This document shows positions 1 to 64,000 of a DNA stretch of 64,000 nt, in pieces. The notes beneath the pieces are model-generated. The model was not told the origin of the DNA and ran no database searches. It worked only from the letters and a program-made list of their open reading frames with translations. Numbering within the stretch: position 1 is the stretch's first letter; the number at the start of each line of letters is the position of its first letter. Origin of the DNA: a bacterium HR40 (GTDB lineage: Bacteria > Pseudomonadota > Alphaproteobacteria > Geminicoccales > Geminicoccaceae); NCBI GenBank assembly GCA_002898275.1, contig BEIQ01000003.1, positions 62,001-126,000 on the forward strand, in the 5' to 3' direction. The position numbers and the translations under genes were made by a program.

Positions 1-1
1 T

Positions 2-1522
2 GGCGAGGACTTCGCCACCCGGCACGCGGTGCTCAACGAGAAGGTGATGCAGTCCGGCCGCCCCCTCTTGCTCCCCAACCGGGAGCTGCTCGAGAACGGG
101 CAGGAAACCCACGCTCTGCTCACCGTCAAGACCCCGCTCGACTGCCCCACCGGCCTGGGTCGGTGGGTGGTGTCGCTGTCCCTCGACGTCTCCGGCCTCG
201 ACTTCGCCCAAGGCGAGCGACGGCGGGCCCACGATCCGCTCACCGGATTGCCCGGCGAGGAGATGATCCGGGAGCGCCTCGCCGAAGAGCTGGTGCGCGG
301 CCGCCGTCATGGTCGCATGGTGGCACTCCATCTGCTCGACCTGGACCGTTTCAAGGGAATCGTCGAGGCCTTTGGCGACACCTTCGGCGACGAGCTGCTC
401 GCTGCGGTAGCTCGGCGCCTCGCCGACCGGCTGCGCGAAACCGACTATCTCGGCCGGGTCCGGAGCGACGAGTTCGCCATGATCCAGACCGGCATCACCC
501 GCATCGACGATGCCGCGGAGCTGTGCCGACGGGTGAGCGAGGCCTTCGCCGAGCCCTTCGTCGTGGCGGGACGGGAGGTCCATCTCAGCGCCAGCACCGG
601 CATCACGCTCTTTCCCGGCGACGGGCGGACGGTCGAGACCCTGTTCAGGAACGCCGAGCTCGCCCTCATGCGCGCCAAGAAAGGCGGGCGCGACACCTAC
701 CGGTTCTTCGCTGCCGAGATGAACACGGCGGCGCGCCGGGCCGTGGCTCTCGAACGCGAGCTGCGCCAGGCGCTCGCCGCCGATCAGTTCCTGGTCCACT
801 ACCAGCCGAAGGTCGACCTCCACAGCGGGCGCGTGATCGGCATGGAGGCGCTACTGCGCTGGAACCACCCGCACCGCGGCGTCGTCCGGCCGGGCGAATT
901 CATCGGCCTTGCCGAGGACATCGGTCTCATCGTGCCACTCACCCACTGGGTGCTGCAGTCGGCTTGCCGGCAGCTGCGCGAATGGCTCGCGATGGGTGCC
1001 CGCGGCCTCCAGCTGTCGGTCAATCTCTCGCCGGTCCACTTCCGCGAGCGCGGCATCGAATTCATGATCGAGCGGGTGCTCGCCGAGAGCGGCGTGCCAC
1101 CCCATCTCTTGGAACTCGAGTTGGTCGAGAGCGCGGTGATCGACAACACCCGCACCGCGCACGCGAGCTTGCGCTATCTGCAGAAACTCGGGGTGCAGCT
1201 CGCCATCGACGACTTCGGCACCGGCTACTCCTCGCTCTCCTACCTGCGGCGCCTGCCGGTGCATCGGCTCAAGATCGATCAGTCCTTCGTCCACAATCTC
1301 GAAAAGGGCTCGAGCGACGAAGTGATCGTACGGGCGATCATCGGCCTCGGCCACAGCCTCGACCTCAGGGTAGTGGCGGAAGGCGTGGAAACCGAGGCCC
1401 AGCTCGCGCGCCTGAGGGAGCTCGGCTGCGACGAGGCGCAAGGGGACTTCGTCGGGCCGCCGATGTCGGCCGAGGAGTTCGAAGAACGCTGCGTGCGGCC
1501 GCTGCTCGCAGCCGCGGAGTGA
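2..1522 (+). CDS. GGDEF/EAL domain protein, probable c-di-GMP phosphodiesterase (5' partial)
   Basis: The reading frame is open to the left edge, so the start and probably a sensory N-terminus lie outside the window. A GGDEF domain comes first. Its signature is degenerate: RSDEF at 461-475 instead of GG(D/E)EF, so cyclase activity is doubtful. The C-terminal EAL domain keeps EALLRW (EAL at 845-853), the Asn of SVNLSP, the Glu of ELVES, DDFGTGYSS, the Lys of LKID and AEGVE, so it probably hydrolyses c-di-GMP. The GGDEF half may act as an allosteric GTP-binding domain, as in other composite proteins (family knowledge). The kinase gene downstream starts 4 bases after the stop, so the two are probably co-transcribed. 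Confidence 0.93.
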   Translation, partial: GEDFATRHAVLNEKVMQSGRPLLLPNRELLENGQETHALLTVKTPLDCPTGLGRWVVSLSLDVSGLDFAQGERRRAHDPLTGLPGEEMIRERLAEELVRGRRHGRMVALHLLDLDRFKGIVEAFGDTFGDELLAAVARRLADRLRETDYLGRVRSDEFAMIQTGITRIDDAAELCRRVSEAFAEPFVVAGREVHLSASTGITLFPGDGRTVETLFRNAELALMRAKKGGRDTYRFFAAEMNTAARRAVALERELRQALAADQFLVHYQPKVDLHSGRVIGMEALLRWNHPHRGVVRPGEFIGLAEDIGLIVPLTHWVLQSACRQLREWLAMGARGLQLSVNLSPVHFRERGIEFMIERVLAESGVPPHLLELELVESAVIDNTRTAHASLRYLQKLGVQLAIDDFGTGYSSLSYLRRLPVHRLKIDQSFVHNLEKGSSDEVIVRAIIGLGHSLDLRVVAEGVETEAQLARLRELGCDEAQGDFVGPPMSAEEFEERCVRPLLAAAE

Positions 1523-1526
1523 TCCC

Positions 1527-4115
1527 GTGAGGTCCGCCGAGCCGGCGCGGAAAACTCGCGCCGCCAGCGCGACCACTGGCGGGAGCGCGATCGCACGCAC
1601 CTTCGCGTGGCTGCACGGGCGTCTGTCCGGTCGGCCGGACAGCGAGCATGAGCAGGCGATCATCCGCATCGTCGTCATCTGCGGCATGTATGCCTACATG
1701 CTGCTCGCACCTTTCCCGCCCGCCGAGCGCGAGGTCGTCGTCTTTTGGAGCTCGCTGCTGTTCGCGGCGGGCATGTTCGCCAGCCTCGGCATCCTCGGGC
1801 ATATCCTCTGGCAGCCCGGGATCTCGCCGGTTCGCCGCGTGATCGGCATCGTCGTCGATGCGGCGGGCATCAACGGCGCCATGCTGATCGGCGGGATCCT
1901 GACGACCCCGTTCTATCCGCTGCTTCTGTGGATCATCTTCGGGCACGGCTTCCGCTACGGCAACCGCTACCTCTTCACTGCCGCCACTCTGTCGCTAGCC
2001 ATGTTCGGTTTCGTGGTGTTCGCGAACCGCGACCTGCGGGCCCACACGATCCTCGACGTGGCGCTCGTGCTCTCGCTCGTCGTGCTGCCGGGCTACGTCT
2101 CCTTCCTGCTCAAAAAGCTCACCGACGCTCTCGATCGGGCCGAGGCGGCGAGCCGGGCGAAGAGCCGCTTTCTTGCCACCATGAGCCACGAGTTCCGCAC
2201 GCCGCTCAACGCCATTCTCGGCACCACCCAAACCCTCGGGGTCGCAGCGGGCGAGGCCGAGCGACGCGATGCGGTGGCGACCATCGAGACCGCCGCCCGC
2301 AGCCTGCTCGCCATGGTGGATGCCATGCTCCGCCTCGCCCGCATCGAGAGTGGACGGCTGCAGCTCGAGCACGGTCCCGTCGACCTCGACGCGCTGACCG
2401 TCCGGATGATGGCCATGGTACGGCCAGGTGCCGCCGCCAAGGGCCTCGACCTGCGCCGTCGCATCGACCCGCAGGTGCCATCCGTGATCCACGCTTCGGA
2501 GGAGGGTCTCGAGCATGTGCTCCTCAATCTCCTCGCCAATGCGGTGAAATTCACCGCGGCGGGCCATGTGCTGCTGCGGCTCGGCACCGTGCGCGATCCC
2601 CTCCACGGCGAGCGTCTCCGCATCGAGGTGCGCGACACCGGCATCGGCATCCCAGAAGAGGCGCGCGAGCGGATCTTCGAGCGCTTCGTGCAGGCCGACG
2701 AGGAGACCCGGGTGCGCTTCGGTGGCACGGGCCTCGGTCTCGCCATCGCGCGCGAGCTCGTCGAGCTCATGGACGGCACGATCGGGGTAGAGAGCAGGGT
2801 GGGCAGAGGCTCCACCTTCTATGTGGAGCTACCGCTCGTCGCTGCCGACGAGGTGTCGACCGCAGAGCTTCCCGAGGGTGGGATCGTGGTGCTCGGCAAC
2901 GCCCTCGTGTCGCTGACCGTCGCGGAGCGCATCGAGGCCCTGGGTCTGGCGGCACGCATCGCGGCGAGCCCGGCAAGCGCGGTCGAGGGTCTCCATCGCC
3001 TCGAGGGTCGCCGCGCCGTGGTGGCGATTCCGCCGACCCGGCCGGCCGAGCTCGACGAGCTCGCGGCACGCATCGCGACATCGTTTCCCGGCGAGGCGAT
3101 CGAGATCGTCGCCCTCGGGATCGACGGCATCGGCGAAGATGCGCGCGTGCTCGCGGTGCTGCCGGCCGGCGCCGACGACCGCATGCTGCTGCGGGCGCTG
3201 CGCGGCGCCCTGCAAGCGCCGCCCGCCCGCCAGCTGGCTGGCGGCCCGGCGAGCGCGCCGGTGGCTCGAGCGGCGAAGGTACTGCTCGCCGAGGACAATC
3301 GCGTGAACCAGAAGGTGATCTCGCGCTTGCTGGAGCAGATCGGGCACGAGGTGGAGGTGGTCGACAACGGTCAGGCGGTCATCGATCGGCTGGCCGATCA
3401 GCACTTCGATCTCGTCGTGCTCGATGTCAACATGCCCGACATGTCGGGCCAGGAAGTCGTGAAACTGCTCCGTTTCCTCCACGATCCCGCAGAGCTCCCG
3501 CCGATCGTCGCGCTTTCGGCCGACGTCACCCCGGAAACCCGGGAGGAATGCCTCTCCCTCGGCTTCAGCCGCTATCTCACCAAGCCCGTCAACCGCGAGG
3601 CGCTCGCCCGTGCGATCGAGGAACTCGTCCCCGACGCGCGACGGACGGGAATTCGCCGAGCGGACGCCCAGCCCGACAGCGGAGCCCCTCCCATGACCTC
3701 TCCCGACGGCTCGCAGGACGGCAAGATCATCCCTCATCCCGCCCTCGCGCGCTTGGAGGGCGACGGGGTTCTCGACAGCCGCCGCTTGCGACAGATCGCC
3801 CAGCTCGATCCCGATGCGGGCTTCGTCGAGAGCCTCGTGCGCGACTTCCTCGACGACGGTGAAGCCCTGGTCAGCGAGCTGCTGGCCGCGGCGGAAAAGG
3901 GCGATGCCAAGGCCTGGCGCGCCGCCGTGCATGCCCTCAAGAGCAGTGCCGCCCACATCGGCGCCAAGGCCTTGTGGACCCGCACCCGCGAGTGGCGGAA
4001 CGTCGACGACCATGCGCTGTTGATGCGCGCCCGAGCGGAATCGCAGGCCATCGCGGAAGAGTTCGCGCGCGCCCGCGACGCCCTGCAACGCTACCTCCGC
4101 TCGCGCGCCTCCTGA
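1527..4115 (+). CDS. Hybrid sensor histidine kinase with receiver and HPt domains
   Basis: A 862-residue protein starting at GTG 1527, with GGAG about 8 bases upstream. Residues about 45-205 form several membrane segments with little periplasmic sequence. A HisKA domain follows, with phospho-acceptor His221 in MSHEFRTPLNAILG. The HATPase domain has the N-box (LLNLLANAVKFT), DTGIGIP and GGTGLGLAI. After a degenerate linker comes a receiver domain with phospho-acceptor Asp633 in LDVNMPDMSG and Lys in TKPVN. A C-terminal HPt domain carries His802 in HALKSSAAHIG. This is a full phosphorelay in one chain, and no cognate output regulator is visible. It follows the GGDEF/EAL gene directly, so a link to c-di-GMP output is plausible but inferred. 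Confidence 0.95.
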   Translation: MRSAEPARKTRAASATTGGSAIARTFAWLHGRLSGRPDSEHEQAIIRIVVICGMYAYMLLAPFPPAEREVVVFWSSLLFAAGMFASLGILGHILWQPGISPVRRVIGIVVDAAGINGAMLIGGILTTPFYPLLLWIIFGHGFRYGNRYLFTAATLSLAMFGFVVFANRDLRAHTILDVALVLSLVVLPGYVSFLLKKLTDALDRAEAASRAKSRFLATMSHEFRTPLNAILGTTQTLGVAAGEAERRDAVATIETAARSLLAMVDAMLRLARIESGRLQLEHGPVDLDALTVRMMAMVRPGAAAKGLDLRRRIDPQVPSVIHASEEGLEHVLLNLLANAVKFTAAGHVLLRLGTVRDPLHGERLRIEVRDTGIGIPEEARERIFERFVQADEETRVRFGGTGLGLAIARELVELMDGTIGVESRVGRGSTFYVELPLVAADEVSTAELPEGGIVVLGNALVSLTVAERIEALGLAARIAASPASAVEGLHRLEGRRAVVAIPPTRPAELDELAARIATSFPGEAIEIVALGIDGIGEDARVLAVLPAGADDRMLLRALRGALQAPPARQLAGGPASAPVARAAKVLLAEDNRVNQKVISRLLEQIGHEVEVVDNGQAVIDRLADQHFDLVVLDVNMPDMSGQEVVKLLRFLHDPAELPPIVALSADVTPETREECLSLGFSRYLTKPVNREALARAIEELVPDARRTGIRRADAQPDSGAPPMTSPDGSQDGKIIPHPALARLEGDGVLDSRRLRQIAQLDPDAGFVESLVRDFLDDGEALVSELLAAAEKGDAKAWRAAVHALKSSAAHIGAKALWTRTREWRNVDDHALLMRARAESQAIAEEFARARDALQRYLRSRAS

Positions 4116-4135
4116 ACCCCGCCGGCGCAGGGAGG

Positions 4136-4156
4136 CGCGCTCGCGCAGCGAGCGCG
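4136..4156. terminator. Hairpin between convergent genes, possible bidirectional terminator
   Basis: Perfect 8-base inverted repeat: CGCGCTCG at 4136-4143 and CGAGCGCG at 4149-4156, with a 5-base loop. It sits in the 72-base gap between the convergent histidine kinase and tyrosine kinase genes. There is no T-run, so intrinsic termination is likely but unproven. Confidence 0.5.
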
Positions 4157-4187
4157 GATCGCGCAGGATGCGGTTGGCCCGCGCGAC

Positions 4188-6491
4188 TCAGTTGACGTAG
4201 TATTTCCGGTACTTGCCGTAGTACTGCCCGACGTCGCCATAGCCATAGCGGGCGTGCTTCTTCACGTCGACGAGCGTGAGCACGGCACCGGCGATGCTCG
4301 CCCGCACCTCGAGGAGATGTTGCAGCGCGTTGCGCGCTGTCTCCGCGTTGGTTTCCTCCCAGCGGACCACGAACAGCACCTTGTCGGCCAGACGCGCGAT
4401 CACCTTGGAATCGGTGACCCCGAGCAACGGCGCCGAATCGATGACGATGAAGTCGTAGCGCTGGCGCAGCTCCTCCATCAGCTGCTTCATGCGCTGGCTG
4501 CCCAGCAGGTCGGTCGGGTTGGAAGCTTGCCGTTTGACCGGGAGATAGTCGATCCCTGTCTCCTGATCGTGACCGATCGCGGCCTCGAGCGGCACCTCCC
4601 CCGCTATGTACTCGACGAAGCCCGCCTTGGGGGCGAAGCCGAGCTCGCGCGGGATGCTCGGATGCCGGAGGTCGAGGTCCATGAGAAGGGTCCGCTGCGA
4701 GGAACGCGCGGCGAAGGTGGCGAGCGAGACGGCGAGCGTGGTCTTGCCTTCCTGCGGTAGCGAGGAGGTCACCAGGACCACCTTGGGCGGATTGTCCACA
4801 TCCGACAGCTGCAGGCTCGTGAATAGCGAGCGGATCGCTTCCGCATAGGCGGAAAGCGGCTTCTGGATCAGATAGCGATGGGGCTTTTGATCGCGCTTGA
4901 GGTGATCGAGCCTGGGGACCAGGCCAAAGGCCGGGATCTGCAGCTCGGTCTCGATCTGGCGACCGGTTCGCAGCCCGCTGTCCAGCCGCTCGAGGAGCAA
5001 GGCGAGCAGGGTGCCGAGCAGCATCGAGCCGGTGAAGCCGGCGGCCGCGAACAGCAGCGGTCCGGGGGTGCTGGGTTCGTCGGGCGGTGCCGCTTCCGAT
5101 ACCACCCGCGCGTTCGACTTCACGATATCGGCCTGCTCGCGGGTCTCCTTGAAGCGCTGCAAGAACGCCTCGTAGAGCTGACGGCTAGCCTGGGCCTCGC
5201 GCTCCAGCTCCCGCAGTCGCACGAGCTTCTGCCGCTGGTCCTCGGTGACGTTCGACAGCTTGTCGAGGTCGCGTTCCAGCGACGCCACCCGTGCCCGCGC
5301 GACCCGTACGTCGTTCTCGAGCGTGCGGACGATGCGCTGGACCTCCTTTTCGATCTTGTCCTGCAGATTGGCCTTCTCGTTGAGAAGGTTCTGCATCTTC
5401 GGATGCTTTTCGCCGAAGAACGTCTTGAGCTCCGCCTCGTCGCGCAGCAGCAGGGCCTCCTGCTGGCGGAGGTTGACGATCACCGGCGAGTCGATGACCT
5501 CGGCGACCGCATCGAGGCTCTCGCCCTTCGCCCTGAGCTCGTTGATTTGCCGCAGCTTCGCCTCGCGCGCGGCGAGATCGGCACGGGCCACCGCCAGTTC
5601 GCGGTTGAGATCGGCGAGCTCTTGCTCCTTGAGGGTCTTGCCACCGGTATCGACGAGCCCCGCCTCCGCGCGGTAGGTCTCCACCGCCCGCTCGGCGCGG
5701 ATCACCTCGTTGCGCAGGGTCTCCAGCCGCTCGGCGAGCCAACCCGAGGCCTCCTTGGTCGCCTCGACCTTGAGCTCGCGCTCCGATTCGACGTAGAGCT
5801 TCGCCACCGCATTGGCGATGCGCGCAGCCTTTTCCGGGTCGATCGAGGTGAAACTGATGGCGATGACGTAAGAGCGTCCTTCCTGGGTGACGCGGAGATT
5901 GTCGGCGAACTCCCGGACCGCCGCCTCTCGGGCGACAACCTCCGAAAGCTCGCCATCGGCCCCGACCAGCGGCTCCTCGGCGAGACCGGTGGCGACCAGC
6001 ACCGGATCCGGTAGCCAGCCGAGCAACTGCTCCCATGCTCCGCCGAAGCGGAGCGCCACCTCGCGGCGACCTTCCCGCAGATAGGGATTGAACTCGGCAT
6101 CGGCGAAGAGCTTCAGATGGTCCATGACCCGCTCGATATGCGCGCGGGACTGGATGACCTTGATCTGTGTCTCCACCACGGCCGCATCTGGATTGACCCC
6201 CTGCAGCACCTCCTCGACATTGACCACCCGCTCCTTGCGCGGATCGATCATCACCAGGGCCTTGGCCGTGTACTTCGGGGTGAGCTGGAAGCCGATCAGG
6301 GCGGCGAGGGCGGTCACGAGCACCACCGTCCAAAGGATGACGTTCCGGCGTCGCCGCAGGGCGCCGAGCAGCTGCTTGAGGTCGACAGCGTCCTCGTATC
6401 CCACCGGCATCTCGCCGTAGGGATAGCCATAGGGAGCACCTGCAGGGCCCTGAGAGATCGTTCCGCCCGTCTGCGTATTCTTTTCTGCCAT
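4188..6491 (-). CDS. Wzc-type exopolysaccharide chain-length regulator / BY-type tyrosine kinase
   Basis: A 767-residue inner-membrane protein. The N-terminus is Gly/Tyr/Pro-rich. A first membrane helix lies at about 51-70, followed by a Wzz domain, a long coiled-coil periplasmic region (about 220-460) and a second helix near 480-500. The cytoplasmic BY-kinase domain has Walker A SLPQEGKTT (Lys583), Walker A' LLMDLDLRHP and Walker B FIVIDSAPL. The C-terminus is a tyrosine cluster with seven Tyr in the last 19 residues, the usual autophosphorylation tail. The family controls polymer length in exopolysaccharide export. No Wza, Wzy or glycosyltransferase gene adjoins it here. The start ATG is followed by AEKNTQTGG. 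Confidence 0.94.
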   Translation of the reverse strand: MAEKNTQTGGTISQGPAGAPYGYPYGEMPVGYEDAVDLKQLLGALRRRRNVILWTVVLVTALAALIGFQLTPKYTAKALVMIDPRKERVVNVEEVLQGVNPDAAVVETQIKVIQSRAHIERVMDHLKLFADAEFNPYLREGRREVALRFGGAWEQLLGWLPDPVLVATGLAEEPLVGADGELSEVVAREAAVREFADNLRVTQEGRSYVIAISFTSIDPEKAARIANAVAKLYVESERELKVEATKEASGWLAERLETLRNEVIRAERAVETYRAEAGLVDTGGKTLKEQELADLNRELAVARADLAAREAKLRQINELRAKGESLDAVAEVIDSPVIVNLRQQEALLLRDEAELKTFFGEKHPKMQNLLNEKANLQDKIEKEVQRIVRTLENDVRVARARVASLERDLDKLSNVTEDQRQKLVRLRELEREAQASRQLYEAFLQRFKETREQADIVKSNARVVSEAAPPDEPSTPGPLLFAAAGFTGSMLLGTLLALLLERLDSGLRTGRQIETELQIPAFGLVPRLDHLKRDQKPHRYLIQKPLSAYAEAIRSLFTSLQLSDVDNPPKVVLVTSSLPQEGKTTLAVSLATFAARSSQRTLLMDLDLRHPSIPRELGFAPKAGFVEYIAGEVPLEAAIGHDQETGIDYLPVKRQASNPTDLLGSQRMKQLMEELRQRYDFIVIDSAPLLGVTDSKVIARLADKVLFVVRWEETNAETARNALQHLLEVRASIAGAVLTLVDVKKHARYGYGDVGQYYGKYRKYYVN

Positions 6492-6664
6492 GGGAGCCTA
6501 GCCTAACCGAACTATCGTCGCACTCGCGATCGCACGAGTCCTATAGCATTGCCCCGTCGGCAGGGCCAAGCGCCGATGTCGCAGTCCCGGCGCATCGGAG
6601 GTTCGTGCTGCATTGCGAAAGGGGCCATCCTCGGATATCCGGGGCGTGCCGGGGAGTTGGTGCC
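6492..6664. promoter_or_regulatory. Divergent intergenic region, wzc-like gene and methylmalonyl-CoA mutase genes
   Basis: A 173-base region between two divergent start codons. It must hold both promoters. I could not assign a -35/-10 pair or an operator with confidence. Confidence 0.4.
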
Positions 6665-8611
6665 ATGCAGGAGACAACGGGGCTCGCATCCGACGCTTTC
6701 GCCCAAGCCTACGCGCTCTGGCAGGAGGCGGCGCAGCGTACGCTCGACGAGCTCGGGCGTGCCGCCCTCGCGAGCGAAGACGAAGACGGGATCGCCATCG
6801 CGGTCCTCCATACCCGCCTCGGGACGCGAGCCGAAGAGGGCCTTCCCGGTTCTCCACCCCTTCTCCGTGGCGCCACCGCCAGCGGCCAGCTCGCGACCAA
6901 CGGCTGGGAAATCCGCCAGCTGCACGGGCTTCCGGATCCCGCCGCCAATGCCGAAGCCCTCGCCGAGGACCTCTCCAATGGCGTGCGAGGCATCTGGCTC
7001 AGACTCGACCTTTCGGGTGGCGACCGATTGCCGCGCGGAACCGTGGTCGACGGCCTTGCCGAACTGCGGGCGGCGCTCGCCCCGCTCGATCCCACCCGCC
7101 ATCGTCTCGCCCTCGACGCCGCACCCTGGCCGCGGCGTCTCGCCGCCCTCGTCCTCGCCTGGCGGCGATCGGTACCCGCCCTGCCATCGCTTTCCCTCGG
7201 CCTGGATCCGGTCGGGAGTGCGGCGGTCGGCGACATTCCCGCGGTGGCGGATGGCCTCGCCGAGCTCGCAGAATTGCTGCCCATGCTGCTCGGGGAACTG
7301 CCGGAGGCGCGGCTCCTGGTCGCATCGGGACTGCCCTGGTACGAGTCGGGCGCCACCGCAGCCCAGGAGCTCGCTTTGACGATCGCCACCGCGATCGCCC
7401 TTCTGCGATCGGCGGAGGCGCACGGCCTCGATCCCTCGGCGGTAGCGGAACGGCTCGAATTCCGTCTCGCCGCCGATCCCGACATCTTCGCGACCGCCGG
7501 CAAATGCCGCGTAGTGCGACGACTGTGGGCCAATGTCGCCGATGCCGCAGGTCTTCGGGCACGGCCCTCGTTGCATGCGGTGACCGGCCGGCGCACGCTC
7601 TCGACCCTCGATCCCTGGACCAACCTTCTGCGTCTCGTCACCGCCACCCTCGGCGCCGTGCTTGGCGGCGCCGACGCCGTCACCACGCTTCCCTTCGACG
7701 ACCCCCTCGGCGCCCCGGGACGGCTGTCGCGACGTCTCGCCCGCAACACTCAGCACATCCTCGCTCTCGAGAGCCGGCTGCAGCAGCCGATCGACCCGCT
7801 CGGCGGGAGTTTCTTTCTCGCGCAATTCGCCGACGGACTGGCCGCGAAGGCCTGGTCCCTGGTGCAGCGCATCGAACGGGAGGGGGGAATCGCCGCCGCC
7901 CTCGAGAGCGGCCTCGTCCAAGACACCATCGCAGAGGCGGCTGCGCAGCGCGCCCGGAGGATCGCGACCCGACGCGACATCCTGGTGGGCGTATCGAGCT
8001 TCGTCGACCTCGACGCTCCCATGCCGGCGGCGACGACTCCGCCGCCGCCGCACCGTCGATGCCGAGGACCGGACGTCGCCGCCGAGACCGTCCCCGTCGC
8101 CGACCTCGTCCGGGCGTTGTGCGAGGGAGCCCGTTTTGCCCCCTTCGAGGCCCACGAGCCCGTGCTCGCGGTGCTGCCGCCGCAACGTCTCGCCGCGCCC
8201 TTCGAGCGCTTGCGGGCCTGCGCCGAGGCCTGGCGGCAGCGGCACGGCGACTTGCCCTCGCTGCTTCTGCTCTGCTTTGGCCAACCCTCCGCCTTCCTCG
8301 CGCCCGCTGCCATGGCGCGCAACCTCTTCGAGCCGGGAGGCTTTCGGGTGCGGGAGCAGCGCGTGGGGAACGTCGCCGAGGCGGCGACCGCCGTGCGGAC
8401 GCACGCCTCGGCGCTCGTGGCGGTTTGCGGCCTTCTCGATGCGACCGACGAGGAACGCCTCCCGCAAGCACTGCGATCGGCGGGAGCCCGATGGCTCTGT
8501 CGCATCGGCGCGAGCCCCGTCTCCGGCTACGACGCCCGGCCCACCGAAACGGTGGACGCGCCGGCATTGCTCGCACACTTGTGGACGCTTTTCGGGGAGA
8601 AGCCCGCGTGA
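6665..8611 (+). CDS. mutA: Methylmalonyl-CoA mutase small (beta) subunit
   Basis: A 648-residue protein of the MutA family, the non-catalytic partner of MutB in the heterodimeric mutase that interconverts succinyl-CoA and (R)-methylmalonyl-CoA. It has the TIM-barrel part (for example [24 protein letters not shown] and [10 protein letters not shown]) and a degenerate cobalamin-like C-terminal domain lacking DxHxxG, as expected for the small subunit. I chose ATG 6665, preceded by GGGGAG about 6 bases away; an in-frame GTG at 6605 has no good ribosome-binding site. The stop overlaps the mutB start by 4 bases (GTGA), so the two subunits are translationally coupled. Confidence 0.93.
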
Positions 8612-10809
8612 GCCGCCTGCCCGATTTCGCCACGCTGCCACTTTCCCCCCTGGCCGAGAGGGTCGATGCCGCGATCTGGCGTGTCGCCCTGCGCGAGGAA
8701 ACGGGCCGACCACCCGAGGACTTCCGCGCCTCGACCCCCGAAGGCATCGACCTCGAGCCGCTCTATCTGGCAGAGCATCGGGCCGACCTCGCCTTCGTCG
8801 ACAGTCTGCCGGGGCTGCCGCCCTATGTGCGCGGGCCCTACCCCACGATGTACGTCACCCAGCCGTGGACGATCCGCCAATATGCCGGTTTTTCCACGGC
8901 CGAAGAGAGCAACGCTTTTTACCGGCGAGCGTTGGCCGCTGGTCAGCGCGGCCTGTCGGTGGCCTTCGACCTCGCCACGCACCGCGGCTACGACAGCGAT
9001 CACCCGCGGGTAGCCGGCGATGTCGGTATGGCCGGGGTGGCTATCGACTCGATTCTCGACATGCGCCAGCTGTTCGACGGGATACCCCTCGACCGAGTGA
9101 GCGTGTCGATGACCATGAACGGCGCAGTGCTGCCGATCATGGCCCTCTATATCGTCGCCGCCGAGGAACAGGGCGTGCCGCCAGAGAAACTATCGGGCAC
9201 GATCCAAAACGATATTCTCAAGGAGTTCATGGTCCGCAATACCTATATATTTCCGCCAGAGCCGTCGATGCGCATCGTAGGCGACATATTCGCTTACTGC
9301 GCTAAGCACATGCCCAAATTCAACAGCATAAGTATTTCTGGATACCACATGCAGGAGGCGGGGGCGACCGCGGATCTCGAGCTGGCTTACACGCTGGCCA
9401 ATGGGATCGAATACGTGAGAACCGGGATTCGCGCCGGGCTCGACATCGACGATTTCGCGCCTAGGCTGTCGTTTTTCTTCGGTATCGGGATGAACTATTA
9501 TATGGAGATCGCCAAGCTGCGCGCAGCCCGCCTGCTTTGGTACGAACTCCTCGCGCCATTCCGACCCCGGAACCCGCGCTCCCGCATCCTCCGCACCCAC
9601 TGTCAGACCTCCGGTTGGTCGCTCGCCGCACGCGACGTCTTCAACAACGTGATCCGGACTTGCGTCGAGGCGCTCGCCGCTACCCACGGCGGCACCCAAT
9701 CGCTGCACACCAATGCCTTCGACGAAGCGCTGGCCTTGCCTTCCGATTTCTCCGCGCGCATCGCTCGCAACACCCAGCTCCTCATCCAGCACGAGAGCGG
9801 TGTGTGCCGCACCGTCGACCCGTGGGGCGGTAGCTTCTTCCTCGAGCGGCTGACCCACGAATTGGCGGAGCGGGCGCGCGTCCATATCCGCGAGGTGGAA
9901 GCCATGGGCGGCATGCTGCGGGCGATCGAGCAGGGGCTGCCGAAGTTGCGGATCGAGGAGGCAGCAGCCCGCACTCAGGCGCGCATCGACAGCGGCCGCC
10001 AGCCGATCGTGGGCGTCAACGTCTTTCCCTTGGCCGAAGCGGAACAGGTCGAGGTCCTGCGCATCGACAATTCGGCGGTCCGCGCCCGGCAGATCGAGAA
10101 GCTCGAGCGATTGCGCCGCGAGCGCGACCATGAGCGGGTCCGTCGGACGCTCGACGCGCTTACCCGCTGTGCCGAGACCGGCGAGGGCAACCTCCTCGCC
10201 GCCGGCATCGAGGCCGCGCGCGCCGGCGCCACGGTCGGCGAGATGACAGCGGCGCTCGAGAAGGTCTTCGGCCGTTACCTGCCAGAGAACCGGGTGGTGC
10301 GGGGCATCTATGTGAAGGAGGCAGGATCGGTGACGGCGATCGAACGGGTCCGGCAGCTGGTCCTCGCCTTCGAGGAGGCCGAGGGGCGCAGACCGCGCAT
10401 CCTCGTCGCCAAGCTCGGCCAGGACGGCCACGACCGTGGCCAGAAGGTGATCGCTTCGGCCTTTGCCGATCTCGGCTTCGACGTCGACATCGGACCGCTC
10501 TTCCAGACGCCGCAAGAAGTCGCCCGGCAGGCGATCGACAACGACGTCCACATCGTCGGCATCTCGAGTCTGGCTGCCGCCCATCGCGCGCTCGTGCCGG
10601 AGCTCGTACGGCTCCTGCGCGAGCAGGGACGCGAGGACATGCTCGTCGTGGTGGGGGGCGTGGTGCCACCGCAGGACTTCGAGGAGCTGCGACGGGTCGG
10701 GGTCGATGCCATCTTCCCGCCGGGGACCCCGATCACCGAGGCGGCCATCGCGCTCCTCGAGACCCTCTTTCGCAGGCTCGGGTATCGGCCGCCGGCGGCA
10801 CCTCGCTGA
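8608..10809 (+). CDS. mutB: Methylmalonyl-CoA mutase large (alpha) subunit, B12-dependent
   Basis: A 733-residue catalytic subunit starting at GTG 8608 inside the mutA stop. The N-terminal barrel has the substrate-channel motifs [26 protein letters not shown] and [17 protein letters not shown]. The C-terminal B12-binding domain has [11 protein letters not shown] (DxHxxG, the cobalt-ligating His) and [11 protein letters not shown]. The enzyme acts in propionyl-CoA and branched-chain amino acid catabolism. Codon use changes sharply at about 9200-9345: three AUA isoleucine codons and many A/T-ending codons in an otherwise G/C-ending gene, although the protein there is family-typical. No propionyl-CoA carboxylase, epimerase or MeaB gene is in the window. 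Confidence 0.97.
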
Positions 10810-10823
10810 GGCACCGGGCGGGC

Positions 10824-10847
10824 GCTCCCGAGGGGGCGTTCGGGAGC
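10824..10847. terminator. Hairpin between convergent mutB and EF-G-like genes
   Basis: Perfect inverted repeat GCTCCCGA (10824-10831) and TCGGGAGC (10840-10847) with an 8-base loop, in the 50-base gap between converging stops. There is no clear T-tract. It probably serves both genes. Confidence 0.55.
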
Positions 10848-10859
10848 CTACGACGCCCC

Positions 10860-12881
10860 CTAGCTGTGGGCCTGCGCCTCGGCGACGATCTGGCTCTGCA
10901 GCCGCTCCGGCACCTCCTGCAGGTGATCGAAGGTCCACTCGAAAAAGCCCGTGCCTTGGCTGAGGGAGCGCAGGCTCACGATCAGATCGTGCATTTCGCC
11001 CTGCGGGATCTGGGCGCGGATCTCGTCCCAGCCCGGCCAGTCGGGCTTACGGTCATAGCCGAGGATCTGGCCGCGCTTTTGGGATACGAGCTGGAGCGTG
11101 CGCGAGGTGTAGTCGCTCGGCACACTGATGGTCACGGCGAGGATGGGCTCGAGCAATACCGGCGCGCATTTCGGCAGCCCGTCGCGGAGCGCCAGACCGA
11201 CGGCGAGCTTGAAGGACAGCTCGTTGCTGTCGACGCTGTGGTATTGGCCGTCATAGAGCACGATGCCGACGTCCACCACGGGAAAGCCGAGCGGCCCCTT
11301 CTGTAGATACTCGCGCGCTCCGGCTTCTACCGCCGGGATGAACTGCTTGGGGACGGCGCCGCCCACCACCCGATTCTCGAAAAGGAAGCCAGTGCCGCGG
11401 GGCAGCGGCCGGATCTCGATCTTGACATCGCCGAATTGGCCGTGACCGCCGGTTTGCTTTTTGTGCCGACCGTGGGCGTGAGTGCCCTTGCGGATCGTCT
11501 CGCGATAGGGGGTCCGCGGCGGACGCGCCTCCACCGTCACATTGTATTTGTTGCGCAGCCGGTCGAGGGCGACCCGCAAATGCATCTCGCCCTGACCCCA
11601 CAAGAGCGTCTGCTGCAGCTCGGCATCGTGCTCGAGCCGCAGTGCCGGGTCCTCGTCGACGAGCTTCTGCAGCGCTCCCGACAGTTTGACCTCGTCCGCC
11701 CGGTTGGCGGCGTGGATGGCGAAGGCGAACATGGGCTTGGCCGGCTCCACGCTGGGTAACGACAGCCCTGGGTCCGCCGCGCCGTCGTGGAGGATCTGGC
11801 CGGTCCTCGCTTCGTCCATGCGGGCGAGGGCCACGATGTCGCCGGCCTCGGCGACGGCCACGGGCTCGGTCTGCAAGCCCATGAGCCGGAACAGACCGCC
11901 GACGCGCATGCCCGAAAGCACCGTGCCATCGGTGATCCGTCCGCTCCACACGCGCACGAGGGACAGTTTGCCGGCATGCGGCAGGTACCAGTTCTTGAGC
12001 ACGGTGGCGATGGTGCCGGCATCCTCGGGCACACCGAGGGCGGCAGCGCGTTCGCGCGGATCCGGCGCCTCGCGGGCGATGGCCTCGAGGAGCCGGCGCA
12101 CTCCCTTGTCCTGTTCGGCGACCCCCATGAACACCGGGACCACCTGGTCGGCGGACAGTGTCTTCCTGAGATCGGCAATGATCTGGTCGGGATCGGGTTG
12201 CCGGTCCTCGAGCAGGAGCTCCATGAGGTCGTCGTCGAAGTCGGCGAGGGTCTCCAGCATCTCGGCGCGCGCCTGCTGCTCGCGCTCGCGGTATTCTTCG
12301 GGCAGCGCGATCTGGCCTGCCGGCGCGCCGTCGCGATAGGCGTAGGCCTGCTCCGTCACGAGGTCGATGTAGCCGACGAGCTCGCTCCCGCGTCCGATCG
12401 CATATTGGTGGGGAATGACCGGCCGCGAGCTCAGCCGTCTCAGGGCTCCGAGCAACTCGCGGTAGCGCACCTCGGAACGGTCCATCTTGTTGATGAAGAC
12501 GAGGTGCGGGATGGCGTGAGCGTCGAGGAACTGCAGGAAAGGCGCGAGGGTGATCATGCGCTCGAGGACCGGCTCCACCACCACCACGGCGAGATCGACC
12601 CCGATCACCGCGTGGCGCATCTCCTGCAGGAGATCGACAGCACCCGGCGTGTCGAGGAAGTTGTAGCGCAGGCCCCCGTAGGAGGTGGTGGCGGCATTCA
12701 CCTCCGTGCTGATCTGACGCTCCCGCGCTTCTTGGCTGGCGTCGCCCACGGTGTTGCGATCGGCGACCCGCCCCTTGCGCCCGATGGCGCCGGTCACGAA
12801 CAGCAGGCTTTCGAGCAGGGTGGTCTTGCCGGAGCCGCTCGGTCCGACGATGGCGACGTTGCGGATGCTGTCGTTTGCCAT
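10860..12881 (-). CDS. Elongation factor G-like GTPase (EF-G paralogue)
   Basis: A 673-residue translational-GTPase family protein with the EF-G domain layout (G domain, domain II, then domains III-V). ATG 12881 is preceded by GGGAGG at ideal spacing. G1 is GPSGSGKTT (Lys19), G3 is DTPGAVD (77-83) and G4 is NKMD (131-134). Canonical EF-G has DTPGHVD; here the catalytic His is Ala, a feature of divergent EF-G2-like paralogues. It stands alone, with no tufA, rpsL or rpsG nearby, so it is not the housekeeping fusA copy. Its exact job (late translocation, ribosome recycling or stress translation) is not known from sequence. Confidence 0.9.
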   Translation of the reverse strand: MANDSIRNVAIVGPSGSGKTTLLESLLFVTGAIGRKGRVADRNTVGDASQEARERQISTEVNAATTSYGGLRYNFLDTPGAVDLLQEMRHAVIGVDLAVVVVEPVLERMITLAPFLQFLDAHAIPHLVFINKMDRSEVRYRELLGALRRLSSRPVIPHQYAIGRGSELVGYIDLVTEQAYAYRDGAPAGQIALPEEYREREQQARAEMLETLADFDDDLMELLLEDRQPDPDQIIADLRKTLSADQVVPVFMGVAEQDKGVRRLLEAIAREAPDPRERAAALGVPEDAGTIATVLKNWYLPHAGKLSLVRVWSGRITDGTVLSGMRVGGLFRLMGLQTEPVAVAEAGDIVALARMDEARTGQILHDGAADPGLSLPSVEPAKPMFAFAIHAANRADEVKLSGALQKLVDEDPALRLEHDAELQQTLLWGQGEMHLRVALDRLRNKYNVTVEARPPRTPYRETIRKGTHAHGRHKKQTGGHGQFGDVKIEIRPLPRGTGFLFENRVVGGAVPKQFIPAVEAGAREYLQKGPLGFPVVDVGIVLYDGQYHSVDSNELSFKLAVGLALRDGLPKCAPVLLEPILAVTISVPSDYTSRTLQLVSQKRGQILGYDRKPDWPGWDEIRAQIPQGEMHDLIVSLRSLSQGTGFFEWTFDHLQEVPERLQSQIVAEAQAHS

Positions 12882-13124
12882 GTGACCTCCCTTGGTGGGC
12901 CGCGGCCGGCCGCCGCGGGGGGCCGCCTCCGCGCCCGGCGCGCTGTCCGCATCGCATTGTGACGAAGGGCCGAGCCTAGGCAAGGCGAAAGCGTGGACCA
13001 TCCGGGACGCAGGCGCGCCAGATGGGTGTTGCGCAGGTCGACGGAATTTGGGACACTTGGGGAGGTCCGAAGCCTAAGGAGCGACACGGCACGGCGCACG
13101 GGTCGACCGTGGGGGGAGCGTCTC

Positions 13125-13988
13125 ATGCACTGCGCCGATCTCGAACGCTATCTCGAAGCCCATCTCGACGGTCGGCTGGGACGCTCGCGGATGGCCTCGC
13201 TGCGCAGACATCTCGGCAGCTGTGCCACCTGCCGCAGGCGGGTGCAGTGGCTCGATGCCTTCGCCCGCGAGGTGGCGGAGAAGGTCCAGCATCGCCGCGT
13301 CGAGACCATCTGGTCGGGCCTCCTCGCCCCCGATGTCCAAGGGGTCACCCTCGGCTTGGCGATCCCGCCAGCCCTGCCGCCTCCTCTGCCCCTGCATGCC
13401 CCCCCCGGGACGAGCTCCGATACCCCTGTCCTGCCAGCGCGGCCAGCCGGCACCGCAGCGCCGTCAGCGGCCTCGCGGTTTTCCTCGTTCAAAGGGGTCC
13501 TGGCGCGGACGGCCGGGCTCGTGGTGCTGGCCGCGGCCGTTGGAGCGCTCCTGCAATACGTGACCGGCTTCGATCCCGTTGGACGGCCACGGCCAGCGGC
13601 CGTGCAAACCCCTGTCGGCGCAGCCGGCGCCGATGCGCCGCTCGCCCTCGAGACCGCCAATCCCGAGCTGCTCGCATCTTGGCTCGAGGAGTTTTTCGGC
13701 GAGCCTTTGCCGGTTCCTGTCGCGCCCGTCGGCTACGAGCTGCTCGGCGGTCGCCGCGAACGGGTGGCGGGACAGCCCGTGGCCACCATCCTCTATCGTC
13801 GTCCCCCGCGGCTCCTCACCCTCTACATGGTGCGGGACGGCCACGCGGCTGCCCTCGCGAGCCTCCAGCCGTCCTCGTCCTGGCGAGCGGGCGACTGGCT
13901 CTATGGCCTGTCCGGCAACTGGCAGGAGCAGGACGTCGAGGCTTTCCGTGCCGCTGCTGCAGTTCCCGCGATCCCGGCCGGTGACTGA
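13125..13988 (+). CDS. Putative zinc-finger anti-sigma-factor-like membrane protein
   Basis: A 287-residue protein. The N-terminus has a zf-HC2 pattern: Cys3, then His29-x3-Cys33-x2-Cys36, as in anti-sigma factors of the RsiW/ChrR type. A Pro/Ala-rich linker precedes one membrane helix (about 129-146), then an extracytoplasmic domain of about 140 residues. I chose ATG 13125, preceded by GGGGGGAG. No ECF sigma factor gene is adjacent, which is unusual for this family. The stop abuts the start of the secreted beta-helix gene, so the two form an operon. The function as an anti-sigma factor is inferred from the zinc-finger/helix layout only. Confidence 0.75.
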   Translation: MHCADLERYLEAHLDGRLGRSRMASLRRHLGSCATCRRRVQWLDAFAREVAEKVQHRRVETIWSGLLAPDVQGVTLGLAIPPALPPPLPLHAPPGTSSDTPVLPARPAGTAAPSAASRFSSFKGVLARTAGLVVLAAAVGALLQYVTGFDPVGRPRPAAVQTPVGAAGADAPLALETANPELLASWLEEFFGEPLPVPVAPVGYELLGGRRERVAGQPVATILYRRPPRLLTLYMVRDGHAAALASLQPSSSWRAGDWLYGLSGNWQEQDVEAFRAAAAVPAIPAGD

Positions 13989-15275
13989 ATGGCCGTGCGG
14001 CCTCCCTTCCTGCTCGCTGCCGCTGTGTTGGCGCTGCTCGGAGTGGCGCCAGCTGCGGCCGATCTGGTGATCGAGCTCAAGGACGGGCGGCGGTTCGTCT
14101 TGCCGCTCCGTCCCGAGGAGGTGGCCCGTACCTTCTTCACGCCCGAGGTCGCGGTGCCCGATCGCCTCCAGCCGCTGTCGCCTCGCCCCGCTGGGGCCGA
14201 CGCCGGACGCCCGCGGTTCCGGGTCGGTCCCGGCGCGGAGTTCCGCACGCCGAGCGAGGCGGCAAGGGTGGTCCCGGATGGGGCGGTGGTGGAGATTGAG
14301 GCGGGAGTCTATCACGACCTCGCACTGTGGCGGCAGTCCGACCTGGTGATCCGGGGGGTGGACGGTCGGCCCATCGTCGACGGTGGGGGCCGCGGCTACG
14401 CCGGCAAGGCGGTGTGGGTGATCGCGGGTCGCGGCGTGGTCGTGGAGAACGTCGAAATCACCGGAGCGGCCGTCCCCGACCACAACGGCGCGGCGATCCG
14501 CGCCGAGGGCGGCGATCTCACGCTCCGGCGCGCGAGGCTGCACGGCAACGAAATGGGCATTCTCGTGAGCCGCGATTTCGCCGGCACCGTCAGGATCGAG
14601 GATTCCGAAATCTTCGACAATCGCGTCGACCACGAGCGTTTCGGTGTCCCTCCCGGACATAACATCTATGTCTCGGGAGGCGACCGCTTCGAGCTCATCG
14701 GCAGCTGGATCCACTCCCCGCGCTCCGGGCACAACATCAAGAGTCGCGCCCGGGAGAACGACATTCGCTGCAACCGCATCGAGGATGGACGAGGCGCTGG
14801 CTCCTATGCCATCGATATCGCCGAGGCAGCCCCAACGAGGATCCTCGGCAATCTGCTACGGCAGGGGCCGCGGGCGGAAAATCACACCATCCTCGCCTTT
14901 GGCACGGAAGCGCCGGGAACCCGGGGAACGCCCCTCCTCGTCGCTTTCAATACCTTCGAGAACGCCCTACCGGATGGCTTGTTCGTGCGGGTCGGCGGCG
15001 AGGCTATCGCCGTGTTCCGCAACAACCTCGTGCTCGGCGCGGGCAGGCTTCTCGAGGGCGAGGCGGTCGCCGAGGGCAATCTGCGCTTCGCCGACACCGG
15101 CGAAGCCGAGCTCGACCCGTCGACCTTCACGCCGCTCCCGACATCGGCGGCAGTCGATGCCGCCCGCGGGGTTTCGGAGCTGCCGGAGTGCAGCTATCGG
15201 GCCCCGGTCGGCACTCTACCGCGGCGGCAACATGGTCGGGCAGCCGATGTCGGTGCCTTCGAGGCCCAAGAGTAA
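13989..15275 (+). CDS. Secreted right-handed beta-helix protein
   Basis: A 428-residue protein with a clear signal peptide (MAVRPPFLL, then a hydrophobic run ending APAAA). Residues about 75-340 are successive parallel beta-helix rungs, for example DGAVVEIEAGVYHD, GVVVENVEIT, GDLTLRRARLHGNEMGI and GTVRIEDSEIFDN, similar to pectate-lyase / PbH1 folds. Such proteins bind or cleave polysaccharide, but no lyase catalytic residues can be assigned here. The ATG follows the upstream TGA directly. Convergent with the lactonase gene 16 bases downstream. Confidence 0.8.
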   Translation: MAVRPPFLLAAAVLALLGVAPAAADLVIELKDGRRFVLPLRPEEVARTFFTPEVAVPDRLQPLSPRPAGADAGRPRFRVGPGAEFRTPSEAARVVPDGAVVEIEAGVYHDLALWRQSDLVIRGVDGRPIVDGGGRGYAGKAVWVIAGRGVVVENVEITGAAVPDHNGAAIRAEGGDLTLRRARLHGNEMGILVSRDFAGTVRIEDSEIFDNRVDHERFGVPPGHNIYVSGGDRFELIGSWIHSPRSGHNIKSRARENDIRCNRIEDGRGAGSYAIDIAEAAPTRILGNLLRQGPRAENHTILAFGTEAPGTRGTPLLVAFNTFENALPDGLFVRVGGEAIAVFRNNLVLGAGRLLEGEAVAEGNLRFADTGEAELDPSTFTPLPTSAAVDAARGVSELPECSYRAPVGTLPRRQHGRAADVGAFEAQE

Positions 15276-15291
15276 AGCCGTATGCGAGCGG

Positions 15292-16224
15292 TCAGGGCCA
15301 CTGGGCGCCGTTGGCCGGAGTGAGCACGGCATAGAGGGATCGGCCAGCGGTCACGAACAGGCGGTTGCGCTTGGGTCCGCCAAAACAGAGGTTGGAGCAG
15401 ATCTGCGGTACGCGGATCTTGCCGAGGAGCTCGCCCGCAGGGGAGAGCACGTGGATGCCGTCGTCGCAAGCGCCCCAGACATTGCCGGCGGCATCGCAGC
15501 GAATGCCGTCGAAGCGGGTGGCATCGCAGGTGGCGAAGACCTCGCCACCGTGTAGGCGATCGTGCTCGTCGACGGCAAAGACGCGGATGTGACCGGGGCC
15601 GTTCTCGACGGCGGTAATGCCGGAATCGACGACATAGAGTCGGCTCTCGTCCGGCGAGAAGCAGAGGCCATTGGGACGCACGAAGTCGTCGGCAACGACC
15701 TCGAGGCTGCCCGTGCGCGGATCGATGCGGAAGACAAAGCAGCCGCCGTATTCCATCTCGCCGCGGTGGCCCTCGAGGTCGGAGGCGATGCCATAGGCGG
15801 GATCGGTGAACCAGATGGTGCCGTCGGACTTCACCACCACGTCGTTGGGCGAGTTCAGGCGGCGGCCGTTCCAATGGTCGGCAAGGACCGTGATGCGGCC
15901 GTCGATTTCGGTGCGGGTGACTCGACGATGGCCGTGTTCGCAGGCGATGAGACGGCCCTCGCGGTCGCGGGTGAGACCGTTCGCGTTGCCGGCCGGCTGG
16001 CGGAAGACCGACACGGTTCCGCCGAGACCGGTGAGATCCGGGACAAAGCGCAGGATCCGGTCGTTCGGAATGTCCGAAAAGAGCAGGATCCCCTGATCGC
16101 CGAACCACACCGGACCTTCCGTCCAGGCACCGTCTCCCCACAGTTCGACGAGCCGCTGGTTGCGATTGACACACTGACGGAACCGGCGATCGTGGATCTC
16201 GTACTCGAACAGGATCTCAGCCAC
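15292..16224 (-). CDS. SMP-30/gluconolactonase family lactonase
   Basis: A 310-residue six-bladed beta-propeller of the SMP-30 / LRE family. Visible motifs are EGPVWFGDQGILLFSDI, the RLNSPNDVVVKSDGTIWFTDP block with its Asn and Asp metal ligands, and RPNGLCFSPDESRLYVVDSG. These enzymes open sugar-acid lactones with a divalent metal. It is divergent from a sugar-acid dehydratase 80 bases away, so the pair fits an oxidative (non-phosphorylating) aldose pathway: lactone, aldonate, 2-keto-3-deoxy acid. No dehydrogenase for the first step is adjacent. Confidence 0.88.
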   Translation of the reverse strand: MAEILFEYEIHDRRFRQCVNRNQRLVELWGDGAWTEGPVWFGDQGILLFSDIPNDRILRFVPDLTGLGGTVSVFRQPAGNANGLTRDREGRLIACEHGHRRVTRTEIDGRITVLADHWNGRRLNSPNDVVVKSDGTIWFTDPAYGIASDLEGHRGEMEYGGCFVFRIDPRTGSLEVVADDFVRPNGLCFSPDESRLYVVDSGITAVENGPGHIRVFAVDEHDRLHGGEVFATCDATRFDGIRCDAAGNVWGACDDGIHVLSPAGELLGKIRVPQICSNLCFGGPKRNRLFVTAGRSLYAVLTPANGAQWP

Positions 16225-16304
16225 CCTCGCCTCCCTCGCTTGACGGCCGGCGCCCCGGCTCCTAGCGTCCGGCGCCGCCTTCCAGGAAGAGACCAGAGGC
16301 CGCC
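16225..16304. promoter_or_regulatory. Divergent promoter region of lactonase and dehydratase genes
   Basis: An 80-base gap between two divergent start codons, so both genes are probably controlled from one compact region. I see no palindromic operator I can name. Confidence 0.4.
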
Positions 16305-18032
16305 ATGACCGGCAAGCCCCGTAGACGCCCCGAGGAGCTGCGTTCGCATCGCTGGTTCGGTGTGCGGGACCTGCGCTCCTTCGGCCATCGCTCGCGCATC
16401 AAGCAGATGGGCTACGGGCCGGAGGACTATGCCGGCAAACCGGTGATCGGCATCGTCAACACCTGGTCCGACATCAATCAATGCCACGCCCATTTCCGCG
16501 AACGGGTAGTGGACGTCAAACGCGGCATCCTGCAGGCTGGAGGTTTTCCCCTGGAGTTGCCGGCCATGTCGCTCTCCGAGCCCATGGTCAAGCCGTCGAC
16601 CATGCTCTACCGCAATTTCCTCGCCATGGAGACGGAGGAGCTGCTGCGCTCTCACCCGATCGACGGCGCCGTGCTCATGGGCGGCTGCGACAAGACCACG
16701 CCGGCTTTGCTCATGGGCGCCATCTCCATGGACATTCCGACGATCTTCGTGCCCGCCGGACCGATGCTGCGGGGCAACTGGCGAGGCCGGATCCTGGGCT
16801 CCGGCTCGGACGTGTGGCGGTATTGGGACGAGCTGCGGGCCGGCACCATCACTCCTGCCGATTGGGAGGAAATGGAAAACGGCATCGCTCGCAGCTACGG
16901 CCATTGCATGACCATGGGCACGGCCTCGACGATGACGGCGATCGCCGAGACCTTGGGCTTTTGCCTGCCGGGAGCGTCCTCCATCCCGGCGGCGGATTCC
17001 AACCATCCGCGCATGTGTGCGGCGGCCGGGCGGCGCATCGTCGAAATGGTGTGGGAAGACCTCAAGCCCTCCGACATCCTGCGGCCGGAGGCGGTGGACA
17101 ACGCCATTCGCTGCCACATGGCCATGGGGGGATCGACCAACGCCACCATCCACTTGATCGCCATCGCGCGCCGCGCCGGCATCCCGCTCACCCTGCGGCG
17201 TTTCGACGAGATCGCGCGCGAAGTGCCGGTGATCGCCAACGTCCGGCCTTCTGGCCAGTATCTCATGGAGGACTTCTACTACGCTGGCGGCATCCGCGCC
17301 CTCCTCAAGCAGCTCGAACCGCTGCTCGCCCGCGATTGCCTGACCGTGAACGGCCGCACCCTTGGCGAGAACATCCGCGATGCCGAGGTCTGGCTGCCCG
17401 ACGTCATCCACGGACTCGATCGGCCCATCGCGCGGGAGGCCACGGCGGTCCTCTACGGCAGCCTCGCCCCCGATGGCTGCGTCATCAAGCCTTCGGCTGC
17501 CGATCCACGGCTTTTGCGCCACCGCGGTCCCGCTCTCGCCTTCGAGAGCTATGACGAAATGGCAGCATGGATCGACCGCGAGGACCTCGACGTGACACCG
17601 GATACCGTCCTCGTGCTCAAGAACGCGGGTCCGGTCGGGGCTCCGGGCATGCCGGAATGGGGGATGCTGCCGATCCCCAAGAAGCTTCTGCGCCAGGGCG
17701 TCCGCGATATGCTCAGAATCTCCGACGCGCGCATGAGCGGTACTGCCTATGGCGCCTGCGTGCTGCATGTCTCCCCGGAGGCTGCGGTGGGAGGGCCGCT
17801 CGCCCTGGTGCGCACCGGCGATCTCATCGAGGTGGACGTACCGGCCCGCCGCATCGACCTCCTCGTACCCCAAGACGAACTCGCTCGCCGGCGCGCGCAG
17901 TGGCAGCCGAAGCCCGAGTGGCCGCGCGGCTATCTGCGCCTGTTCGCGGCCCATATCCGTCAGGCCCACGAGGGCTGCGATTTCGACTTCCTCGAGGGCA
18001 CGCAACGGCTGCCCGAGCCCGAGATCCACTGA
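16305..18032 (+). CDS. IlvD/Edd-family sugar-acid dehydratase (arabinonate/xylonate dehydratase type)
   Basis: A 575-residue Fe-S dehydratase. Cluster ligand cysteines are visible in NQCHAHF, GGCDKTTPALLMG and GHCMTMGTASTM. The form GGCDKTTPA, with the early motif SRIKQMGYGPEDY, is typical of the sugar-acid branch (L-arabinonate, D-xylonate) rather than dihydroxy-acid dehydratase IlvD. It would make a 2-keto-3-deoxy sugar acid in the cytoplasm. The neighbouring lactonase supports this. The exact substrate cannot be read from sequence. Start ATG 16305 follows AGGAAGAGACCAGAGG. Confidence 0.88.
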   Translation: MTGKPRRRPEELRSHRWFGVRDLRSFGHRSRIKQMGYGPEDYAGKPVIGIVNTWSDINQCHAHFRERVVDVKRGILQAGGFPLELPAMSLSEPMVKPSTMLYRNFLAMETEELLRSHPIDGAVLMGGCDKTTPALLMGAISMDIPTIFVPAGPMLRGNWRGRILGSGSDVWRYWDELRAGTITPADWEEMENGIARSYGHCMTMGTASTMTAIAETLGFCLPGASSIPAADSNHPRMCAAAGRRIVEMVWEDLKPSDILRPEAVDNAIRCHMAMGGSTNATIHLIAIARRAGIPLTLRRFDEIAREVPVIANVRPSGQYLMEDFYYAGGIRALLKQLEPLLARDCLTVNGRTLGENIRDAEVWLPDVIHGLDRPIAREATAVLYGSLAPDGCVIKPSAADPRLLRHRGPALAFESYDEMAAWIDREDLDVTPDTVLVLKNAGPVGAPGMPEWGMLPIPKKLLRQGVRDMLRISDARMSGTAYGACVLHVSPEAAVGGPLALVRTGDLIEVDVPARRIDLLVPQDELARRRAQWQPKPEWPRGYLRLFAAHIRQAHEGCDFDFLEGTQRLPEPEIH

Positions 18033-18214
18033 CGACTCGGGTCTGCCGCCCGGATTTACGCTTCCCTAACTCGATCGGGTGACAATGGCCGCGGTCACGA
18101 GGTCGCGGGAGACGGACCACGCCTGCAGACTCCGTCACCACCACCATCGCAGCTCCGGCCATCCCTCGCGACGGCGCCACCGGCGCTCAGACGCTGGGGT
18201 TTCGAGTCGAGCGA

Positions 18215-19375
18215 GTGGGCGGACACGAGCTCCTGCTCGAACGGCTGGCCACCCGCTGGGTCGCTCGTCTGCTCGATGCCCCGGTGGCCGATCTGCGAGT
18301 CGGGATCCGTGTGCGCATCGCCACGACCGCACCCCTCCCCGCAGCCGTCGGCGGGAACGCTCTCCCGGTACGGGCCACCATGGTACGCGCCGGCACGCGG
18401 ACCGTCGCCATCCCCCTCGAGCTGCGTCCAGCACCGGGACCGCGGCCCGTCTCGCCGCTCATGGGCGAGCGTGGGCCGCGCACCGCTGCCGGCGGTGTGG
18501 CCGGTCCCGGAGCCCCGACCGCACCGGTGAACCCGGTGGTCGGCAATCTCTCCGCCGAGCCGACTTCGAGCCGCCTGCTCCGGACCTCTCTCGCCGGTCC
18601 GGTATCGCCCGACGCAACGAGCCGACCGGGTCCAGGCCACCTGGCGTCGCGCGAGAGCGCCGGGCTCTCGCACTGGGCGGCGATGGGCGAGGGTCGTGCG
18701 CCTTGCGATCTCCCGGCCGTTTCCGCCCGCTCCTCGCCAACCCTCTCGCCGCCGACAATCGGTGCCTTGGCGGCAATGGCCGGAGCGGTGCCCGAGCCTT
18801 CCCGCCGGGCGGTCGCTCCGCCCTCCGCTCGGGCCTTTTCTCCCACGGGAGCGAAGCCCGAGGAGCCCGATCTCGCGCGGGCGTTGCTCAGGGTGTTGAC
18901 GGATCTAGCGCGCGGCGAGGGCGAAGTTCCGCGCCCGGGGATCGATCACCGGACAACGCCGTCGCCAGAGACGAGCGACGCAGCGCGCACTGCGACCGCC
19001 GGCTCCCTCGCCAGCGGCGACCTGGCCTGGCTGCTGGAACCCGCCGGTGGCCCTCCGCTCGACCTCGAGTTCGGGGCCGAGACTGGCACGACCCATGGCG
19101 AAGAGACGGCGGAGCGACCTTGGCTGCGGCTTGAATGCGACCTCTCGCAGCTCGGCCGAGTTCGCCTCGAGCTGTTTGCCACCCACGCCGCCCGCACGGT
19201 GCTCCTGCGCACCGAACGCCCGGTTTCCGGCCCCTGCCGAGCGGAGATTTTCGACCTGTTCGCGGCTGCCCTCGAGATCGCTGGGCGAAGCGGTCGGCTC
19301 CTCTTCGCCAGGTTCGAGCCGACGCGGCCGCTGCAACCGTATCCGTCGGCGAGGACGGGTGGGCTCTGGGCCTAG
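18215..19375 (+). CDS. Putative FliK-like flagellar hook-length control protein, start uncertain
   Basis: A 386-residue protein. The middle is a long Pro/Ala/Ser/Arg-rich disordered region. The C-terminal part (about 265-370: PWLRLECDLSQLGRVRLELF, then a helical segment ending SGRLLFARFEP) resembles the globular C-terminal domain of FliK. The coding pattern seems to extend upstream in the same frame (to the stop at 18080-18082) without any ATG. Candidates are GTG 18215 and a CTG at 18194. An ATG at 18085 lies in a different frame, which could mean a frameshift. No other flagellar gene is in the window. Family assignment is tentative. Confidence 0.45.
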   Translation: MGGHELLLERLATRWVARLLDAPVADLRVGIRVRIATTAPLPAAVGGNALPVRATMVRAGTRTVAIPLELRPAPGPRPVSPLMGERGPRTAAGGVAGPGAPTAPVNPVVGNLSAEPTSSRLLRTSLAGPVSPDATSRPGPGHLASRESAGLSHWAAMGEGRAPCDLPAVSARSSPTLSPPTIGALAAMAGAVPEPSRRAVAPPSARAFSPTGAKPEEPDLARALLRVLTDLARGEGEVPRPGIDHRTTPSPETSDAARTATAGSLASGDLAWLLEPAGGPPLDLEFGAETGTTHGEETAERPWLRLECDLSQLGRVRLELFATHAARTVLLRTERPVSGPCRAEIFDLFAAALEIAGRSGRLLFARFEPTRPLQPYPSARTGGLWA

Positions 19376-20745
19376 TGGGATCGTTCGAGGTCCCGCCGGG
19401 GCGCGGCAGGCTCGCGCAAAGAGCCTGGTGCAGGGCTCGCGACCGTAGCGGATGGGGCCGAATTCGCCCCGCCATCGTGAATGGGGCCGAGTGCGGCCGA
19501 GGGCAGCGCGCACGCAGGCTCTGGCACGATCGCCCGAGCCGGTCCGACCGCGGCCGCAAGCCGACGGCCGGTGCCTCCGCCTCCCTTCCGGGACGCGTCC
19601 CGGAGGCGCCATTCGGGGGTCGAGCCGCGTCTTTCCGAGGTCGCGGCTCGGCCAGAGGAAGGGACCGAGCCGTCCCGCCCGTTGGGTCGCGTCTCGGGTA
19701 AAGCGGCTGCGACTCCGCCTCCTTCGTCCGCCCGTGCCGCAGGTCGTCGCCCGCACGGAGGAGGTCGCCCGTGTCGGGATGGCTGTCCCCCGCTCTCGGT
19801 CAGCCCGGTGATCCGCGCCGCGGAGTCGCGACCACCGAAGCCGGAAGCCTCAATCCCCTCGCTCGGCCCGGATCCCGGAGCGGCAACCGTCACCGCAACC
19901 GGCTGCGACGGTCGTTCAGGATCGCGGCGGCGGTCGCTGCCCGGGCCGGGCGCCGCTCGCACGAGCCGGCCCGCCATGCCCGCTCGCCTCGGCGCGCGGC
20001 AATGAACCGGCCCCACCCGCGAAAGCGTCGTCGCTCCCTCGCGGCGGTAGCAGCGATCGAAGGATCCCACGGGAAGAACGGTCATTTCGCGCCCGGCATG
20101 CGGTTCGCACTGCTCGTGTCCGTCGCGCGGCAGACCGCCGGGCTTGTCGAGCCGCATGCGGTCGGCTCCAGCGCCCCGGGGCTTTTTTCCCCCTCGTGCG
20201 CCGTGCCATGGCGGTGCCTGCCACTTTCGGCCGACCGCAGAGGCGCTGGGAACGCAGCCCGAGCCGCGGCCCCTGCCGGTTCCTGCCGTCCTCGGCGTCC
20301 CGCCGACGCCAGGACCCTCGGTGGCCGTCGCCGGTCCCCTGTGCGGCAAGCCCGAGACGAGCCGCCACGCTGTTCGGGCTGCGCGCAGCTTTCCGCGGCC
20401 ACGCCGGAGCGCGGCGGGAGAGCCCGAGCTCTCGGGCGTGGCGCTGCCGGAGCGAGCGCCTCCCTGCCGCCTGGCCACAGCGTCCCGACGGGCCGACCGA
20501 AGGCACGGCAGCGGAGCCGGTCGAGTCCAGCAGTCCGTGACTCGAGCGCAGTCGGGGAACCGGAAGCCAGCGATACGGCCGGACTCGCCGCGGCCGTCGA
20601 CACCCGGCGGAGGATGCGGCGGCCTCGTCGGGAAGAGCGCATAGCCGGCGCTGGGATGCCACGGCCGCACGGGGTTCCCTGCGGGATCTCTGCCGGCCCC
20701 AGTCGCCCGTCGTCCGGGTCGTCCGAGGTCGCCGACTGCCGAGGC
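19376..20745. other. About 1.4 kb without a convincing gene
   Basis: Very GC-rich. Long open frames exist on both strands, but their translations are Arg/Pro/Gly/Ala-rich, match no family I know, and none shows the strong G/C third-position pattern seen in neighbouring genes. It is flanked by the FliK-like gene and bluB. It may hold decayed coding sequence, a fast-evolving disordered protein or a non-coding RNA; I cannot decide. Confidence 0.5.
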
Positions 20746-21402
20746 TCAGCGCCTGAGGATACGCCCTTCGAGCGGGGTGCGTGCCTGCCAGCCGGCCCGC
20801 TCGAGCTCCGGATCCTCGTGCTCCTCCTCCGGCCAGCCGAGGCACAGCCAGGCGACGAACTGCCAGCCGGGAGGGACTTCGCACAGTCGGGTGACTTCCT
20901 GGGGCTCCAAGATGGAGACCCAGCCGAGGCCGAGGCCGCGGGCGCGGGCGGCAAGCCAGAGCTGGCCGATCGCCAGCACCACGGAATAGCGCAAGGTCTC
21001 CGGCATGGTGAGACGGCCGAGCCCGTGTCCCTGCGTCGTCGTCTCGTCGCAGAACACCGCGAGCTGCACCGGCGCCCGATCCATGCCCTCGAGTCTGAGC
21101 GAGGCATAGAGCCGGGCCCGCTCGCCCGAGAGCCCCGCGAGGGCGGTGCCGTTGACGCGCGCGAAACTCTCGCGCACCCGCCGTCGGCGCTGCGGATCCT
21201 CGACGAGGACGAAACGCCACGGCTGGCTGTTGCCCACGGAAGGCGCGAGGTCGGCCTCGGCGAGGAGATCCCGGATGGTGTGCTCCGCCACTGGCTCGGT
21301 GCGAAACCGGCGAACGTCGCGACGCCAGCGGAAGAGCTGGGTCAGTTGGCTGCGGAACGCGTCGTCGAAGCGCGGTGCCATCACCTGCCGCTCGATGTCC
21401 AT
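20746..21402 (-). CDS. bluB: 5,6-dimethylbenzimidazole synthase
   Basis: A 218-residue flavin-destructase of the nitroreductase fold. BluB uses O2 to convert FMNH2 into 5,6-dimethylbenzimidazole, the lower ligand of cobalamin. Motifs are FRWRRDVRRFRTEPV near the N-terminus, LAPSVGNSQPWRFVLV, GLGRLTMPETLRYSVVLAIGQ and GLGWVSILEP, all characteristic of BluB rather than generic nitroreductases. I chose ATG 21402 (MDIERQV); an in-frame GTG at 21531 would add 43 residues of non-conserved sequence. The product is the cofactor part needed by the B12-dependent mutase at 6.7-10.8 kb. No other cobalamin biosynthesis gene is nearby. Confidence 0.93.
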   Translation of the reverse strand: MDIERQVMAPRFDDAFRSQLTQLFRWRRDVRRFRTEPVAEHTIRDLLAEADLAPSVGNSQPWRFVLVEDPQRRRRVRESFARVNGTALAGLSGERARLYASLRLEGMDRAPVQLAVFCDETTTQGHGLGRLTMPETLRYSVVLAIGQLWLAARARGLGLGWVSILEPQEVTRLCEVPPGWQFVAWLCLGWPEEEHEDPELERAGWQARTPLEGRILRR

Positions 21403-21594
21403 GCCGCGCGCCACTTGTTCGGCCCGCGGCGCGCCGTCAACCCTCGGCCCCGGCTCCTGGGCTCGGCTCGAAAGCGCGGCGCAAAGGCGGCGAGCGCAAC
21501 CATCGCTGGCTGCGCCCGTCGCTTCCACCACCGGTGTCCTGCGGCCACGAGGCCACGGTGCCGCCGTGGCAGTCGGGCGTCTCCCCGGCTCGGC

Positions 21595-22110
21595 TCAAGC
21601 CTCGCGTTCGGAGCCGCCGTAATAGAGCGGATTGTGGGGAGTCTCGTCCTTGGGCGGAAGAGCCGGTTGGGGCAGAGCGTAGAACTTCGGCTCGCGATCG
21701 TCCCAGGAAGGCTCGAAGGGCAATCGCATCCGTACCTCGCCGCCTCGCTCCTCGGCTTCGGCCAGGGCCTGCTGCAGCTGCTGGGCGAGGTCGCGGCTCC
21801 AGGGCAGCACATAGGCGCGCGGCTCATCGGAGCCGGCGAGCCGCAGCCAAAGATAGATGCCGCGCCCCTCGCGCAGGGTGCCGGCGATGACCGTGGCCTC
21901 CTCGGCACGCTTTTGCCACCATTCGAGGGACACCGGCTTCGGTCGACTCAGGAGATCCGCGAGGGCGAGCCAGCCGACGAGCACGAAGGCCAGGGCGAGG
22001 CCGGTGGCGACGAACTTGACGGTCGGGCGACGGGGGGCCCAGACGGCGATGAAGCCCAAGGCCACCGCGAGCAGGGTGGCGGAGAGAAAGATCCGAGAAA
22101 ACTCCGTCAC
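21595..22110 (-). CDS. Hypothetical membrane protein, third gene of ExbB/ExbD-like cassette
   Basis: A 171-residue protein of no family I recognise. It starts at GTG 22110, overlapping the upstream stop by 4 bases (GTGA), so it is translationally coupled. Two membrane helices lie at about 6-25 and 32-52. A soluble domain follows, with a basic/aromatic start (SLEWWQKRAEEATV), a small beta-rich part (REGRGIYLWLRLAG, AYVLPWSRDL), a helical stretch and a Pro-rich tail. Because it is coupled to a proton-channel-like pair, it may be a structural or substrate subunit of the same complex. That is inference from context. Confidence 0.8.
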   Translation of the reverse strand: MTEFSRIFLSATLLAVALGFIAVWAPRRPTVKFVATGLALAFVLVGWLALADLLSRPKPVSLEWWQKRAEEATVIAGTLREGRGIYLWLRLAGSDEPRAYVLPWSRDLAQQLQQALAEAEERGGEVRMRLPFEPSWDDREPKFYALPQPALPPKDETPHNPLYYGGSEREA

Positions 22111-22718
22111 GATTTGGCCCTCCAGCTGCGCAGCGGTTGCTGCAGGCTGTGCACGCTTCCCTGCTCGAGATTGCCGTGCGCATCGAGGGAAAAGCGGTAG
22201 ACGGTCACCTCCTGCCCCTCTCGCGTCAGCTCCACCCGGCTGGCGAGGATCTGGCGGGCCGATTCGCCGGGATTGCGCTTGACGCTGGTCACCACCGTCA
22301 CCGGTACCGGGAACACGCCGGAGACATTGCGGTAGAGATGGAGGTTGACGGTGTATTCGCCGGGCGGGATGCCGCGGGAGTACGAGACCTCGTAGTTCAT
22401 TCCCGTCGCGTCGGCTCGGTTGCCCAAGTCGTCGCGCAGCAGATTGAAGATCAACCCGCCTTTGTTGGAATAGCCGACCGGCACGTCGCCCGGCGCCTTC
22501 ACCCACAGGTCCACGTCGGCGTCGAGCTCGTCCGGCCAGCGAATCTCGACCATGACGTTGCCGGGTGGCTCGTTGCCCTCGGCCTGCCTGGCACCGGGCG
22601 GGTTGAGATGGGGTAGCATCAGGATCACGAGCGCCACGAAGCCGGCGAGGGTGAGCATGGTCACGTCGCGGAAGACGACGTCGGAATCGTCGCTCTCGAA
22701 GGGCTCAGGCTCGAGCAT
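22107..22718 (-). CDS. ExbD/TolR-like single-span protein with extracytoplasmic beta domain
   Basis: A 203-residue protein. Asp18 in FRDVTMLTLAGF sits at the start of the only membrane helix (about 20-37), matching the proton-carrying Asp of ExbD/TolR/MotB helices. The outer domain is not the ExbD or OmpA-like fold. It has DADVDLWVKAPGDVPVGYSN and PPGEYTVNLHLYRN, similar to the YfaP/DUF2135-type beta-sandwich. ATG 22718 is preceded by GGAGAG; ATG 22730 is possible. It overlaps the channel gene upstream by 14 bases and the gene downstream by 4. Confidence 0.82.
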   Translation of the reverse strand: MLEPEPFESDDSDVVFRDVTMLTLAGFVALVILMLPHLNPPGARQAEGNEPPGNVMVEIRWPDELDADVDLWVKAPGDVPVGYSNKGGLIFNLLRDDLGNRADATGMNYEVSYSRGIPPGEYTVNLHLYRNVSGVFPVPVTVVTSVKRNPGESARQILASRVELTREGQEVTVYRFSLDAHGNLEQGSVHSLQQPLRSWRAKS

Positions 22719-23418
22719 GGCGCTCTCCATATTCGACAGCGCGGGTAAACAGCCGGACGGTACCGCTCTCGAGCATGCGGTAGTCGAGCATGAGCCAGAT
22801 GTTGAGAACCCCGCCGACGAGGGTGGTGTGGAGGGCGACCGACATGCCCTCGATGAGTTTCGAGATCATCGGCGCGATCGCGCCCGCATCGGAAGCGGAA
22901 GCGGGATCGACACCGCCCAGGGCGATGATGAATCCCAGCACCGTGCCGATCAGCCCGAGGATCACGAGGATCCCGGCGACATGACGGACGGGAGCGATCC
23001 GGGCCTGCAGCTTGATGCGCAAGAGCTGCGCGAATTCGGCTCGGGTCGCGGGGTCTCGCCCCTCGATCGCACGCAGGTATTCGGCGACGCGCCCGTCCGG
23101 AAGCGGCCGCCCCTCGGCCAGCGCGTTGAGCTCGCGGCTGGTGAGCCACAGTCGCCGCGCGCACATTCCGAGGCCGCCGAGGAAGGTCAGAGCGATCGTC
23201 AGGACGAGATGAGTCGTATCGGCCGACACCAGCAGATCGATCCACCCGCTGACCCAGGCCACCGCCACCAAGGCCAGGCCGACGGTGTTGGCGAGCACGA
23301 ATCGCAGCAGCAAGAGCCAGCGGAACAGCGCGGCATCGCGCAGGCCGAGCGGCGGATCGAGGCGCCGCGCGCAGGCCGGCGCGGGTTCGAAGAGGGGGTT
23401 GATGAGCGAAAGCGACAT
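22705..23418 (-). CDS. MotA/TolQ/ExbB-family proton channel protein
   Basis: A 237-residue membrane protein with four helices (about 33-56, 70-87, 146-168, 193-211). The signature GLIGTVLGFI in helix 3 and the conserved Thr/Gly run SVALHTTLVGGVLNIWL in helix 4 mark the MotA/TolQ/ExbB family, which harnesses proton flow to do work across the envelope. ATG 23418 has AGGAG eight bases upstream; a GTG at 23424 is an alternative. It is first in a tightly overlapping three-gene operon with no TonB, TolA or flagellar gene, so it is not a classical Exb, Tol or Mot system. Confidence 0.9.
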   Translation of the reverse strand: MSLSLINPLFEPAPACARRLDPPLGLRDAALFRWLLLLRFVLANTVGLALVAVAWVSGWIDLLVSADTTHLVLTIALTFLGGLGMCARRLWLTSRELNALAEGRPLPDGRVAEYLRAIEGRDPATRAEFAQLLRIKLQARIAPVRHVAGILVILGLIGTVLGFIIALGGVDPASASDAGAIAPMISKLIEGMSVALHTTLVGGVLNIWLMLDYRMLESGTVRLFTRAVEYGERHARA

Positions 23419-23732
23419 GGCCACGACTCCTCTGCCGGTCGAGGGCGGGAGGCGACGGATCCGCTCCCGCGCCGCGTCAGGGTGGCCTCACTCCCCGCGG
23501 TCCCGACGAGAGTGACACGCCACTGCCTAATTTTTGCTTAACGCCGCGTCACCCTCTCGGCTGCCGACATTAACCAACAGCCCGGCGTCGATCTACCATT
23601 GATTGATAAAATGCTCAGAGAGTTCGCCCGTTCGCCGAGTCGAGCGGCGTTAGCGATTCGTCAACGTCTCTGCTTCACAAGGGAGGTGGCCGGAGCGGGG
23701 GTGCCCGGCCAGGACCACAGCGAACGGTGCAG
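23419..23732. promoter_or_regulatory. Divergent intergenic region with AT-rich promoter island
   Basis: A 314-base region between the proton-channel operon and the Sel1-repeat gene. A marked AT-rich stretch lies at about 23525-23615 (TAATTTTTGCTTAAC and TTGATTGATAAAATG among others) within very GC-rich DNA. It probably holds promoters for both directions. No coding frame is convincing. Confidence 0.5.
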
Positions 23733-24119
23733 ATGCCGAGCGACGACAGCCTCGCCCGCCGGATCGAGTCGTTGCGCTTCGCGGCCGAGGACGGCCACGT
23801 CGAATCGATGTTCTTGCTCGGTACCGCCTACGCTCAAGGCAAGGGGGTGCCGCGCGATGACGCCCTCGCCGCGCGCTGGTTCCATCAAGCGGCGCGCAAG
23901 GGACATGCGCGCGCCCGCACCAGCCTCGCCTACCTCTATTCGGTCGGTCGTGGCGTGCGCCGCGATCCGGTCCTCGCCTATGTGCTGTTGAGCCAGGCGG
24001 TGGCAGAGGGCGATCCGCTCGCCCGCGACCTCATCGTGCGGCTGCGCCGCTGTCTCACCCCGCAGCAGTTGAAGGAAGCCGAAAAGCGGGTGGCCAAACA
24101 ACTTGCCGGTACGCGGTAA
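23733..24119 (+). CDS. Small Sel1-repeat protein
   Basis: A 128-residue protein made mostly of Sel1-like (TPR-like) repeats: HVESMFLLGTAYAQGKGVPRD followed by ALAARWFHQAARKGHARARTSLAYLYSVGRGVRRDPVL. The GxGV turn that ends each repeat is seen twice. There is no signal peptide, so it is cytoplasmic. Such repeats mediate protein-protein contact; the partner is unknown. ATG 23733 is chosen, with GTG 23727 two codons earlier as an alternative. Neither has a strong ribosome-binding site. Confidence 0.8.
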   Translation: MPSDDSLARRIESLRFAAEDGHVESMFLLGTAYAQGKGVPRDDALAARWFHQAARKGHARARTSLAYLYSVGRGVRRDPVLAYVLLSQAVAEGDPLARDLIVRLRRCLTPQQLKEAEKRVAKQLAGTR

Positions 24120-24184
24120 GCGTCGGGAGTCCGCGCACGCTCGGGAGGGGGTCGAGGCCGCGCGAATGGGCCCGAGGGAGCGGC

Positions 24185-25099
24185 TCAGCGGGTCGGAACC
24201 GGCTTCTCCCCGCGGTAGTCGTAAAAGCCGCGCTTGGTCTTGCGGCCGAGCCAACCGGCCTCGACATACTTCACGAGCAGCGGACAGGGGCGATACTTGC
24301 TGTCGGCGAGGCCTTCGTAGAGCACTTGCATGACCGCGAGGCAGGTGTCGAGACCGATGAAGTCGGCAAGCTCGAGCGGCCCCATGGGGTGGTTGGCGCC
24401 GAGCCGCATCGCCGTGTCGATGCTCTCGACGTTGCCGACGCCCTCGTAGAGGGTGTAGATGGCCTCGTTGATCATCGGCAAGAGGATGCGGTTGACGATG
24501 AAGGCCGGGAAGTCCTCGGCCATCACCGTGACCTTGCCGAGCCGGTGCGCCAGCTCGCGTGCCGCTTCATAGGTCTCCTGGCTCGTGGCGATGCCGCGGA
24601 TGAGCTCGACGAGCCGCATGGCCGGCACCGGATTCATGAAATGCATGCCGATGAATCGTTCCGGCCGGTCGGTGCGGGCGGCGAGCCGGGTCACCGAGAT
24701 CGAGGAGGTGTTGGTGGCAATGATCGCATCCGGGCGCAGGATGGGGCAGAGCGCCTTGAGGATGGCGGTCTTGATATTCTCGTCCTCCGTCGCGGCCTCG
24801 ATGACGAGCTCGCAGCCGGCAACCAACGCGAGTTGGGTCCCGGTCTGGATGCGCGCCAGCGCCGCTCGCTTCTCTTCCGGCGTCAACTTGCCCTTGGCCA
24901 CGTGTCGCTCGAGCCGGTAGTCGATGCGGGCGAGCGCGGCCTGCAGCTGTTCCTCCGAGACGTCCACGAGCTTCACCTCGAAGCCGGCTTCCGCCGCCAC
25001 CTGCGCGATGCCGCTGCCCATCTGTCCGGCGCCGATGATGCCGATGCTCCGGATCTCCGGGATCGGCGGGTACTGGCGCTCGACATAGTCAGCATGCAT
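24185..25099 (-). CDS. 3-hydroxybutyryl-CoA dehydrogenase
   Basis: A 304-residue NAD(P)-dependent L-3-hydroxyacyl-CoA dehydrogenase. The N-terminal Rossmann motif is GIIGAGQMGSGIAQVAAEAGF. The catalytic His-Glu region is GMHFMNPVPAMRLVELI, and the C-terminal helical domain has NRILLPMINEA and NHPMGPLELADFIGLDTCLAVM. It fits the Hbd/PaaH type. It lies 21 bases downstream of etfA on the same strand, so it is probably the last gene of an etfB-etfA-hbd operon for beta-oxidation or short-chain acyl-CoA metabolism. Confidence 0.95.
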   Translation of the reverse strand: MHADYVERQYPPIPEIRSIGIIGAGQMGSGIAQVAAEAGFEVKLVDVSEEQLQAALARIDYRLERHVAKGKLTPEEKRAALARIQTGTQLALVAGCELVIEAATEDENIKTAILKALCPILRPDAIIATNTSSISVTRLAARTDRPERFIGMHFMNPVPAMRLVELIRGIATSQETYEAARELAHRLGKVTVMAEDFPAFIVNRILLPMINEAIYTLYEGVGNVESIDTAMRLGANHPMGPLELADFIGLDTCLAVMQVLYEGLADSKYRPCPLLVKYVEAGWLGRKTKRGFYDYRGEKPVPTR

Positions 25100-25120
25100 C
25101 CTCGCGGCTCCTCTCTGCCC

Positions 25121-26068
25121 TCAGCCGGCCTTGCGCTGCTCGAGCTCGCGCTTGAGCTCGGGCACGATGCGGAAGAGATCGCCGACGATCCCATAGTCCG
25201 CGACCTGGAAGATCGGCGCCTCTTCGTCCTTGTTGATGGCGACGATGACCTTGCTGTCCTTCATGCCAGCGAGATGCTGGATCGCCCCGGAGATGCCGAC
25301 GGCGATGTAGAGGTCGGGCGCCACCACCTTGCCGGTCTGCCCCACCTGCCAGTCGTTCGGGGCGTAGCCAGCATCGACGGCCGCTCGCGAGGCACCGATC
25401 GCCGCCCCGAGGAGGTCGGCGAGCTCCTCGAGCATGCGGAAGTTCTCGGCCGAGCCGAGGCCCCGGCCACCCGAGACCACGATGCGGGCCGAGGTCAGCT
25501 CCGGGCGCTCGCTGCGCTGCACCTCGCGCCCGACAAAGTGCGCGAGCCCTGAGGGGTCGGCCGCGGGGATGCGCTCGATACGGGCCCCGCCCCCGCTGCG
25601 CGGCGCGGGCTCGAAGGCCGTGGTCCGCACCGTGATCACCCGCTTGGGGTCCCGGCTCTCCACCGTGGCGAGCACATTGCCCGCATAGAGATAGCGCCGG
25701 AACACGGTGGGCGAGAGCACCTCGACGATGTCGCTGATCTGCGCGACATCGAGCAGGGCCGCCACCCGCGGCAGCAGGTTGCGGCCGAACGTCGTAGAGG
25801 CCGCGAGCAGCGCATCGTAATCGGCCATGAGCCGCACGAGCAGCGGCGCCAGATCCTCGGCGACCGGCGTGGCGTAGGCCGGATGTTCGGCCAACAGCAC
25901 CCGCCGCACCCCCGGCACGGCCGCCGCCGCTTCGGCAACCGTCGCCGCGTCGTGACCGGCGACGACGATATCGACCGCCTCGGCGACCCGCACGGCCGCC
26001 GTCACGGCGTGCAGGGTGGCGGCGTCGAGGCCGCGGTTGTCGTGTTGGGCGAGGACGAGAGCCGGCAT
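25121..26068 (-). CDS. etfA: Electron transfer flavoprotein alpha subunit
   Basis: A 315-residue FAD-binding subunit. The C-terminal FAD domain shows [39 protein letters not shown] and [19 protein letters not shown], the family signature. It passes electrons from acyl-CoA dehydrogenases to ETF:ubiquinone oxidoreductase, which is not in this window. Its ATG shares one base with the etfB stop (TGATG). A suitable donor dehydrogenase is encoded at 53.9-55.6 kb. Confidence 0.97.
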
Positions 26069-26817
26069 CAGAGGACCTTCGCTTCGTGGATGAGCCTGTC
26101 GACCAGTTCCTGCACGCTCGCCACGCGCACCCCGGCCTTGCGCTTGGGTGGCTCCTCGAACCGCGTGTAGAGCAGGCGCGGCGAGACATCGACGCCGAGC
26201 GCCTCCGGCGTCGTCTCCTCGACCGGCTTGCGCTTGGCCTTCATGATGTTGGGGAGTGACGCGTAGCGCGGCTCGTTGAGGCGGAGATCCACGGTGATCA
26301 CGGCCGGCAGACGGAAGCGCAGGATCTCGATCCCCTCGTCCACCTCCCGACCCGCCTCGACCTCGCCGTTCTCGATCCGCAACCGCGAGACGAAGGTCGC
26401 CTGCGGCCAACCGAGCAAGCCGGCGAGCATCTGCCCGGTCTGGTTGCTGTCGTCGTCGATGGCCTGCTTGCCCAGGATGACGAGCTGCGGATCCTCCCGT
26501 TCGACGAGAGCCCGCAACACCTTGGCCACCCCGAGAGGCTGGACCACGGCCTCGGTCACCACGTGGATCGCGCGGTCCGCCCCCATGGCGAGCGCCGTCC
26601 GCAGCGTTTCCACACATTTCGCCTCACCGATGGAGGCCGCCACGACTTCCGTCGCGATCCCCCGCTCCTTGAGCCGGATGGCCTCCTCGACGGCGATTTC
26701 GTCGAAGGGATTCATGGCCATCTTGACGTTGGCGGTATCGACACCGCTTCCGTCCGCCTTGACGCGTACTTTGACGTAGGCGTCGACGACCCGCTTGACG
26801 GGAACGAGGACTTTCAT
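26068..26817 (-). CDS. etfB: Electron transfer flavoprotein beta subunit
   Basis: A 249-residue AMP-binding subunit, starting [12 protein letters not shown] at ATG 26817. Motifs are [21 protein letters not shown] and [27 protein letters not shown], which hold the AMP site and the loop contacting partner dehydrogenases. It forms the ETF heterodimer with the overlapping etfA. AGGAG lies about 12 bases upstream. Typical length and codon use. Confidence 0.97.
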
Positions 26818-26939
26818 GGGGCGGAGCTGCTCCTTCGGCTGGGAACGGCAATCGCGACCGCCGTATGAGCCGGGATTTGTGCGCCGCACACCAACTAGGC
26901 GGCGGTCACTTTTCTGTCAACGACACTCTCCCTGCGGCC

Positions 26940-27701
26940 TCACCGCGCTGGCATGCGCAGCGCACCATCGAGCCGGATGGTACAGCCATTGAGGAGGGGA
27001 TTGTCGCAGATGTGGAGCACGAGCGCCGCGAACTCCTCGGGAGCGCCGAACCGCTTCGGGAAAGGGAGATGGGCGGCGAGGGCCTGCTGCACCCTTTCGG
27101 GCATGCCGAGGAGCAGAGGGGTGGCGAACAATCCTGGCGCGATGGCGACGACGCGAATGCCGTGATCGGCGAGCTCGCGGGCCACCGGCAGGGTCAAGGA
27201 GACAATGGCTCCCTTGGAGGCTGCATAGGCCGCCTGGCCGATCTGTCCCTCGAATGCCGCCACCGAAGCGGTATTGACGATCACCCCGCGCTCGCCATCG
27301 GCGAGCGGCTCGAGCGCCACCATCTCGGCCGCTGCCAACCGGAGCATGTTGAAGCTGCCGAGGAGATTGACCCGCACCACCTCGGCAAAGTCGGCAAGCG
27401 GCATGGGCCCGTCGCGGCCCACCACGCGGCGCGCTGGGGCGATGCCGGCGCAGTTCACCAACACCCGCGGCCGGCCGACGCGCTCGCGCAACCGCGCGAA
27501 CATCGCTTCCGCGGCTTCGCCGTCGGCCACATCCAGAGCTTCGGCGGTTCCGCCGATGGCCTGAGCCACCTCGCGGGCGCGCGCGATGTCGCGATCGACC
27601 ACCACGACCCGCGCCCCTCGGCCGGCGAGGGCCCTCGCCGTCGCGGCGCCGAGGCCGGATCCGCCGCCCGTGACGATCGCGACTTGCCCCTCGAGTTTCA
27701 C
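26940..27701 (-). CDS. SDR-family 3-hydroxyacyl-CoA dehydrogenase (type II / HSD17B10-like)
   Basis: A 253-residue short-chain dehydrogenase. TGGGSGLG is the coenzyme-binding motif, NCAGIAPA the NNAG equivalent, and the active site has Ser in NTASVAAFEGQIGQ with YAASK. The insert between NMLRLAAAEM and ERGVIVNTAS, together with LPVARELADHGIRVVAIAPGLF, is typical of 2-methyl-3-hydroxybutyryl-CoA dehydrogenase / type II HADH. GTG 27701 has GGGGAGAGG just upstream. It would act in isoleucine or short-chain acyl-CoA oxidation, consistent with the ETF and mutase genes. Confidence 0.9.
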   Translation of the reverse strand: MKLEGQVAIVTGGGSGLGAATARALAGRGARVVVVDRDIARAREVAQAIGGTAEALDVADGEAAEAMFARLRERVGRPRVLVNCAGIAPARRVVGRDGPMPLADFAEVVRVNLLGSFNMLRLAAAEMVALEPLADGERGVIVNTASVAAFEGQIGQAAYAASKGAIVSLTLPVARELADHGIRVVAIAPGLFATPLLLGMPERVQQALAAHLPFPKRFGAPEEFAALVLHICDNPLLNGCTIRLDGALRMPAR

Positions 27702-27738
27702 CGCCTCTCCCCACCCTTCGGCGTGCCACCGCGGCCGG

Positions 27739-28212
27739 TCAGTGGAGCTTCTGCCGCACCTCTTCGAGCGCCCGGTCGAGAATCGTCCGGCCCTCCTGCG
27801 GGCCGATCCGCTCCGCCAAGATCTGCCGGGTCGCCGCCATCGCCAGCTCCGCTGCCGCCACCCGCACCCGCGCGATGGCGCGGGCCTCTTCCTGCCGGAT
27901 GCGTTCCTCGGCCTGCCGGGTACGGCGCACCACCAGCTCCTCGAACTCGGCCCGGGCCGCTTCTTCGAGGCGCTGCTGCTCGGCTTCGGCGCGGCGCAGG
28001 ATCTCCGCTGCCAACCGCTCCCCTTCGTGCAGCTGGCGCTGGTACCGCGCGAGCAGGGCCTTCGCCTCTTCATGGAGGCGCTGGGCCTCCTCGAGATCGG
28101 CGCGGATGCGTTCGGCGCGCGCATCCAGCGCCGGCAGAACCCGATCGCGGATCGGCCGCCAGAGGAGGACGACGAGGACGAGCAGAGAGACGAACAGCCA
28201 GAATTCGATCAC
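27739..28212 (-). CDS. atpF: ATP synthase F0 subunit b
   Basis: A 157-residue peripheral-stalk subunit. One N-terminal membrane helix (MIEFWLFVSLLVLVVLLW) is followed by a long charged coiled coil and a C-terminal delta-binding part. It starts with ATG inside the b' stop (ATGA, 4-base overlap). The F0 genes end here; the F1 genes are not in the window, as is usual in alphaproteobacteria where F0 and F1 operons are separate. Confidence 0.95.
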   Translation of the reverse strand: MIEFWLFVSLLVLVVLLWRPIRDRVLPALDARAERIRADLEEAQRLHEEAKALLARYQRQLHEGERLAAEILRRAEAEQQRLEEAARAEFEELVVRRTRQAEERIRQEEARAIARVRVAAAELAMAATRQILAERIGPQEGRTILDRALEEVRQKLH

Positions 28213-28808
28213 GGCCTGTGCTCCGCGGCGATCCGGGCGACCACGGCACGCGCCTCTTCGCGATCGACCGCCACCCCTGCGAGCTTGGCGACCGCCGCCT
28301 GCACCACCTCCGCGGCGGCGTCTTCGAGGCCGGCTAGGGCACGGTCGGTGGCTTCCGCCAGTTCACGCTCGGCCCGGGCGATGCGTTCCCTGAGCTCGGC
28401 ATCGAGCTGCGCCTGTCGGCGCGCATAGTCCGCGGCCATCCGCTCCTGCGCGCTGCGCAGCATGGTCCGCGCCCGCTCCTGGGCCTCGGCAACCATCGCC
28501 TCGTAGCGCCGTTGCGTCTCGGCGGCCTCTTCCCGCAGCTTCGCCGCCCGGTCGAGGTCGGCAGCGATGCGATCCTGGCGCGCCTCGAGGATATCCGTCA
28601 CCCGCGGCAGCGCCCTGCGCGAGAGAAGCCAATAGAGCAAGGCAAAGGATACCACGAGCCAGAAGATCTGGCTCGGGTAGCGCGAGGCGTCGAGCTGCGG
28701 CAGGCCGCCCGACCCGTGCTCCGCCTCTCCACCCGTCACCTCCGCGGCCACCGCTGCCGCGGCGAAGAGAAGGGTCGACAGGGCGGCCGCAAGCGATGCC
28801 CACTGCAT
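28209..28808 (-). CDS. atpG: ATP synthase F0 subunit b'
   Basis: A 199-residue b' subunit. A signal-like hydrophobic N-terminus (residues 5-22) is followed by a membrane helix with the family pattern YPSQIFWLVVSFALLYWLL, then a long coiled coil. Paired b and b' genes occur in alphaproteobacteria, cyanobacteria and chloroplasts; b and b' form the heterodimeric stator. Gene naming varies (atpF2, atpG, atpX). It overlaps atpF by 4 bases. Confidence 0.95.
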   Translation of the reverse strand: MQWASLAAALSTLLFAAAAVAAEVTGGEAEHGSGGLPQLDASRYPSQIFWLVVSFALLYWLLSRRALPRVTDILEARQDRIAADLDRAAKLREEAAETQRRYEAMVAEAQERARTMLRSAQERMAADYARRQAQLDAELRERIARAERELAEATDRALAGLEDAAAEVVQAAVAKLAGVAVDREEARAVVARIAAEHRP

Positions 28809-28862
28809 GGCGTCATCCCCTTCGCTCGGCGGGCGGGGCGAAGCCGCCCGCCGCCACAGCGT

Positions 28863-29087
28863 TCACACGAAGAGGACGAGGAACGCGATCAGGAGCGCGA
28901 ACAGGCCGACCGCCTCCACCAAGGCGAAGCCGATGATGGCGAAGGGGAACACCCGCTGCTGGACCGAGGGATTGCGGCCCACCGTGGCAATGAGATTGGA
29001 GAAGATGTTGCCGATGCCGATGCCGACGCCGAAAAGGGCGATGGTCGCGAGGCCGGCGCCGATCATGCGGGCTGCGTCAAGTTCCAT
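28863..29087 (-). CDS. atpE: ATP synthase F0 subunit c
   Basis: A 74-residue proteolipid with two membrane helices and the polar loop GRNPS. The ion-carrying acidic residue is Glu in [19 protein letters not shown], with no sodium-type ligand set visible, so the ring is proton-driven. ATG 29087 gives [14 protein letters not shown]. The gene lies between atpB and the b' gene in the usual order. Confidence 0.97.
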
Positions 29088-29127
29088 GTCCGTGCTCCAG
29101 GCTGACGGTTGCCGACGACCCCCTGCC

Positions 29128-29847
29128 TCAGTGCATGTGGATCGCGTCGTGCAGATAGAGGCAGGTGAGAACGGTGAAGATGTAGGCCTGCAAGAACGCC
29201 ACCACGAACTCGAAGCCGGTGAGAGCGACGGTGACGGCCAGCGGCCCGACGCCAAAGATACCGAGGGCGATGATGAAGCCGGCGAACACCTTGAGCATGG
29301 TGTGCCCGGCCATCATGTTGACGAACAGTCGCACCGACAGGCTGATCGGCCGCACGCAGTAGGACATGATCTCGATAGGCACGAGTAGCGGCAGCATGAT
29401 TTTCGGTGCGCCGTGCGGCACGAAGAAGCCGAGAAACTTGGCACCGTGAAGCCAGAACCCGAGGAAGGTCACGCCGAGCCACACGCAGATGGCCATGAAA
29501 AAGGTCACGATGATGTGGCTCGTGAACGTGAAAGCGCCGGGCACCATGCCAAGCGTATTGCCGGCGAGAATGAACATGAACAAGCTGAACACAGCCGGGA
29601 AGTAGCGCATCGCCTCCTTTCCGGCATTCTCGCGCACGAGATCGCTGACGAATTCGAAAGCGAGCTCCACGAGCGACTGCAGCCTGCCTGGCACCATGGC
29701 CGGCCGCATCGTCCCGGCCATGACAAAGCCGTAGACGGCAGCTACCGAGGCCATCATCCACAACGACGAATTGGTGAAGCTGAGGTCGAACTCGCCGACG
29801 GTGATCGGCACGATCGGCTCGATCCTGAACTGCTCGAGCGGGCTCGC
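29128..29847 (-). CDS. atpB: ATP synthase F0 subunit a
   Basis: A 239-residue multi-span protein. The essential Arg is in [16 protein letters not shown], and the last helix has [23 protein letters not shown] chose GTG 29847 ([11 protein letters not shown]) because AGGAGAGG lies five bases upstream; ATG 29868 would place that site inside the gene. The subunit forms the proton half-channels against the c-ring. Confidence 0.96.
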
Positions 29848-29895
29848 CACCCTTGCCTCTCCTCGCAAGGCGCCCGGTCGATCACGACCGGTCGG

Positions 29896-30231
29896 TCACT
29901 TCCGGGTCTCGCCGTCCAAGAGCATGCCAACGCGCCGCAGATGCCGGTAGGCGTTGAGCAAACCGGCCGCTGCGCCGAGCACGAAGAACACGATCAGGAA
30001 CAGTGGCCGGAGACCGGTCCAGTGGTCGAGCGCCCAACCGACCGCGAGGCCGACCGCCACCCCGGCGATCACCTCGATGCCGGCTTGCACACCGTGGCCG
30101 AGCGGTCGGTCCTCGCTGCCGCTCCTGCCCGGGCCACGCCCCTGCTGCGGCTCCCCCTTCTTGCGCGCCCGCGCGAGCTTGGCGTCGAACTCGCCGAACG
30201 GGGAAGGTGAGCCTGCGCTCTCCGGTGCCAT
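29896..30231 (-). CDS. atpI: ATP synthase protein I
   Basis: A 111-residue AtpI/AtpR-type protein, first gene of the F0 operon. The N-terminus is charged and cytoplasmic. Two membrane helices follow (about 50-68 and 75-93), separated by the short loop DHWTGLRP, with GVAVGLAVGWALDHWTG as family signature. It is thought to help c-ring assembly. The charged RKKG start region is typical of the alphaproteobacterial form. Confidence 0.92.
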   Translation of the reverse strand: MAPESAGSPSPFGEFDAKLARARKKGEPQQGRGPGRSGSEDRPLGHGVQAGIEVIAGVAVGLAVGWALDHWTGLRPLFLIVFFVLGAAAGLLNAYRHLRRVGMLLDGETRK

Positions 30232-30316
30232 CGTTCCCGCCTACGCCGAGCCGGCCGTCGTTGCCGACCGCGAAGGCGGGCGCGAACCTATGGGCAGTGC
30301 GGCGGGGTGTCAAGCA

Positions 30317-30392
30317 GACGGCAGGCCTTGCGGCATCCTGCCGTAGCCGTGGCGCAGGCCCTGCGCTACCCTGGCACCCGTCCTCGGGTACC
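30317..30392. promoter_or_regulatory. Tandem inverted repeats upstream of the RNase gene
   Basis: Two perfect hairpins lie between atpI and the RNase gene: ACGGCAGG (30317-30324) with CCTGCCGT (30336-30343), and GCGCAG (30351-30356) with CTGCGC (30360-30365). A weaker 5-base repeat (TACCC/GGGTA) follows, ending a few bases before the RNase ATG. They could be an attenuator, a leader structure or an operator. The inverted repeats are seen; their function is inferred. Confidence 0.4.
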
Positions 30393-30400
30393 GTTCCGCC

Positions 30401-30844
30401 ATGCGCATGCGTCACGGGCTCGTTCTCCTGCTCCTCTTGTGGCTGCCATTCCCGCTCCTCGCTCAGGGCTTCGATCTCGCCGAGCGCGGACGGCAACTGG
30501 GCCTCGACGATCCTCTCGCCTTCGCGACGACGGTCGAGCATGTCTGTCGCGACCGCCGCCTGCCCGACCGCTATGTGACGAAGGAGGAGGCGCGGCGGCT
30601 CGGCTGGGAGCCCGGCCAGGACCTGTGTCGGGTGGCGCCCGGACGGGCGATCGGTGGCGATCGCTTCGCCAACCGCGAACGGCTGCTCCCGGAGGCCCCG
30701 GGGCGCGTCTGGTACGAGGCCGACCTCGACTATGCCTGCGGCCCGCGCGGGCCGCGCCGTCTGGTGTTCTCGAGCGACGGGCTCGTCTTCGTCAGCGTCG
30801 ACCACTATCGCTCGTTCTGTCTCGTGCCGTGTCCCCAGCCCTGA
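30401..30844 (+). CDS. Exported barnase-type guanyl-preferring ribonuclease
   Basis: A 147-residue protein with a signal peptide (MRMRHG, hydrophobic run, cleavage near LLAQ). The mature part aligns with barnase along its whole length: LPDRYVTKEEARRLGW, VAPGRAIGGDRFANRE, YEADLDY and SSDGLVFVSVDHYRSF. The catalytic set is intact: Glu106 (barnase E73), Arg116 (R83), Arg120 (R87) and His135 (H102). Barnase K27 corresponds to Arg. Five cysteines (49, 76, 113, 140, 144) are absent from barnase and suggest disulfides outside the cytoplasm. It should cleave RNA by the cyclising RNase T1/Ba mechanism. The stop overlaps the barstar-fusion start by 16 bases. Confidence 0.95.
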   Translation: MRMRHGLVLLLLLWLPFPLLAQGFDLAERGRQLGLDDPLAFATTVEHVCRDRRLPDRYVTKEEARRLGWEPGQDLCRVAPGRAIGGDRFANRERLLPEAPGRVWYEADLDYACGPRGPRRLVFSSDGLVFVSVDHYRSFCLVPCPQP

Positions 30845-31935
30845 AAGTCGTCTACCTCGGGCCCGCCGAACGCACCCAGCCAGCCATCCTGGCGCGGCTC
30901 GCGCGCGAGCTCGGCTTCCCCTCCTGGTTCGGCCACAATCGCGACGCCCTCTTCGATCTCCTCACCGGCTGGGTGGCGGGACCTCTGCGCGTCGTCTGGC
31001 GGACGACCCCGGCCGTCCGCGCTGCCCTCGGCGACGACTATGCGGCGCTCCGCCAGACCCTGCTCGACGCCGCTGCCATGCGGGACGATCTCGCTGTCGT
31101 GCTGCTCGAGGACGACGGGCAACCGGACCCTTCTCGACCCTTGCGGGTGGCAGTTGGCGGTCTGGGCGCGACGGGGGCCTTCGTCGCCCGGCATCTCCAG
31201 CACGGCATCCCCGGACTGGCGCTCGTCGCGGTCGCCTCCGTGGCACCCCGCGCGGTCGCCGCTCGCCGGCTCGCCGCCTCGGTCCCGCCGCCGTCGCTCG
31301 TGAGCCTCGAGCGGCTCGCAGAACTCGCCGATGTCGTGGTGGCCTGTGTGCCCTGCCGCTGGTTCCCCACGGTTGCCGCTCCCGCGGTCGAGCTCGGACG
31401 CCTGCTCGTCGCCGCCTCCGCCGTGCCCCTCGCCGCCGAGCCTGGGCTCGTCCGGCGAGCCGGAGCGACCGGTGCCCGCATCCTCGTCGCGGGCGATGCC
31501 GTTCCCGGGCTCGAACTGCTGCGTGCGGCAGCAGCGACGGGAGTCGACCGAGTGCGCCTTTCGCTCCACCGGCCGCCCCGGGCCCGCGATCCGCGACCGG
31601 ATGCCGGTGAGGCGACCGCGGAACCCGCGGCCGAGCCGGAAGCCCGCCTGCTGTTCGCGGGCGATGGGGATGGAGGGTTGCGCGGCCCGCCAGAAGTGGC
31701 CGAGGCGGCAGCCTCGCTCCGGCTGCTGGGCATTGCCGCCTCGCGCATCCACCTCGAGCTCTGGGCCGATCCCGGGGGCGACGACGAGCGCAAGGAGCTC
31801 TCGGTCGAGGCCAGAGGCTGCCGTTTCACCCTCACCCTCGTGGGCGGCCGGACGCCGTGGAGCCGTCCCTGTGCTCGCCAGGCTCTCCTCGCGCTCCTGC
31901 ACCGGATCGCGACCCCGCTCGCGGTCGGCAGCTGA
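30829..31935 (+). CDS. Barstar inhibitor fused to L-aspartate dehydrogenase-like domain
   Basis: A 368-residue fusion from GTG 30829, inside the RNase gene. Residues about 5-95 are a barstar domain: GFPSWFGHNRDALFDLLTGWV matches barstar around its barnase-binding helix, with Asp39 and Asp43 at barstar D35 and D39, and Asp80 near E76. Residues about 105-368 follow the NadX / L-aspartate dehydrogenase plan: Rossmann GLGATG (111-116), VDRVRLSLHRPPRA, EVAEAAASLRLLGI and SRIHLELWADP with VEARG. The usual PKNxNVA substrate motif is replaced by a PPEVAEA-type stretch, so catalysis on aspartate is doubtful. No start codon suits a separate dehydrogenase. It is probably the cytoplasmic immunity protein for the RNase, with an added NAD(P)-binding module of unknown use. 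Confidence 0.92.
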   Translation: MSPALKVVYLGPAERTQPAILARLARELGFPSWFGHNRDALFDLLTGWVAGPLRVVWRTTPAVRAALGDDYAALRQTLLDAAAMRDDLAVVLLEDDGQPDPSRPLRVAVGGLGATGAFVARHLQHGIPGLALVAVASVAPRAVAARRLAASVPPPSLVSLERLAELADVVVACVPCRWFPTVAAPAVELGRLLVAASAVPLAAEPGLVRRAGATGARILVAGDAVPGLELLRAAAATGVDRVRLSLHRPPRARDPRPDAGEATAEPAAEPEARLLFAGDGDGGLRGPPEVAEAAASLRLLGIAASRIHLELWADPGGDDERKELSVEARGCRFTLTLVGGRTPWSRPCARQALLALLHRIATPLAVGS

Positions 31936-31945
31936 CGCCGCCGTT

Positions 31946-33037
31946 CTAGGCTTCGGCGTGGGCAGCCAGCGCCGACCAGTCGAAGGCGACCCCGTGACCC
32001 GGTCGTTCGGGGGCTATCGCGAAGCCGTCGGCGATCGCGAGCGGCTCGGCGATGAAGCGGTCGAGTCCGAAGCCGTGCACCTCGAGGAAGGAGCGGTTGG
32101 GCAGGGCGGCGAGCAGGTGGACGGTCAGGTCGTGGGCACCGTGGGAGGTCACCGGCAGTCCGTACGCCTCGGCGAGATGAGCGATCGCGAGGAAGGTGGT
32201 GATTCCGCCGCAGTTGGTGGCATCCGGCTCGGGGAAGGCCACACCGCCCGCTTCGATCAATAGCCGGAACTCGGCCAGCGAACGGAGATTCTCGCCAGCG
32301 GCGACGGCGAGCCCGCCTTCCCGCATGACCCGTACGTGCCCGCCAATGTCCTCGGGCACGACCGGTTCCTCGAGCCAGAGCGGATCGAAGGGAGCGAGCG
32401 CCCGCGCCGCCCGCACGGCTTGATCCGCCGTCCAGCGCATATTGGCGTCGAGCATGAGCGGGACATCCGGCCCGAGATGTTCGCGCATCGCCCGCACCCG
32501 CTCGACATCCTCGGAGAGTCGCGGCCTCCCGACCTTCATCTTGATCGCCCGGAATCCCGCTGCCAGGAAGCGGTCGGCCTGGTCGAGCAGGCGATCGAGC
32601 GGGAAGTCGAGATCGATCCCGCCCGCATAGCACGGGACCTTGGGATCGAAGCCGCCGAGAAAGCGCCACAGAGGCAGACCGACCCGCCGGGCGCGAAGAT
32701 CGAACAGCGCGATGTCGACGGCCGAGAGCGCGAGCGTGAGCGGTCCGCCGCGGCCGCCGTAATGGGTCGCCCAGGTCAGACGATGGCGGATCGCGGCGTG
32801 CCGTTCGGGATCTTCGCCGAGCAGTCGCGGGACGAGATCGCGTTCGAGCGAGGCGCGGATGGCCCCGCCATTGGTGCCGACAGTGTAGGTCCAACCCACC
32901 CCTTCCGCCCCGTCGCTGTCGATCAGCCGAACGGTGACGTGCTGGAAATGCGCGATGCTGCCGTGGGTGCTGTCGGAGAGCACCGCCGGCAGGGGAATGC
33001 GGAACAGTCCGACTTCGGCACGCTCGATGCGGCTCAT
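31946..33037 (-). CDS. Mandelate racemase/muconate-lactonizing-type enolase superfamily enzyme
   Basis: A 363-residue enzyme. Barrel motifs are KMK in FRAIKMKVGRP (the KxK base), metal ligands Asp in LMLDAN, Glu in WLEEP and Glu in AAGEN, and His in VTSHGAHD as the second base. The pattern fits the mandelate racemase subgroup, which includes several sugar-acid dehydratases. The substrate cannot be set from sequence. It could serve sugar acids together with the lactonase/dehydratase pair at 15-18 kb, but it is not linked. It converges on the barstar-fusion gene with a 10-base gap. Confidence 0.88.
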   Translation of the reverse strand: MSRIERAEVGLFRIPLPAVLSDSTHGSIAHFQHVTVRLIDSDGAEGVGWTYTVGTNGGAIRASLERDLVPRLLGEDPERHAAIRHRLTWATHYGGRGGPLTLALSAVDIALFDLRARRVGLPLWRFLGGFDPKVPCYAGGIDLDFPLDRLLDQADRFLAAGFRAIKMKVGRPRLSEDVERVRAMREHLGPDVPLMLDANMRWTADQAVRAARALAPFDPLWLEEPVVPEDIGGHVRVMREGGLAVAAGENLRSLAEFRLLIEAGGVAFPEPDATNCGGITTFLAIAHLAEAYGLPVTSHGAHDLTVHLLAALPNRSFLEVHGFGLDRFIAEPLAIADGFAIAPERPGHGVAFDWSALAAHAEA

Positions 33038-33183
33038 CGCCTGCCTCCCCTGTGCGCCCGTCCGCCGGCGGCACAGTTTTGCCGAATTGGCCGGGCCATG
33101 CTAGCCGTTTTCGCGCGATCGGCGAACCGCCGGCCCGTGTGGCACGGCAGCCCGGGGACGTTGCGGAGGGAAGTCGGAAGACG

Positions 33184-34401
33184 ATGGCGGAAGCGCGAGA
33201 GGGCTTGGGCGCGGTGCTGGCGGCGCGCGATCCGGCTGCCTTCGGCGAGGACGGTTCCTGGCTCGCGCTCGTCCAGGCGCTGCGCGAGGAAGGGGCGCAA
33301 GTCGAGGTATGGGCAGCCGACATTCGCCCTGCCCTCGCCCGCCTGCTCGAGCGGGCGGGAAGCCGGATCGAACGGCTCGACTGGCCGGGTGACGGGCCGT
33401 TCTCGCAGGTCTTCCGGGTGCGTCGGTTGGCGGCCCGGTTGCAGGCGGCACGGGTCACCCTCTTTCACCTCTTCGGGTGCTCGGGTGGCGCGACCCTGCT
33501 CGCCGCAGCGCGGCGTGCCGGCTCCCGTACGGTGCTCGCCCCCGATCGTCTGTCGCCGCCTTCTCCTCGCCACCGCCGCCATCTCACCGCCCTGGGCCGC
33601 CTGTTCGCCCTCGCGGATGCCCTCGAGGTGCCGAGCGAGGCGGCCCGCGATCGCCTCTCCGCCCTTTTCCCCGAATGCGCAGCGCGCATCCGGATCGTGC
33701 CACCTGGCTTGGATATCGCGACCCGCGCCCCGGAGCGTGTCGGCGGCCTGCGCATCGCCGCGCTCATCGAGCGGTTCCAGCTCGATTCCGGCCGCCGGCA
33801 CGTGTTGGTATGCGGTCCGTTTTCCCGAGAAGGACCGCCGCTTTGGGCGCTCAGAGCGATGGCGACTTGCCAGCGCGGCGACTTCGACCTCCTCCTCTGC
33901 AGCGGGAACGCGACCGACCGCGCGTTCCTCGTCGAGCTCCAGGCGCTTTTGCGGGCGACCGGTCTGGAAGCCCGGGTCCGCTTTTTGCCCCTCGACGAGG
34001 ACCGGGCGGCCACCTTCGCGTTGGCCGACCTCGTGCTCCACCTACCGCCTCCCGATGTGGTGGACCCTCTACCCTTCATCGAAGCGCAGGCCGCTGGAGT
34101 GCCGGTGGTGACCGAGGCGCGACGAGGCTTCGAGGAGTTCCTCCTCCCCGGGGTGACCGGCTGGCTCGTCCCTCGAGGTGACCGCGAGGCCCTCGCCGCG
34201 GTTTTCGCGACCGCTCTTTCCCTCGACCCCGCCGCCCGCGACCGGATTGCCGCCCGCTGCCGACAGTTCGCTCGCGAGGCCTTCTCCCTCGCCCGCAGCC
34301 TGCGCGCCCGCCTGCAGCTCTATCGCAGCCTCGTCGCGGCCCTTCCCCATGGATCGAGGACCGGCGAGCCAGCCGGATTCGCCGGCTCAGTTGGCCAATA
34401 G
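33184..34401 (+). CDS. GT4-type family glycosyltransferase
   Basis: A 405-residue GT-B fold protein. The C-terminal half has the family nucleotide-sugar site: RVRFLPLDEDRAATFALADLV, DPLPFIEAQAAGVPVVTEARRGFEEFL and GVTGWLVPRGDREAL. Here the usual E-x7-E element reads FIEAQAAGVPVVTE. The N-terminal half is divergent (GCSGGATLLAAARRAGS). ATG 33184 (MAEAREG) follows GGAGGGAAG. It probably adds a sugar to a lipid-linked or surface glycan. The last 15 bases overlap the convergent UspA gene. Confidence 0.85.
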   Translation: MAEAREGLGAVLAARDPAAFGEDGSWLALVQALREEGAQVEVWAADIRPALARLLERAGSRIERLDWPGDGPFSQVFRVRRLAARLQAARVTLFHLFGCSGGATLLAAARRAGSRTVLAPDRLSPPSPRHRRHLTALGRLFALADALEVPSEAARDRLSALFPECAARIRIVPPGLDIATRAPERVGGLRIAALIERFQLDSGRRHVLVCGPFSREGPPLWALRAMATCQRGDFDLLLCSGNATDRAFLVELQALLRATGLEARVRFLPLDEDRAATFALADLVLHLPPPDVVDPLPFIEAQAAGVPVVTEARRGFEEFLLPGVTGWLVPRGDREALAAVFATALSLDPAARDRIAARCRQFAREAFSLARSLRARLQLYRSLVAALPHGSRTGEPAGFAGSVGQ

Positions 34402-35208
34402 CAGCGGCAGCGGGGCGTGGGCGAGGATGTGGCGGGTGGCGCCACCCAGTACCAGCTCGCGCAACCGCGAATGGCCGTAGGCGCCCATGACCAGCAGATC
34501 GGCCCCGCGTGCCTCGGCCTCGGCGAGGAGCTGGCGCCCGATGGGACCCGACTCGGGCAGCCGCACGCCTTGCGGGTCGACACCGTGGCGGCGCAGCATG
34601 ACCAGCGCGTCCTCGAGGCTCGCTCCTGCCTCCTCGCCGATGGCCAACACCTCGACCCGGTCGGCGAGCGCGAGGAACGGCAGCGCATCGTGCAGCGCCC
34701 GGCAGCTTTGACGCGAACCGTTCCACGCGACCAGCACCTGGCGGCCGATATCGGATGTCGGCAGTTGCGGCGGCAGGACCAATACCGGTCCGCCGGCTCC
34801 CATCACGAGGTGCTCGGCGAGGGCCGGCTCGAAGGCCTCGAGACCGGTGGCCTCGGTGCGCGGGGCGAGCGTCAGGTCGACCGTCCGGGCCTCGGCCACC
34901 GCGACGAGGCCAGCCTCACCCTCGGTCTCCCGCCACTCCACTTCCGGGACGAGCTCGCTCGCGGCCTCCTCGAAGCGTCCCCGCAGCCGGCTCGCGACCT
35001 CCCGGCTCGTCCGGCGCTGCGCCTCGACGAGCTCGGGCCCGATATAGGCGGCAGCCTCCCCGTAGCTGACCGGAACGACCGGCAGCGGCCGCACGTGCAG
35101 ACCGCGCAAGAAGGCGTCGAAGCGCCGGGCGAGCTGGCGCGCACAAGCGAGGCGCGTGTCGAGGCCGGGATCATCGTCGACGACCACCATGAGGGTGCGA
35201 TAGCTCAT
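34387..35208 (-). CDS. Tandem-domain universal stress protein
   Basis: A 273-residue protein made of two UspA domains. The first (MSYRTLMVVVDDDPGLDTRL...) lacks a clear ATP loop. The second ends with GAYGHSRLRELVLGGATRHILAHAPLPLLL, the G-2x-G-9x-G(S/T) ATP-binding signature. ATG 35208 follows GGGAGGCCTGAG. Such proteins are stress-response factors binding ATP; target unknown. Converges on and overlaps the glycosyltransferase gene. Confidence 0.9.
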   Translation of the reverse strand: MSYRTLMVVVDDDPGLDTRLACARQLARRFDAFLRGLHVRPLPVVPVSYGEAAAYIGPELVEAQRRTSREVASRLRGRFEEAASELVPEVEWRETEGEAGLVAVAEARTVDLTLAPRTEATGLEAFEPALAEHLVMGAGGPVLVLPPQLPTSDIGRQVLVAWNGSRQSCRALHDALPFLALADRVEVLAIGEEAGASLEDALVMLRRHGVDPQGVRLPESGPIGRQLLAEAEARGADLLVMGAYGHSRLRELVLGGATRHILAHAPLPLLLAN

Positions 35209-35380
35209 CTCAGGCCTCCCGCAGGCGATAGCGGAAGCAAAGTCCGAAAGGCGGCAGGCGGCAAGAGCCTGGCGGACGCGGAACGGAGAGAAGGACGGAT
35301 GTGCAGCCGCAACCCCACCCTCTCGATCGAAAGGGCCGTCCGCGCCACAATCGCGCGGCTGCAGCTCGCGGAGTCTGCCC
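35209..35380. promoter_or_regulatory. Divergent region between uspA-like gene and deoC
   Basis: A 172-base gap between divergent starts. It likely holds promoters for both genes. No DeoR-type operator could be recognised by eye. Confidence 0.35.
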
Positions 35381-36148
35381 GTGCTCGCCGATCCCTTCGC
35401 TGCCCTCGAGCATGTGCGCGGCCTCGCGCCCGATCGCCGGGCGGCGTCGCGCCTCCTCCCGCTCCTCGACGTCACGAGCCTGCGCGGCGACGAGACGGAG
35501 GAGGAGGTGGGAATCCTCGCCGAGCAGGCGGTGCGATACGGCTGCGCCGCAGTGTGTGTGCTGCCGCGCTGGCTTCCGGCGGCGCGGGCGATCGTCGCCG
35601 GAACCGGGGTACGACTCGCCACCGTCGCCAATTTTCCCGCCGGCGGCGACGATCTCTTGGCAGTGGGCCGGGAGGTGGAAGCGGCGATCGCCCTCGGAGC
35701 GGAGGAGATCGACGTGGTGGCCCCGCTCGCAGCGGTCCGAGCCGGCGACGTCGAGCTCGTGGGCGAACTCGTGCAGCTCTGCCGCAAGGTCGCGGGCGGG
35801 AAGGCGACCTTCAAGGTCATCCTCGAGACCGGCTGGCTCGGCGATCCGGCACTGGTGACCGCAGCGGCGCGGGCCGCGGTCATGGGTGGCGCCGACTTCC
35901 TCAAGACCTCGACCGGTAAGCGCGAGCCGGGGGCGACGCTCGAGGCGGCGGCCTTGCTGCTCGCGGTGATCGGCGAAGCCGACGGTCGAGTCGGCCTGAA
36001 GATCGCGGGCGGCCTGCGTCGCCTAGCCGATGCCTTTCCGTATCTCGCCCTCATCGAGAGGGCGATGGGACCAGCATGGGTGACGCCCCAGCATGTGCGC
36101 TTCGGGGCGAGTCGGCTCCTCGACGATCTCGTGGCGCATCCGCTCTGA
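35381..36148 (+). CDS. deoC: Deoxyribose-phosphate aldolase
   Basis: A 255-residue class I aldolase of the DeoC family that cleaves 2-deoxyribose-5-phosphate to glyceraldehyde-3-phosphate and acetaldehyde. The Schiff-base Lys is in GADFLKTSTGK, and the other active-site Lys is in VGLKIAGGLR. TVANFPAGG and ATFKVILETGWL are family motifs. GTG 35381 has GGAG about 8 bases upstream. deoA starts 12 bases after the stop, giving a deoxynucleoside catabolic operon. Confidence 0.95.
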   Translation: MLADPFAALEHVRGLAPDRRAASRLLPLLDVTSLRGDETEEEVGILAEQAVRYGCAAVCVLPRWLPAARAIVAGTGVRLATVANFPAGGDDLLAVGREVEAAIALGAEEIDVVAPLAAVRAGDVELVGELVQLCRKVAGGKATFKVILETGWLGDPALVTAAARAAVMGGADFLKTSTGKREPGATLEAAALLLAVIGEADGRVGLKIAGGLRRLADAFPYLALIERAMGPAWVTPQHVRFGASRLLDDLVAHPL

Positions 36149-36160
36149 GGACAGCTGGCG

Positions 36161-37486
36161 ATGTTCCTGCCGCAAGAGATCCTGCGCAAGAAGCGCGACG
36201 GCCGCGAGCTCAGCGAGGACGAGGTGCGGGCGTTCGTGCGCGGCCTCGCCTCGGGTGCGATTGCGGACGCCCAGATCGGCGCATTCGCCATGGCGGTTTG
36301 CGTCCGCGATATGACGGCGCGCGAGACCGTCGCTCTCACCCTCGCCATGCGAGATTCCGGGCGGGTCTTGGCCTGGCCGGACGACGGACGGCCCGTCGTC
36401 GACAAACACTCCACCGGAGGTGTCGGCGACAAGACGAGCCTCGTGCTCGCGCCGTTGCTCGCCGCCTGTGGCGCGCGGGTACCCATGGTCTCGGGCCGCG
36501 GCCTCGGCCACACCGGTGGCACTCTCGACAAGCTCGAGAGTATCCCGGGCTATGACGTTCGTCCGGAACCTGCCCGGTTCGTCCGTATCGTTCAGGAAGT
36601 GGGTTGCGCCATCGTCGGCCAGACGGCCGAACTCGCTCCGGCCGACGGCCGGCTCTATGCCATCCGCGATGTCACCGGCACCGTCGAGAGCATCCCGCTC
36701 GTCACCGCCTCGATCCTCTCGAAGAAGCTCGCCGCCGGCATCGGCACCCTGGTGCTGGACGCGAAGTTCGGAAGTGGCGCCTTCTTCGCCGAGATCGAGC
36801 GCGCCCGCATGCTGGCGCGCCGCCTCGTCGAGGTGGCCGAGGGAGCCGGCATCCGGTGCCGGGCCCTGCTGACCGATATGGATCAGGTGCTCGGCCGCCA
36901 TGCCGGTAACGCCCTCGAGGTCGCGGAAGCGATCGCCATGCTGCGCGGGGAGCCTAGCGATCCGCGGTTGCGCGAGCTGGTGCTGGCCCTGGCCACCGAA
37001 GCGCTGATCGTGGCGGGTCTCGCCTCGAACACCGCGGCAGCGCGCCAGCGGGCCGAGGCGGCCCTGGCCTCGGGCGCGGCGGCGGAACGCTTTGCCGCTA
37101 TGGTGCGGGCCTCGGGCGGGCCTTCCGATCTGCTCGACCGTCCGGCGCGCCATCTGCCGCTCGCCCCGGTGATCCGCCCCGTGCCCGCTGGCCGCTCGGG
37201 CTTCGTGGGTGGGATCGATGTGCGGGCGCTCGGGCTCGCCATCGTTCGGCTAGGCGGGGGCCGCAGCCGGCCGGACGCTCCGATCGACCACCGGGTCGGC
37301 CTCGCCTCTTGTCTCGGGCTGGGCGAACCGGTCGGGCCGGAGACGCCCCTCGCTTGGGTGCATGCGGCGGACGAGGCCTCCGCCGCCGCTGCCGTGCCGG
37401 CGGTGCGCGGAGCCTTCGCCCTCGTCGACGCGCCGCCGCCGCGCCAGGCCGTGGTGCGCGAGCGGATCGGACCGGAAAGCCGCTGA
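36161..37486 (+). CDS. deoA: Thymidine phosphorylase
   Basis: A 441-residue pyrimidine-nucleoside phosphorylase. Signature elements are VVDKHSTGGVGDKTSLVLAPL (phosphate site), SGRGLGHTGGTLDKLESIPGY and LVLDAKFGSGAFF. It releases thymine or uracil and deoxyribose-1-phosphate, which after mutase action feeds DeoC. The phosphopentomutase deoB is not in the window. Length matches the E. coli enzyme. Confidence 0.96.
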   Translation: MFLPQEILRKKRDGRELSEDEVRAFVRGLASGAIADAQIGAFAMAVCVRDMTARETVALTLAMRDSGRVLAWPDDGRPVVDKHSTGGVGDKTSLVLAPLLAACGARVPMVSGRGLGHTGGTLDKLESIPGYDVRPEPARFVRIVQEVGCAIVGQTAELAPADGRLYAIRDVTGTVESIPLVTASILSKKLAAGIGTLVLDAKFGSGAFFAEIERARMLARRLVEVAEGAGIRCRALLTDMDQVLGRHAGNALEVAEAIAMLRGEPSDPRLRELVLALATEALIVAGLASNTAAARQRAEAALASGAAAERFAAMVRASGGPSDLLDRPARHLPLAPVIRPVPAGRSGFVGGIDVRALGLAIVRLGGGRSRPDAPIDHRVGLASCLGLGEPVGPETPLAWVHAADEASAAAAVPAVRGAFALVDAPPPRQAVVRERIGPESR

Positions 37487-37519
37487 CCGGCACGAGGCTG
37501 CGCACCACATGAGCTGCAG

Positions 37520-38794
37520 GTGCGGAGATACGCCGTGCAGCCTTTCGAGCGTCTGTGGATCTGGCGAGAGGAGCGGGTCGCGCGGGCGCTGTCCTGGTAT
37601 CGCCAGGTGGCGACCGACCGCATGCCCGCCAAGTTCCGGATCTGCGCCACCATCCCCGCCGGGCTCGAACCCGCGTCCGCCGACGAGCGGGCCCTCAGCG
37701 CCGAGCTCGACCGCCTCACCCCCTTCTTCCTCGCCCGCTTGCGGGCGATCCGCGAGGGCCGCGAACCGCTCGGCGCGCCCGCGGCCGGGCCGTCGCTGCT
37801 CGAAGTCTGTGCCAGCCTCGCTGCACGCATGCTCGAGCGCTGCACCTTCTGCCGCTGGGAGTGCTGGGTCGACCGCCTGCGCGGGCGGCGCGTCGGCGCC
37901 TGCCGGCTCGGCGCGGAAAGCCGGGTCTCCTGTGCCTTCCACCATTCCGGCGAGGAGCTCGTCTTCCGCGGTACGCACGGCTCGGGCACGATCTTCTTCA
38001 CATCCTGCAATATGCGCTGCGCCTTCTGCCAGAACGGTGACATCTCGACCGATTGCGGCAACGGCACGCCGGTAGGCCCGCGCGAGCTCGCCACCCTCGC
38101 CTTCCGGCTGCGACGGGAAGGCTGCCACAACATCAACTGGGTTGGCGGCGAACCCGTTTTGCACCTGCACACGATCGCGAGCGCCCTCGCCCTGCTCGGC
38201 CGCGGGTTCGAGCCCGAGCCCGAGGATCGCATGCGCGTGGAACCCCTCCTCGCCGATCGCTTTCAGGACTGGCCGGAAGCGGTCTCAGCTGGCCACGGGT
38301 GGCATGCCGGTGGTTTCAACGCCCCGATATTGTGGAACAGCAATCTCTTCGTCGGCGAGAGCGTGCTGCGGCTGTTGCGCCTGCTCGTCGATGTCTGGCT
38401 CCCCGACTTCAAGTTCGGGCCTGGACGCTGCGCCGTCCGCCTGGCGCGCACGCCCCGCTACTTCGAAACGGTCACTCGGGCGCTCGCTCTCCTCGCCCAA
38501 TGGGACGAGAACCTGCTCGTGCGCCATCTCGTCATGCCGGCCCACGTCGACTGCTGCACGCGGCCGGTGCTCGACTGGCTTGCCGCCCACATGCCGCACG
38601 TGCCGGTCAATATCATGGACCAGTACCGTCCGGACATGTTCGCCGATCCGCGACATCCCGGTTTTCGCGAAGAGTGGCGGGAGATCGCCAGATTGCCCTC
38701 GGCTCGGGAGCTCGACGCCGCCTTCGCCCATGCGCGGCGTCTCGGCCTCTGCTTCGAGGCAGTGAGCTTCGAAAAGCGCGCGCTCTACGCGTGA
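37520..38794 (+). CDS. Radical SAM protein of the PflA/PflX-like type
   Basis: A 424-residue radical SAM protein. The SAM cluster motif is CNMRCAFC (Cys163, Cys167, Cys170), followed by the SAM-binding element NWVGGEP. An extra N-terminal cysteine group (Cys108, 111, 115, 128 in ERCTFCRWECW and GACRLG) suggests a second metal site. The family is the COG1313 PflX group, related to pyruvate formate-lyase activase; its targets are largely unknown. Start is probably GTG 37520 or GTG 37535. It follows deoA by 33 bases on the same strand. A role in nucleoside use is possible but not shown. Confidence 0.82.
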   Translation: MRRYAVQPFERLWIWREERVARALSWYRQVATDRMPAKFRICATIPAGLEPASADERALSAELDRLTPFFLARLRAIREGREPLGAPAAGPSLLEVCASLAARMLERCTFCRWECWVDRLRGRRVGACRLGAESRVSCAFHHSGEELVFRGTHGSGTIFFTSCNMRCAFCQNGDISTDCGNGTPVGPRELATLAFRLRREGCHNINWVGGEPVLHLHTIASALALLGRGFEPEPEDRMRVEPLLADRFQDWPEAVSAGHGWHAGGFNAPILWNSNLFVGESVLRLLRLLVDVWLPDFKFGPGRCAVRLARTPRYFETVTRALALLAQWDENLLVRHLVMPAHVDCCTRPVLDWLAAHMPHVPVNIMDQYRPDMFADPRHPGFREEWREIARLPSARELDAAFAHARRLGLCFEAVSFEKRALYA

Positions 38795-39080
38795 GCCGTC
38801 GCCACGGCGGCCGCGCTCGAAGGCTCCCCCGAAGCGGCTGGCAAAAGAAATCGGGATCGACCGTGGGGGCGAGACAAGGTCGAAGGGGACGAGTTTCGGT
38901 GCTCTCCCGGCTGTTCCGGGGACTTTCTTCGCGGCTCGCCGACCGTCCTCGCTCCGGGCGCTCCCGCGGCGAGCGGGCCTTCTCGTGGCGTTCCTCGGCT
39001 CAGGCGTTCCCCTACTTGCCCCGGGAGGGGACGTGTTCCAACGCTCGAAACCCCGACAGCGGCTCACAGGTCCGGGGTCG

Positions 39081-39575
39081 TTAGCGATCGAAGGTCCAAA
39101 GCGCGGCCGTCGCACCATCGAGTTGGACGAGTCCGCGTTCGAGCAGGGCGATGGTCCGCTCGCGGGCGGTGCCCTGTTCGCGCTCGAGCCGTTCGAGCAG
39201 CTCTCCCAGCCGGCCGAGCTCCTCGCGAACGATCCATAGCACTTGCGCGATGCGCGGGTCGCGGCGAGCGCGGATCTCTTCTTGGAGCCGCGCCAGGCGC
39301 TGCGTCAGACTGCGAAAGATCGCTTTGAGAGTGGCGAGCAGTACCCTTTCCTCGTGGGCGCCGAGCGCGACGCGGGTCGTGGGGTCGATTCCCGAGGCGG
39401 TGCCGCTTTCGCCCGCCCGCAGGACGTGGAGGTGAGCGAGCGCTCCAGCAACGTCACGCTCGAGCTTCGCGAGAAGCGGCGGCGAGACCGGCGGAGCCGC
39501 CGCGGCTGCCGCCGGCGCGAGCCACAGGCTCGCGCTCCCGAGGCCGGCGGCGAGACGACGCAGGACAGAACCCAT
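39081..39575 (-). CDS. Hypothetical exported protein
   Basis: A 164-residue protein. The N-terminus (MGSVLRRLAAGLG... ending APAAAAAAP) looks like a signal peptide. The rest is mostly helical with Arg/Glu-rich repeats (RLARLQEEIRARRD, LLERLEREQGTARERTIALLERG). I recognise no family. ATG 39575 is chosen; an in-frame ATG at 39605 would precede the signal peptide with ten further residues. Convergent with the radical SAM gene across a 286-base gap in which I see nothing. Confidence 0.6.
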   Translation of the reverse strand: MGSVLRRLAAGLGSASLWLAPAAAAAAPPVSPPLLAKLERDVAGALAHLHVLRAGESGTASGIDPTTRVALGAHEERVLLATLKAIFRSLTQRLARLQEEIRARRDPRIAQVLWIVREELGRLGELLERLEREQGTARERTIALLERGLVQLDGATAALWTFDR

Positions 39576-39648
39576 GGGCACGATCCCGGGCTTCTCGCCC
39601 GCCATCCTGGCACGCCGCGGTAAACACGGGGTTGAAGCGGATCGCGTC

Positions 39649-40665
39649 TCAGCCGGGCACGTACCAGACGGGCCCGCGGCGCATCAGGTCTTGCAACTCG
39701 CGCCGACCGGCCCGCGCCGCGAGCGGCCCCTCCTGCGCGCGCAGCGCACGCTCGAAGCTCACCTCGCCGGGATTCGCGTAGATCACGCCCAGCGCGACAG
39801 GCATCGGTGGCTCGAGCGCGGCGAGCATATGGGCGAGATCGCGGTTGGTCGGATCGTGGCGGAGAATGCGGTCCTGTTGGGCGGGGTCGTCGGCACGCAC
39901 GATCTCGAGTCCGACCCCGTCGCGGCGCAGCGCGAGACCTTTTTCGCCGCGGGCACCGAAGCGCAGAGGCTGGCCGGGAACCAGCCGTAGCTGTCGCTCC
40001 GCCGCCACCTCGCGGTCGGTGATGGGAGCGAACGCGCCATCGTTGTAGACGACGCAATTCTGCAGGATTTCGACGAAACCGGTGCCGGGATGGTCGTGGG
40101 CGCGGCGCAGAATCTCGGCCAGGTCGCGATCGGTGTCGATGGCGCGAGCGACGAAGCGGCCACCTGCACCGAGGGCGAACAGACAGGCGGAAAGCGGCCG
40201 CTCCACCGACCCCATGGGCGAGCTCGGCGTGCGGGTACCCACTGGAGCCGTCGGCGACAGTTGGCCCTTCGTCAGCCCGTAGACCTCGTTGTTGAACAAC
40301 AACAGGGTGAGATCGAGGTCGCGGCGCAGCAGATGGGCGAGATGGCAAGCGCCGATCGACAGCATGTCGCCGTCGCCCCCGACCACCCAAACGTCGAGAT
40401 CGGGGTTGGTGAGTTTGATCCCCGTGGCAATCGCCGGCGCCCGCCCGTGCACGCCGTGGAAGCCGTAAGTCGCGAGATAATAAGGCAGCCGGGCAGCGCA
40501 GCCGATGCCGGAAACGAAGACCGTACGCGCCGGATCGGCACCGAGATCGGCGAGGGTGCGCTCGATCGCCCGCAGGATGGCGTAATCGCCGCACCCTGGA
40601 CACCAACGAACGTCCTGACCGGAGGCGTAGTCGCGCGGATCGGGTCGCCGCACTGGCGCGTTCAC
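39649..40665 (-). CDS. korB: 2-oxoacid:ferredoxin oxidoreductase beta subunit (2-oxoglutarate type)
   Basis: A 338-residue TPP-binding subunit. Motifs are RWCPGCGDYAILRAI, GIGCAARLPYYLATYGFHGVHGRAPAIATGIK and the TPP/Mg site GGDGDMLSIG with NNEVYGLTKGQLSPT. GTG 40665 overlaps the alpha-subunit stop by 4 bases. No separate delta (ferredoxin) subunit is adjacent, as in the two-subunit KorAB form. The enzyme oxidises 2-oxoglutarate (or another 2-oxoacid) to the acyl-CoA with ferredoxin. Confidence 0.92.
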   Translation of the reverse strand: MNAPVRRPDPRDYASGQDVRWCPGCGDYAILRAIERTLADLGADPARTVFVSGIGCAARLPYYLATYGFHGVHGRAPAIATGIKLTNPDLDVWVVGGDGDMLSIGACHLAHLLRRDLDLTLLLFNNEVYGLTKGQLSPTAPVGTRTPSSPMGSVERPLSACLFALGAGGRFVARAIDTDRDLAEILRRAHDHPGTGFVEILQNCVVYNDGAFAPITDREVAAERQLRLVPGQPLRFGARGEKGLALRRDGVGLEIVRADDPAQQDRILRHDPTNRDLAHMLAALEPPMPVALGVIYANPGEVSFERALRAQEGPLAARAGRRELQDLMRRGPVWYVPG

Positions 40666-42542
40666 GGCCGTTCCTCCAGGCTGGCACGGATCGCGGCGAC
40701 GAGCTCGGCGACGGTGAACGGTCGGCCCGTCACCTTGGAGAGTGCTTTTGCCGGAACCAGGAACTCGCCCCGCAGCAGCCGCGCGAGCTGCCCCTTGTTC
40801 ATCTCGGGCACGAGGATGCGGCGGAAGCCCGACAACAGAGCTCCGAGATTGCGCGGCAGGGGCCAGAGATAACGGAGGTGGATCTGGGCGACGGCGAGCC
40901 CCTGCGCTCGGCACTCGCGGACGGCCCGGGCGATCGGACCGAACGTGCTACCCCAGCCGACCAAGAGGAGCTCGTCTTCGGGTCCGCCCTGTTCGAAGCC
41001 CTGTTCGGGGATGTCGTCGGCCACCCTCAGCACCTTGTTCCAGCGCAGCTCGGTCATCCGCCGGTGATTCTCGGGATCGTAGGAGACATGGCCCGTCACG
41101 TCCTGTTTCTCGAGACCGCCGATGCGGTGCTCGAGCCCGGGCGTACCGGGCACCGCCCACGGCCGCACGAGCCGCTCGTCCCGCCGATAGGGGGCGAAGC
41201 TCGCGGGATCGGTGTGGAAGCGGGCCGGGAAATCGGCAAGAGCATCGAGATCCGGCAGACGCCAGGGCTCGGAGGCGTTGGCGATGAAGGCGTCGCTGAG
41301 CAGGAACACCGGCACCATATGGTGCACGGCGAGGCGGATGGCCTCGCGCGCCATCTCGAAGCAGTCGGCGGGACTCGCCGCGGCGAGCACGACGACCGGG
41401 GCCTCACCCGGACGGCCGAAGACCGCCTGCAACAGATCGGCCTGCTCGGTCTTGGTGGGCATGCCGGTCGAGGGGCCGGCTCTCTGGGAATCGATCACGA
41501 CGAGCGGCAGCTCGGTCATCACCGCGAGCCCGATCGCTTCCGTCTTCAAGGCGATTCCCGGTCCCGAGCTCGAGGTGACGCCAATCCCGCCGGCGTAGCT
41601 CGCGCCGATGGCGGCACAGACGGCCGCGATCTCGTCCTCGGCCTGCAGGACCGTGACGCCAAAGTGGCGCAACCGCGCCAGGTCGTGCAGGAGAGTGGAA
41701 GCCGGGGTGATGGGGTAGGAGCAGAAAGTGAGGTGAAGTCCCGCCCGCATGGCCCCGTCGACGAGCCCGAAGGCCAGCGCTTCGTGACCGGTAACGGCAC
41801 GGTAGAGGCCAGGGGCGATATGCGCTCGCGGCAGATGAAAGGCCGGCAACTGCGGCAGCTCTGCCGTCTCGGCGAGGGCATGCCCGGCGCGCAGGGCCGC
41901 CAGATTGGCGGATTGCAGCAGCGGATCGTCCTTGAAGCGCGCGCGGACCCACTCCTCGACCGGCGTCAATTCGCGATCGAACATCCAGAATACCAAGCCG
42001 AGGGCGAAAAAGTTCTTGCAGCGCAGCGCCTCGCGCTTGCCGAGACCGGTCGGGGCTACCGCCCGCAACGTCAGTTCGGAGATGTCGACCGGCACCACAC
42101 GGAAACCGTCGAGGGTCCCATCCTCGCGCGGGTCTGCCTCAAACCCGGCCTTCCGGAGGTTGCGCTCGGTGAAGCTGCCGATGTCGACGATGACGATGGA
42201 ACCCGGTGCGAGCTCCGGCAAGTTGACCTTGAGGGCGGCGGGATTGAGGGCCACGAGCACGTCGGGGCGGTCGCCAACCGTCAGGATCTCGCGCCCGCCG
42301 AAGTGGATTTGGAACGCCGAGACCCCGTAGGTGGTGCCGGCGGGCGCCCGGATTTCGGCGGGAAAATCGGGAAAGGTCACGAGATCGTAGCCGGCGCGCG
42401 CCGTCGAGAGGGTGAAAAGGCTGCCGGCAAGCTGCACCCCGTCCCCGCTGTCGCCGGCAAAACGCACCACCGCCTCCTCCCGCTCCTCGCGCGGAACCGC
42501 GCGGGGGGCGATGGCCAGGGCTGTCGATTCGACGGTGGTCAT
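40662..42542 (-). CDS. korA: 2-oxoacid:ferredoxin oxidoreductase alpha subunit with fused gamma domain
   Basis: A 626-residue protein. Residues about 25-210 are the gamma domain (RFAGDSGDGVQLAGSLFT, FPDFPAEIRAPAGTTYGVS). The rest is the alpha/PYR domain (GLHLTFCSYPITPASTLLHDLA, LQAEDEIAAVCAAIGASYAG, TSSSGPGIALKTEAIGLAVMTELPLV, QRAGPSTGMPTKTEQADLLQAVFG). This fused arrangement and the motif order match KorA. ATG 42542 is preceded by GGAGGATGGT. Whether it runs oxidatively or supplies reduced ferredoxin cannot be read from the sequence. Confidence 0.93.
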   Translation of the reverse strand: MTTVESTALAIAPRAVPREEREEAVVRFAGDSGDGVQLAGSLFTLSTARAGYDLVTFPDFPAEIRAPAGTTYGVSAFQIHFGGREILTVGDRPDVLVALNPAALKVNLPELAPGSIVIVDIGSFTERNLRKAGFEADPREDGTLDGFRVVPVDISELTLRAVAPTGLGKREALRCKNFFALGLVFWMFDRELTPVEEWVRARFKDDPLLQSANLAALRAGHALAETAELPQLPAFHLPRAHIAPGLYRAVTGHEALAFGLVDGAMRAGLHLTFCSYPITPASTLLHDLARLRHFGVTVLQAEDEIAAVCAAIGASYAGGIGVTSSSGPGIALKTEAIGLAVMTELPLVVIDSQRAGPSTGMPTKTEQADLLQAVFGRPGEAPVVVLAAASPADCFEMAREAIRLAVHHMVPVFLLSDAFIANASEPWRLPDLDALADFPARFHTDPASFAPYRRDERLVRPWAVPGTPGLEHRIGGLEKQDVTGHVSYDPENHRRMTELRWNKVLRVADDIPEQGFEQGGPEDELLLVGWGSTFGPIARAVRECRAQGLAVAQIHLRYLWPLPRNLGALLSGFRRILVPEMNKGQLARLLRGEFLVPAKALSKVTGRPFTVAELVAAIRASLEERP

Positions 42543-42709
42543 ACCATCCTCCAGCCGGTTGCCGGCGCATGGCGCCCGCGGCGAAAAACTCCATATCGCT
42601 TGCGTGATCCAAACGAAAATACAAATTTTCAAAGCATAATCATGATCCCGCGTCGCGCTGGCGCAGCGGCCCAGGCGACAGAACATCTAGGGCGCGTCCA
42701 GGAGAGATC
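42543..42709. promoter_or_regulatory. Divergent korAB / cation-efflux promoter region
   Basis: A 167-base gap with a strongly AT-rich core at about 42610-42645 (AAACGAAAATACAAATTTTC, then CATAATCATG). CATAAT on the + strand and TTGAAA on the - strand are candidate promoter parts. This is the clearest promoter-like island in the second half of the window. Confidence 0.5.
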
Positions 42710-43648
42710 ATGCCGTCGGTGACAGGTGACCGATCGTCGCTCCTCGTACGGCGGGCCGCGTTGGCGAGCGTCGCCCTAGCGCTCGGACTGGTGCTGCTCA
42801 AATTGACCGCCGCCCTGGTGACCGGCTCCATCGCCGTTCTCTCGTCCTTGGTCGACAGCCTGGCCGATGTGGTAGCCTCGGCCATCACCTGGGCGAGTGT
42901 GCGAGTCAGCCGACAGCCCCCTGACCGCGCCCACCGCTTCGGGCACGGCAAGGCGGAGGCGCTGAGCGCTCTCGCCCAGAGCACCCTGGTCTTGGCCTCG
43001 GCGCTCTTCGTCGTCACCGCGGCGGCACAGCGCGCCATCGATCCGCGGCCGGTTCGGGCGGAAGCGGCCGGGATCGCCGTCATGCTCGCGGCCATGGTCC
43101 TCACCGGTCTGCTGCTGGCCTTCCAGTGGCATGTGGTCCGGCGTACCGGCTCGCAGGCGATCGCCGCCGATTCGCTGCACTACCGCGCCGATCTCGCGAC
43201 CAATCTCGCCGTCCTCGTGTCGCTGGTCGTGGCCTCGCGCTTCGGCTTGCCATGGCTCGATGGCCTCACCGGTATCGCCATCGCCTTTTGGCTCGCCACC
43301 GGTGCCGCCCGGATCGGCCGGCAAGCGATCGACACCCTCATGGACCGCGAGCTTCCCGACCCGCTGCGCTCCAAGATCGAAGCCACGGTGCGCGCTCATC
43401 CCGAGGTCGTCGACCTCCACGACTTGCGCACCCGCCGCTCGGGCGGCACCGTCTTCATCGAGATGCATCTGGAGCTACCGCCGACGATGACCGTGCGCGA
43501 AGCGCACGCCGTCTGCGAGGCGGTGGAGGATGAATTGCGGGCACTGTTTCCCGGTGCGGAGATCGTCCTGCACCAGGAGCCCGCGGGAATCGCGGACCTT
43601 CGCCTCGACGACCGCATCCGCAGACCGGCAGGGCCTGCCTCTCGGTGA
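42710..43648 (+). CDS. Cation diffusion facilitator (FieF/CzcD-type) metal exporter
   Basis: A 312-residue CDF transporter with six membrane helices. Metal-site residues are in SLVDSLADV (helix 2) and HYRADLATNL (helix 5), the HxxxD/DxxxD pattern. HRFGHGKAEALSAL is the family signature after helix 2. The C-terminal cytoplasmic domain has a ferredoxin-like fold (LHDLRTRRSGGTVFIEMHLEL). It would export Zn, Fe or related divalent metals in exchange for protons. ATG 42710 has AGGAGAG at good distance. Confidence 0.93.
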   Translation: MPSVTGDRSSLLVRRAALASVALALGLVLLKLTAALVTGSIAVLSSLVDSLADVVASAITWASVRVSRQPPDRAHRFGHGKAEALSALAQSTLVLASALFVVTAAAQRAIDPRPVRAEAAGIAVMLAAMVLTGLLLAFQWHVVRRTGSQAIAADSLHYRADLATNLAVLVSLVVASRFGLPWLDGLTGIAIAFWLATGAARIGRQAIDTLMDRELPDPLRSKIEATVRAHPEVVDLHDLRTRRSGGTVFIEMHLELPPTMTVREAHAVCEAVEDELRALFPGAEIVLHQEPAGIADLRLDDRIRRPAGPASR

Positions 43649-43696
43649 GCCGATACCGCGGCGAGTTCGAGAGTCCCGCTCCCTCGGCCCCCGCGG

Positions 43697-44125
43697 TCAC
43701 CGGCGCCGCGGTGCCGGGGTGGGTCCTCGGGTGACACGCTCTTCGGGCTCCGAAGCGACGAGCGCCACCGGTAGCCGGCGCTCCCGAACTCGCGGCGGGA
43801 GCTGCCGCTCGGGGCTCGACCGCGTGCGCGCCTCGTGCCGCCGCGCGAGCATGTTGGCCCACTCTCGACGCCAGTCTCCGGTCCGCGCCGCCCGGCCGGT
43901 AGCCTTCCCTGGCGGTTGGGCGGCGAGAGCCCGGAGATCGGAATCCGAAAGCCGGGCGCGCACGGCTGCGATCGCTGTCCGCAATGCCTCCACCGATGCC
44001 ACGGCCGGTGAGGGCCGAGTCGTCTCGGAAAGCGAGGGAGCAGTCGGCATCGCGACCATCGTGGCGAGCGCCACCACCGCCGCGATGACGCCACGCAGCC
44101 GGTCGCTGCCCGCCAACCGCACCAC
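43697..44125 (-). CDS. Hypothetical exported protein
   Basis: A 142-residue protein with a hydrophobic N-terminal segment (about 11-27, GVIAAVVALATMVAM) suited to a signal peptide or anchor, then a basic Arg/Pro-rich tail. I recognise no family. Coding evidence is length, the N-terminal segment and position between genes; all are weak. Confidence 0.4.
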   Translation of the reverse strand: MVRLAGSDRLRGVIAAVVALATMVAMPTAPSLSETTRPSPAVASVEALRTAIAAVRARLSDSDLRALAAQPPGKATGRAARTGDWRREWANMLARRHEARTRSSPERQLPPRVRERRLPVALVASEPEERVTRGPTPAPRRR

Positions 44126-44328
44126 CCGACCTCTCCCTCCGAGAGCCCGACGGCTGCCGCGTTCGATGCTCGCTCGCGCCGCGTGCCGCGAGCTCCCACG
44201 GCGATCTAGCGGCGGCCGCGCATGGACGCAATGGCCCCTCGTGCACCTCGCCAGCGCTCGTCGGCCCGATCCCGCTGGTTCTCGGCCCCCCTCGGCGTAT
44301 ACTCGAGGTGCGGAGCGGAGTGTCGAGG

Positions 44329-46437
44329 ATGGCTGGGCCCGCCTTCCACCCTGCAGTCTGTCCCCATGACTGCCCGAGCGTATGTGCGCTCGAGGTCGAG
44401 AAACTCGCCGATGGAACCCTCGGCCGCGTACGCGGCAGCGAACGCAATCGCTTCACCGCCGGGGTGGTGTGCGCCAAGGTGGCGCGCTACCGCGAGCGCC
44501 TCCACCATCCCGACCGACTGCTCTACCCGCTCCTGCGCACCGGCCCCAAAGGCAGCAAGCAGTTCCGGCGTATCTCCTGGAACGAGGCCCTCGACCGGAT
44601 AGCGGAGGCGCTGTCGACCGCCGAACGCCGCTTCGGCGCGGAAACGGTGTGGCCCTACTGGTACGCGGGCACCATGGGCCTCGTCCAGCGCGATGGCATC
44701 AACCGCCTCACGCATGCCAAGAAGTGGTCGCGCTTTCACAGCACCATCTGCGTGACCCTGGCCGACACCGGCTTTCGCGCCGGCCACGGCCGCCGCTGGG
44801 GCGTGCCGGCGACAGAGATCGCCGAGGCCTCGGAGCTCGTCGTGGTGTGGGGCTGCAATCCGGTTTCCACCCACGTCAACTTCATGACCCACGTGGCGCG
44901 GGCGCGCCGGGCGCGCGGCGCCCGGCTCGTGGTGATCGATCCCTATCGCTCGCCCACCGCGGAAGTGGCCGACCTCCACCTCGCGCTGCGGCCTGGCACG
45001 GATGCCGCGCTCGCCTGCGGCGTCATGCACCTGCTCTTCCGCGAAGGCTATGCCGACCGCGAATATCTTCGCCGCTATGCCGACGATCCCGAGGGCCTCG
45101 AACGCCATCTCGCTACCCGCACGCCCGAGTGGGCCGCTGCCATCACCGGCCTCGAAGTCAGCGACATCGTCCGTTTCGCCCGTCTCTATGGCTCGACCCG
45201 GCGCTCGTACCTGCGCCTGGGGTTCGGCTTTACCCGCAGCCGCAACGGGGCGGTGAACATGCATGCGGCGAGCTGCCTGCCGGTGGTGACCGGCGCCTGG
45301 CAATATCGCGGCGGAGGCGCCCTCTACAACATGGGCGATCTCTACCACCTCGATAAGACGCTGATCGAAGGGCTCGATCTCCTCGATCGACGGGTACGCC
45401 TCCTCGACCAGTCGCGCATCGGGCCGATCCTTCTGGGCGAACCGGAAGCGCTCGGCGGCGGCCCGCCGGTCACCGCCATGCTCGTCCAGAACACCAATCC
45501 GATGTGCGTGGCGCCCGATCTCGGCAAGGTCCACCGCGGCTTCGCGCGCGAGGACCTGTTCCTGTGCGTACACGAACAGTTCCTCACCGACACGGCGGCG
45601 ATGGCGGACATCGTCCTGCCCGCCACCATGTTCCTCGAACACGACGACATCTATCAGGCCTCCTGCCACCCCACGCTCCAGATCAGCCGCAAGCTCTTCG
45701 ATCCACCGGGCGAGGCGCGGCCCAACCACTTCGTCGTCTGCGAGCTCGCCCGCAGGCTCGATGTCGCCGATCATCCCGGCTTCGCGATGAGCGAATGGGA
45801 GCTCATCGACGATCTCCTCCGCCGCTCCGGCTGGCCCGACGCCGAAACGGTCCATCGCCAGGGCGGCCTCGACGTCCTCCCCGATTTCGAGACGGCGCAT
45901 TTCCTCGACGGCTTCGCCACTCCCCATCGGCGCTTTCGCCTGCGTCCCGATTGGTCCGCGTTCGGTCCGCTCGGCGCATCCCTGCCGGAATGGCCGGACT
46001 ATCTTCCCACGAGCGAGGCGCCGACCATGGATCGGCCGTTTCGGCTGGTCGCTGCGCCGGCACGAAGCTTCCTCAACACCACCTTCACCGAGACCCCCAG
46101 TTCCCAGGCGCGCGAGAAAGAGCCGACGGCCTTTCTCCATCCCGCGACCATGCACCGGCTCGGACTCCGCGACGGCGATCTCGTGCGCATCGGCAACCGC
46201 CGCGGCTCGCTCGTCGTGCGGGCGAAGGCGCGCGACGGCCAGCAGCCGGAGACGGTGGTGGTCGAGAGTATCTGGCCCAATGGCGCCTTCCGCGAGGGGA
46301 TCGGCGTCAATCTCCTCATCGGCTCCGATCCGGCACCGCCTCGGGGTGGCGCCGCCATCCACGACACGGCCGTGTGGCTCGAGCCAGCTTCGCATGGCCG
46401 GCTCGCGGAACGAACCCACGCCGAAGCCGGTGCTTGA
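44329..46437 (+). CDS. Molybdopterin oxidoreductase, formate dehydrogenase / BisC-like
   Basis: A 702-residue DMSO-reductase superfamily enzyme. The N-terminal [4Fe-4S] site is Cys11, Cys15, Cys19 and Cys48 (CPHDCPSVC...VCAK). Cofactor-binding elements include WGCNPVSTHVNF, LVVIDPYRSPTAEVADLHLALRPGTDAAL and LVQNTNPMCVAPD. The C-terminal beta-barrel domain has LHPATMHRLGLRDGDLVRIGNRRGSL. There is no Tat signal, so it is cytoplasmic. No partner Fe-S or membrane subunit is adjacent. ATG 44329 is preceded by GAGG; GTG 44308 is an alternative. The substrate is unknown. Confidence 0.88.
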   Translation: MAGPAFHPAVCPHDCPSVCALEVEKLADGTLGRVRGSERNRFTAGVVCAKVARYRERLHHPDRLLYPLLRTGPKGSKQFRRISWNEALDRIAEALSTAERRFGAETVWPYWYAGTMGLVQRDGINRLTHAKKWSRFHSTICVTLADTGFRAGHGRRWGVPATEIAEASELVVVWGCNPVSTHVNFMTHVARARRARGARLVVIDPYRSPTAEVADLHLALRPGTDAALACGVMHLLFREGYADREYLRRYADDPEGLERHLATRTPEWAAAITGLEVSDIVRFARLYGSTRRSYLRLGFGFTRSRNGAVNMHAASCLPVVTGAWQYRGGGALYNMGDLYHLDKTLIEGLDLLDRRVRLLDQSRIGPILLGEPEALGGGPPVTAMLVQNTNPMCVAPDLGKVHRGFAREDLFLCVHEQFLTDTAAMADIVLPATMFLEHDDIYQASCHPTLQISRKLFDPPGEARPNHFVVCELARRLDVADHPGFAMSEWELIDDLLRRSGWPDAETVHRQGGLDVLPDFETAHFLDGFATPHRRFRLRPDWSAFGPLGASLPEWPDYLPTSEAPTMDRPFRLVAAPARSFLNTTFTETPSSQAREKEPTAFLHPATMHRLGLRDGDLVRIGNRRGSLVVRAKARDGQQPETVVVESIWPNGAFREGIGVNLLIGSDPAPPRGGAAIHDTAVWLEPASHGRLAERTHAEAGA

Positions 46438-46458
46438 CGCCAAGCTCCCCCGGGCAGA

Positions 46459-46480
46459 CCGCAGGCCCTAGGGACTGCGG
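46459..46480. terminator. Near-perfect palindrome at the end of convergent genes
   Basis: A 22-base near-palindrome (CCGCAGGCCC then TAGGGACTGCGG) with a single mismatched pair. It lies between the molybdopterin enzyme stop and the overlapping convergent thioesterase stop. As a hairpin it has a 6-base outer stem with CTAG in the loop. It is a probable terminator but could bind a protein dimer. Confidence 0.4.
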
Positions 46481-46920
46481 CGGGGCTCGTCGGCTGCGGA
46501 TCCCCGTTCGCGGAACAGGCGGTAGGCGCCGTGTCCGGTGGCGAGCAGCGGACCCTCGGCCGACTCGGCACACAGCCGCATGGCGGCATGCGCAATGGCC
46601 CCGCCGATGTAGTCGAGGCGGGCCGTCGCCACCACCCGGCCACGCTCCACCGAACGCACGAAGTTGGCGGCGAGACTGATCGTCGCCACCCGCACGAGGC
46701 GCGGTGCCGCCATCAGCACGGCCAGTCCGCCCGCCGTGTCGAGCAGGGTGAGCGTCACCCCTCCGTGGGCGATGCCGTATTGCGAGAGATGGCGCTCTCC
46801 GATCTCGAGCACGACCCCGACGCTCCCGTCGGCCGCCACCTCGGCCCGATAGCCTAGGAACTCCTGGAAGGGACCGGTCGCCGGAACGAGTCGGCGAAGG
46901 AGGTCGACGTCTGCGGTCAT
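46468..46920 (-). CDS. PaaI-family hotdog thioesterase
   Basis: A 150-residue hotdog protein. The active-site block is SQYGIAHGGVTLTLLDTAGGLAV, with the usual HGG and nearby Asp. It fits the PaaI/COG2050 acyl-CoA thioesterase family acting on small or aromatic acyl-CoAs. No phenylacetate gene is adjacent, so the substrate is open. Upstream region is short (135 bases to the next, divergent gene). Confidence 0.9.
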   Translation of the reverse strand: MTADVDLLRRLVPATGPFQEFLGYRAEVAADGSVGVVLEIGERHLSQYGIAHGGVTLTLLDTAGGLAVLMAAPRLVRVATISLAANFVRSVERGRVVATARLDYIGGAIAHAAMRLCAESAEGPLLATGHGAYRLFRERGSAADEPRRSP

Positions 46921-47055
46921 CGGTGGCGGCCCCGCGCGTCAAGTCACGCTCGTCCTCCTAGACCGCCCGGCAGATTTGCCAAGCCAGGGAAACGGGTGAC
47001 CGGGGATGCTGGCTCGTGTAGTGTGACGGTTGGACCTTGGGCGGGGCCGCGCCGC

Positions 47056-47895
47056 ATGACCAGCGAGGCCGAGTTCTGGGTGCGTTTCTGGGGCGTGCGC
47101 GGCTCGATCGCCTGCCCTGGCCCGGCGACGCTGCGCTATGGCGGGAATACCGCCTGCGTCGAGATGCGCTGCGGGGAACTGCGGCTCATCTTCGACGCCG
47201 GAAGCGGCATGCGACCGCTCGGCAGGGAGTGGGAGCGCAATCGGCAGCCCTGTTCCGCTCACATCTTCCTGAGCCATACCCACCTCGACCATGTCGTGGG
47301 GCTGCCGTTTTTTCGTCCCGCCTATCTCCCCGACAATGGCTTCCAGCTGTGGGCGGGCCACCTGCGGCAACGCGGTCACCGGCTGCAAGGCGCCCTGCAG
47401 ACGCTGATGCGGCAGCCCCTCTTTCCGGTGCCCCTCGATATCCTGCACGCCTGCATGGCGTTTCACGATTTCGAGGCGGGCGACACCCTCGAGCCGGGCC
47501 ACGGAGTGGTGATCCGCACGGCCCCCCTCGCCCATCCGGGCGGGGCCACCGGTTACCGGGTGGAATGGGGCGGCCGCATCGTCTGTTACGTGACCGACAC
47601 CGAACACGAAGAAGGGCGGCTCGATCCACGGGTGCTGCGGCTGATCGACGGCGCCGATGTCGTCATCTACGATGCCACCTACACCGACGAGGAGTTCGCC
47701 TCCTACCGCGGCTGGGGCCATTCCACCTGGCAGCAGGGCGTCCGCCTGTGCGAGGCGGCAGCGGCCGGCCGGCTCGTCCTCTTCCACCACGATCCCGACC
47801 GCGACGACGATGCCCTCGACCGGATCGCCGCCGAGCTGATGCAACTGCGCCCGGGTTCGCTGGTCGCCCGCGAGGGCCTCGTGCTGCGCCTCTAG
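47056..47895 (+). CDS. Metallo-beta-lactamase-fold hydrolase
   Basis: A 279-residue MBL-fold protein. The metal site is HTHLDH in IFLSHTHLDHVVGLPFF, plus Asp in VTDTEHEEG and His in LFHHDPDRDD. The N-terminal block RFWGVRGSIACPGPATLRYGGNTACVE is typical of a group annotated as PhnP/RNase Z-like phosphodiesterases. ATG 47056 is chosen; the gene is convergent with the phosphatase gene with a 4-base gap. Substrate unknown. Confidence 0.85.
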   Translation: MTSEAEFWVRFWGVRGSIACPGPATLRYGGNTACVEMRCGELRLIFDAGSGMRPLGREWERNRQPCSAHIFLSHTHLDHVVGLPFFRPAYLPDNGFQLWAGHLRQRGHRLQGALQTLMRQPLFPVPLDILHACMAFHDFEAGDTLEPGHGVVIRTAPLAHPGGATGYRVEWGGRIVCYVTDTEHEEGRLDPRVLRLIDGADVVIYDATYTDEEFASYRGWGHSTWQQGVRLCEAAAAGRLVLFHHDPDRDDDALDRIAAELMQLRPGSLVAREGLVLRL

Positions 47896-47899
47896 GCAG

Positions 47900-48703
47900 T
47901 TACCGCTGCGGCCCGAAATCCATGGCGATGCCGGTGAGTTCCGAGACCAGGCGAGCGATCCCCGGTGCTGCCGCGGCGGCCGCTCGGGTGCGGGTGAGAT
48001 CGTCGCCATCGCGCCAAAGGGTGGCTCGTCCTCCCGCCTCCGCGACGAGGAGCAACCCCGGCAGCACATCCCAAGCGTGCGTGTCGAGGGTGAGCGCGGC
48101 ATCGAGCCGGCCGTCGGCGACATGGGCGAGGGAGAGGGCCACGGAACCCATGCGCCGATGGTCGAAGCCGGCTTCGAGAAGCCGCTGGACGGTCCCGAGA
48201 TAGCGCTGAGGCGGCACCCGGAAGGTGTAGCTGAGACCGACGCAGGCATCCTCCGCCTTGCTCACCGAGGATGCCCGCACCGGCCGACCATTGCGCGTCG
48301 TCCCGCGACCGCGCACCGCTGCGAACAGCTCGCCGTGCACCGGATCGCTGGTCAGAGCGAGAAGCAGCTCGCCGTTGCGCACATAGGCCAGTGTGCAGCT
48401 CCAGTAGGGCACGCCGCGCAGAAAATTGGCCGTGCCGTCGATCGGGTCGATGACCCAAAGGCTGTCCCCTCCCTCGCCACCGTATTCCTCGCCGAGAAAG
48501 GAGTCGCGGGGGAACGCCCGACCGATACGGTCGCGGAGCAGCGCCTCCACCTCGCGATCCGCACGGCTCACCACGTCCTGCAGCCCCTTGCGCTCGACCG
48601 TGAGCGAAGCGTGCTCGCGGAACAGGGCGAGCGCCCGCTCCGACGCCATCCGCATCGCCTCTTCCGCCACTCGCAAGCGCAGCCCGAGTTCGTCTTCCGT
48701 CAT
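47900..48703 (-). CDS. Inositol monophosphatase family protein
   Basis: A 267-residue Li-sensitive phosphatase fold. Motif A is WVIDPIDGTANFLRG, GEEYGG supplies the first metal Glu, and motif B is AWDVLPGLLLVAEAGG. It may hydrolyse inositol-1-phosphate, a sugar phosphate or PAP-type substrates; these cannot be distinguished here. The ATG overlaps the RecD2 stop by 4 bases, so the two are co-translated. Confidence 0.9.
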   Translation of the reverse strand: MTEDELGLRLRVAEEAMRMASERALALFREHASLTVERKGLQDVVSRADREVEALLRDRIGRAFPRDSFLGEEYGGEGGDSLWVIDPIDGTANFLRGVPYWSCTLAYVRNGELLLALTSDPVHGELFAAVRGRGTTRNGRPVRASSVSKAEDACVGLSYTFRVPPQRYLGTVQRLLEAGFDHRRMGSVALSLAHVADGRLDAALTLDTHAWDVLPGLLLVAEAGGRATLWRDGDDLTRTRAAAAAAPGIARLVSELTGIAMDFGPQR

Positions 48704-50889
48704 TCACCCGTCTCCAGCCGACCCTCGAGCCGGGCACGGAGCAACGAGCAGCGCGGCGGTTCCGCCATCCTCACCGCCCGCTCGAGCGCCTGGGGCTCGG
48801 CCAGCACCACGAGCAGCCGCTTGGCACGCGTCACCGCGGTGTACAAGAGGCGACGGCGCAGCATGCGACCGTGGACCGTGGCGAGCACCACCACGACGGC
48901 CGGATATTCGCTGCCCTGCGCCTTGTGCACGGTGACGGCATAGGCGGGAACGAGCCGATCGAGATCGGCGCCGGCATAGCGCACTTCGCGCCCGTCGATG
49001 TCGACCAAGAGGATGCCTGCCCGCGGGTCGACCGCGCGCACGATGCCGACATCGCCGTTGTAGACCTCGCGCTCGTGGTCGTTCTCGGTCTGCATCACGC
49101 GCGTGCCGACGACATAGCGGAAGCCCCCGTGTTCGAGCGCCACGGTCTGTGCGGGATCGAGCCGGGATTGCAACAACCGGTTGAGTTCGCGCGTGCCGAG
49201 ACTGCCGCGATGGGTCGGCACCAGGACCTGGATATCGCGCCTGGGGTCGAGGCCGAAGCGTTCGGGGATGCGTCGACAGACGAGCTCGACGAGCTTCTCT
49301 CGCGCGTCCTCCTCCGACTGGATGCGCACGCCGAAGCAATCGCTGCTGGCCGCGTGCTCGAAAGGCGGCGGCAGACCCCGCCGGATGCGATGGGCGGCGG
49401 CCACGATGCCGCTTCCCGCCGCCTGGCGAAAGATCTCCTCGAGCGCCACCACCGGCACCCGACCACTGGCCACGAGGTCGGCGAAGACCTGACCCGGCCC
49501 CACCGGTGGCAGCTGATCCGCATCGCCGACGAGGACGAGGCCTGCCTGGTCGCGCAACGCCGCGAACATCGCCTGGGCGAGCGACAGATCGAGCATCGAG
49601 CTCTCGTCGACGACGAGCAGATCGGCGGCAAGCGGGCGGCCGCGACCGCGACGGAAGCCGTGGCCGGGATCCGCTTCGAGCAATCGGTGCAGCGTGCTCG
49701 CGGAACGGGCGGTGGTGTCGGCCAGTCGACGGGCAGCTCGCCCGGTCGGGGCGGCGAGCTGGACCTCGAGTCCGGTTTCGCCGAGCACCGCGAGCAATGC
49801 CCGCACGAGGGTGGTCTTGCCCGTCCCCGGGCCACCTGTCAGCACTACCAGCCGATGTTCGAGCAGGGTCTGGAGCGCCCGCGTCTGCCCGAGGGAAAGC
49901 TCGAGACCGAGGCGGCTGCGCACGAGGGCCGAGAGATCGACCTCGCCGCTCCGACGCCCCGGCAGCGGTCCCGCAGCGAGGCGCTCGAGGTCGGCGACGA
50001 TGTCGCTCTCCGCTCGGTCGAGGTCCGGCAACAGAAGCCAGGGTGCGCCATCCAACCAACGCCGAACGAGCCCAGCCGAGGCCGCCGGATCGGCTTCTGC
50101 CACCTCTTCCGGAGCGAGGTGGAGCAGCCGCGCCGCCCTTTGCCGGACCTCCTCCTCGGGCAGCGCACTGTGTCCCTCGTCCGCCGCTTCCCGCAACGCT
50201 TGCTCGAAGCCCGCGGCGATGCGCACGGGCGCCCGCGGCTCGATGCCCACGCTGCGCGCCAGTCTGTCGGCGGTATGGAAACCGACGCCCGGAACCTCGC
50301 GCACTACCCGGTAGGGATCGCTGGCGAGTCTCGCCGCGGCGTCGCTGCCAAGCGAACGCAGCAACATGCGGGCCCGCCCCGGACCGATCCCAGCGGCCTG
50401 CAGGGCGATGACCAGGTCGCGCTCGTGCCCCAGCCGACGCCAGTGGTCGGCGATCGCCGCCGCGAGTTTCGCCCCGATGCCGCGTACCTGCTGCAAGCGA
50501 GCCGGGTCGGAAAGCGCCTGAGCGAGCTCCTCGCCGAAACGATCGAGCAATCGGGCTGCGAGCTTCGCCCGGACGCCGGGCACGACGCCCGAGGCGAGCC
50601 AAGCGGCGACAGCGGCGGCGGTGGTGGGCAAAAGGGGCTCGAGATGCGCCACTCGCAACCGCGGACCCCAGACGGGGTCCCGTTCGTAGCGGCCGACGAC
50701 GCGCACCGCCTCGCCCGCAGCGGCACCCGCGAGCTCGCCCACGAGCACGAGGGGCTCACCGCCTCCAACCGGACGCATCTGCAGAACCGCGAAGCCGTCC
50801 GCGGGGCGCTCGAACAGCACCCGTTCGATGGTGCCGACGATCTCGCAGGAGTCTTCCTCTCGCCCGACCGCCTCGCCTCCTTCCGTCAT
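48700..50889 (-). CDS. recD2: RecD2-type ATP-dependent DNA helicase
   Basis: A 729-residue SF1B 5'-3' helicase. The N-terminal OB-like and helix-hairpin-helix region (VPGVRAKLAARLLDRFG, GIGAKLAAAIADHW, VPGVGFHTADRLA) is specific to RecD2. Walker A is GGPGTGKTTL, Walker B VVDESSMLD, then GDADQLPPVGPGQV and the motif VI region AVTVHKAQGSEYP and LLYTAVTRAKRLLVV. RecD2 works without RecBC in genomes lacking that complex. Start GTG 50889. Confidence 0.93.
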   Translation of the reverse strand: MTEGGEAVGREEDSCEIVGTIERVLFERPADGFAVLQMRPVGGGEPLVLVGELAGAAAGEAVRVVGRYERDPVWGPRLRVAHLEPLLPTTAAAVAAWLASGVVPGVRAKLAARLLDRFGEELAQALSDPARLQQVRGIGAKLAAAIADHWRRLGHERDLVIALQAAGIGPGRARMLLRSLGSDAAARLASDPYRVVREVPGVGFHTADRLARSVGIEPRAPVRIAAGFEQALREAADEGHSALPEEEVRQRAARLLHLAPEEVAEADPAASAGLVRRWLDGAPWLLLPDLDRAESDIVADLERLAAGPLPGRRSGEVDLSALVRSRLGLELSLGQTRALQTLLEHRLVVLTGGPGTGKTTLVRALLAVLGETGLEVQLAAPTGRAARRLADTTARSASTLHRLLEADPGHGFRRGRGRPLAADLLVVDESSMLDLSLAQAMFAALRDQAGLVLVGDADQLPPVGPGQVFADLVASGRVPVVALEEIFRQAAGSGIVAAAHRIRRGLPPPFEHAASSDCFGVRIQSEEDAREKLVELVCRRIPERFGLDPRRDIQVLVPTHRGSLGTRELNRLLQSRLDPAQTVALEHGGFRYVVGTRVMQTENDHEREVYNGDVGIVRAVDPRAGILLVDIDGREVRYAGADLDRLVPAYAVTVHKAQGSEYPAVVVVLATVHGRMLRRRLLYTAVTRAKRLLVVLAEPQALERAVRMAEPPRCSLLRARLEGRLETGE

Positions 50890-50926
50890 CCCGGCACCTT
50901 TCCGGCCACCGGCTCGCCGGCGATGG

Positions 50927-51388
50927 TCATGGGCGATGGTAGGGATGGCCAGCGAGCAGGCTCGCCGCGCGATAGAGCTGTTCCGCCAGCATCACCCGCA
51001 CGAGCCCGTGCGGCCAGGTCATCGGACCGAACGACAGCAGCCAGTCGGCGGCTTCCCGCACCTCGGGGGGAAGACCATCGGGTCCGCCGATGACGAAGAC
51101 CATGCGCGAATGCCCTCGCTGAACGAGCTCGGCGAGACGACGAGCGAAGGCCACACTGGCCGGAGCCTCGCCGCGTTCGTCGAGGACGATCGTGAAGGCT
51201 CCGGCCGCGGCGGCCCGAATCCTCGCCGCCTGGGCGGCGAGCTTGCGCTCACCGTGCCCGCTGCCACCGGTCTCGATCTCGAGCAAACGGACCTGCCACG
51301 GCAAACGGGCCAGATAGCGATCGACGAGCTCGCTCACCGGCGGATCGCGCAGGCGGCCACAGGCGAGGATGTCGACGCGCAAGCTCAC
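50927..51388 (-). CDS. rlmH: 23S rRNA pseudouridine1915 N3-methyltransferase
   Basis: A 153-residue SPOUT methyltransferase (normal length about 155). The SAM-binding knot has VFVIGGPDGLPPEV and the C-terminal LVRVMLAEQLYRAASLLAGHPYHR. GTG 51388 (VSLRVDILACGRLRD) overlaps the rsfS stop by 4 bases. It modifies helix 69 of 23S rRNA. The nadD-rsfS-rlmH order is a common bacterial cluster. Confidence 0.96.
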   Translation of the reverse strand: MSLRVDILACGRLRDPPVSELVDRYLARLPWQVRLLEIETGGSGHGERKLAAQAARIRAAAAGAFTIVLDERGEAPASVAFARRLAELVQRGHSRMVFVIGGPDGLPPEVREAADWLLSFGPMTWPHGLVRVMLAEQLYRAASLLAGHPYHRP

Positions 51389-51774
51389 GCACCGGCGGCG
51401 GCGCGCAGCCTCTCGCGCGGGGCTACCGACCACAGCCGCTCGATGTCGTAGAGCGCCCGGGTTTCGGCCCGGAAGAGATGCACCACCACGTCACCGGCAT
51501 CGAGCAGCACCCAGCGCGCCTCCCGCAATCCCTCCACCGACAGGTTGCGCCGACCGGCAGCTGCCAGCCGCTGCTGCAACTTTTCCGCCATGGTGACGAT
51601 GTGCCGTTCCGAGGTTCCGGTCGTCACCACCATATAGTCAGCGATCGTGGTCTTGCCGGCGAGATCGATGACAACCGTATCGATGGCTTTGTCGTTCTCG
51701 AGACTTTCCTTCACGATGGCGAGCGTTTCCTCCGCTCGCAGGTCGTCGGACAAAACGAGGGTTATGGCTCGCAC
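51385..51774 (-). CDS. rsfS: Ribosome silencing factor RsfS
   Basis: A 129-residue RsfS/Iojap protein: KAIDTVVIDLAGKTTIADYMVVTTGTSERH and LREARWVLLDAGDVVVHLF are the family core. It binds uL14 and blocks subunit joining under starvation. The start is probably GTG 51774, overlapping the nadD stop by 13 bases. Translation is coupled on both sides. Confidence 0.95.
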   Translation of the reverse strand: MRAITLVLSDDLRAEETLAIVKESLENDKAIDTVVIDLAGKTTIADYMVVTTGTSERHIVTMAEKLQQRLAAAGRRNLSVEGLREARWVLLDAGDVVVHLFRAETRALYDIERLWSVAPRERLRAAAGA

Positions 51775-52460
51775 TCCCCTACAGGCGGTCCGCCGCTTCC
51801 CGTCTTCGCCCAAGCCTCGCGGATGGCGGTGGCGGAAGTGGGATCGGGGCGGAGCCGCACGAACACCCAGCATGGCGGATCGGACCAGGCAAGCCGCCGC
51901 ACCGCACTCTCCGCCATCCGTGCCCGCGCGAAGGCCTGCGCTGCCTTTCCCGCCAGTGCACCATAAGAATAGGGCGCTCGCTCGAAGACCGCAATCGGCA
52001 CCAGCGCGAAGATCCGCCGCCAGTGCCGCCACTGCGGGAGCTGGGCGAGATTGTCCGCACCCATGAGCCAGACGAAGCGGAAGCCGGGAAGCCGAACGAG
52101 ACGGGAGAGGGTGTCGACGGTGTAGCGGGTGCCCAGGCGCTCTTCGATCCGACTCACCCGGATGCGCGGATGCCGGCACTCCCGTTCAGCCCGCCGCACC
52201 CGTTCGGCGTAGGGCAAGAGGCTCTCCGCTGGCTTGAGCGGGTTCCGCGGCGAGACCAGCCACCACACTTCGTCGAGTCCGAGCCGATCGAGGGCCTCGA
52301 CGCTGATATAGCGGTGGCCGCGGTGGGCGGGATTGAACGAGCCGCCGAGCAGACCCACCAGTCGTGGCCGTCCCTCGGGTACGGCGGGCGGATGCGAATC
52401 CTCCGGCAGAAGCAGGCGGGTCGTGCCGCGACGCTTCGGCTGAGAGAGGGCGGCGACCAC
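51762..52460 (-). CDS. nadD: Nicotinate-nucleotide adenylyltransferase
   Basis: A 232-residue NAD biosynthesis enzyme. The nucleotidyltransferase motif is GGSFNPAHRGHRYIS, with RPDPTSATAIREA near the C-terminus matching the SxTxxR motif. WLMGADNLAQLPQWRHW is typical. The first about 30 residues before RPRLVGLLGGSF are not conserved, so the GTG 52460 start may be slightly long. It lies 18 bases after proA and is probably in the same operon. Confidence 0.95.
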   Translation of the reverse strand: MVAALSQPKRRGTTRLLLPEDSHPPAVPEGRPRLVGLLGGSFNPAHRGHRYISVEALDRLGLDEVWWLVSPRNPLKPAESLLPYAERVRRAERECRHPRIRVSRIEERLGTRYTVDTLSRLVRLPGFRFVWLMGADNLAQLPQWRHWRRIFALVPIAVFERAPYSYGALAGKAAQAFARARMAESAVRRLAWSDPPCWVFVRLRPDPTSATAIREAWAKTGSGGPPVGECEP

Positions 52461-52478
52461 GCCGTGGGTTCACCCGTG

Positions 52479-53756
52479 CTAGAGCGGTCGCACCTGGCCG
52501 TTGCCGCGTACCACATATTTGAAGGTGGTGAGCTGCTCCACACCGACCGGCCCGCGGGCGTGCAGCCGACCCGTGGCGATCCCGATCTCGGCCCCCATGC
52601 CGAACTCACCGCCATCGGCGAACTGGGTCGAAGCGTTGTGGATGACGATGGCACTGTCGACCCGGCGCAGAAAGGTCTCGGCTGCCTCGCGGTCCTCGGT
52701 GACGATGGCGTCGGTGTGGTGCGAGCCCCAGCGCTCGATGTGGGCGATCGCCTCCTCCAGTCCGGCGACCACCCGAACGGCGATGATGGCATCGAGATAT
52801 TCGGTCGCCCAATCGACTTCGGTCGCTGCCTTGGCCCGCGGTTCGATGCGCCGTACCGTGTCGTCGCCGCGGATCTCGCAACCCGCCTCGATCAATGCCG
52901 CCAGCACCCGCGGCAGCACGGTCTTGGCGATCGCCCTGTCGCACAACAGCGTCTCCGCCGCACCGCAAATGCCGGTACGCCGCATCTTGGCGTTGAGTGT
53001 CACGTTCACCGCCTTCTCCGGGTCGGCGGCCGCGTGGAGATAGACGTGGCAGTTGCCCTCGAGATGAGCGAGTACGGGAATGCGGCTTTCGGCATAGACT
53101 CGCTCGACGAGCGCACGGCCACCGCGCGGCACGATGACGTCGATCCACTCGTGCATGCGCAGCATGACGCCCACTGCGGCACGGTCGCTCGTCGGCACGG
53201 TCTGGATGGCGGCAGCGGGAATGCCGGTCGAATCGAGGGCCTCCCGCAGGGCAGCGAGGATCGCGCGACTCGAATGGAAACTCTCGGAACCGCCGCGCAG
53301 GATCGCGGCGTTGCCGGCCTTGAGACACAGTCCTGCGGCATCGGCAGTCACATTGGGGCGGCTCTCGTAGATGATGCCGATCACTCCGAGCGGCACCCGC
53401 ACACGCGCGATGTCGAGGCCGTTGGGTCGCGTCCAGCGCGCCAGTTCGATGCCCACCGGATCCGGCAGGTCGGCGATGTCTTCGAGCCCGCGCGCCATGG
53501 CGGCGATCCGCGCCGGTGTGAGGGCGAGGCGATCGAGCAACGCCGGAGACAAGCCTTTGGCCCGCGCCTCCTCCATGTCGCGGGCGTTGGCCTCGAGGAT
53601 GGCCTCGCTTTGCGCGAGCAGCGCTGTCGCCGCTCTCCTGAGCGCCAGGTCCTTGCGATCGCGGGGAAGATCGGCGAGGGCCCGCTGGGCATTGCGGGCG
53701 GCTCGGCCGATCGCCTGCATCTCGGCTTCGAGGTCGGGTCGGAGCTGGGTGGCCAT
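52479..53756 (-). CDS. proA: Gamma-glutamyl phosphate reductase
   Basis: A 425-residue NADPH-dependent enzyme of proline synthesis. Catalytic Cys is in [48 protein letters not shown] is the family block, and [10 protein letters not shown] follows. ATG 53756 ([12 protein letters not shown]) is chosen over an upstream in-frame start at 53801. proB is not in the window. Confidence 0.97.
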
Positions 53757-53858
53757 GCGGCGTTTCCCCAAAAGGTTCGTCGACGCGGCGCTGCGCCCCA
53801 ATATGGCGGCACCGCAAGTGACTGGCGAGACCGGCTGCCGCCGCGCTGCGAAAAGCCC

Positions 53859-55586
53859 CTAGCCCGCCGGCAACAGGGCGGGATCGAGCTCGGCAGGAGA
53901 GGCGAGAGCCGCCTCCGCCTCGGCTAAGGCCGACGGCAGCAGCTGGTGGACGAAGAAACGGGCGAGGCCGGGCCAGGCAGCGCCGCGCGCGTCATTCTCG
54001 GCGGCACGGGCACCGCGGGCGAGCAGGAAGGCCCCGAGGACATCGCCAAAGAGCCGCAGATAGGGCGTGGCCGCCGCCTGTCGGGTGTCGGCATCGGCAT
54101 CCTGCAGCCGCCGCGTCACCTCCTCGAGCCGGCCGAGAGCATGGGCGAGGGGTTCCCGCAGCACGCTCTTCGGCTCTGCCAGTTCTCCCCTGAGCTCCTC
54201 GAACAATGCCCAGGGCAGCCGCCCGTTTTCCATCGCCAGTTTGCGGTTCACGAGATCGATCGCCTGGATGCCGTTCGTGCCCTCGTAGATGGGCGTAATC
54301 CGCACATCCCGGTAGTGCTGGGCGATCCCCGTTTCCTCGATGAAGCCCATGCCGCCATGGACTTGAATGGCGAGCGAGGCGATCTCGCAGGCGCGGTCCG
54401 TGCACCAGGCCTTGACGATCGGCGTGAGGAGGGCGACGCGGCCGCGTGCGGCCCGCGCCGCCTCGACATCGGGATCCTGGTAGGCACGGTCGACCGCGGC
54501 CGCGGTCACGTAGCACAGGGCTCGCATGGCGGCGATCCGTGCGCGCATGGTGAGCAGCATCCGTCTCACATCGGGATGCTCGACGATCGCCACCCGTCGG
54601 CCATCGCGAACACCCTGCAGTCGCCCACGGGCGTAAGCCAGGGCCTTGCCAAAGGCTCGCTGCGCCACCCCGAGCCCCTCGATGCCGACGGCGATGCGGG
54701 CATTGTTCATCATCGTGAACATGCAACGCATCCCCTCGTTTTCCTCACCCACGAGCCATCCCACGGCCCCCTCGCCCTCGCCGTAGCTCATGACACAAGT
54801 CGGGCTCGCATGGATGCCGAGCTTGTGCTCGAGCTTGAGGCAGCGGACGTCGTTGCGCGGGCCCGGCCGACCGTCGTCCGTCGGCAGGAACTTCGGGACC
54901 AAGAACAGCGAGATCCCCTTGGTCCCCGCCGGCGCTCCGGGCAGGCGGGCGAGCACGAAGTGGACGATGTTGGAGGCGAGATCGTGATCGCCGAAGGTGA
55001 TGAAGATCTTCTGCCCGCGGATCCGGTAGACCTCGCCGTCGCGCTCGGCACGCGTACGCAGCGCCCCCACTTCCGAGCCGGCCTGCGGTTCGGTGAGGCA
55101 CATGGCAGCCGTCCACTCGCCGGAGACGAGCTTCGGCAGATAGAGACGCTTCTGCTCCGGGCTGCCGTGGACGAGGAGAGCCTCTATTCCCGCCTGGGTG
55201 AGCAGGGGCGCCAGATAGAAGGCCAAATTGGCCGCGTTCCACATCTCGGCGACCGCCGTGCCCACGAGCCACGGCAATCCCTGCCCGCCCCACTCCCCGG
55301 GGAAGACGAGGCCGTTCCACCCGCCCTCGATGAACCGTGCATAGGCCTCCGCGAAACCCGGCGGCGTGCGCACGCCCTCTGGCGCGAGCACGGCACCCGC
55401 GAGATCCCCCGCGCGATCGAGGGGTGCGAGCACCTCGGAGGCGAACTTGGCCGCTTCCGACAAGACGAGCCCGACGATCTCGCGGTCGGTGTGGCGATAG
55501 GCCGGAAGGTCGAGGATGCGATCGAGCCCGGCGATCCGCTCGAGCACAAAGCCCATGTCCTCGAGAGGGGGGTGAAAAGCGGTCAC
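53859..55586 (-). CDS. Acyl-CoA dehydrogenase with C-terminal extension (DmdC/FadE-like)
   Basis: A 575-residue flavoprotein. MCLTEPQAGSEVGALRTRA is the FAD/acyl-CoA site, IHGGMGFIEETGIAQHYRDVRITPIYEGTNGIQA the C-terminal signature with the catalytic Glu in YEGTNG. The DmdC-type extension (AcylCoA_DH_N and C-terminal helical domain) makes it longer than the 380-residue class. It would pass electrons to the ETF encoded at 25-26.8 kb. Start GTG 55586. Chain-length specificity is not readable. Confidence 0.93.
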   Translation of the reverse strand: MTAFHPPLEDMGFVLERIAGLDRILDLPAYRHTDREIVGLVLSEAAKFASEVLAPLDRAGDLAGAVLAPEGVRTPPGFAEAYARFIEGGWNGLVFPGEWGGQGLPWLVGTAVAEMWNAANLAFYLAPLLTQAGIEALLVHGSPEQKRLYLPKLVSGEWTAAMCLTEPQAGSEVGALRTRAERDGEVYRIRGQKIFITFGDHDLASNIVHFVLARLPGAPAGTKGISLFLVPKFLPTDDGRPGPRNDVRCLKLEHKLGIHASPTCVMSYGEGEGAVGWLVGEENEGMRCMFTMMNNARIAVGIEGLGVAQRAFGKALAYARGRLQGVRDGRRVAIVEHPDVRRMLLTMRARIAAMRALCYVTAAAVDRAYQDPDVEAARAARGRVALLTPIVKAWCTDRACEIASLAIQVHGGMGFIEETGIAQHYRDVRITPIYEGTNGIQAIDLVNRKLAMENGRLPWALFEELRGELAEPKSVLREPLAHALGRLEEVTRRLQDADADTRQAAATPYLRLFGDVLGAFLLARGARAAENDARGAAWPGLARFFVHQLLPSALAEAEAALASPAELDPALLPAG

Positions 55587-55644
55587 GACACCTCTCCCCG
55601 ACCAGCTTCCGCACCTCTTCTGCTAGCGGTCGTGCGGGCGGGGC

Positions 55645-56776
55645 TCAACCCGCCTGCGCCTGCGCCTCCGGCCGCCGGTTGCCGACCCCTTGGGCGAGAG
55701 CCGCCTCGAGGAAACGATCGATGTCGCCGTCCAGCACGCCCTGGGCGTCGGAGGTTTCCACTCCGGTGCGCAGGTCCTTCACCATCCGGTAGGGATGGAG
55801 GACGTAGGAGCGGATCTGGTGGCCCCAGCCGATCTCGGTCTTCTGCGCCTCCTGCGCTTCCTGTTCCGCCCGCCGCTTCTGCAACTCGAGCTCGTAGAGT
55901 CGGGCCTTCAGCATCGCCATGGCAGTGGCACGGTTCCGATGCTGCGACCGCTCGTTCTGGCACTGGACGACGATGCCGGTCGGCAGATGCGTGATGCGAA
56001 CCGCCGAGTCGGTACGGTTGACGTGCTGCCCCCCGGCACCGGACGCACGATAGGTATCGATCCGGAGGTCTTTCTCGTCGATCTGGATCTCGATCCGGTC
56101 ATCGATCACCGGATAGACCCAGACGCTCGCGAAGCTCGTGTGTCGACGCGCCTGACTGTCGAAGGGCGAGATGCGCACGAGCCGGTGGACCCCGGATTCG
56201 CTCCGCAGCCAGCCGTAGGCGTTAGGGCCCATGATCTTGATGGTGGCGGATTTGATACCTGCCTCTTCGCCCGGCGTCTCCTCGACCCACTCCACCCGGT
56301 AGCCATGCGCCTCGGCCCAGCGCACGTACATGCGCAAGAGCATCTCCGCCCAATCCTGGGATTCGGTGCCGCCGGCACCGGCATTGACCTGGAGATAGCA
56401 GTCGTTGCCATCGGCCTCCCCGGAGAGAAGGCTCTCGAGTTCGCGCCGGCGCACCTGCGCCTGCAGTTCGGCGAGCTCGCGGCCCACCTCCTGGAGCACC
56501 GCCTCGTCGTCCTCGGCCTCGGCGAGCTCGGCCAGCTCGACCGCTTCCCTCAGCCGCTGCTCGAGATCCCTTTGGGTGGCGATGGCCTCGGCGAGCTTCG
56601 TCCGCTCCCGCATCAACGCCTGGGCGCGCTCGGGATCGTCCCAGAGCGCCGGATCCTCGACCAGATGATCGAGCTCTTCCAATCGCAGGTTGGCTCGCTC
56701 CCAGTCAAAGATGCCTCCGCAGCAGAGCGAGCCCCTGCTCGATCGCCTCGACCGTCCGCGCATGCTCGGCACGCAT
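55645..56776 (-). CDS. prfB: Peptide chain release factor 2, translated through a programmed +1 frameshift
   Basis: The product is 376 residues in two frames. Frame one runs from ATG 56776 ([23 protein letters not shown]) to the in-frame TGA at 56705-56707. Frame two resumes at GAC 56706 and runs to 55645 ([19 protein letters not shown]...). Joined, this is a normal RF2: [19 protein letters not shown] carries the GGQ peptidyl-hydrolysis motif, and the stop-recognition loop is in the SPF region. RF2 ends translation at UGA and UAA. Coding exons: 56708-56776 and 55645-56706. RBS GAGAGG is upstream of 56776. Confidence 0.96.
56704..56719 (-). promoter_or_regulatory. prfB autoregulatory +1 frameshift site
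   Basis: The - strand reads CGGAGGCATCTTTGAC: an internal Shine-Dalgarno (GGAGG), three bases, then the slippery CTT TGA C. It is the same arrangement as the classical E. coli RF2 site (AGGGGGTATCTTTGAC). When RF2 is scarce, the ribosome slips +1 on CUU and reads GAC; when RF2 is plentiful, the UGA is recognised and synthesis stops. The site is seen directly; the control loop is established knowledge. Confidence 0.96.
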
Positions 56777-56817
56777 GTCCGACCTCTCGTATGCCCCTGG
56801 GAGAACTGTCCGTGCCA

Positions 56818-59244
56818 TCAATATAGGCCACCGGTGGCAGGCGGCGATGGCGGCGGGCTCGGTGGGGGAGGGAGGCCATCGGGCGCGGGCTCGTCCCTCC
56901 GCACCGCCGCACCCGGTTCCGTGCCTGGCAGGAAGGCCTCGAGGATGGCCTCGCGCCCGTCGGCCGGCGCCGGCTGGCCAGTCTCCGGATCGACCCGCAC
57001 GAACACGATCCCGGGCGGTATGCGAAACGGAGTCGGTGGCTCGCCCGCTAACGCCTCGGCCATGAACCGTTTCCAGATGGGCAGCGCGACCGTCGCCCCG
57101 GTCTCGCGCTGGCCGAGGCTTTTCGGCTGGTCGAAACCCACCCATACGCCGGCGACGAGATCCGGCGAGAAGCCGACGAACCAGGCATCGCGGCTGTCAT
57201 TGGTGGTGCCGGTTTTGCCAGCGAGCGGCCGGCCGAGGTCGCGGGCATCGACCCCCGTGCCCCGTTCGATCACCCCTTCGAGCATATGCACGACTTGGTA
57301 AGCCCGGCGTGGATCGACGACCTGGGGACGTTCGTCGGGCAGTGGCGGTGGCGGACTGCCGGAAAAGACCTCGGCGCGGCAGCCCTCGCAGGGACGCCCA
57401 TCGGCGGCCAGCAAGGTACGACCGTAGCGATCCTGGATGCGTTCCACGAGCACCGGCTCGATCTTCCGTCCGCCGTTGACCAGCATGGCATAGGCGGTGG
57501 TGAGCTCGAGCAGCGTCACCTCGTTGGAGCCGAGGGCGGAAGAGAGAAAGGGGCTCACGCCGCGCTCGAGCCCGAAGCGGCGGGCGACGTCCATCACCGC
57601 TTCCATCCCGATGCGTTGGGCGACCCGCACCGTCATCAGGTTGCGCGACTTCTCGAGGCCGAGGCGAAGGGTCGAGGGGCCGTAAAAGCGATCCCCGTAG
57701 TTCTCTGGCCGCCACTTCGGCAACCCCGGACCCTGGTCGACGACGATGGGCGCATCGAGCACGATCGAGGAAGGAGTGAAACCGTGTTCGAGCGCTGCCA
57801 GATAGACGAAGGGTTTGAACGCCGATCCCGGTTGCCGACGGGCCTGGGTCGCGCGGTTGTACTGGCTCTGGCGGAAGCTGAAGCCGCCGCTCATGGCGAG
57901 CACCCGGCCGGTGTGCGGATCCATGGCGACGAAGGCGCCCTCGACCTCCGGCCGCTGGCGCAGCGCGAAGCTGCCGGGTGTGCCCGCGACGGGTTCGACC
58001 ACCACGATGTCTCCGATCGCGAGCACGTCCGCCGGCCGGCGCGGCTCCGGCCCGATGCCGGCCTCGCCCACCCGCCGCGCCCAGCGCATCGCCGAAAGCG
58101 GCAGACGCCCGGTACTGCCGTCGACGAAGCCGAGCTCGGCCTGCTCGCGGTCGAGATCGAGCACCACCGCGGTGCGCCAGCCCTCGAGCTCGAAACCGGG
58201 ATCCAAAGCGGCCAACGCCGCTCGCCACGCCGCCATCGCCGCACGGTCGAGACGAGCGAGCGGTCCGCGATAGCCATGGCGGCGATCGTAGGCGACGAGC
58301 CCCTCCCGCAGCGCCCGATCGGCGATCGCCTGGAGGCGTGGCAGGACCGTGGTGCGCACCGACAATCCGCCCTCGTAGAAACCCTCCTCCCCGAGCCGCT
58401 CGACGAGCCGCCGGCGCACCTCCTCGGTAAAGAAGGGAGCGCTCGCCACCTCGGTTTCCGCCCGGACCCGAGTCCGCAACGGTTCGGCCATCGCCGCCTG
58501 GGCTTCGGACGCGGTGATGTAGCCATCCTCGAGCATCCGCCGCAGGACATAGTTGCGGCGCGCCGTCGCCGCCTCGGGATCCCGTTCCGGATCGTAGCGC
58601 GAGGGAGCCTTCGGCAGTCCGGCGAGGAAGGCGGCTTCCCCCAGAGTGAGTTCGTCGAGGGACTTGTCGAAGTAGTTGAGAGCTGCAGCCGCTACCCCAT
58701 AGGAACGCCGACCGAGGAAGATCTCGTTCAGATAGAGCTCGAGGATGCGATCCTTGCCGAAGGCACGCTCGATCCGCAGCGCCAGGATAGCCTCGCGGAT
58801 CTTTCTCTCGAGCGACACTTCGCTGCCCAGCAGGAAGTTCTTCGCGACCTGCTGGGTGATCGTCGATCCGCCAACCGGTCGCAGATCCTGCCGCAGACGT
58901 CCAATGTTTTCGATCGCTGCCCGCAATATGCCGAATGGATCGAGACCGAAATGGTGATAGAAATTCTTGTCCTCCGCCGCGATGAAAGCCTGCTTCACGC
59001 GCTCGGGGATGGCGGCGACCGGCACGAAAACCCGGTTCTCGCGCGCATATTCGGCAAGGAGTCGACCGTCACCAGCGTGGATCCGCGTGACGGTCGGCGG
59101 CTCGTAGTCGGCAAGCTGCCGGAAATCGGGCAGATCGCGCCCGTAGGTGTGGAACAGCCAAGCCACCGTCGCCGCTCCGATCACCGCGGCGACCAGGCTG
59201 GACCACAGCAGGAAGACGAGGATCCTGGTCGGGCGGAGGGACAT
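56818..59244 (-). CDS. mrcA: Penicillin-binding protein 1A (bifunctional class A PBP)
   Basis: An 808-residue class A PBP. One membrane helix lies near residues 9-30. The GT51 glycosyltransferase domain shows FIAAEDKNFYHHFGLDP, GGSTITQQVAKN and RKIREAILALRIE. The transpeptidase has the SxxK serine in QPGSAFKPFVYLAALE, the SxN-type motif SRN and KTGTT. An OB-fold insert lies between. The C-terminus is Pro-rich (PPPPSPPPSPP). Start MSLRPTR at 59244; an ATG 59262 is also in frame. Lies between the amidase gene and prfB as in other alphaproteobacteria. Confidence 0.96.
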   Translation of the reverse strand: MSLRPTRILVFLLWSSLVAAVIGAATVAWLFHTYGRDLPDFRQLADYEPPTVTRIHAGDGRLLAEYARENRVFVPVAAIPERVKQAFIAAEDKNFYHHFGLDPFGILRAAIENIGRLRQDLRPVGGSTITQQVAKNFLLGSEVSLERKIREAILALRIERAFGKDRILELYLNEIFLGRRSYGVAAAALNYFDKSLDELTLGEAAFLAGLPKAPSRYDPERDPEAATARRNYVLRRMLEDGYITASEAQAAMAEPLRTRVRAETEVASAPFFTEEVRRRLVERLGEEGFYEGGLSVRTTVLPRLQAIADRALREGLVAYDRRHGYRGPLARLDRAAMAAWRAALAALDPGFELEGWRTAVVLDLDREQAELGFVDGSTGRLPLSAMRWARRVGEAGIGPEPRRPADVLAIGDIVVVEPVAGTPGSFALRQRPEVEGAFVAMDPHTGRVLAMSGGFSFRQSQYNRATQARRQPGSAFKPFVYLAALEHGFTPSSIVLDAPIVVDQGPGLPKWRPENYGDRFYGPSTLRLGLEKSRNLMTVRVAQRIGMEAVMDVARRFGLERGVSPFLSSALGSNEVTLLELTTAYAMLVNGGRKIEPVLVERIQDRYGRTLLAADGRPCEGCRAEVFSGSPPPPLPDERPQVVDPRRAYQVVHMLEGVIERGTGVDARDLGRPLAGKTGTTNDSRDAWFVGFSPDLVAGVWVGFDQPKSLGQRETGATVALPIWKRFMAEALAGEPPTPFRIPPGIVFVRVDPETGQPAPADGREAILEAFLPGTEPGAAVRRDEPAPDGLPPPPSPPPSPPATGGLY

Positions 59245-59283
59245 GTGTCGGGCGTTTCCCAAGGGACCGTGCGCGTACCCCGC

Positions 59284-60744
59284 TCAAAGCGGCGGGCGTA
59301 GGGAGTCGAAGTAGCGGTCGATCGCGCGCGCGACCGCCGCCGCCAGACGTTCGCGGTAGCGGGCATCGGACAGGCGTTCGGCGTCGCGCCGATTGGACAG
59401 ATAGCCCAGCTCGAGCAGGACGGAAGGGGTGTCCGGACTCTTGAGCACGACGAAACCGGCATAGCGGCGGGTCCGCTTCAGGAGCTCCGCGACCCCGTCG
59501 ATCTCGGTGATCAGCGTCTCGGCAAAGGTGATCGACTTGTTGTTGGTGTCCCGGCGGGCGAGGTCGATCAAAATACCCGCTACCACATCGTCCTGCACCG
59601 AGAGGTCCACCCCGGCCAGCACGTCGGCCCGGTTCTCCTTGCGAGCCAGACGATCGGCCTCGGCATCCGAAGCCTGCTCGGAAACCGTATAGATGGAGGC
59701 TCCCCGCACCTCGCCGTCGTGCAAGCTGTCGGCATGGAGGGAGAGGAAGAGGTCGGCGCCGAAGCGACGGGCGATCGCGACGCGCTCGCGCAGCGCCACG
59801 AAGCGGTCATCCTCGCGGGTGAGGTGGACATCGTAGCGATTTTTGGCCTCGAGAGCCCGCTCGAGGGCACGCGCCATGGCGAGCGTGATGTCCTTCTCCA
59901 TCGCCCCGTTGACCCCGATGGTGCCGGGATCGATCCCCCCATGGCCAGGATCGAGCACGATCACCGGACGCCGCGCCACCGCGGCGATCCCAGGCTTCGA
60001 GGGCTGGGCAAGGGGAGGAGTCGGCGCCGCGGGTGCCGGCTGCGCTCGGCTGGCTTCCGGCAGGGCTGGAGAAGGGCTCCCAGGGCTTGCGACCACAGCC
60101 GAAGGTGGCGCGGATTCGGTCGTCCCCGGGCGAGGACTCGCCGCTGTCTCCGCCCGCCCAGCGTTGGCCGCCTGCGACGGCGGCAAAGGCGGCGCCGCGC
60201 TGCCGACGACCTCGCTCGGTCGCGGCTCGGACGGTCGTGGCGATGCGGACTTCTCCGTTTCGTCTGTCGCCGCCGCGCCCGCGGCCCCGGCGAGCGGTTC
60301 GAGATCGAGGACGAAGCGCCAGTAACGGCTGGTCGAACTCGGAGGAAGGAGGGACCGCGCCACGATGCGGGAGGGCGCCGCGAGATCGACGACGATACGC
60401 GAGCGGCCGGGCTCGAGCCGGCCGTAGCGTTGGGCGGTGGCAAGCCCGCGCGGCCGGCCCAAGGGGTCCGCGCGGATGCGGAATCGCACTTCCGGCAGAT
60501 CGACCACGAGCCGCGGCGGCGACGGCAACACCGCGACCGCCGGCTCGACCCGGCGGTCGAAGTCGACGACGAAGCGAGTGCGACCGCCGTGGATGCCGAA
60601 ACGGATGCCGCCCACCTCCGGTTCGGCCGCGGCGCCGATGCCGGCGGCGACAACCGCGAGCGTCCACCAGCAGAGAAGCGCGAGCAGTACCGTTCGCACG
60701 CCCGAAGGTTGCGTGCGGTTGCGGCCCGACGGGTGCGGCCTCAT
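59284..60744 (-). CDS. amiC: AMIN-domain N-acetylmuramoyl-L-alanine amidase
   Basis: A 486-residue cell-division amidase. A signal peptide (about 15-40) is followed by an AMIN domain (about 45-155) for septal targeting. A long Pro/Ala/Ser linker leads to an Amidase_3 domain: VIVLDPGHGGIDPGTIGVNG (zinc His), MEKDITLAMA (zinc Glu), LFLSLHADS (zinc His) and SVLLELGYLSN (catalytic Glu). It cleaves the amide between MurNAc and the peptide stem. ATG 60744 is chosen. Confidence 0.94.
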   Translation of the reverse strand: MRPHPSGRNRTQPSGVRTVLLALLCWWTLAVVAAGIGAAAEPEVGGIRFGIHGGRTRFVVDFDRRVEPAVAVLPSPPRLVVDLPEVRFRIRADPLGRPRGLATAQRYGRLEPGRSRIVVDLAAPSRIVARSLLPPSSTSRYWRFVLDLEPLAGAAGAAATDETEKSASPRPSEPRPSEVVGSAAPPLPPSQAANAGRAETAASPRPGTTESAPPSAVVASPGSPSPALPEASRAQPAPAAPTPPLAQPSKPGIAAVARRPVIVLDPGHGGIDPGTIGVNGAMEKDITLAMARALERALEAKNRYDVHLTREDDRFVALRERVAIARRFGADLFLSLHADSLHDGEVRGASIYTVSEQASDAEADRLARKENRADVLAGVDLSVQDDVVAGILIDLARRDTNNKSITFAETLITEIDGVAELLKRTRRYAGFVVLKSPDTPSVLLELGYLSNRRDAERLSDARYRERLAAAVARAIDRYFDSLRPPL

Positions 60745-61179
60745 CCGCCGCTCACCCCGCGCACGGCGCCATACGCGGCTCTCCCGACGGTTCTGGACAT
60801 GCACCCGGCGCAGACAATATGCGATTGTGAGCTGTTCGGACAATCGATAGACTGGCACGCGAGATGGACGGCGGGGAAAGGACCAGTTGCGGCTGCCGAC
60901 GGGATCCGTCGGGATCGGTGGCAGTCGCAGAGCGTGGCACCTCGCTTCCCCGCCCGTTCGGTCTCGTCGCCCCGCGCCTGACCGGTTCGATCCGCGGGCT
61001 CGGGTGTGATCCTGGACGCAACAGCTGCTTCCTCCGTTCCGGCGCCTCGCGGAGCCGACGTCTCGTGGCGTTGTCGACGCGGGCTGCAGCCGGGGCCGGT
61101 TGGCAACATCGGACTTGGGGGCCGGGAGCCGGCAGACGCCGGAGCGCGCCGCTCTACGGGCCCGCGGAGCAGTACGGAC
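60745..61179. promoter_or_regulatory. Long divergent region between amidase and RNase E genes
   Basis: A 435-base region between two divergent starts. In other bacteria rne has a long 5' leader through which RNase E limits its own mRNA. A long leader is possible here, but I could not define the transcription start or a conserved stem. No reading frame in it is convincing. Confidence 0.5.
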
Positions 61180-63714
61180 ATGACCAAACGGATGCTGATC
61201 GATGCCACCCACCCGGAAGAGACGCGGGTGGTGGTGGCGGACGACTCGCACGTGCTCGATTTCGACGTCGAGATCGCGAGCCGCCGGCCTCTCAAGGGCA
61301 ACATCTATCTCGCCAAGGTCACTCGAGTCGAGCCCTCCCTACAGGCAGCCTTCGTCGACTACGGTGGGAACCGTCACGGCTTTTTGCCGTTCAGCGAGAT
61401 TCACCCCGATTACTACCAGATCCCGCAGGCCGACCGGGAGGAACTCGAACGCCTCGAGCGCGAACTGGAGGCACGTGCCGCCGCCTCCGACAACGAGCCC
61501 GGCGAGGAAAACGCCGACGCCCAGACGGTCACCCACGATGCCGAGGAAGAGACCGCCGACGTCCTCGACGAGATCGCCCGGCGGCGCGCCCGCCTCTTGC
61601 GCTCCTACAAGATCCAGGAGGTCATCAAGCGCCGCCAGATCATGCTGGTGCAGGTCGTCAAAGAGGAGCGCGGCACCAAGGGAGCGGCCCTCACCACCTA
61701 TCTTTCGCTCGCTGGCCGCTACTGTGTGCTCATGCCGAACACCCCGCGCGGCGGCGGCATCAGCCGCAAGATCACCAACCCGGCCGATCGCAAGCGCCTG
61801 AAGAAGATCGCCCAGGAGCTCGAAGTGCCGCCGGGCATGGGGCTCATCATCCGCACTGCCGGGCAGGAACGCAGCAAGGCCGAGATCCGGCGCGACTTCG
61901 ACTATCTGCTGCGGTTGTGGAACGACATCCGCGAGCGCACGCTCAAGAGCATCGCCCCCTGCCTCATCTACGAGGAGGGCGACCTCGTGAAGCGGGCCTT
62001 GCGCGATCTCTACAGCCGCGACATCGAGGAAGTCCTGGTCGAGGGCGAGGAGGCCTACCGGGCGGCGCGGCGCCTCATGCAGATCATGATCCCGAGCCGG
62101 GCGCGGCAAGTCAAACTCTATGCCGACGAAGTGCCCCTTTTCGTCCGCTACGGCATCGAGGACCAGCTCGACGCCATGATGAGCCCGGTGGTGGAATTGC
62201 CCTCCGGTGGCTCGATCGTCATTCACACCACCGAGGCCCTCACCGCGATCGACGTCAACTCGGGTCGCTCCACCCGCGAACGCCACATCGACGAGACGGC
62301 GCTCAAGACCAATCTCGAGGCAGCCGACGAGATCGCCCGCCAGTTGCGGCTGCGCGATCTCGCCGGGCTCATCGTCATCGACTTCATCGACATGACCGAC
62401 CCCCGCCACCAGCGGCAGGTGGAGCGGCGACTCCGGGAAGCCCTCAAGGCCGACCGGGCGCGATTGCAGATCGGACGGATCTCGAATTTCGGCCTGCTCG
62501 AATTGTCGCGACAGCGTCTGCGTCCGAGCCTGCTCGAGTTGTCGAGCCGCACCTGTCCCACCTGTGCCGGTGCCGGCGTGGTGCGCTCGACCGAAAGCAT
62601 CGCACTCCAGGCGCTGCGGCGGATCCAGGAGGAGGGCATCAAGAACGAAGCCCAGAGCCTGCGACTCACCGTCCCGGTGGATGTCGCCCTCTATCTCCTC
62701 AATCGCAAGCGCGACGCCCTCTCCCGCCTCGAGGAGCGCTACGGGATCCGGGTCGAGGTCACGGTGGACGACCGCATGGCGGCGCACGCCATGACTTTGG
62801 AAGTGGTGGAAAAGCGCGAAGCGCCGGCGGTGGCGGAGGCCCCGGCCGAGGAAACCGCCCCTCCACCTGCGGCGGTCGCCCCAGCCGGTGAGGAGACGGG
62901 GGAGGAAGCCGGCCGACGCCGTCGCCGGCGGCGTCGCCGGCGGCGGGCCGCCGAGGTCGGAGGCGAGGCCGCGGCCGCGGTTCCAGCCACCGCGGCTGCC
63001 GAAGCGGAACCGGCCGCGGCCGCCGAAGCGGAGGCGGCTCCTGCGATCGCCGAGGCGGCTGCAGCCGCCGCCAGCGACACGGAGAGGGGCGAAGTCGCGG
63101 CAGCGAGCGCGCCGCCTGCGGTCGAGCCCGAGCGGCCGGCCCGCCGCCGCCGGCGGCGGCGTCGCCGGACCGCCGAAGCTGGCAGCCGTGCCGGCGATTT
63201 TGCGGCTGCGGGCGAGGAAGTCGGGCGCGTGGCGCTCGAACCTCGGGCTCCCGAGGAACCGGCTCGGCCCGAAGGGCTCCTGCCGGCCGCTGGCGCGACC
63301 GGCACGGCCGAGGCCGCGAGCGCCCCGCGGCCGCTCGTACCGCTGGCCGAGGAGGTGCCCGCAGGGGCGATGGAGGAAGGTGCGGTGGCTCGCGCGCCGC
63401 GACCGCTCGCCGAGGAGGAGATCGCCCCTCTCTCCGAGAGGGTGCCGGCAGGCGTCGCCAGCGAGGTGCCGCGGCCGCAGGCTCCGGTCGAGGGTCCAGC
63501 AGCGGCGGCCACAGCGGCCGCTGCCACGCCCACGGCAGCACCCGAGGCGTCGCCGATGTCGCTCGCTTCCGCCGAGATGTCCGGCCGACAGCAGCAGGAG
63601 CCGGCAGAACCGCCGGAGCCTGCCATAGCCTCTGCGGGCAGCGAGGCGACCGGCGCGGAACGGCGTTCTTCCGAGCGCCGGCGCACCGGCTGGTGGAGCC
63701 GCTGGCTCAGCTGA
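61180..63714 (+). CDS. rne: Ribonuclease E/G
   Basis: An 844-residue RNase E. The N-terminal catalytic half has the S1 domain (LKGNIYLAKVTRVEPSLQAAFVDYGGNRHGFLPF), the DNase I-like part with LTAIDVNSG and IVIDFIDM carrying the catalytic Asp residues, and the Zn-link CPTCAGAG. The C-terminal third (about 545-830) is disordered, Ala/Glu/Pro-rich, with two Arg-only clusters (coded near 62910-62945 and 63140-63175) suited to RNA or degradosome binding. ATG 61180 (MTKRMLID). The stop overlaps the convergent aminotransferase stop by 8 bases. Confidence 0.95.
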   Translation: MTKRMLIDATHPEETRVVVADDSHVLDFDVEIASRRPLKGNIYLAKVTRVEPSLQAAFVDYGGNRHGFLPFSEIHPDYYQIPQADREELERLERELEARAAASDNEPGEENADAQTVTHDAEEETADVLDEIARRRARLLRSYKIQEVIKRRQIMLVQVVKEERGTKGAALTTYLSLAGRYCVLMPNTPRGGGISRKITNPADRKRLKKIAQELEVPPGMGLIIRTAGQERSKAEIRRDFDYLLRLWNDIRERTLKSIAPCLIYEEGDLVKRALRDLYSRDIEEVLVEGEEAYRAARRLMQIMIPSRARQVKLYADEVPLFVRYGIEDQLDAMMSPVVELPSGGSIVIHTTEALTAIDVNSGRSTRERHIDETALKTNLEAADEIARQLRLRDLAGLIVIDFIDMTDPRHQRQVERRLREALKADRARLQIGRISNFGLLELSRQRLRPSLLELSSRTCPTCAGAGVVRSTESIALQALRRIQEEGIKNEAQSLRLTVPVDVALYLLNRKRDALSRLEERYGIRVEVTVDDRMAAHAMTLEVVEKREAPAVAEAPAEETAPPPAAVAPAGEETGEEAGRRRRRRRRRRRAAEVGGEAAAAVPATAAAEAEPAAAAEAEAAPAIAEAAAAAASDTERGEVAAASAPPAVEPERPARRRRRRRRRTAEAGSRAGDFAAAGEEVGRVALEPRAPEEPARPEGLLPAAGATGTAEAASAPRPLVPLAEEVPAGAMEEGAVARAPRPLAEEEIAPLSERVPAGVASEVPRPQAPVEGPAAAATAAAATPTAAPEASPMSLASAEMSGRQQQEPAEPPEPAIASAGSEATGAERRSSERRRTGWWSRWLS

Positions 63715-64000
63715 GATCGCGAGGACCGCGGCTGGCCGCCCGCTGCCGCAGCCACGGCACGAGGCGGCGGCCCGCCTCGGCGATCACTTCTTCGCTGCCG
63801 GCGAAAGACAAACGCACGTAGCGATCGCCCCTCTGGGGGTCGAAGTCGGTGCCGGGGGTGATGGCGATGCCCGTGTCGGCGAGCAGGCTCGCGCAGAATT
63901 CCGCGCTGTTGGCGGCGAAGTCCGAGACGTCGGCATAGAGATAGAAGGCCCCCTCGGGCGGAGCCACGCGCTCGATCCCGCCCTCGCGCAGGGCCTCGAG
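63707..64000 (-). CDS. Class I/II pyridoxal-phosphate aminotransferase (5' end outside window)
   Basis: The last 97 codons of an aminotransferase, open to the right edge. PPEGAFYLYADVSDF, LLADTGIAITPGTDFDPQRGDRYVRLSFAGSEEVIAEAG matches the C-terminal domain of fold-type I aminotransferases, with the carboxylate-binding Arg in YVRLSF. The substrate cannot be set from this part. It converges on rne and the two stops overlap. Confidence 0.85.
   Translation of the reverse strand, partial: LEALREGGIERVAPPEGAFYLYADVSDFAANSAEFCASLLADTGIAITPGTDFDPQRGDRYVRLSFAGSEEVIAEAGRRLVPWLRQRAASRGPRDLS

Follow-up and report, generated by a model that had tools for sequence, protein, structure and literature searches.

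A barstar joined in frame to an aspartate dehydrogenase-derived domain, and other barstar-enzyme fusions in one alphaproteobacterial family

The window analyzed here is a stretch of 64,000 nucleotides from the genome of bacterium HR40 (Geminicoccaceae; contig BEIQ01000003.1). Within it, a gene for a barnase-type RNase (147 aa; 30401..30844, + strand) is followed by an open frame of 368 aa (30829..31935, +) which starts with a GTG inside the RNase gene, the end of one and the start of the other overlapping by 16 bases (30829..30844, +) in toxin-then-immunity order. The second frame encodes a barstar domain (residues 1–95; 30829..31113, +), a short in-frame linker without a stop (about residues 96–104; 31114..31140, +) and a domain derived from aspartate dehydrogenase (AspDH) (residues 105–368; 31141..31932, +). 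On reading the window DNA, the barstar and AspDH halves formed a single frame with 0 stops or frameshifts between them. The coordinates, the frames, the overlap and the unbroken junction had all been given in a preliminary description of this DNA, and proved correct on re-reading.

The gene pair is flanked by F0 ATP synthase genes (AtpI-like, subunit a and subunit b; 28209–30231, –) and, on the strand opposite to the pair, by an enolase-superfamily gene (31946–33037, –). A consensus scan gave 0 promoter-like and 0 terminator-like sites (shuffles gave 0.0 and 0.4), and PADLOC returned nothing for the window RNase or the window fusion.

Given that the source genome is the only one available for its genus, we considered whether a sequencing or assembly artefact had joined two genes. 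However, the junction lies well within a 402-kb contig (401,790 bases) of a 2.89 Mb assembly that has 8 contigs, a completeness of 100 and a contamination of 0.08, and parallel fusions of barstar to HPRT and short-chain dehydrogenase (SDR) partners were found in other genomes (see below). We therefore regard an artefact as extremely improbable, and the sequencing frameshift, which the preliminary description had named among the things that would refute its claim, as unlikely.

The RNase matched PF00545 with 52.2 bits (cut-off 24) and solved PDB structures of barnase and binase with E values down to 1e-28. Its catalytic set of Glu106, Arg116, Arg120 and His135 is complete, each residue at the position previously given for it; in the family RNases (n = 19) Arg116, Arg120 and His135 were conserved in 19/19 and Glu106 in 18/19. 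The N-terminus is hydrophobic and, judged by eye, signal-peptide-like, ending in LLAQG, which suggests that the RNase is probably exported. The five cysteines noted earlier (Cys 49, 76, 113, 140 and 144) are likewise where they had been placed, and they fit an exported enzyme.

Cysteines were counted in 19 of the 21 family RNases, with L046 and L054 (TGA within the match) and the weak G014 match left out. Cys76 and Cys113 co-occurred in all 19, and of the 14 class RNases in which both columns were covered, 6 had both and 8 had neither. This both-or-neither pattern in the class, and the presence of the pair throughout the family RNases examined, supports a predicted Cys76–Cys113 disulfide. In the PDB alignment these two residues are matched by cysteines of the barnase 1bne, at chain positions 43 and 80, which we take to form an engineered stabilising disulfide. 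Cys49 was accompanied by Cys144 in 6/19 family RNases (genera g2 and g15), Cys144 was found without Cys49 in 2/19, and Cys140 was seen in the window RNase alone among these.

Fusion residues 16–83 matched the Barstar family PF01337 with 60.7 bits (cut-off 23.4), and the barstar half matched PDB barstar with an E value of 4e-8. Asp39 and Asp43 align with the barnase-binding DxxxD motif of Bacillus barstar, in agreement with the equivalents of barstar Asp35 and Asp39 proposed before. An AlphaFold2 model of the fusion (input, window and locus sequences) had a mean pLDDT of 88.7 and a pTM of 0.71, with block pLDDT values of 87–97 over residues 1–90 and a mean of 72 for the linker block of residues 91–100. 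At 368 aa the protein departs from the small stand-alone form that is usual for a barstar, although this trait is not a defining one. In known pairs barnase is exported and barstar protects the cytosol. Here, too, the barstar half would most likely block the active site of the RNase inside the cell.

For the other half, residues 103–367 scored 124.7 bits against the AspDH model NF009825, below its cut-off of 253, and the match to Pfam Asp_DH_C was also below its cut-off (20.1 bits against 27). The top Foldseek matches to the fusion model were 1j5p (E 5e-14) and 1h2h (E 7e-14), both of them TM1643, an AspDH. VIA-align gave Z scores of 21.5 to 2dc1 and of 21.4 to 1h2h and 1j5p, over 228–230 residues with an rmsd of 2.4–2.8 Å, the entries after the AspDHs standing at Z 16.3. 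The C-terminus of the fusion ends level with its AspDH relatives, most of which end in VGS or VGT. Each half is backed by matches to a family and to a fold, which makes the joined protein more than a product of chance.

The active site was compared with 17 AspDHs whose loci were available, 13 of them belonging to this family and 4 to other families within the class; a copy in G029 (cut by the contig end) and weaker matches lacking loci were not part of this set. Alignment A1, which stacked barstars on Rossmann domains, was dropped and alignment A3 used instead. Sixty-seven columns were conserved in at least 16/17 AspDHs, and the window domain retains 42 of them. Four residues invariant in the AspDHs (17/17) are replaced: a His by Lys322, the Asn of FPxNxNVA by Glu292, the Asp of GLD by Glu229 and the Arg of RKPP by His247. 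The His and the Asn also occur at the aligned places of the solved AspDHs 2dc1, 1j5p and 1h2h, and we take these two columns to be catalytic in AspDH. Further changes were D140 to Pro, E172 to Ala and G223 to Asp (all invariant columns) and G199 to Val (16/17), positions that we place near the cofactor from general knowledge of such folds. The GxGxxG dinucleotide loop is retained 3/3 (G111, G113 and G116).

Because the AspDH cut-offs were failed and invariant active-site residues lost, while the fold and GxGxxG were kept, the dehydrogenase half is probably a pseudoenzyme. A bifunctional protein whose fused AspDH retains aspartate/oxaloacetate chemistry would agree with the retained fold, but with 17/17-invariant residues replaced, those at the His and FPxNxNVA positions being shared by solved AspDHs, and with scores below both the Pfam and the NCBIfam cut-offs, it is the least credible of the readings considered. 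Where the preliminary description had seen a NadX-like fold and a dehydrogenase layout, the predicted model upheld the fold, giving the structural match of this half to AspDH (Z 21.4–21.5) whose absence had been named as a refutation, and the active site did not follow, its invariant residues being replaced. The altered substrate motif PKNxNVA that it had pointed out is genuine, the Asn of FPxNxNVA being Glu292 in the window; its suggestion of a dehydrogenase regulated by an RNase is not supported as worded, given the loss of the invariant active-site residues. Nor is its other suggestion, an immunity depending on NAD(P). In a related reading, dinucleotide binding by the Rossmann domain would tune barstar stability or barnase binding. 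The intact GxGxxG loop speaks for it, but with D140, E172, G199 and G223 all changed near the presumed cofactor site we consider it distinctly improbable.

The tail could instead be a decaying passenger: the barstar would work, and the gene joined to it would erode, tolerated since stops are rare in GC-rich DNA. Identity of the tail to AspDHs that aligned with most of its length was low, 38–40% at best, as such a passenger would show. Neutral decay was simulated with a model of substitutions only, using guessed parameters and starting from 15 of the 17 AspDH relatives. At 60, 50 and 42% identity, 118, 96 and 68 of 300 neutral copies, respectively, were still without a stop, and so, because neutral copies in GC-rich DNA often lack stops, the long open frame alone is weak evidence of constraint. 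GC at the three codon positions was 0.845/0.609/0.812 in the tail and 0.806/0.490/0.857 in the barstar half; the raised second-position value in the tail (0.609 against 0.490) fits relaxed constraint. Against decay, 0 frameshifts had accumulated across about 264 codons, the AspDH fold is predicted with confidence, and conserved nonpolar positions, core and glycines, were kept far more often than polar ones (38/52 against 4/15; Fisher p 0.002). The simulated decay matched this contrast in only 2, 1 and 0 of 300 runs (60, 50 and 42% identity). We regard a decaying passenger as unlikely, though it is the strongest of the alternatives; with a single genome carrying the fusion, the kept fold and lost active site may reflect selection on the tail.

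We next looked for the fusion in other genomes. The family set comprised 31 genomes, equal to the whole order as sampled, with the window genome as the sole representative of its genus. A strong RNase match with a barstar beside it was present in 21 of the 30 family relatives (the RNase match of G014 was weak), and the barstars of 20 of these 21 could be read to a stop, that of G028 being cut by the contig end. None of the 30 relatives showed a barstar-AspDH fusion, and the window genome stands alone among the 31. Absence from close relatives had been named in the preliminary description as something that would count against the fusion, and it was indeed seen in none of the 30, all of them from other genera of the family. 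A separate AspDH-like match was found in 15/30 family relatives, none of which belonged to g2 or g15 (7 genomes), the two genera closest to the window in RNase sequence. In the window genome the fused copy is the only AspDH match; the best NadB match there reached 335.7 bits, below the cut-off of 452.75.

Across 385 genomes of the class, with at most 5 candidates scored per genome, 95 matched the fusion protein and none but the window matched both halves. One of these, G177, had appeared to be a second barstar-AspDH fusion (match to query residues 35–367), but its DNA was that of a plain AspDH with a chance extension upstream. Stretches past the barstar stop (TGA) in G021, G012 and G025, tried as possible AspDH remnants, bore no resemblance to AspDH by eye. 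The fusion protein had 0 matches in phages and viral contigs; 14 plasmid records matched, all of them solely through the AspDH half, and a plasmid search with just the barstar half had 0 matches. When genome contigs were scanned, five barstars turned up in named genomes (identity of the best segment 32–41%, one match reported over query residues 30–140), and when read to the stop, 0/5 had an enzyme after the barstar.

Barstars with other enzymes behind them were, however, found within the family, two kinds of fusion which the preliminary description had missed, correct as it was on the barnase, the barstar and the in-frame AspDH-derived domain. Genome G011 encodes a barstar-phosphoribosyltransferase of 269 aa (L062:3729-4538, –; Barstar 33.3 bits, Pribosyltran 73.9), whose partner we named HPRT (hpt) from its motif. 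In genus g16, two species (G018 and G024) encode barstar-SDR proteins of 352 aa (L060:4144-5202, +; Barstar 31.8 bits, adh_short_C2 229.5) and 363 aa (L061:2910-4001, –; Barstar 34.9 bits, adh_short_C2 232.8). In all three proteins both halves exceed the Pfam cut-offs, and all three genes directly adjoin a barnase gene, downstream of it. The PRPP loop in the enzyme half of G011 and the SDR Ser-Tyr-Lys in G018 and G024, which we take as the textbook motifs, appear intact by eye. Together with the window case this makes at least three fusions at the barstar C-terminus within the family, each specific to its lineage, and this repeated joining of barstar to enzymes within one family is a stronger finding than the window fusion itself.

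SDRs and HPRT have dinucleotides or nucleotides as ligands. That these partners, too, use nucleotides or dinucleotides would suit an NAD(P)-responsive immunity, but their unlike folds and ligands disfavour one common sensing principle.

The fusions of G011, G018 and G024 have an internal ATG at the junction, where translation of the enzyme as a protein of its own could also begin. The same might be asked of the window, where TTG and GTG codons lie in frame at the junction and a stand-alone AspDH-like protein could start at residue 105 or 107 in addition to the fusion. By eye, no Shine-Dalgarno-like stretch precedes the window TTG/GTG, and since the frame runs through the junction without a stop, the fusion would be made anyway; we hold two products from the window frame to be very improbable.

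In genus g6, hpt directly follows a separate barstar in 5/6 genomes (L066, L068, L069, L074 and L077), and this separate gene is 67–76% identical to the fusion partner of G011. An arrangement like that of g6 could plausibly have preceded the G011 fusion. The gene order barnase-barstar-hpt in g6 brings an enzyme of purine salvage close to an RNase that is probably exported, which suggests RNA scavenging. The HPRT-like half of the G011 fusion matched only itself in that genome, which is 70% complete. Matches to the family HPRT were found in 28/31 family genomes, a few of them weak and partial, with none in the window genome (completeness 100). PADLOC gave weak matches (E 2e-4) of the G011 fusion to PsyrT and ShosT, which are phosphoribosyltransferase-like toxins, and nothing for the barstar-SDR protein of G018. 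For the g16 pair, dN/dS (Nei-Gojobori) was 0.73 in the barstar half and 0.23 in the SDR half; the barstar there appears to be under weak constraint at best, and because of its value of 0.73 a strongly kept immunity function in g16 is disfavoured.

Outside the family, the class sample (385 genomes) held 22 barstar places, 21 of which were read to a stop and ended no more than 52 residues past the domain, the last having a frame of 173 aa. The phylum sample (398 genomes) held 66 other barstar places over the Pfam cut-off: 19 were read and ended no more than 50 residues past the domain, 2 had already been covered in the class reading, and the other 45 lay in open frames no longer than 181 aa in all. 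Many barstars of the phylum sample appear to belong to another subfamily, and one that was counted (G701) holds internal stops. Three phylum places below the Pfam cut-off were left out of the count, and one of them, G586:C74, sits in a much longer, unrelated-looking enzyme frame. With three places common to both samples, there were 85 distinct barstars outside the family, and none was fused to an enzyme, as judged from reading to the stop for 39 and from frame length (at most 181 aa) for 46. Enzyme-fused barstars were thus 4/21 in the family against 0/85 outside it (p 0.001), or 3/20 against 0/85 when counted as three events (p 0.006), both comparisons ignoring kinship and mixing barstar subfamilies. 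Against 20 of the class barstars alone the difference was non-significant (p 0.11; with three events as 3/17, p 0.09).

Taken as a whole, our favored reading, to which we give somewhat better than even weight, is that the window encodes a probably exported barnase and a cytosolic barstar joined to an AspDH that kept its fold and lost its chemistry, leaving a folded pseudoenzyme tail. The RNase would be exported and the barstar half would guard the cytosol. The barstar gene would have been joined in frame to an aspartate dehydrogenase gene, perhaps by loss of the barstar stop codon, a step that we propose because relatives have barstar and hpt as separate neighbors, the only direct hint of it. 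With its chemistry lost and its fold kept, the dehydrogenase half may serve as a folded tail that dimerises or stabilises the inhibitor. Solved AspDHs are dimers, and this is the one ground on which a dimerising tail is proposed.

A wider reading, which we offer tentatively and consider possible rather than probable, is that barstar in this family repeatedly captures metabolic enzymes at its C-terminus, at least three times so far, and that the partner captured in the window became a pseudoenzyme which dimerises, stabilises or gates the barstar. If so, immunity in G011, where the partner is possibly the only HPRT of the cell, would be tied to a housekeeping enzyme that is kept in production.

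Barnase and barstar are among the best-studied protein pairs, and barstar is known as a small stand-alone protein. Like the barnase-barstar pair of Bacillus amyloliquefaciens (Imm-Barstar), the window has an inhibitor gene that overlaps the end of the RNase gene before it, with the catalytic residues and DxxxD conserved; unlike that pair, its inhibitor continues into an AspDH-derived domain of 264 residues, and its RNase has five cysteines. With L-aspartate dehydrogenase (NadX/TM1643; 1j5p, 1h2h, 2dc1; NF009825) the tail shares the fold, the GxGxxG loop and the C-terminal end, but it is fused to a barstar, the invariant His, Asn, Asp and Arg are replaced, and its scores fall below the cut-offs. 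The barstar-HPRT of G011 and the barstar-SDRs of G018 and G024 share with the window fusion a barstar N-terminus, an enzyme C-terminus, a single frame and a place directly after the barnase gene; their enzyme halves keep their motifs, score far above the family cut-offs and have an internal ATG, whereas the window half has none of these. The family fusions form a natural series in which to study the effect of a permanent tail on an immunity protein, and the way in which an enzyme becomes a pseudoenzyme once its gene is fused to another.

In the open-access literature (subscription papers being outside the scope) we found no described case of a barstar joined to an enzyme, and nothing on barstar together with aspartate dehydrogenase. 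The toxin-then-immunity order of the window is that of the simple pairs described in passages of PMC3482391. Passages of PMC3482391, PMC2700814 and PMC4534456 make no mention of a barstar fused to an enzyme, and passages of PMC5554190 on AspDHs name no active-site residue. The barstar-AspDH architecture is real and unusual, and our searches turned up no earlier description of it; it is a variant of barnase-barstar and not a new kind of system.

Shared synteny between the barstar loci of relatives and the window was also considered and rejected, as 0/18 of the longer loci held a match (E 1e-10) to the AtpI, AtpB, enolase-superfamily or glycosyltransferase proteins of the window. In genome G003 (L086:4495-6403), an enolase-superfamily gene comes directly after a stand-alone AspDH-like gene and shares 28% identity with the enolase-superfamily neighbor of the window fusion, an order that is perhaps a faint trace of a common neighborhood.
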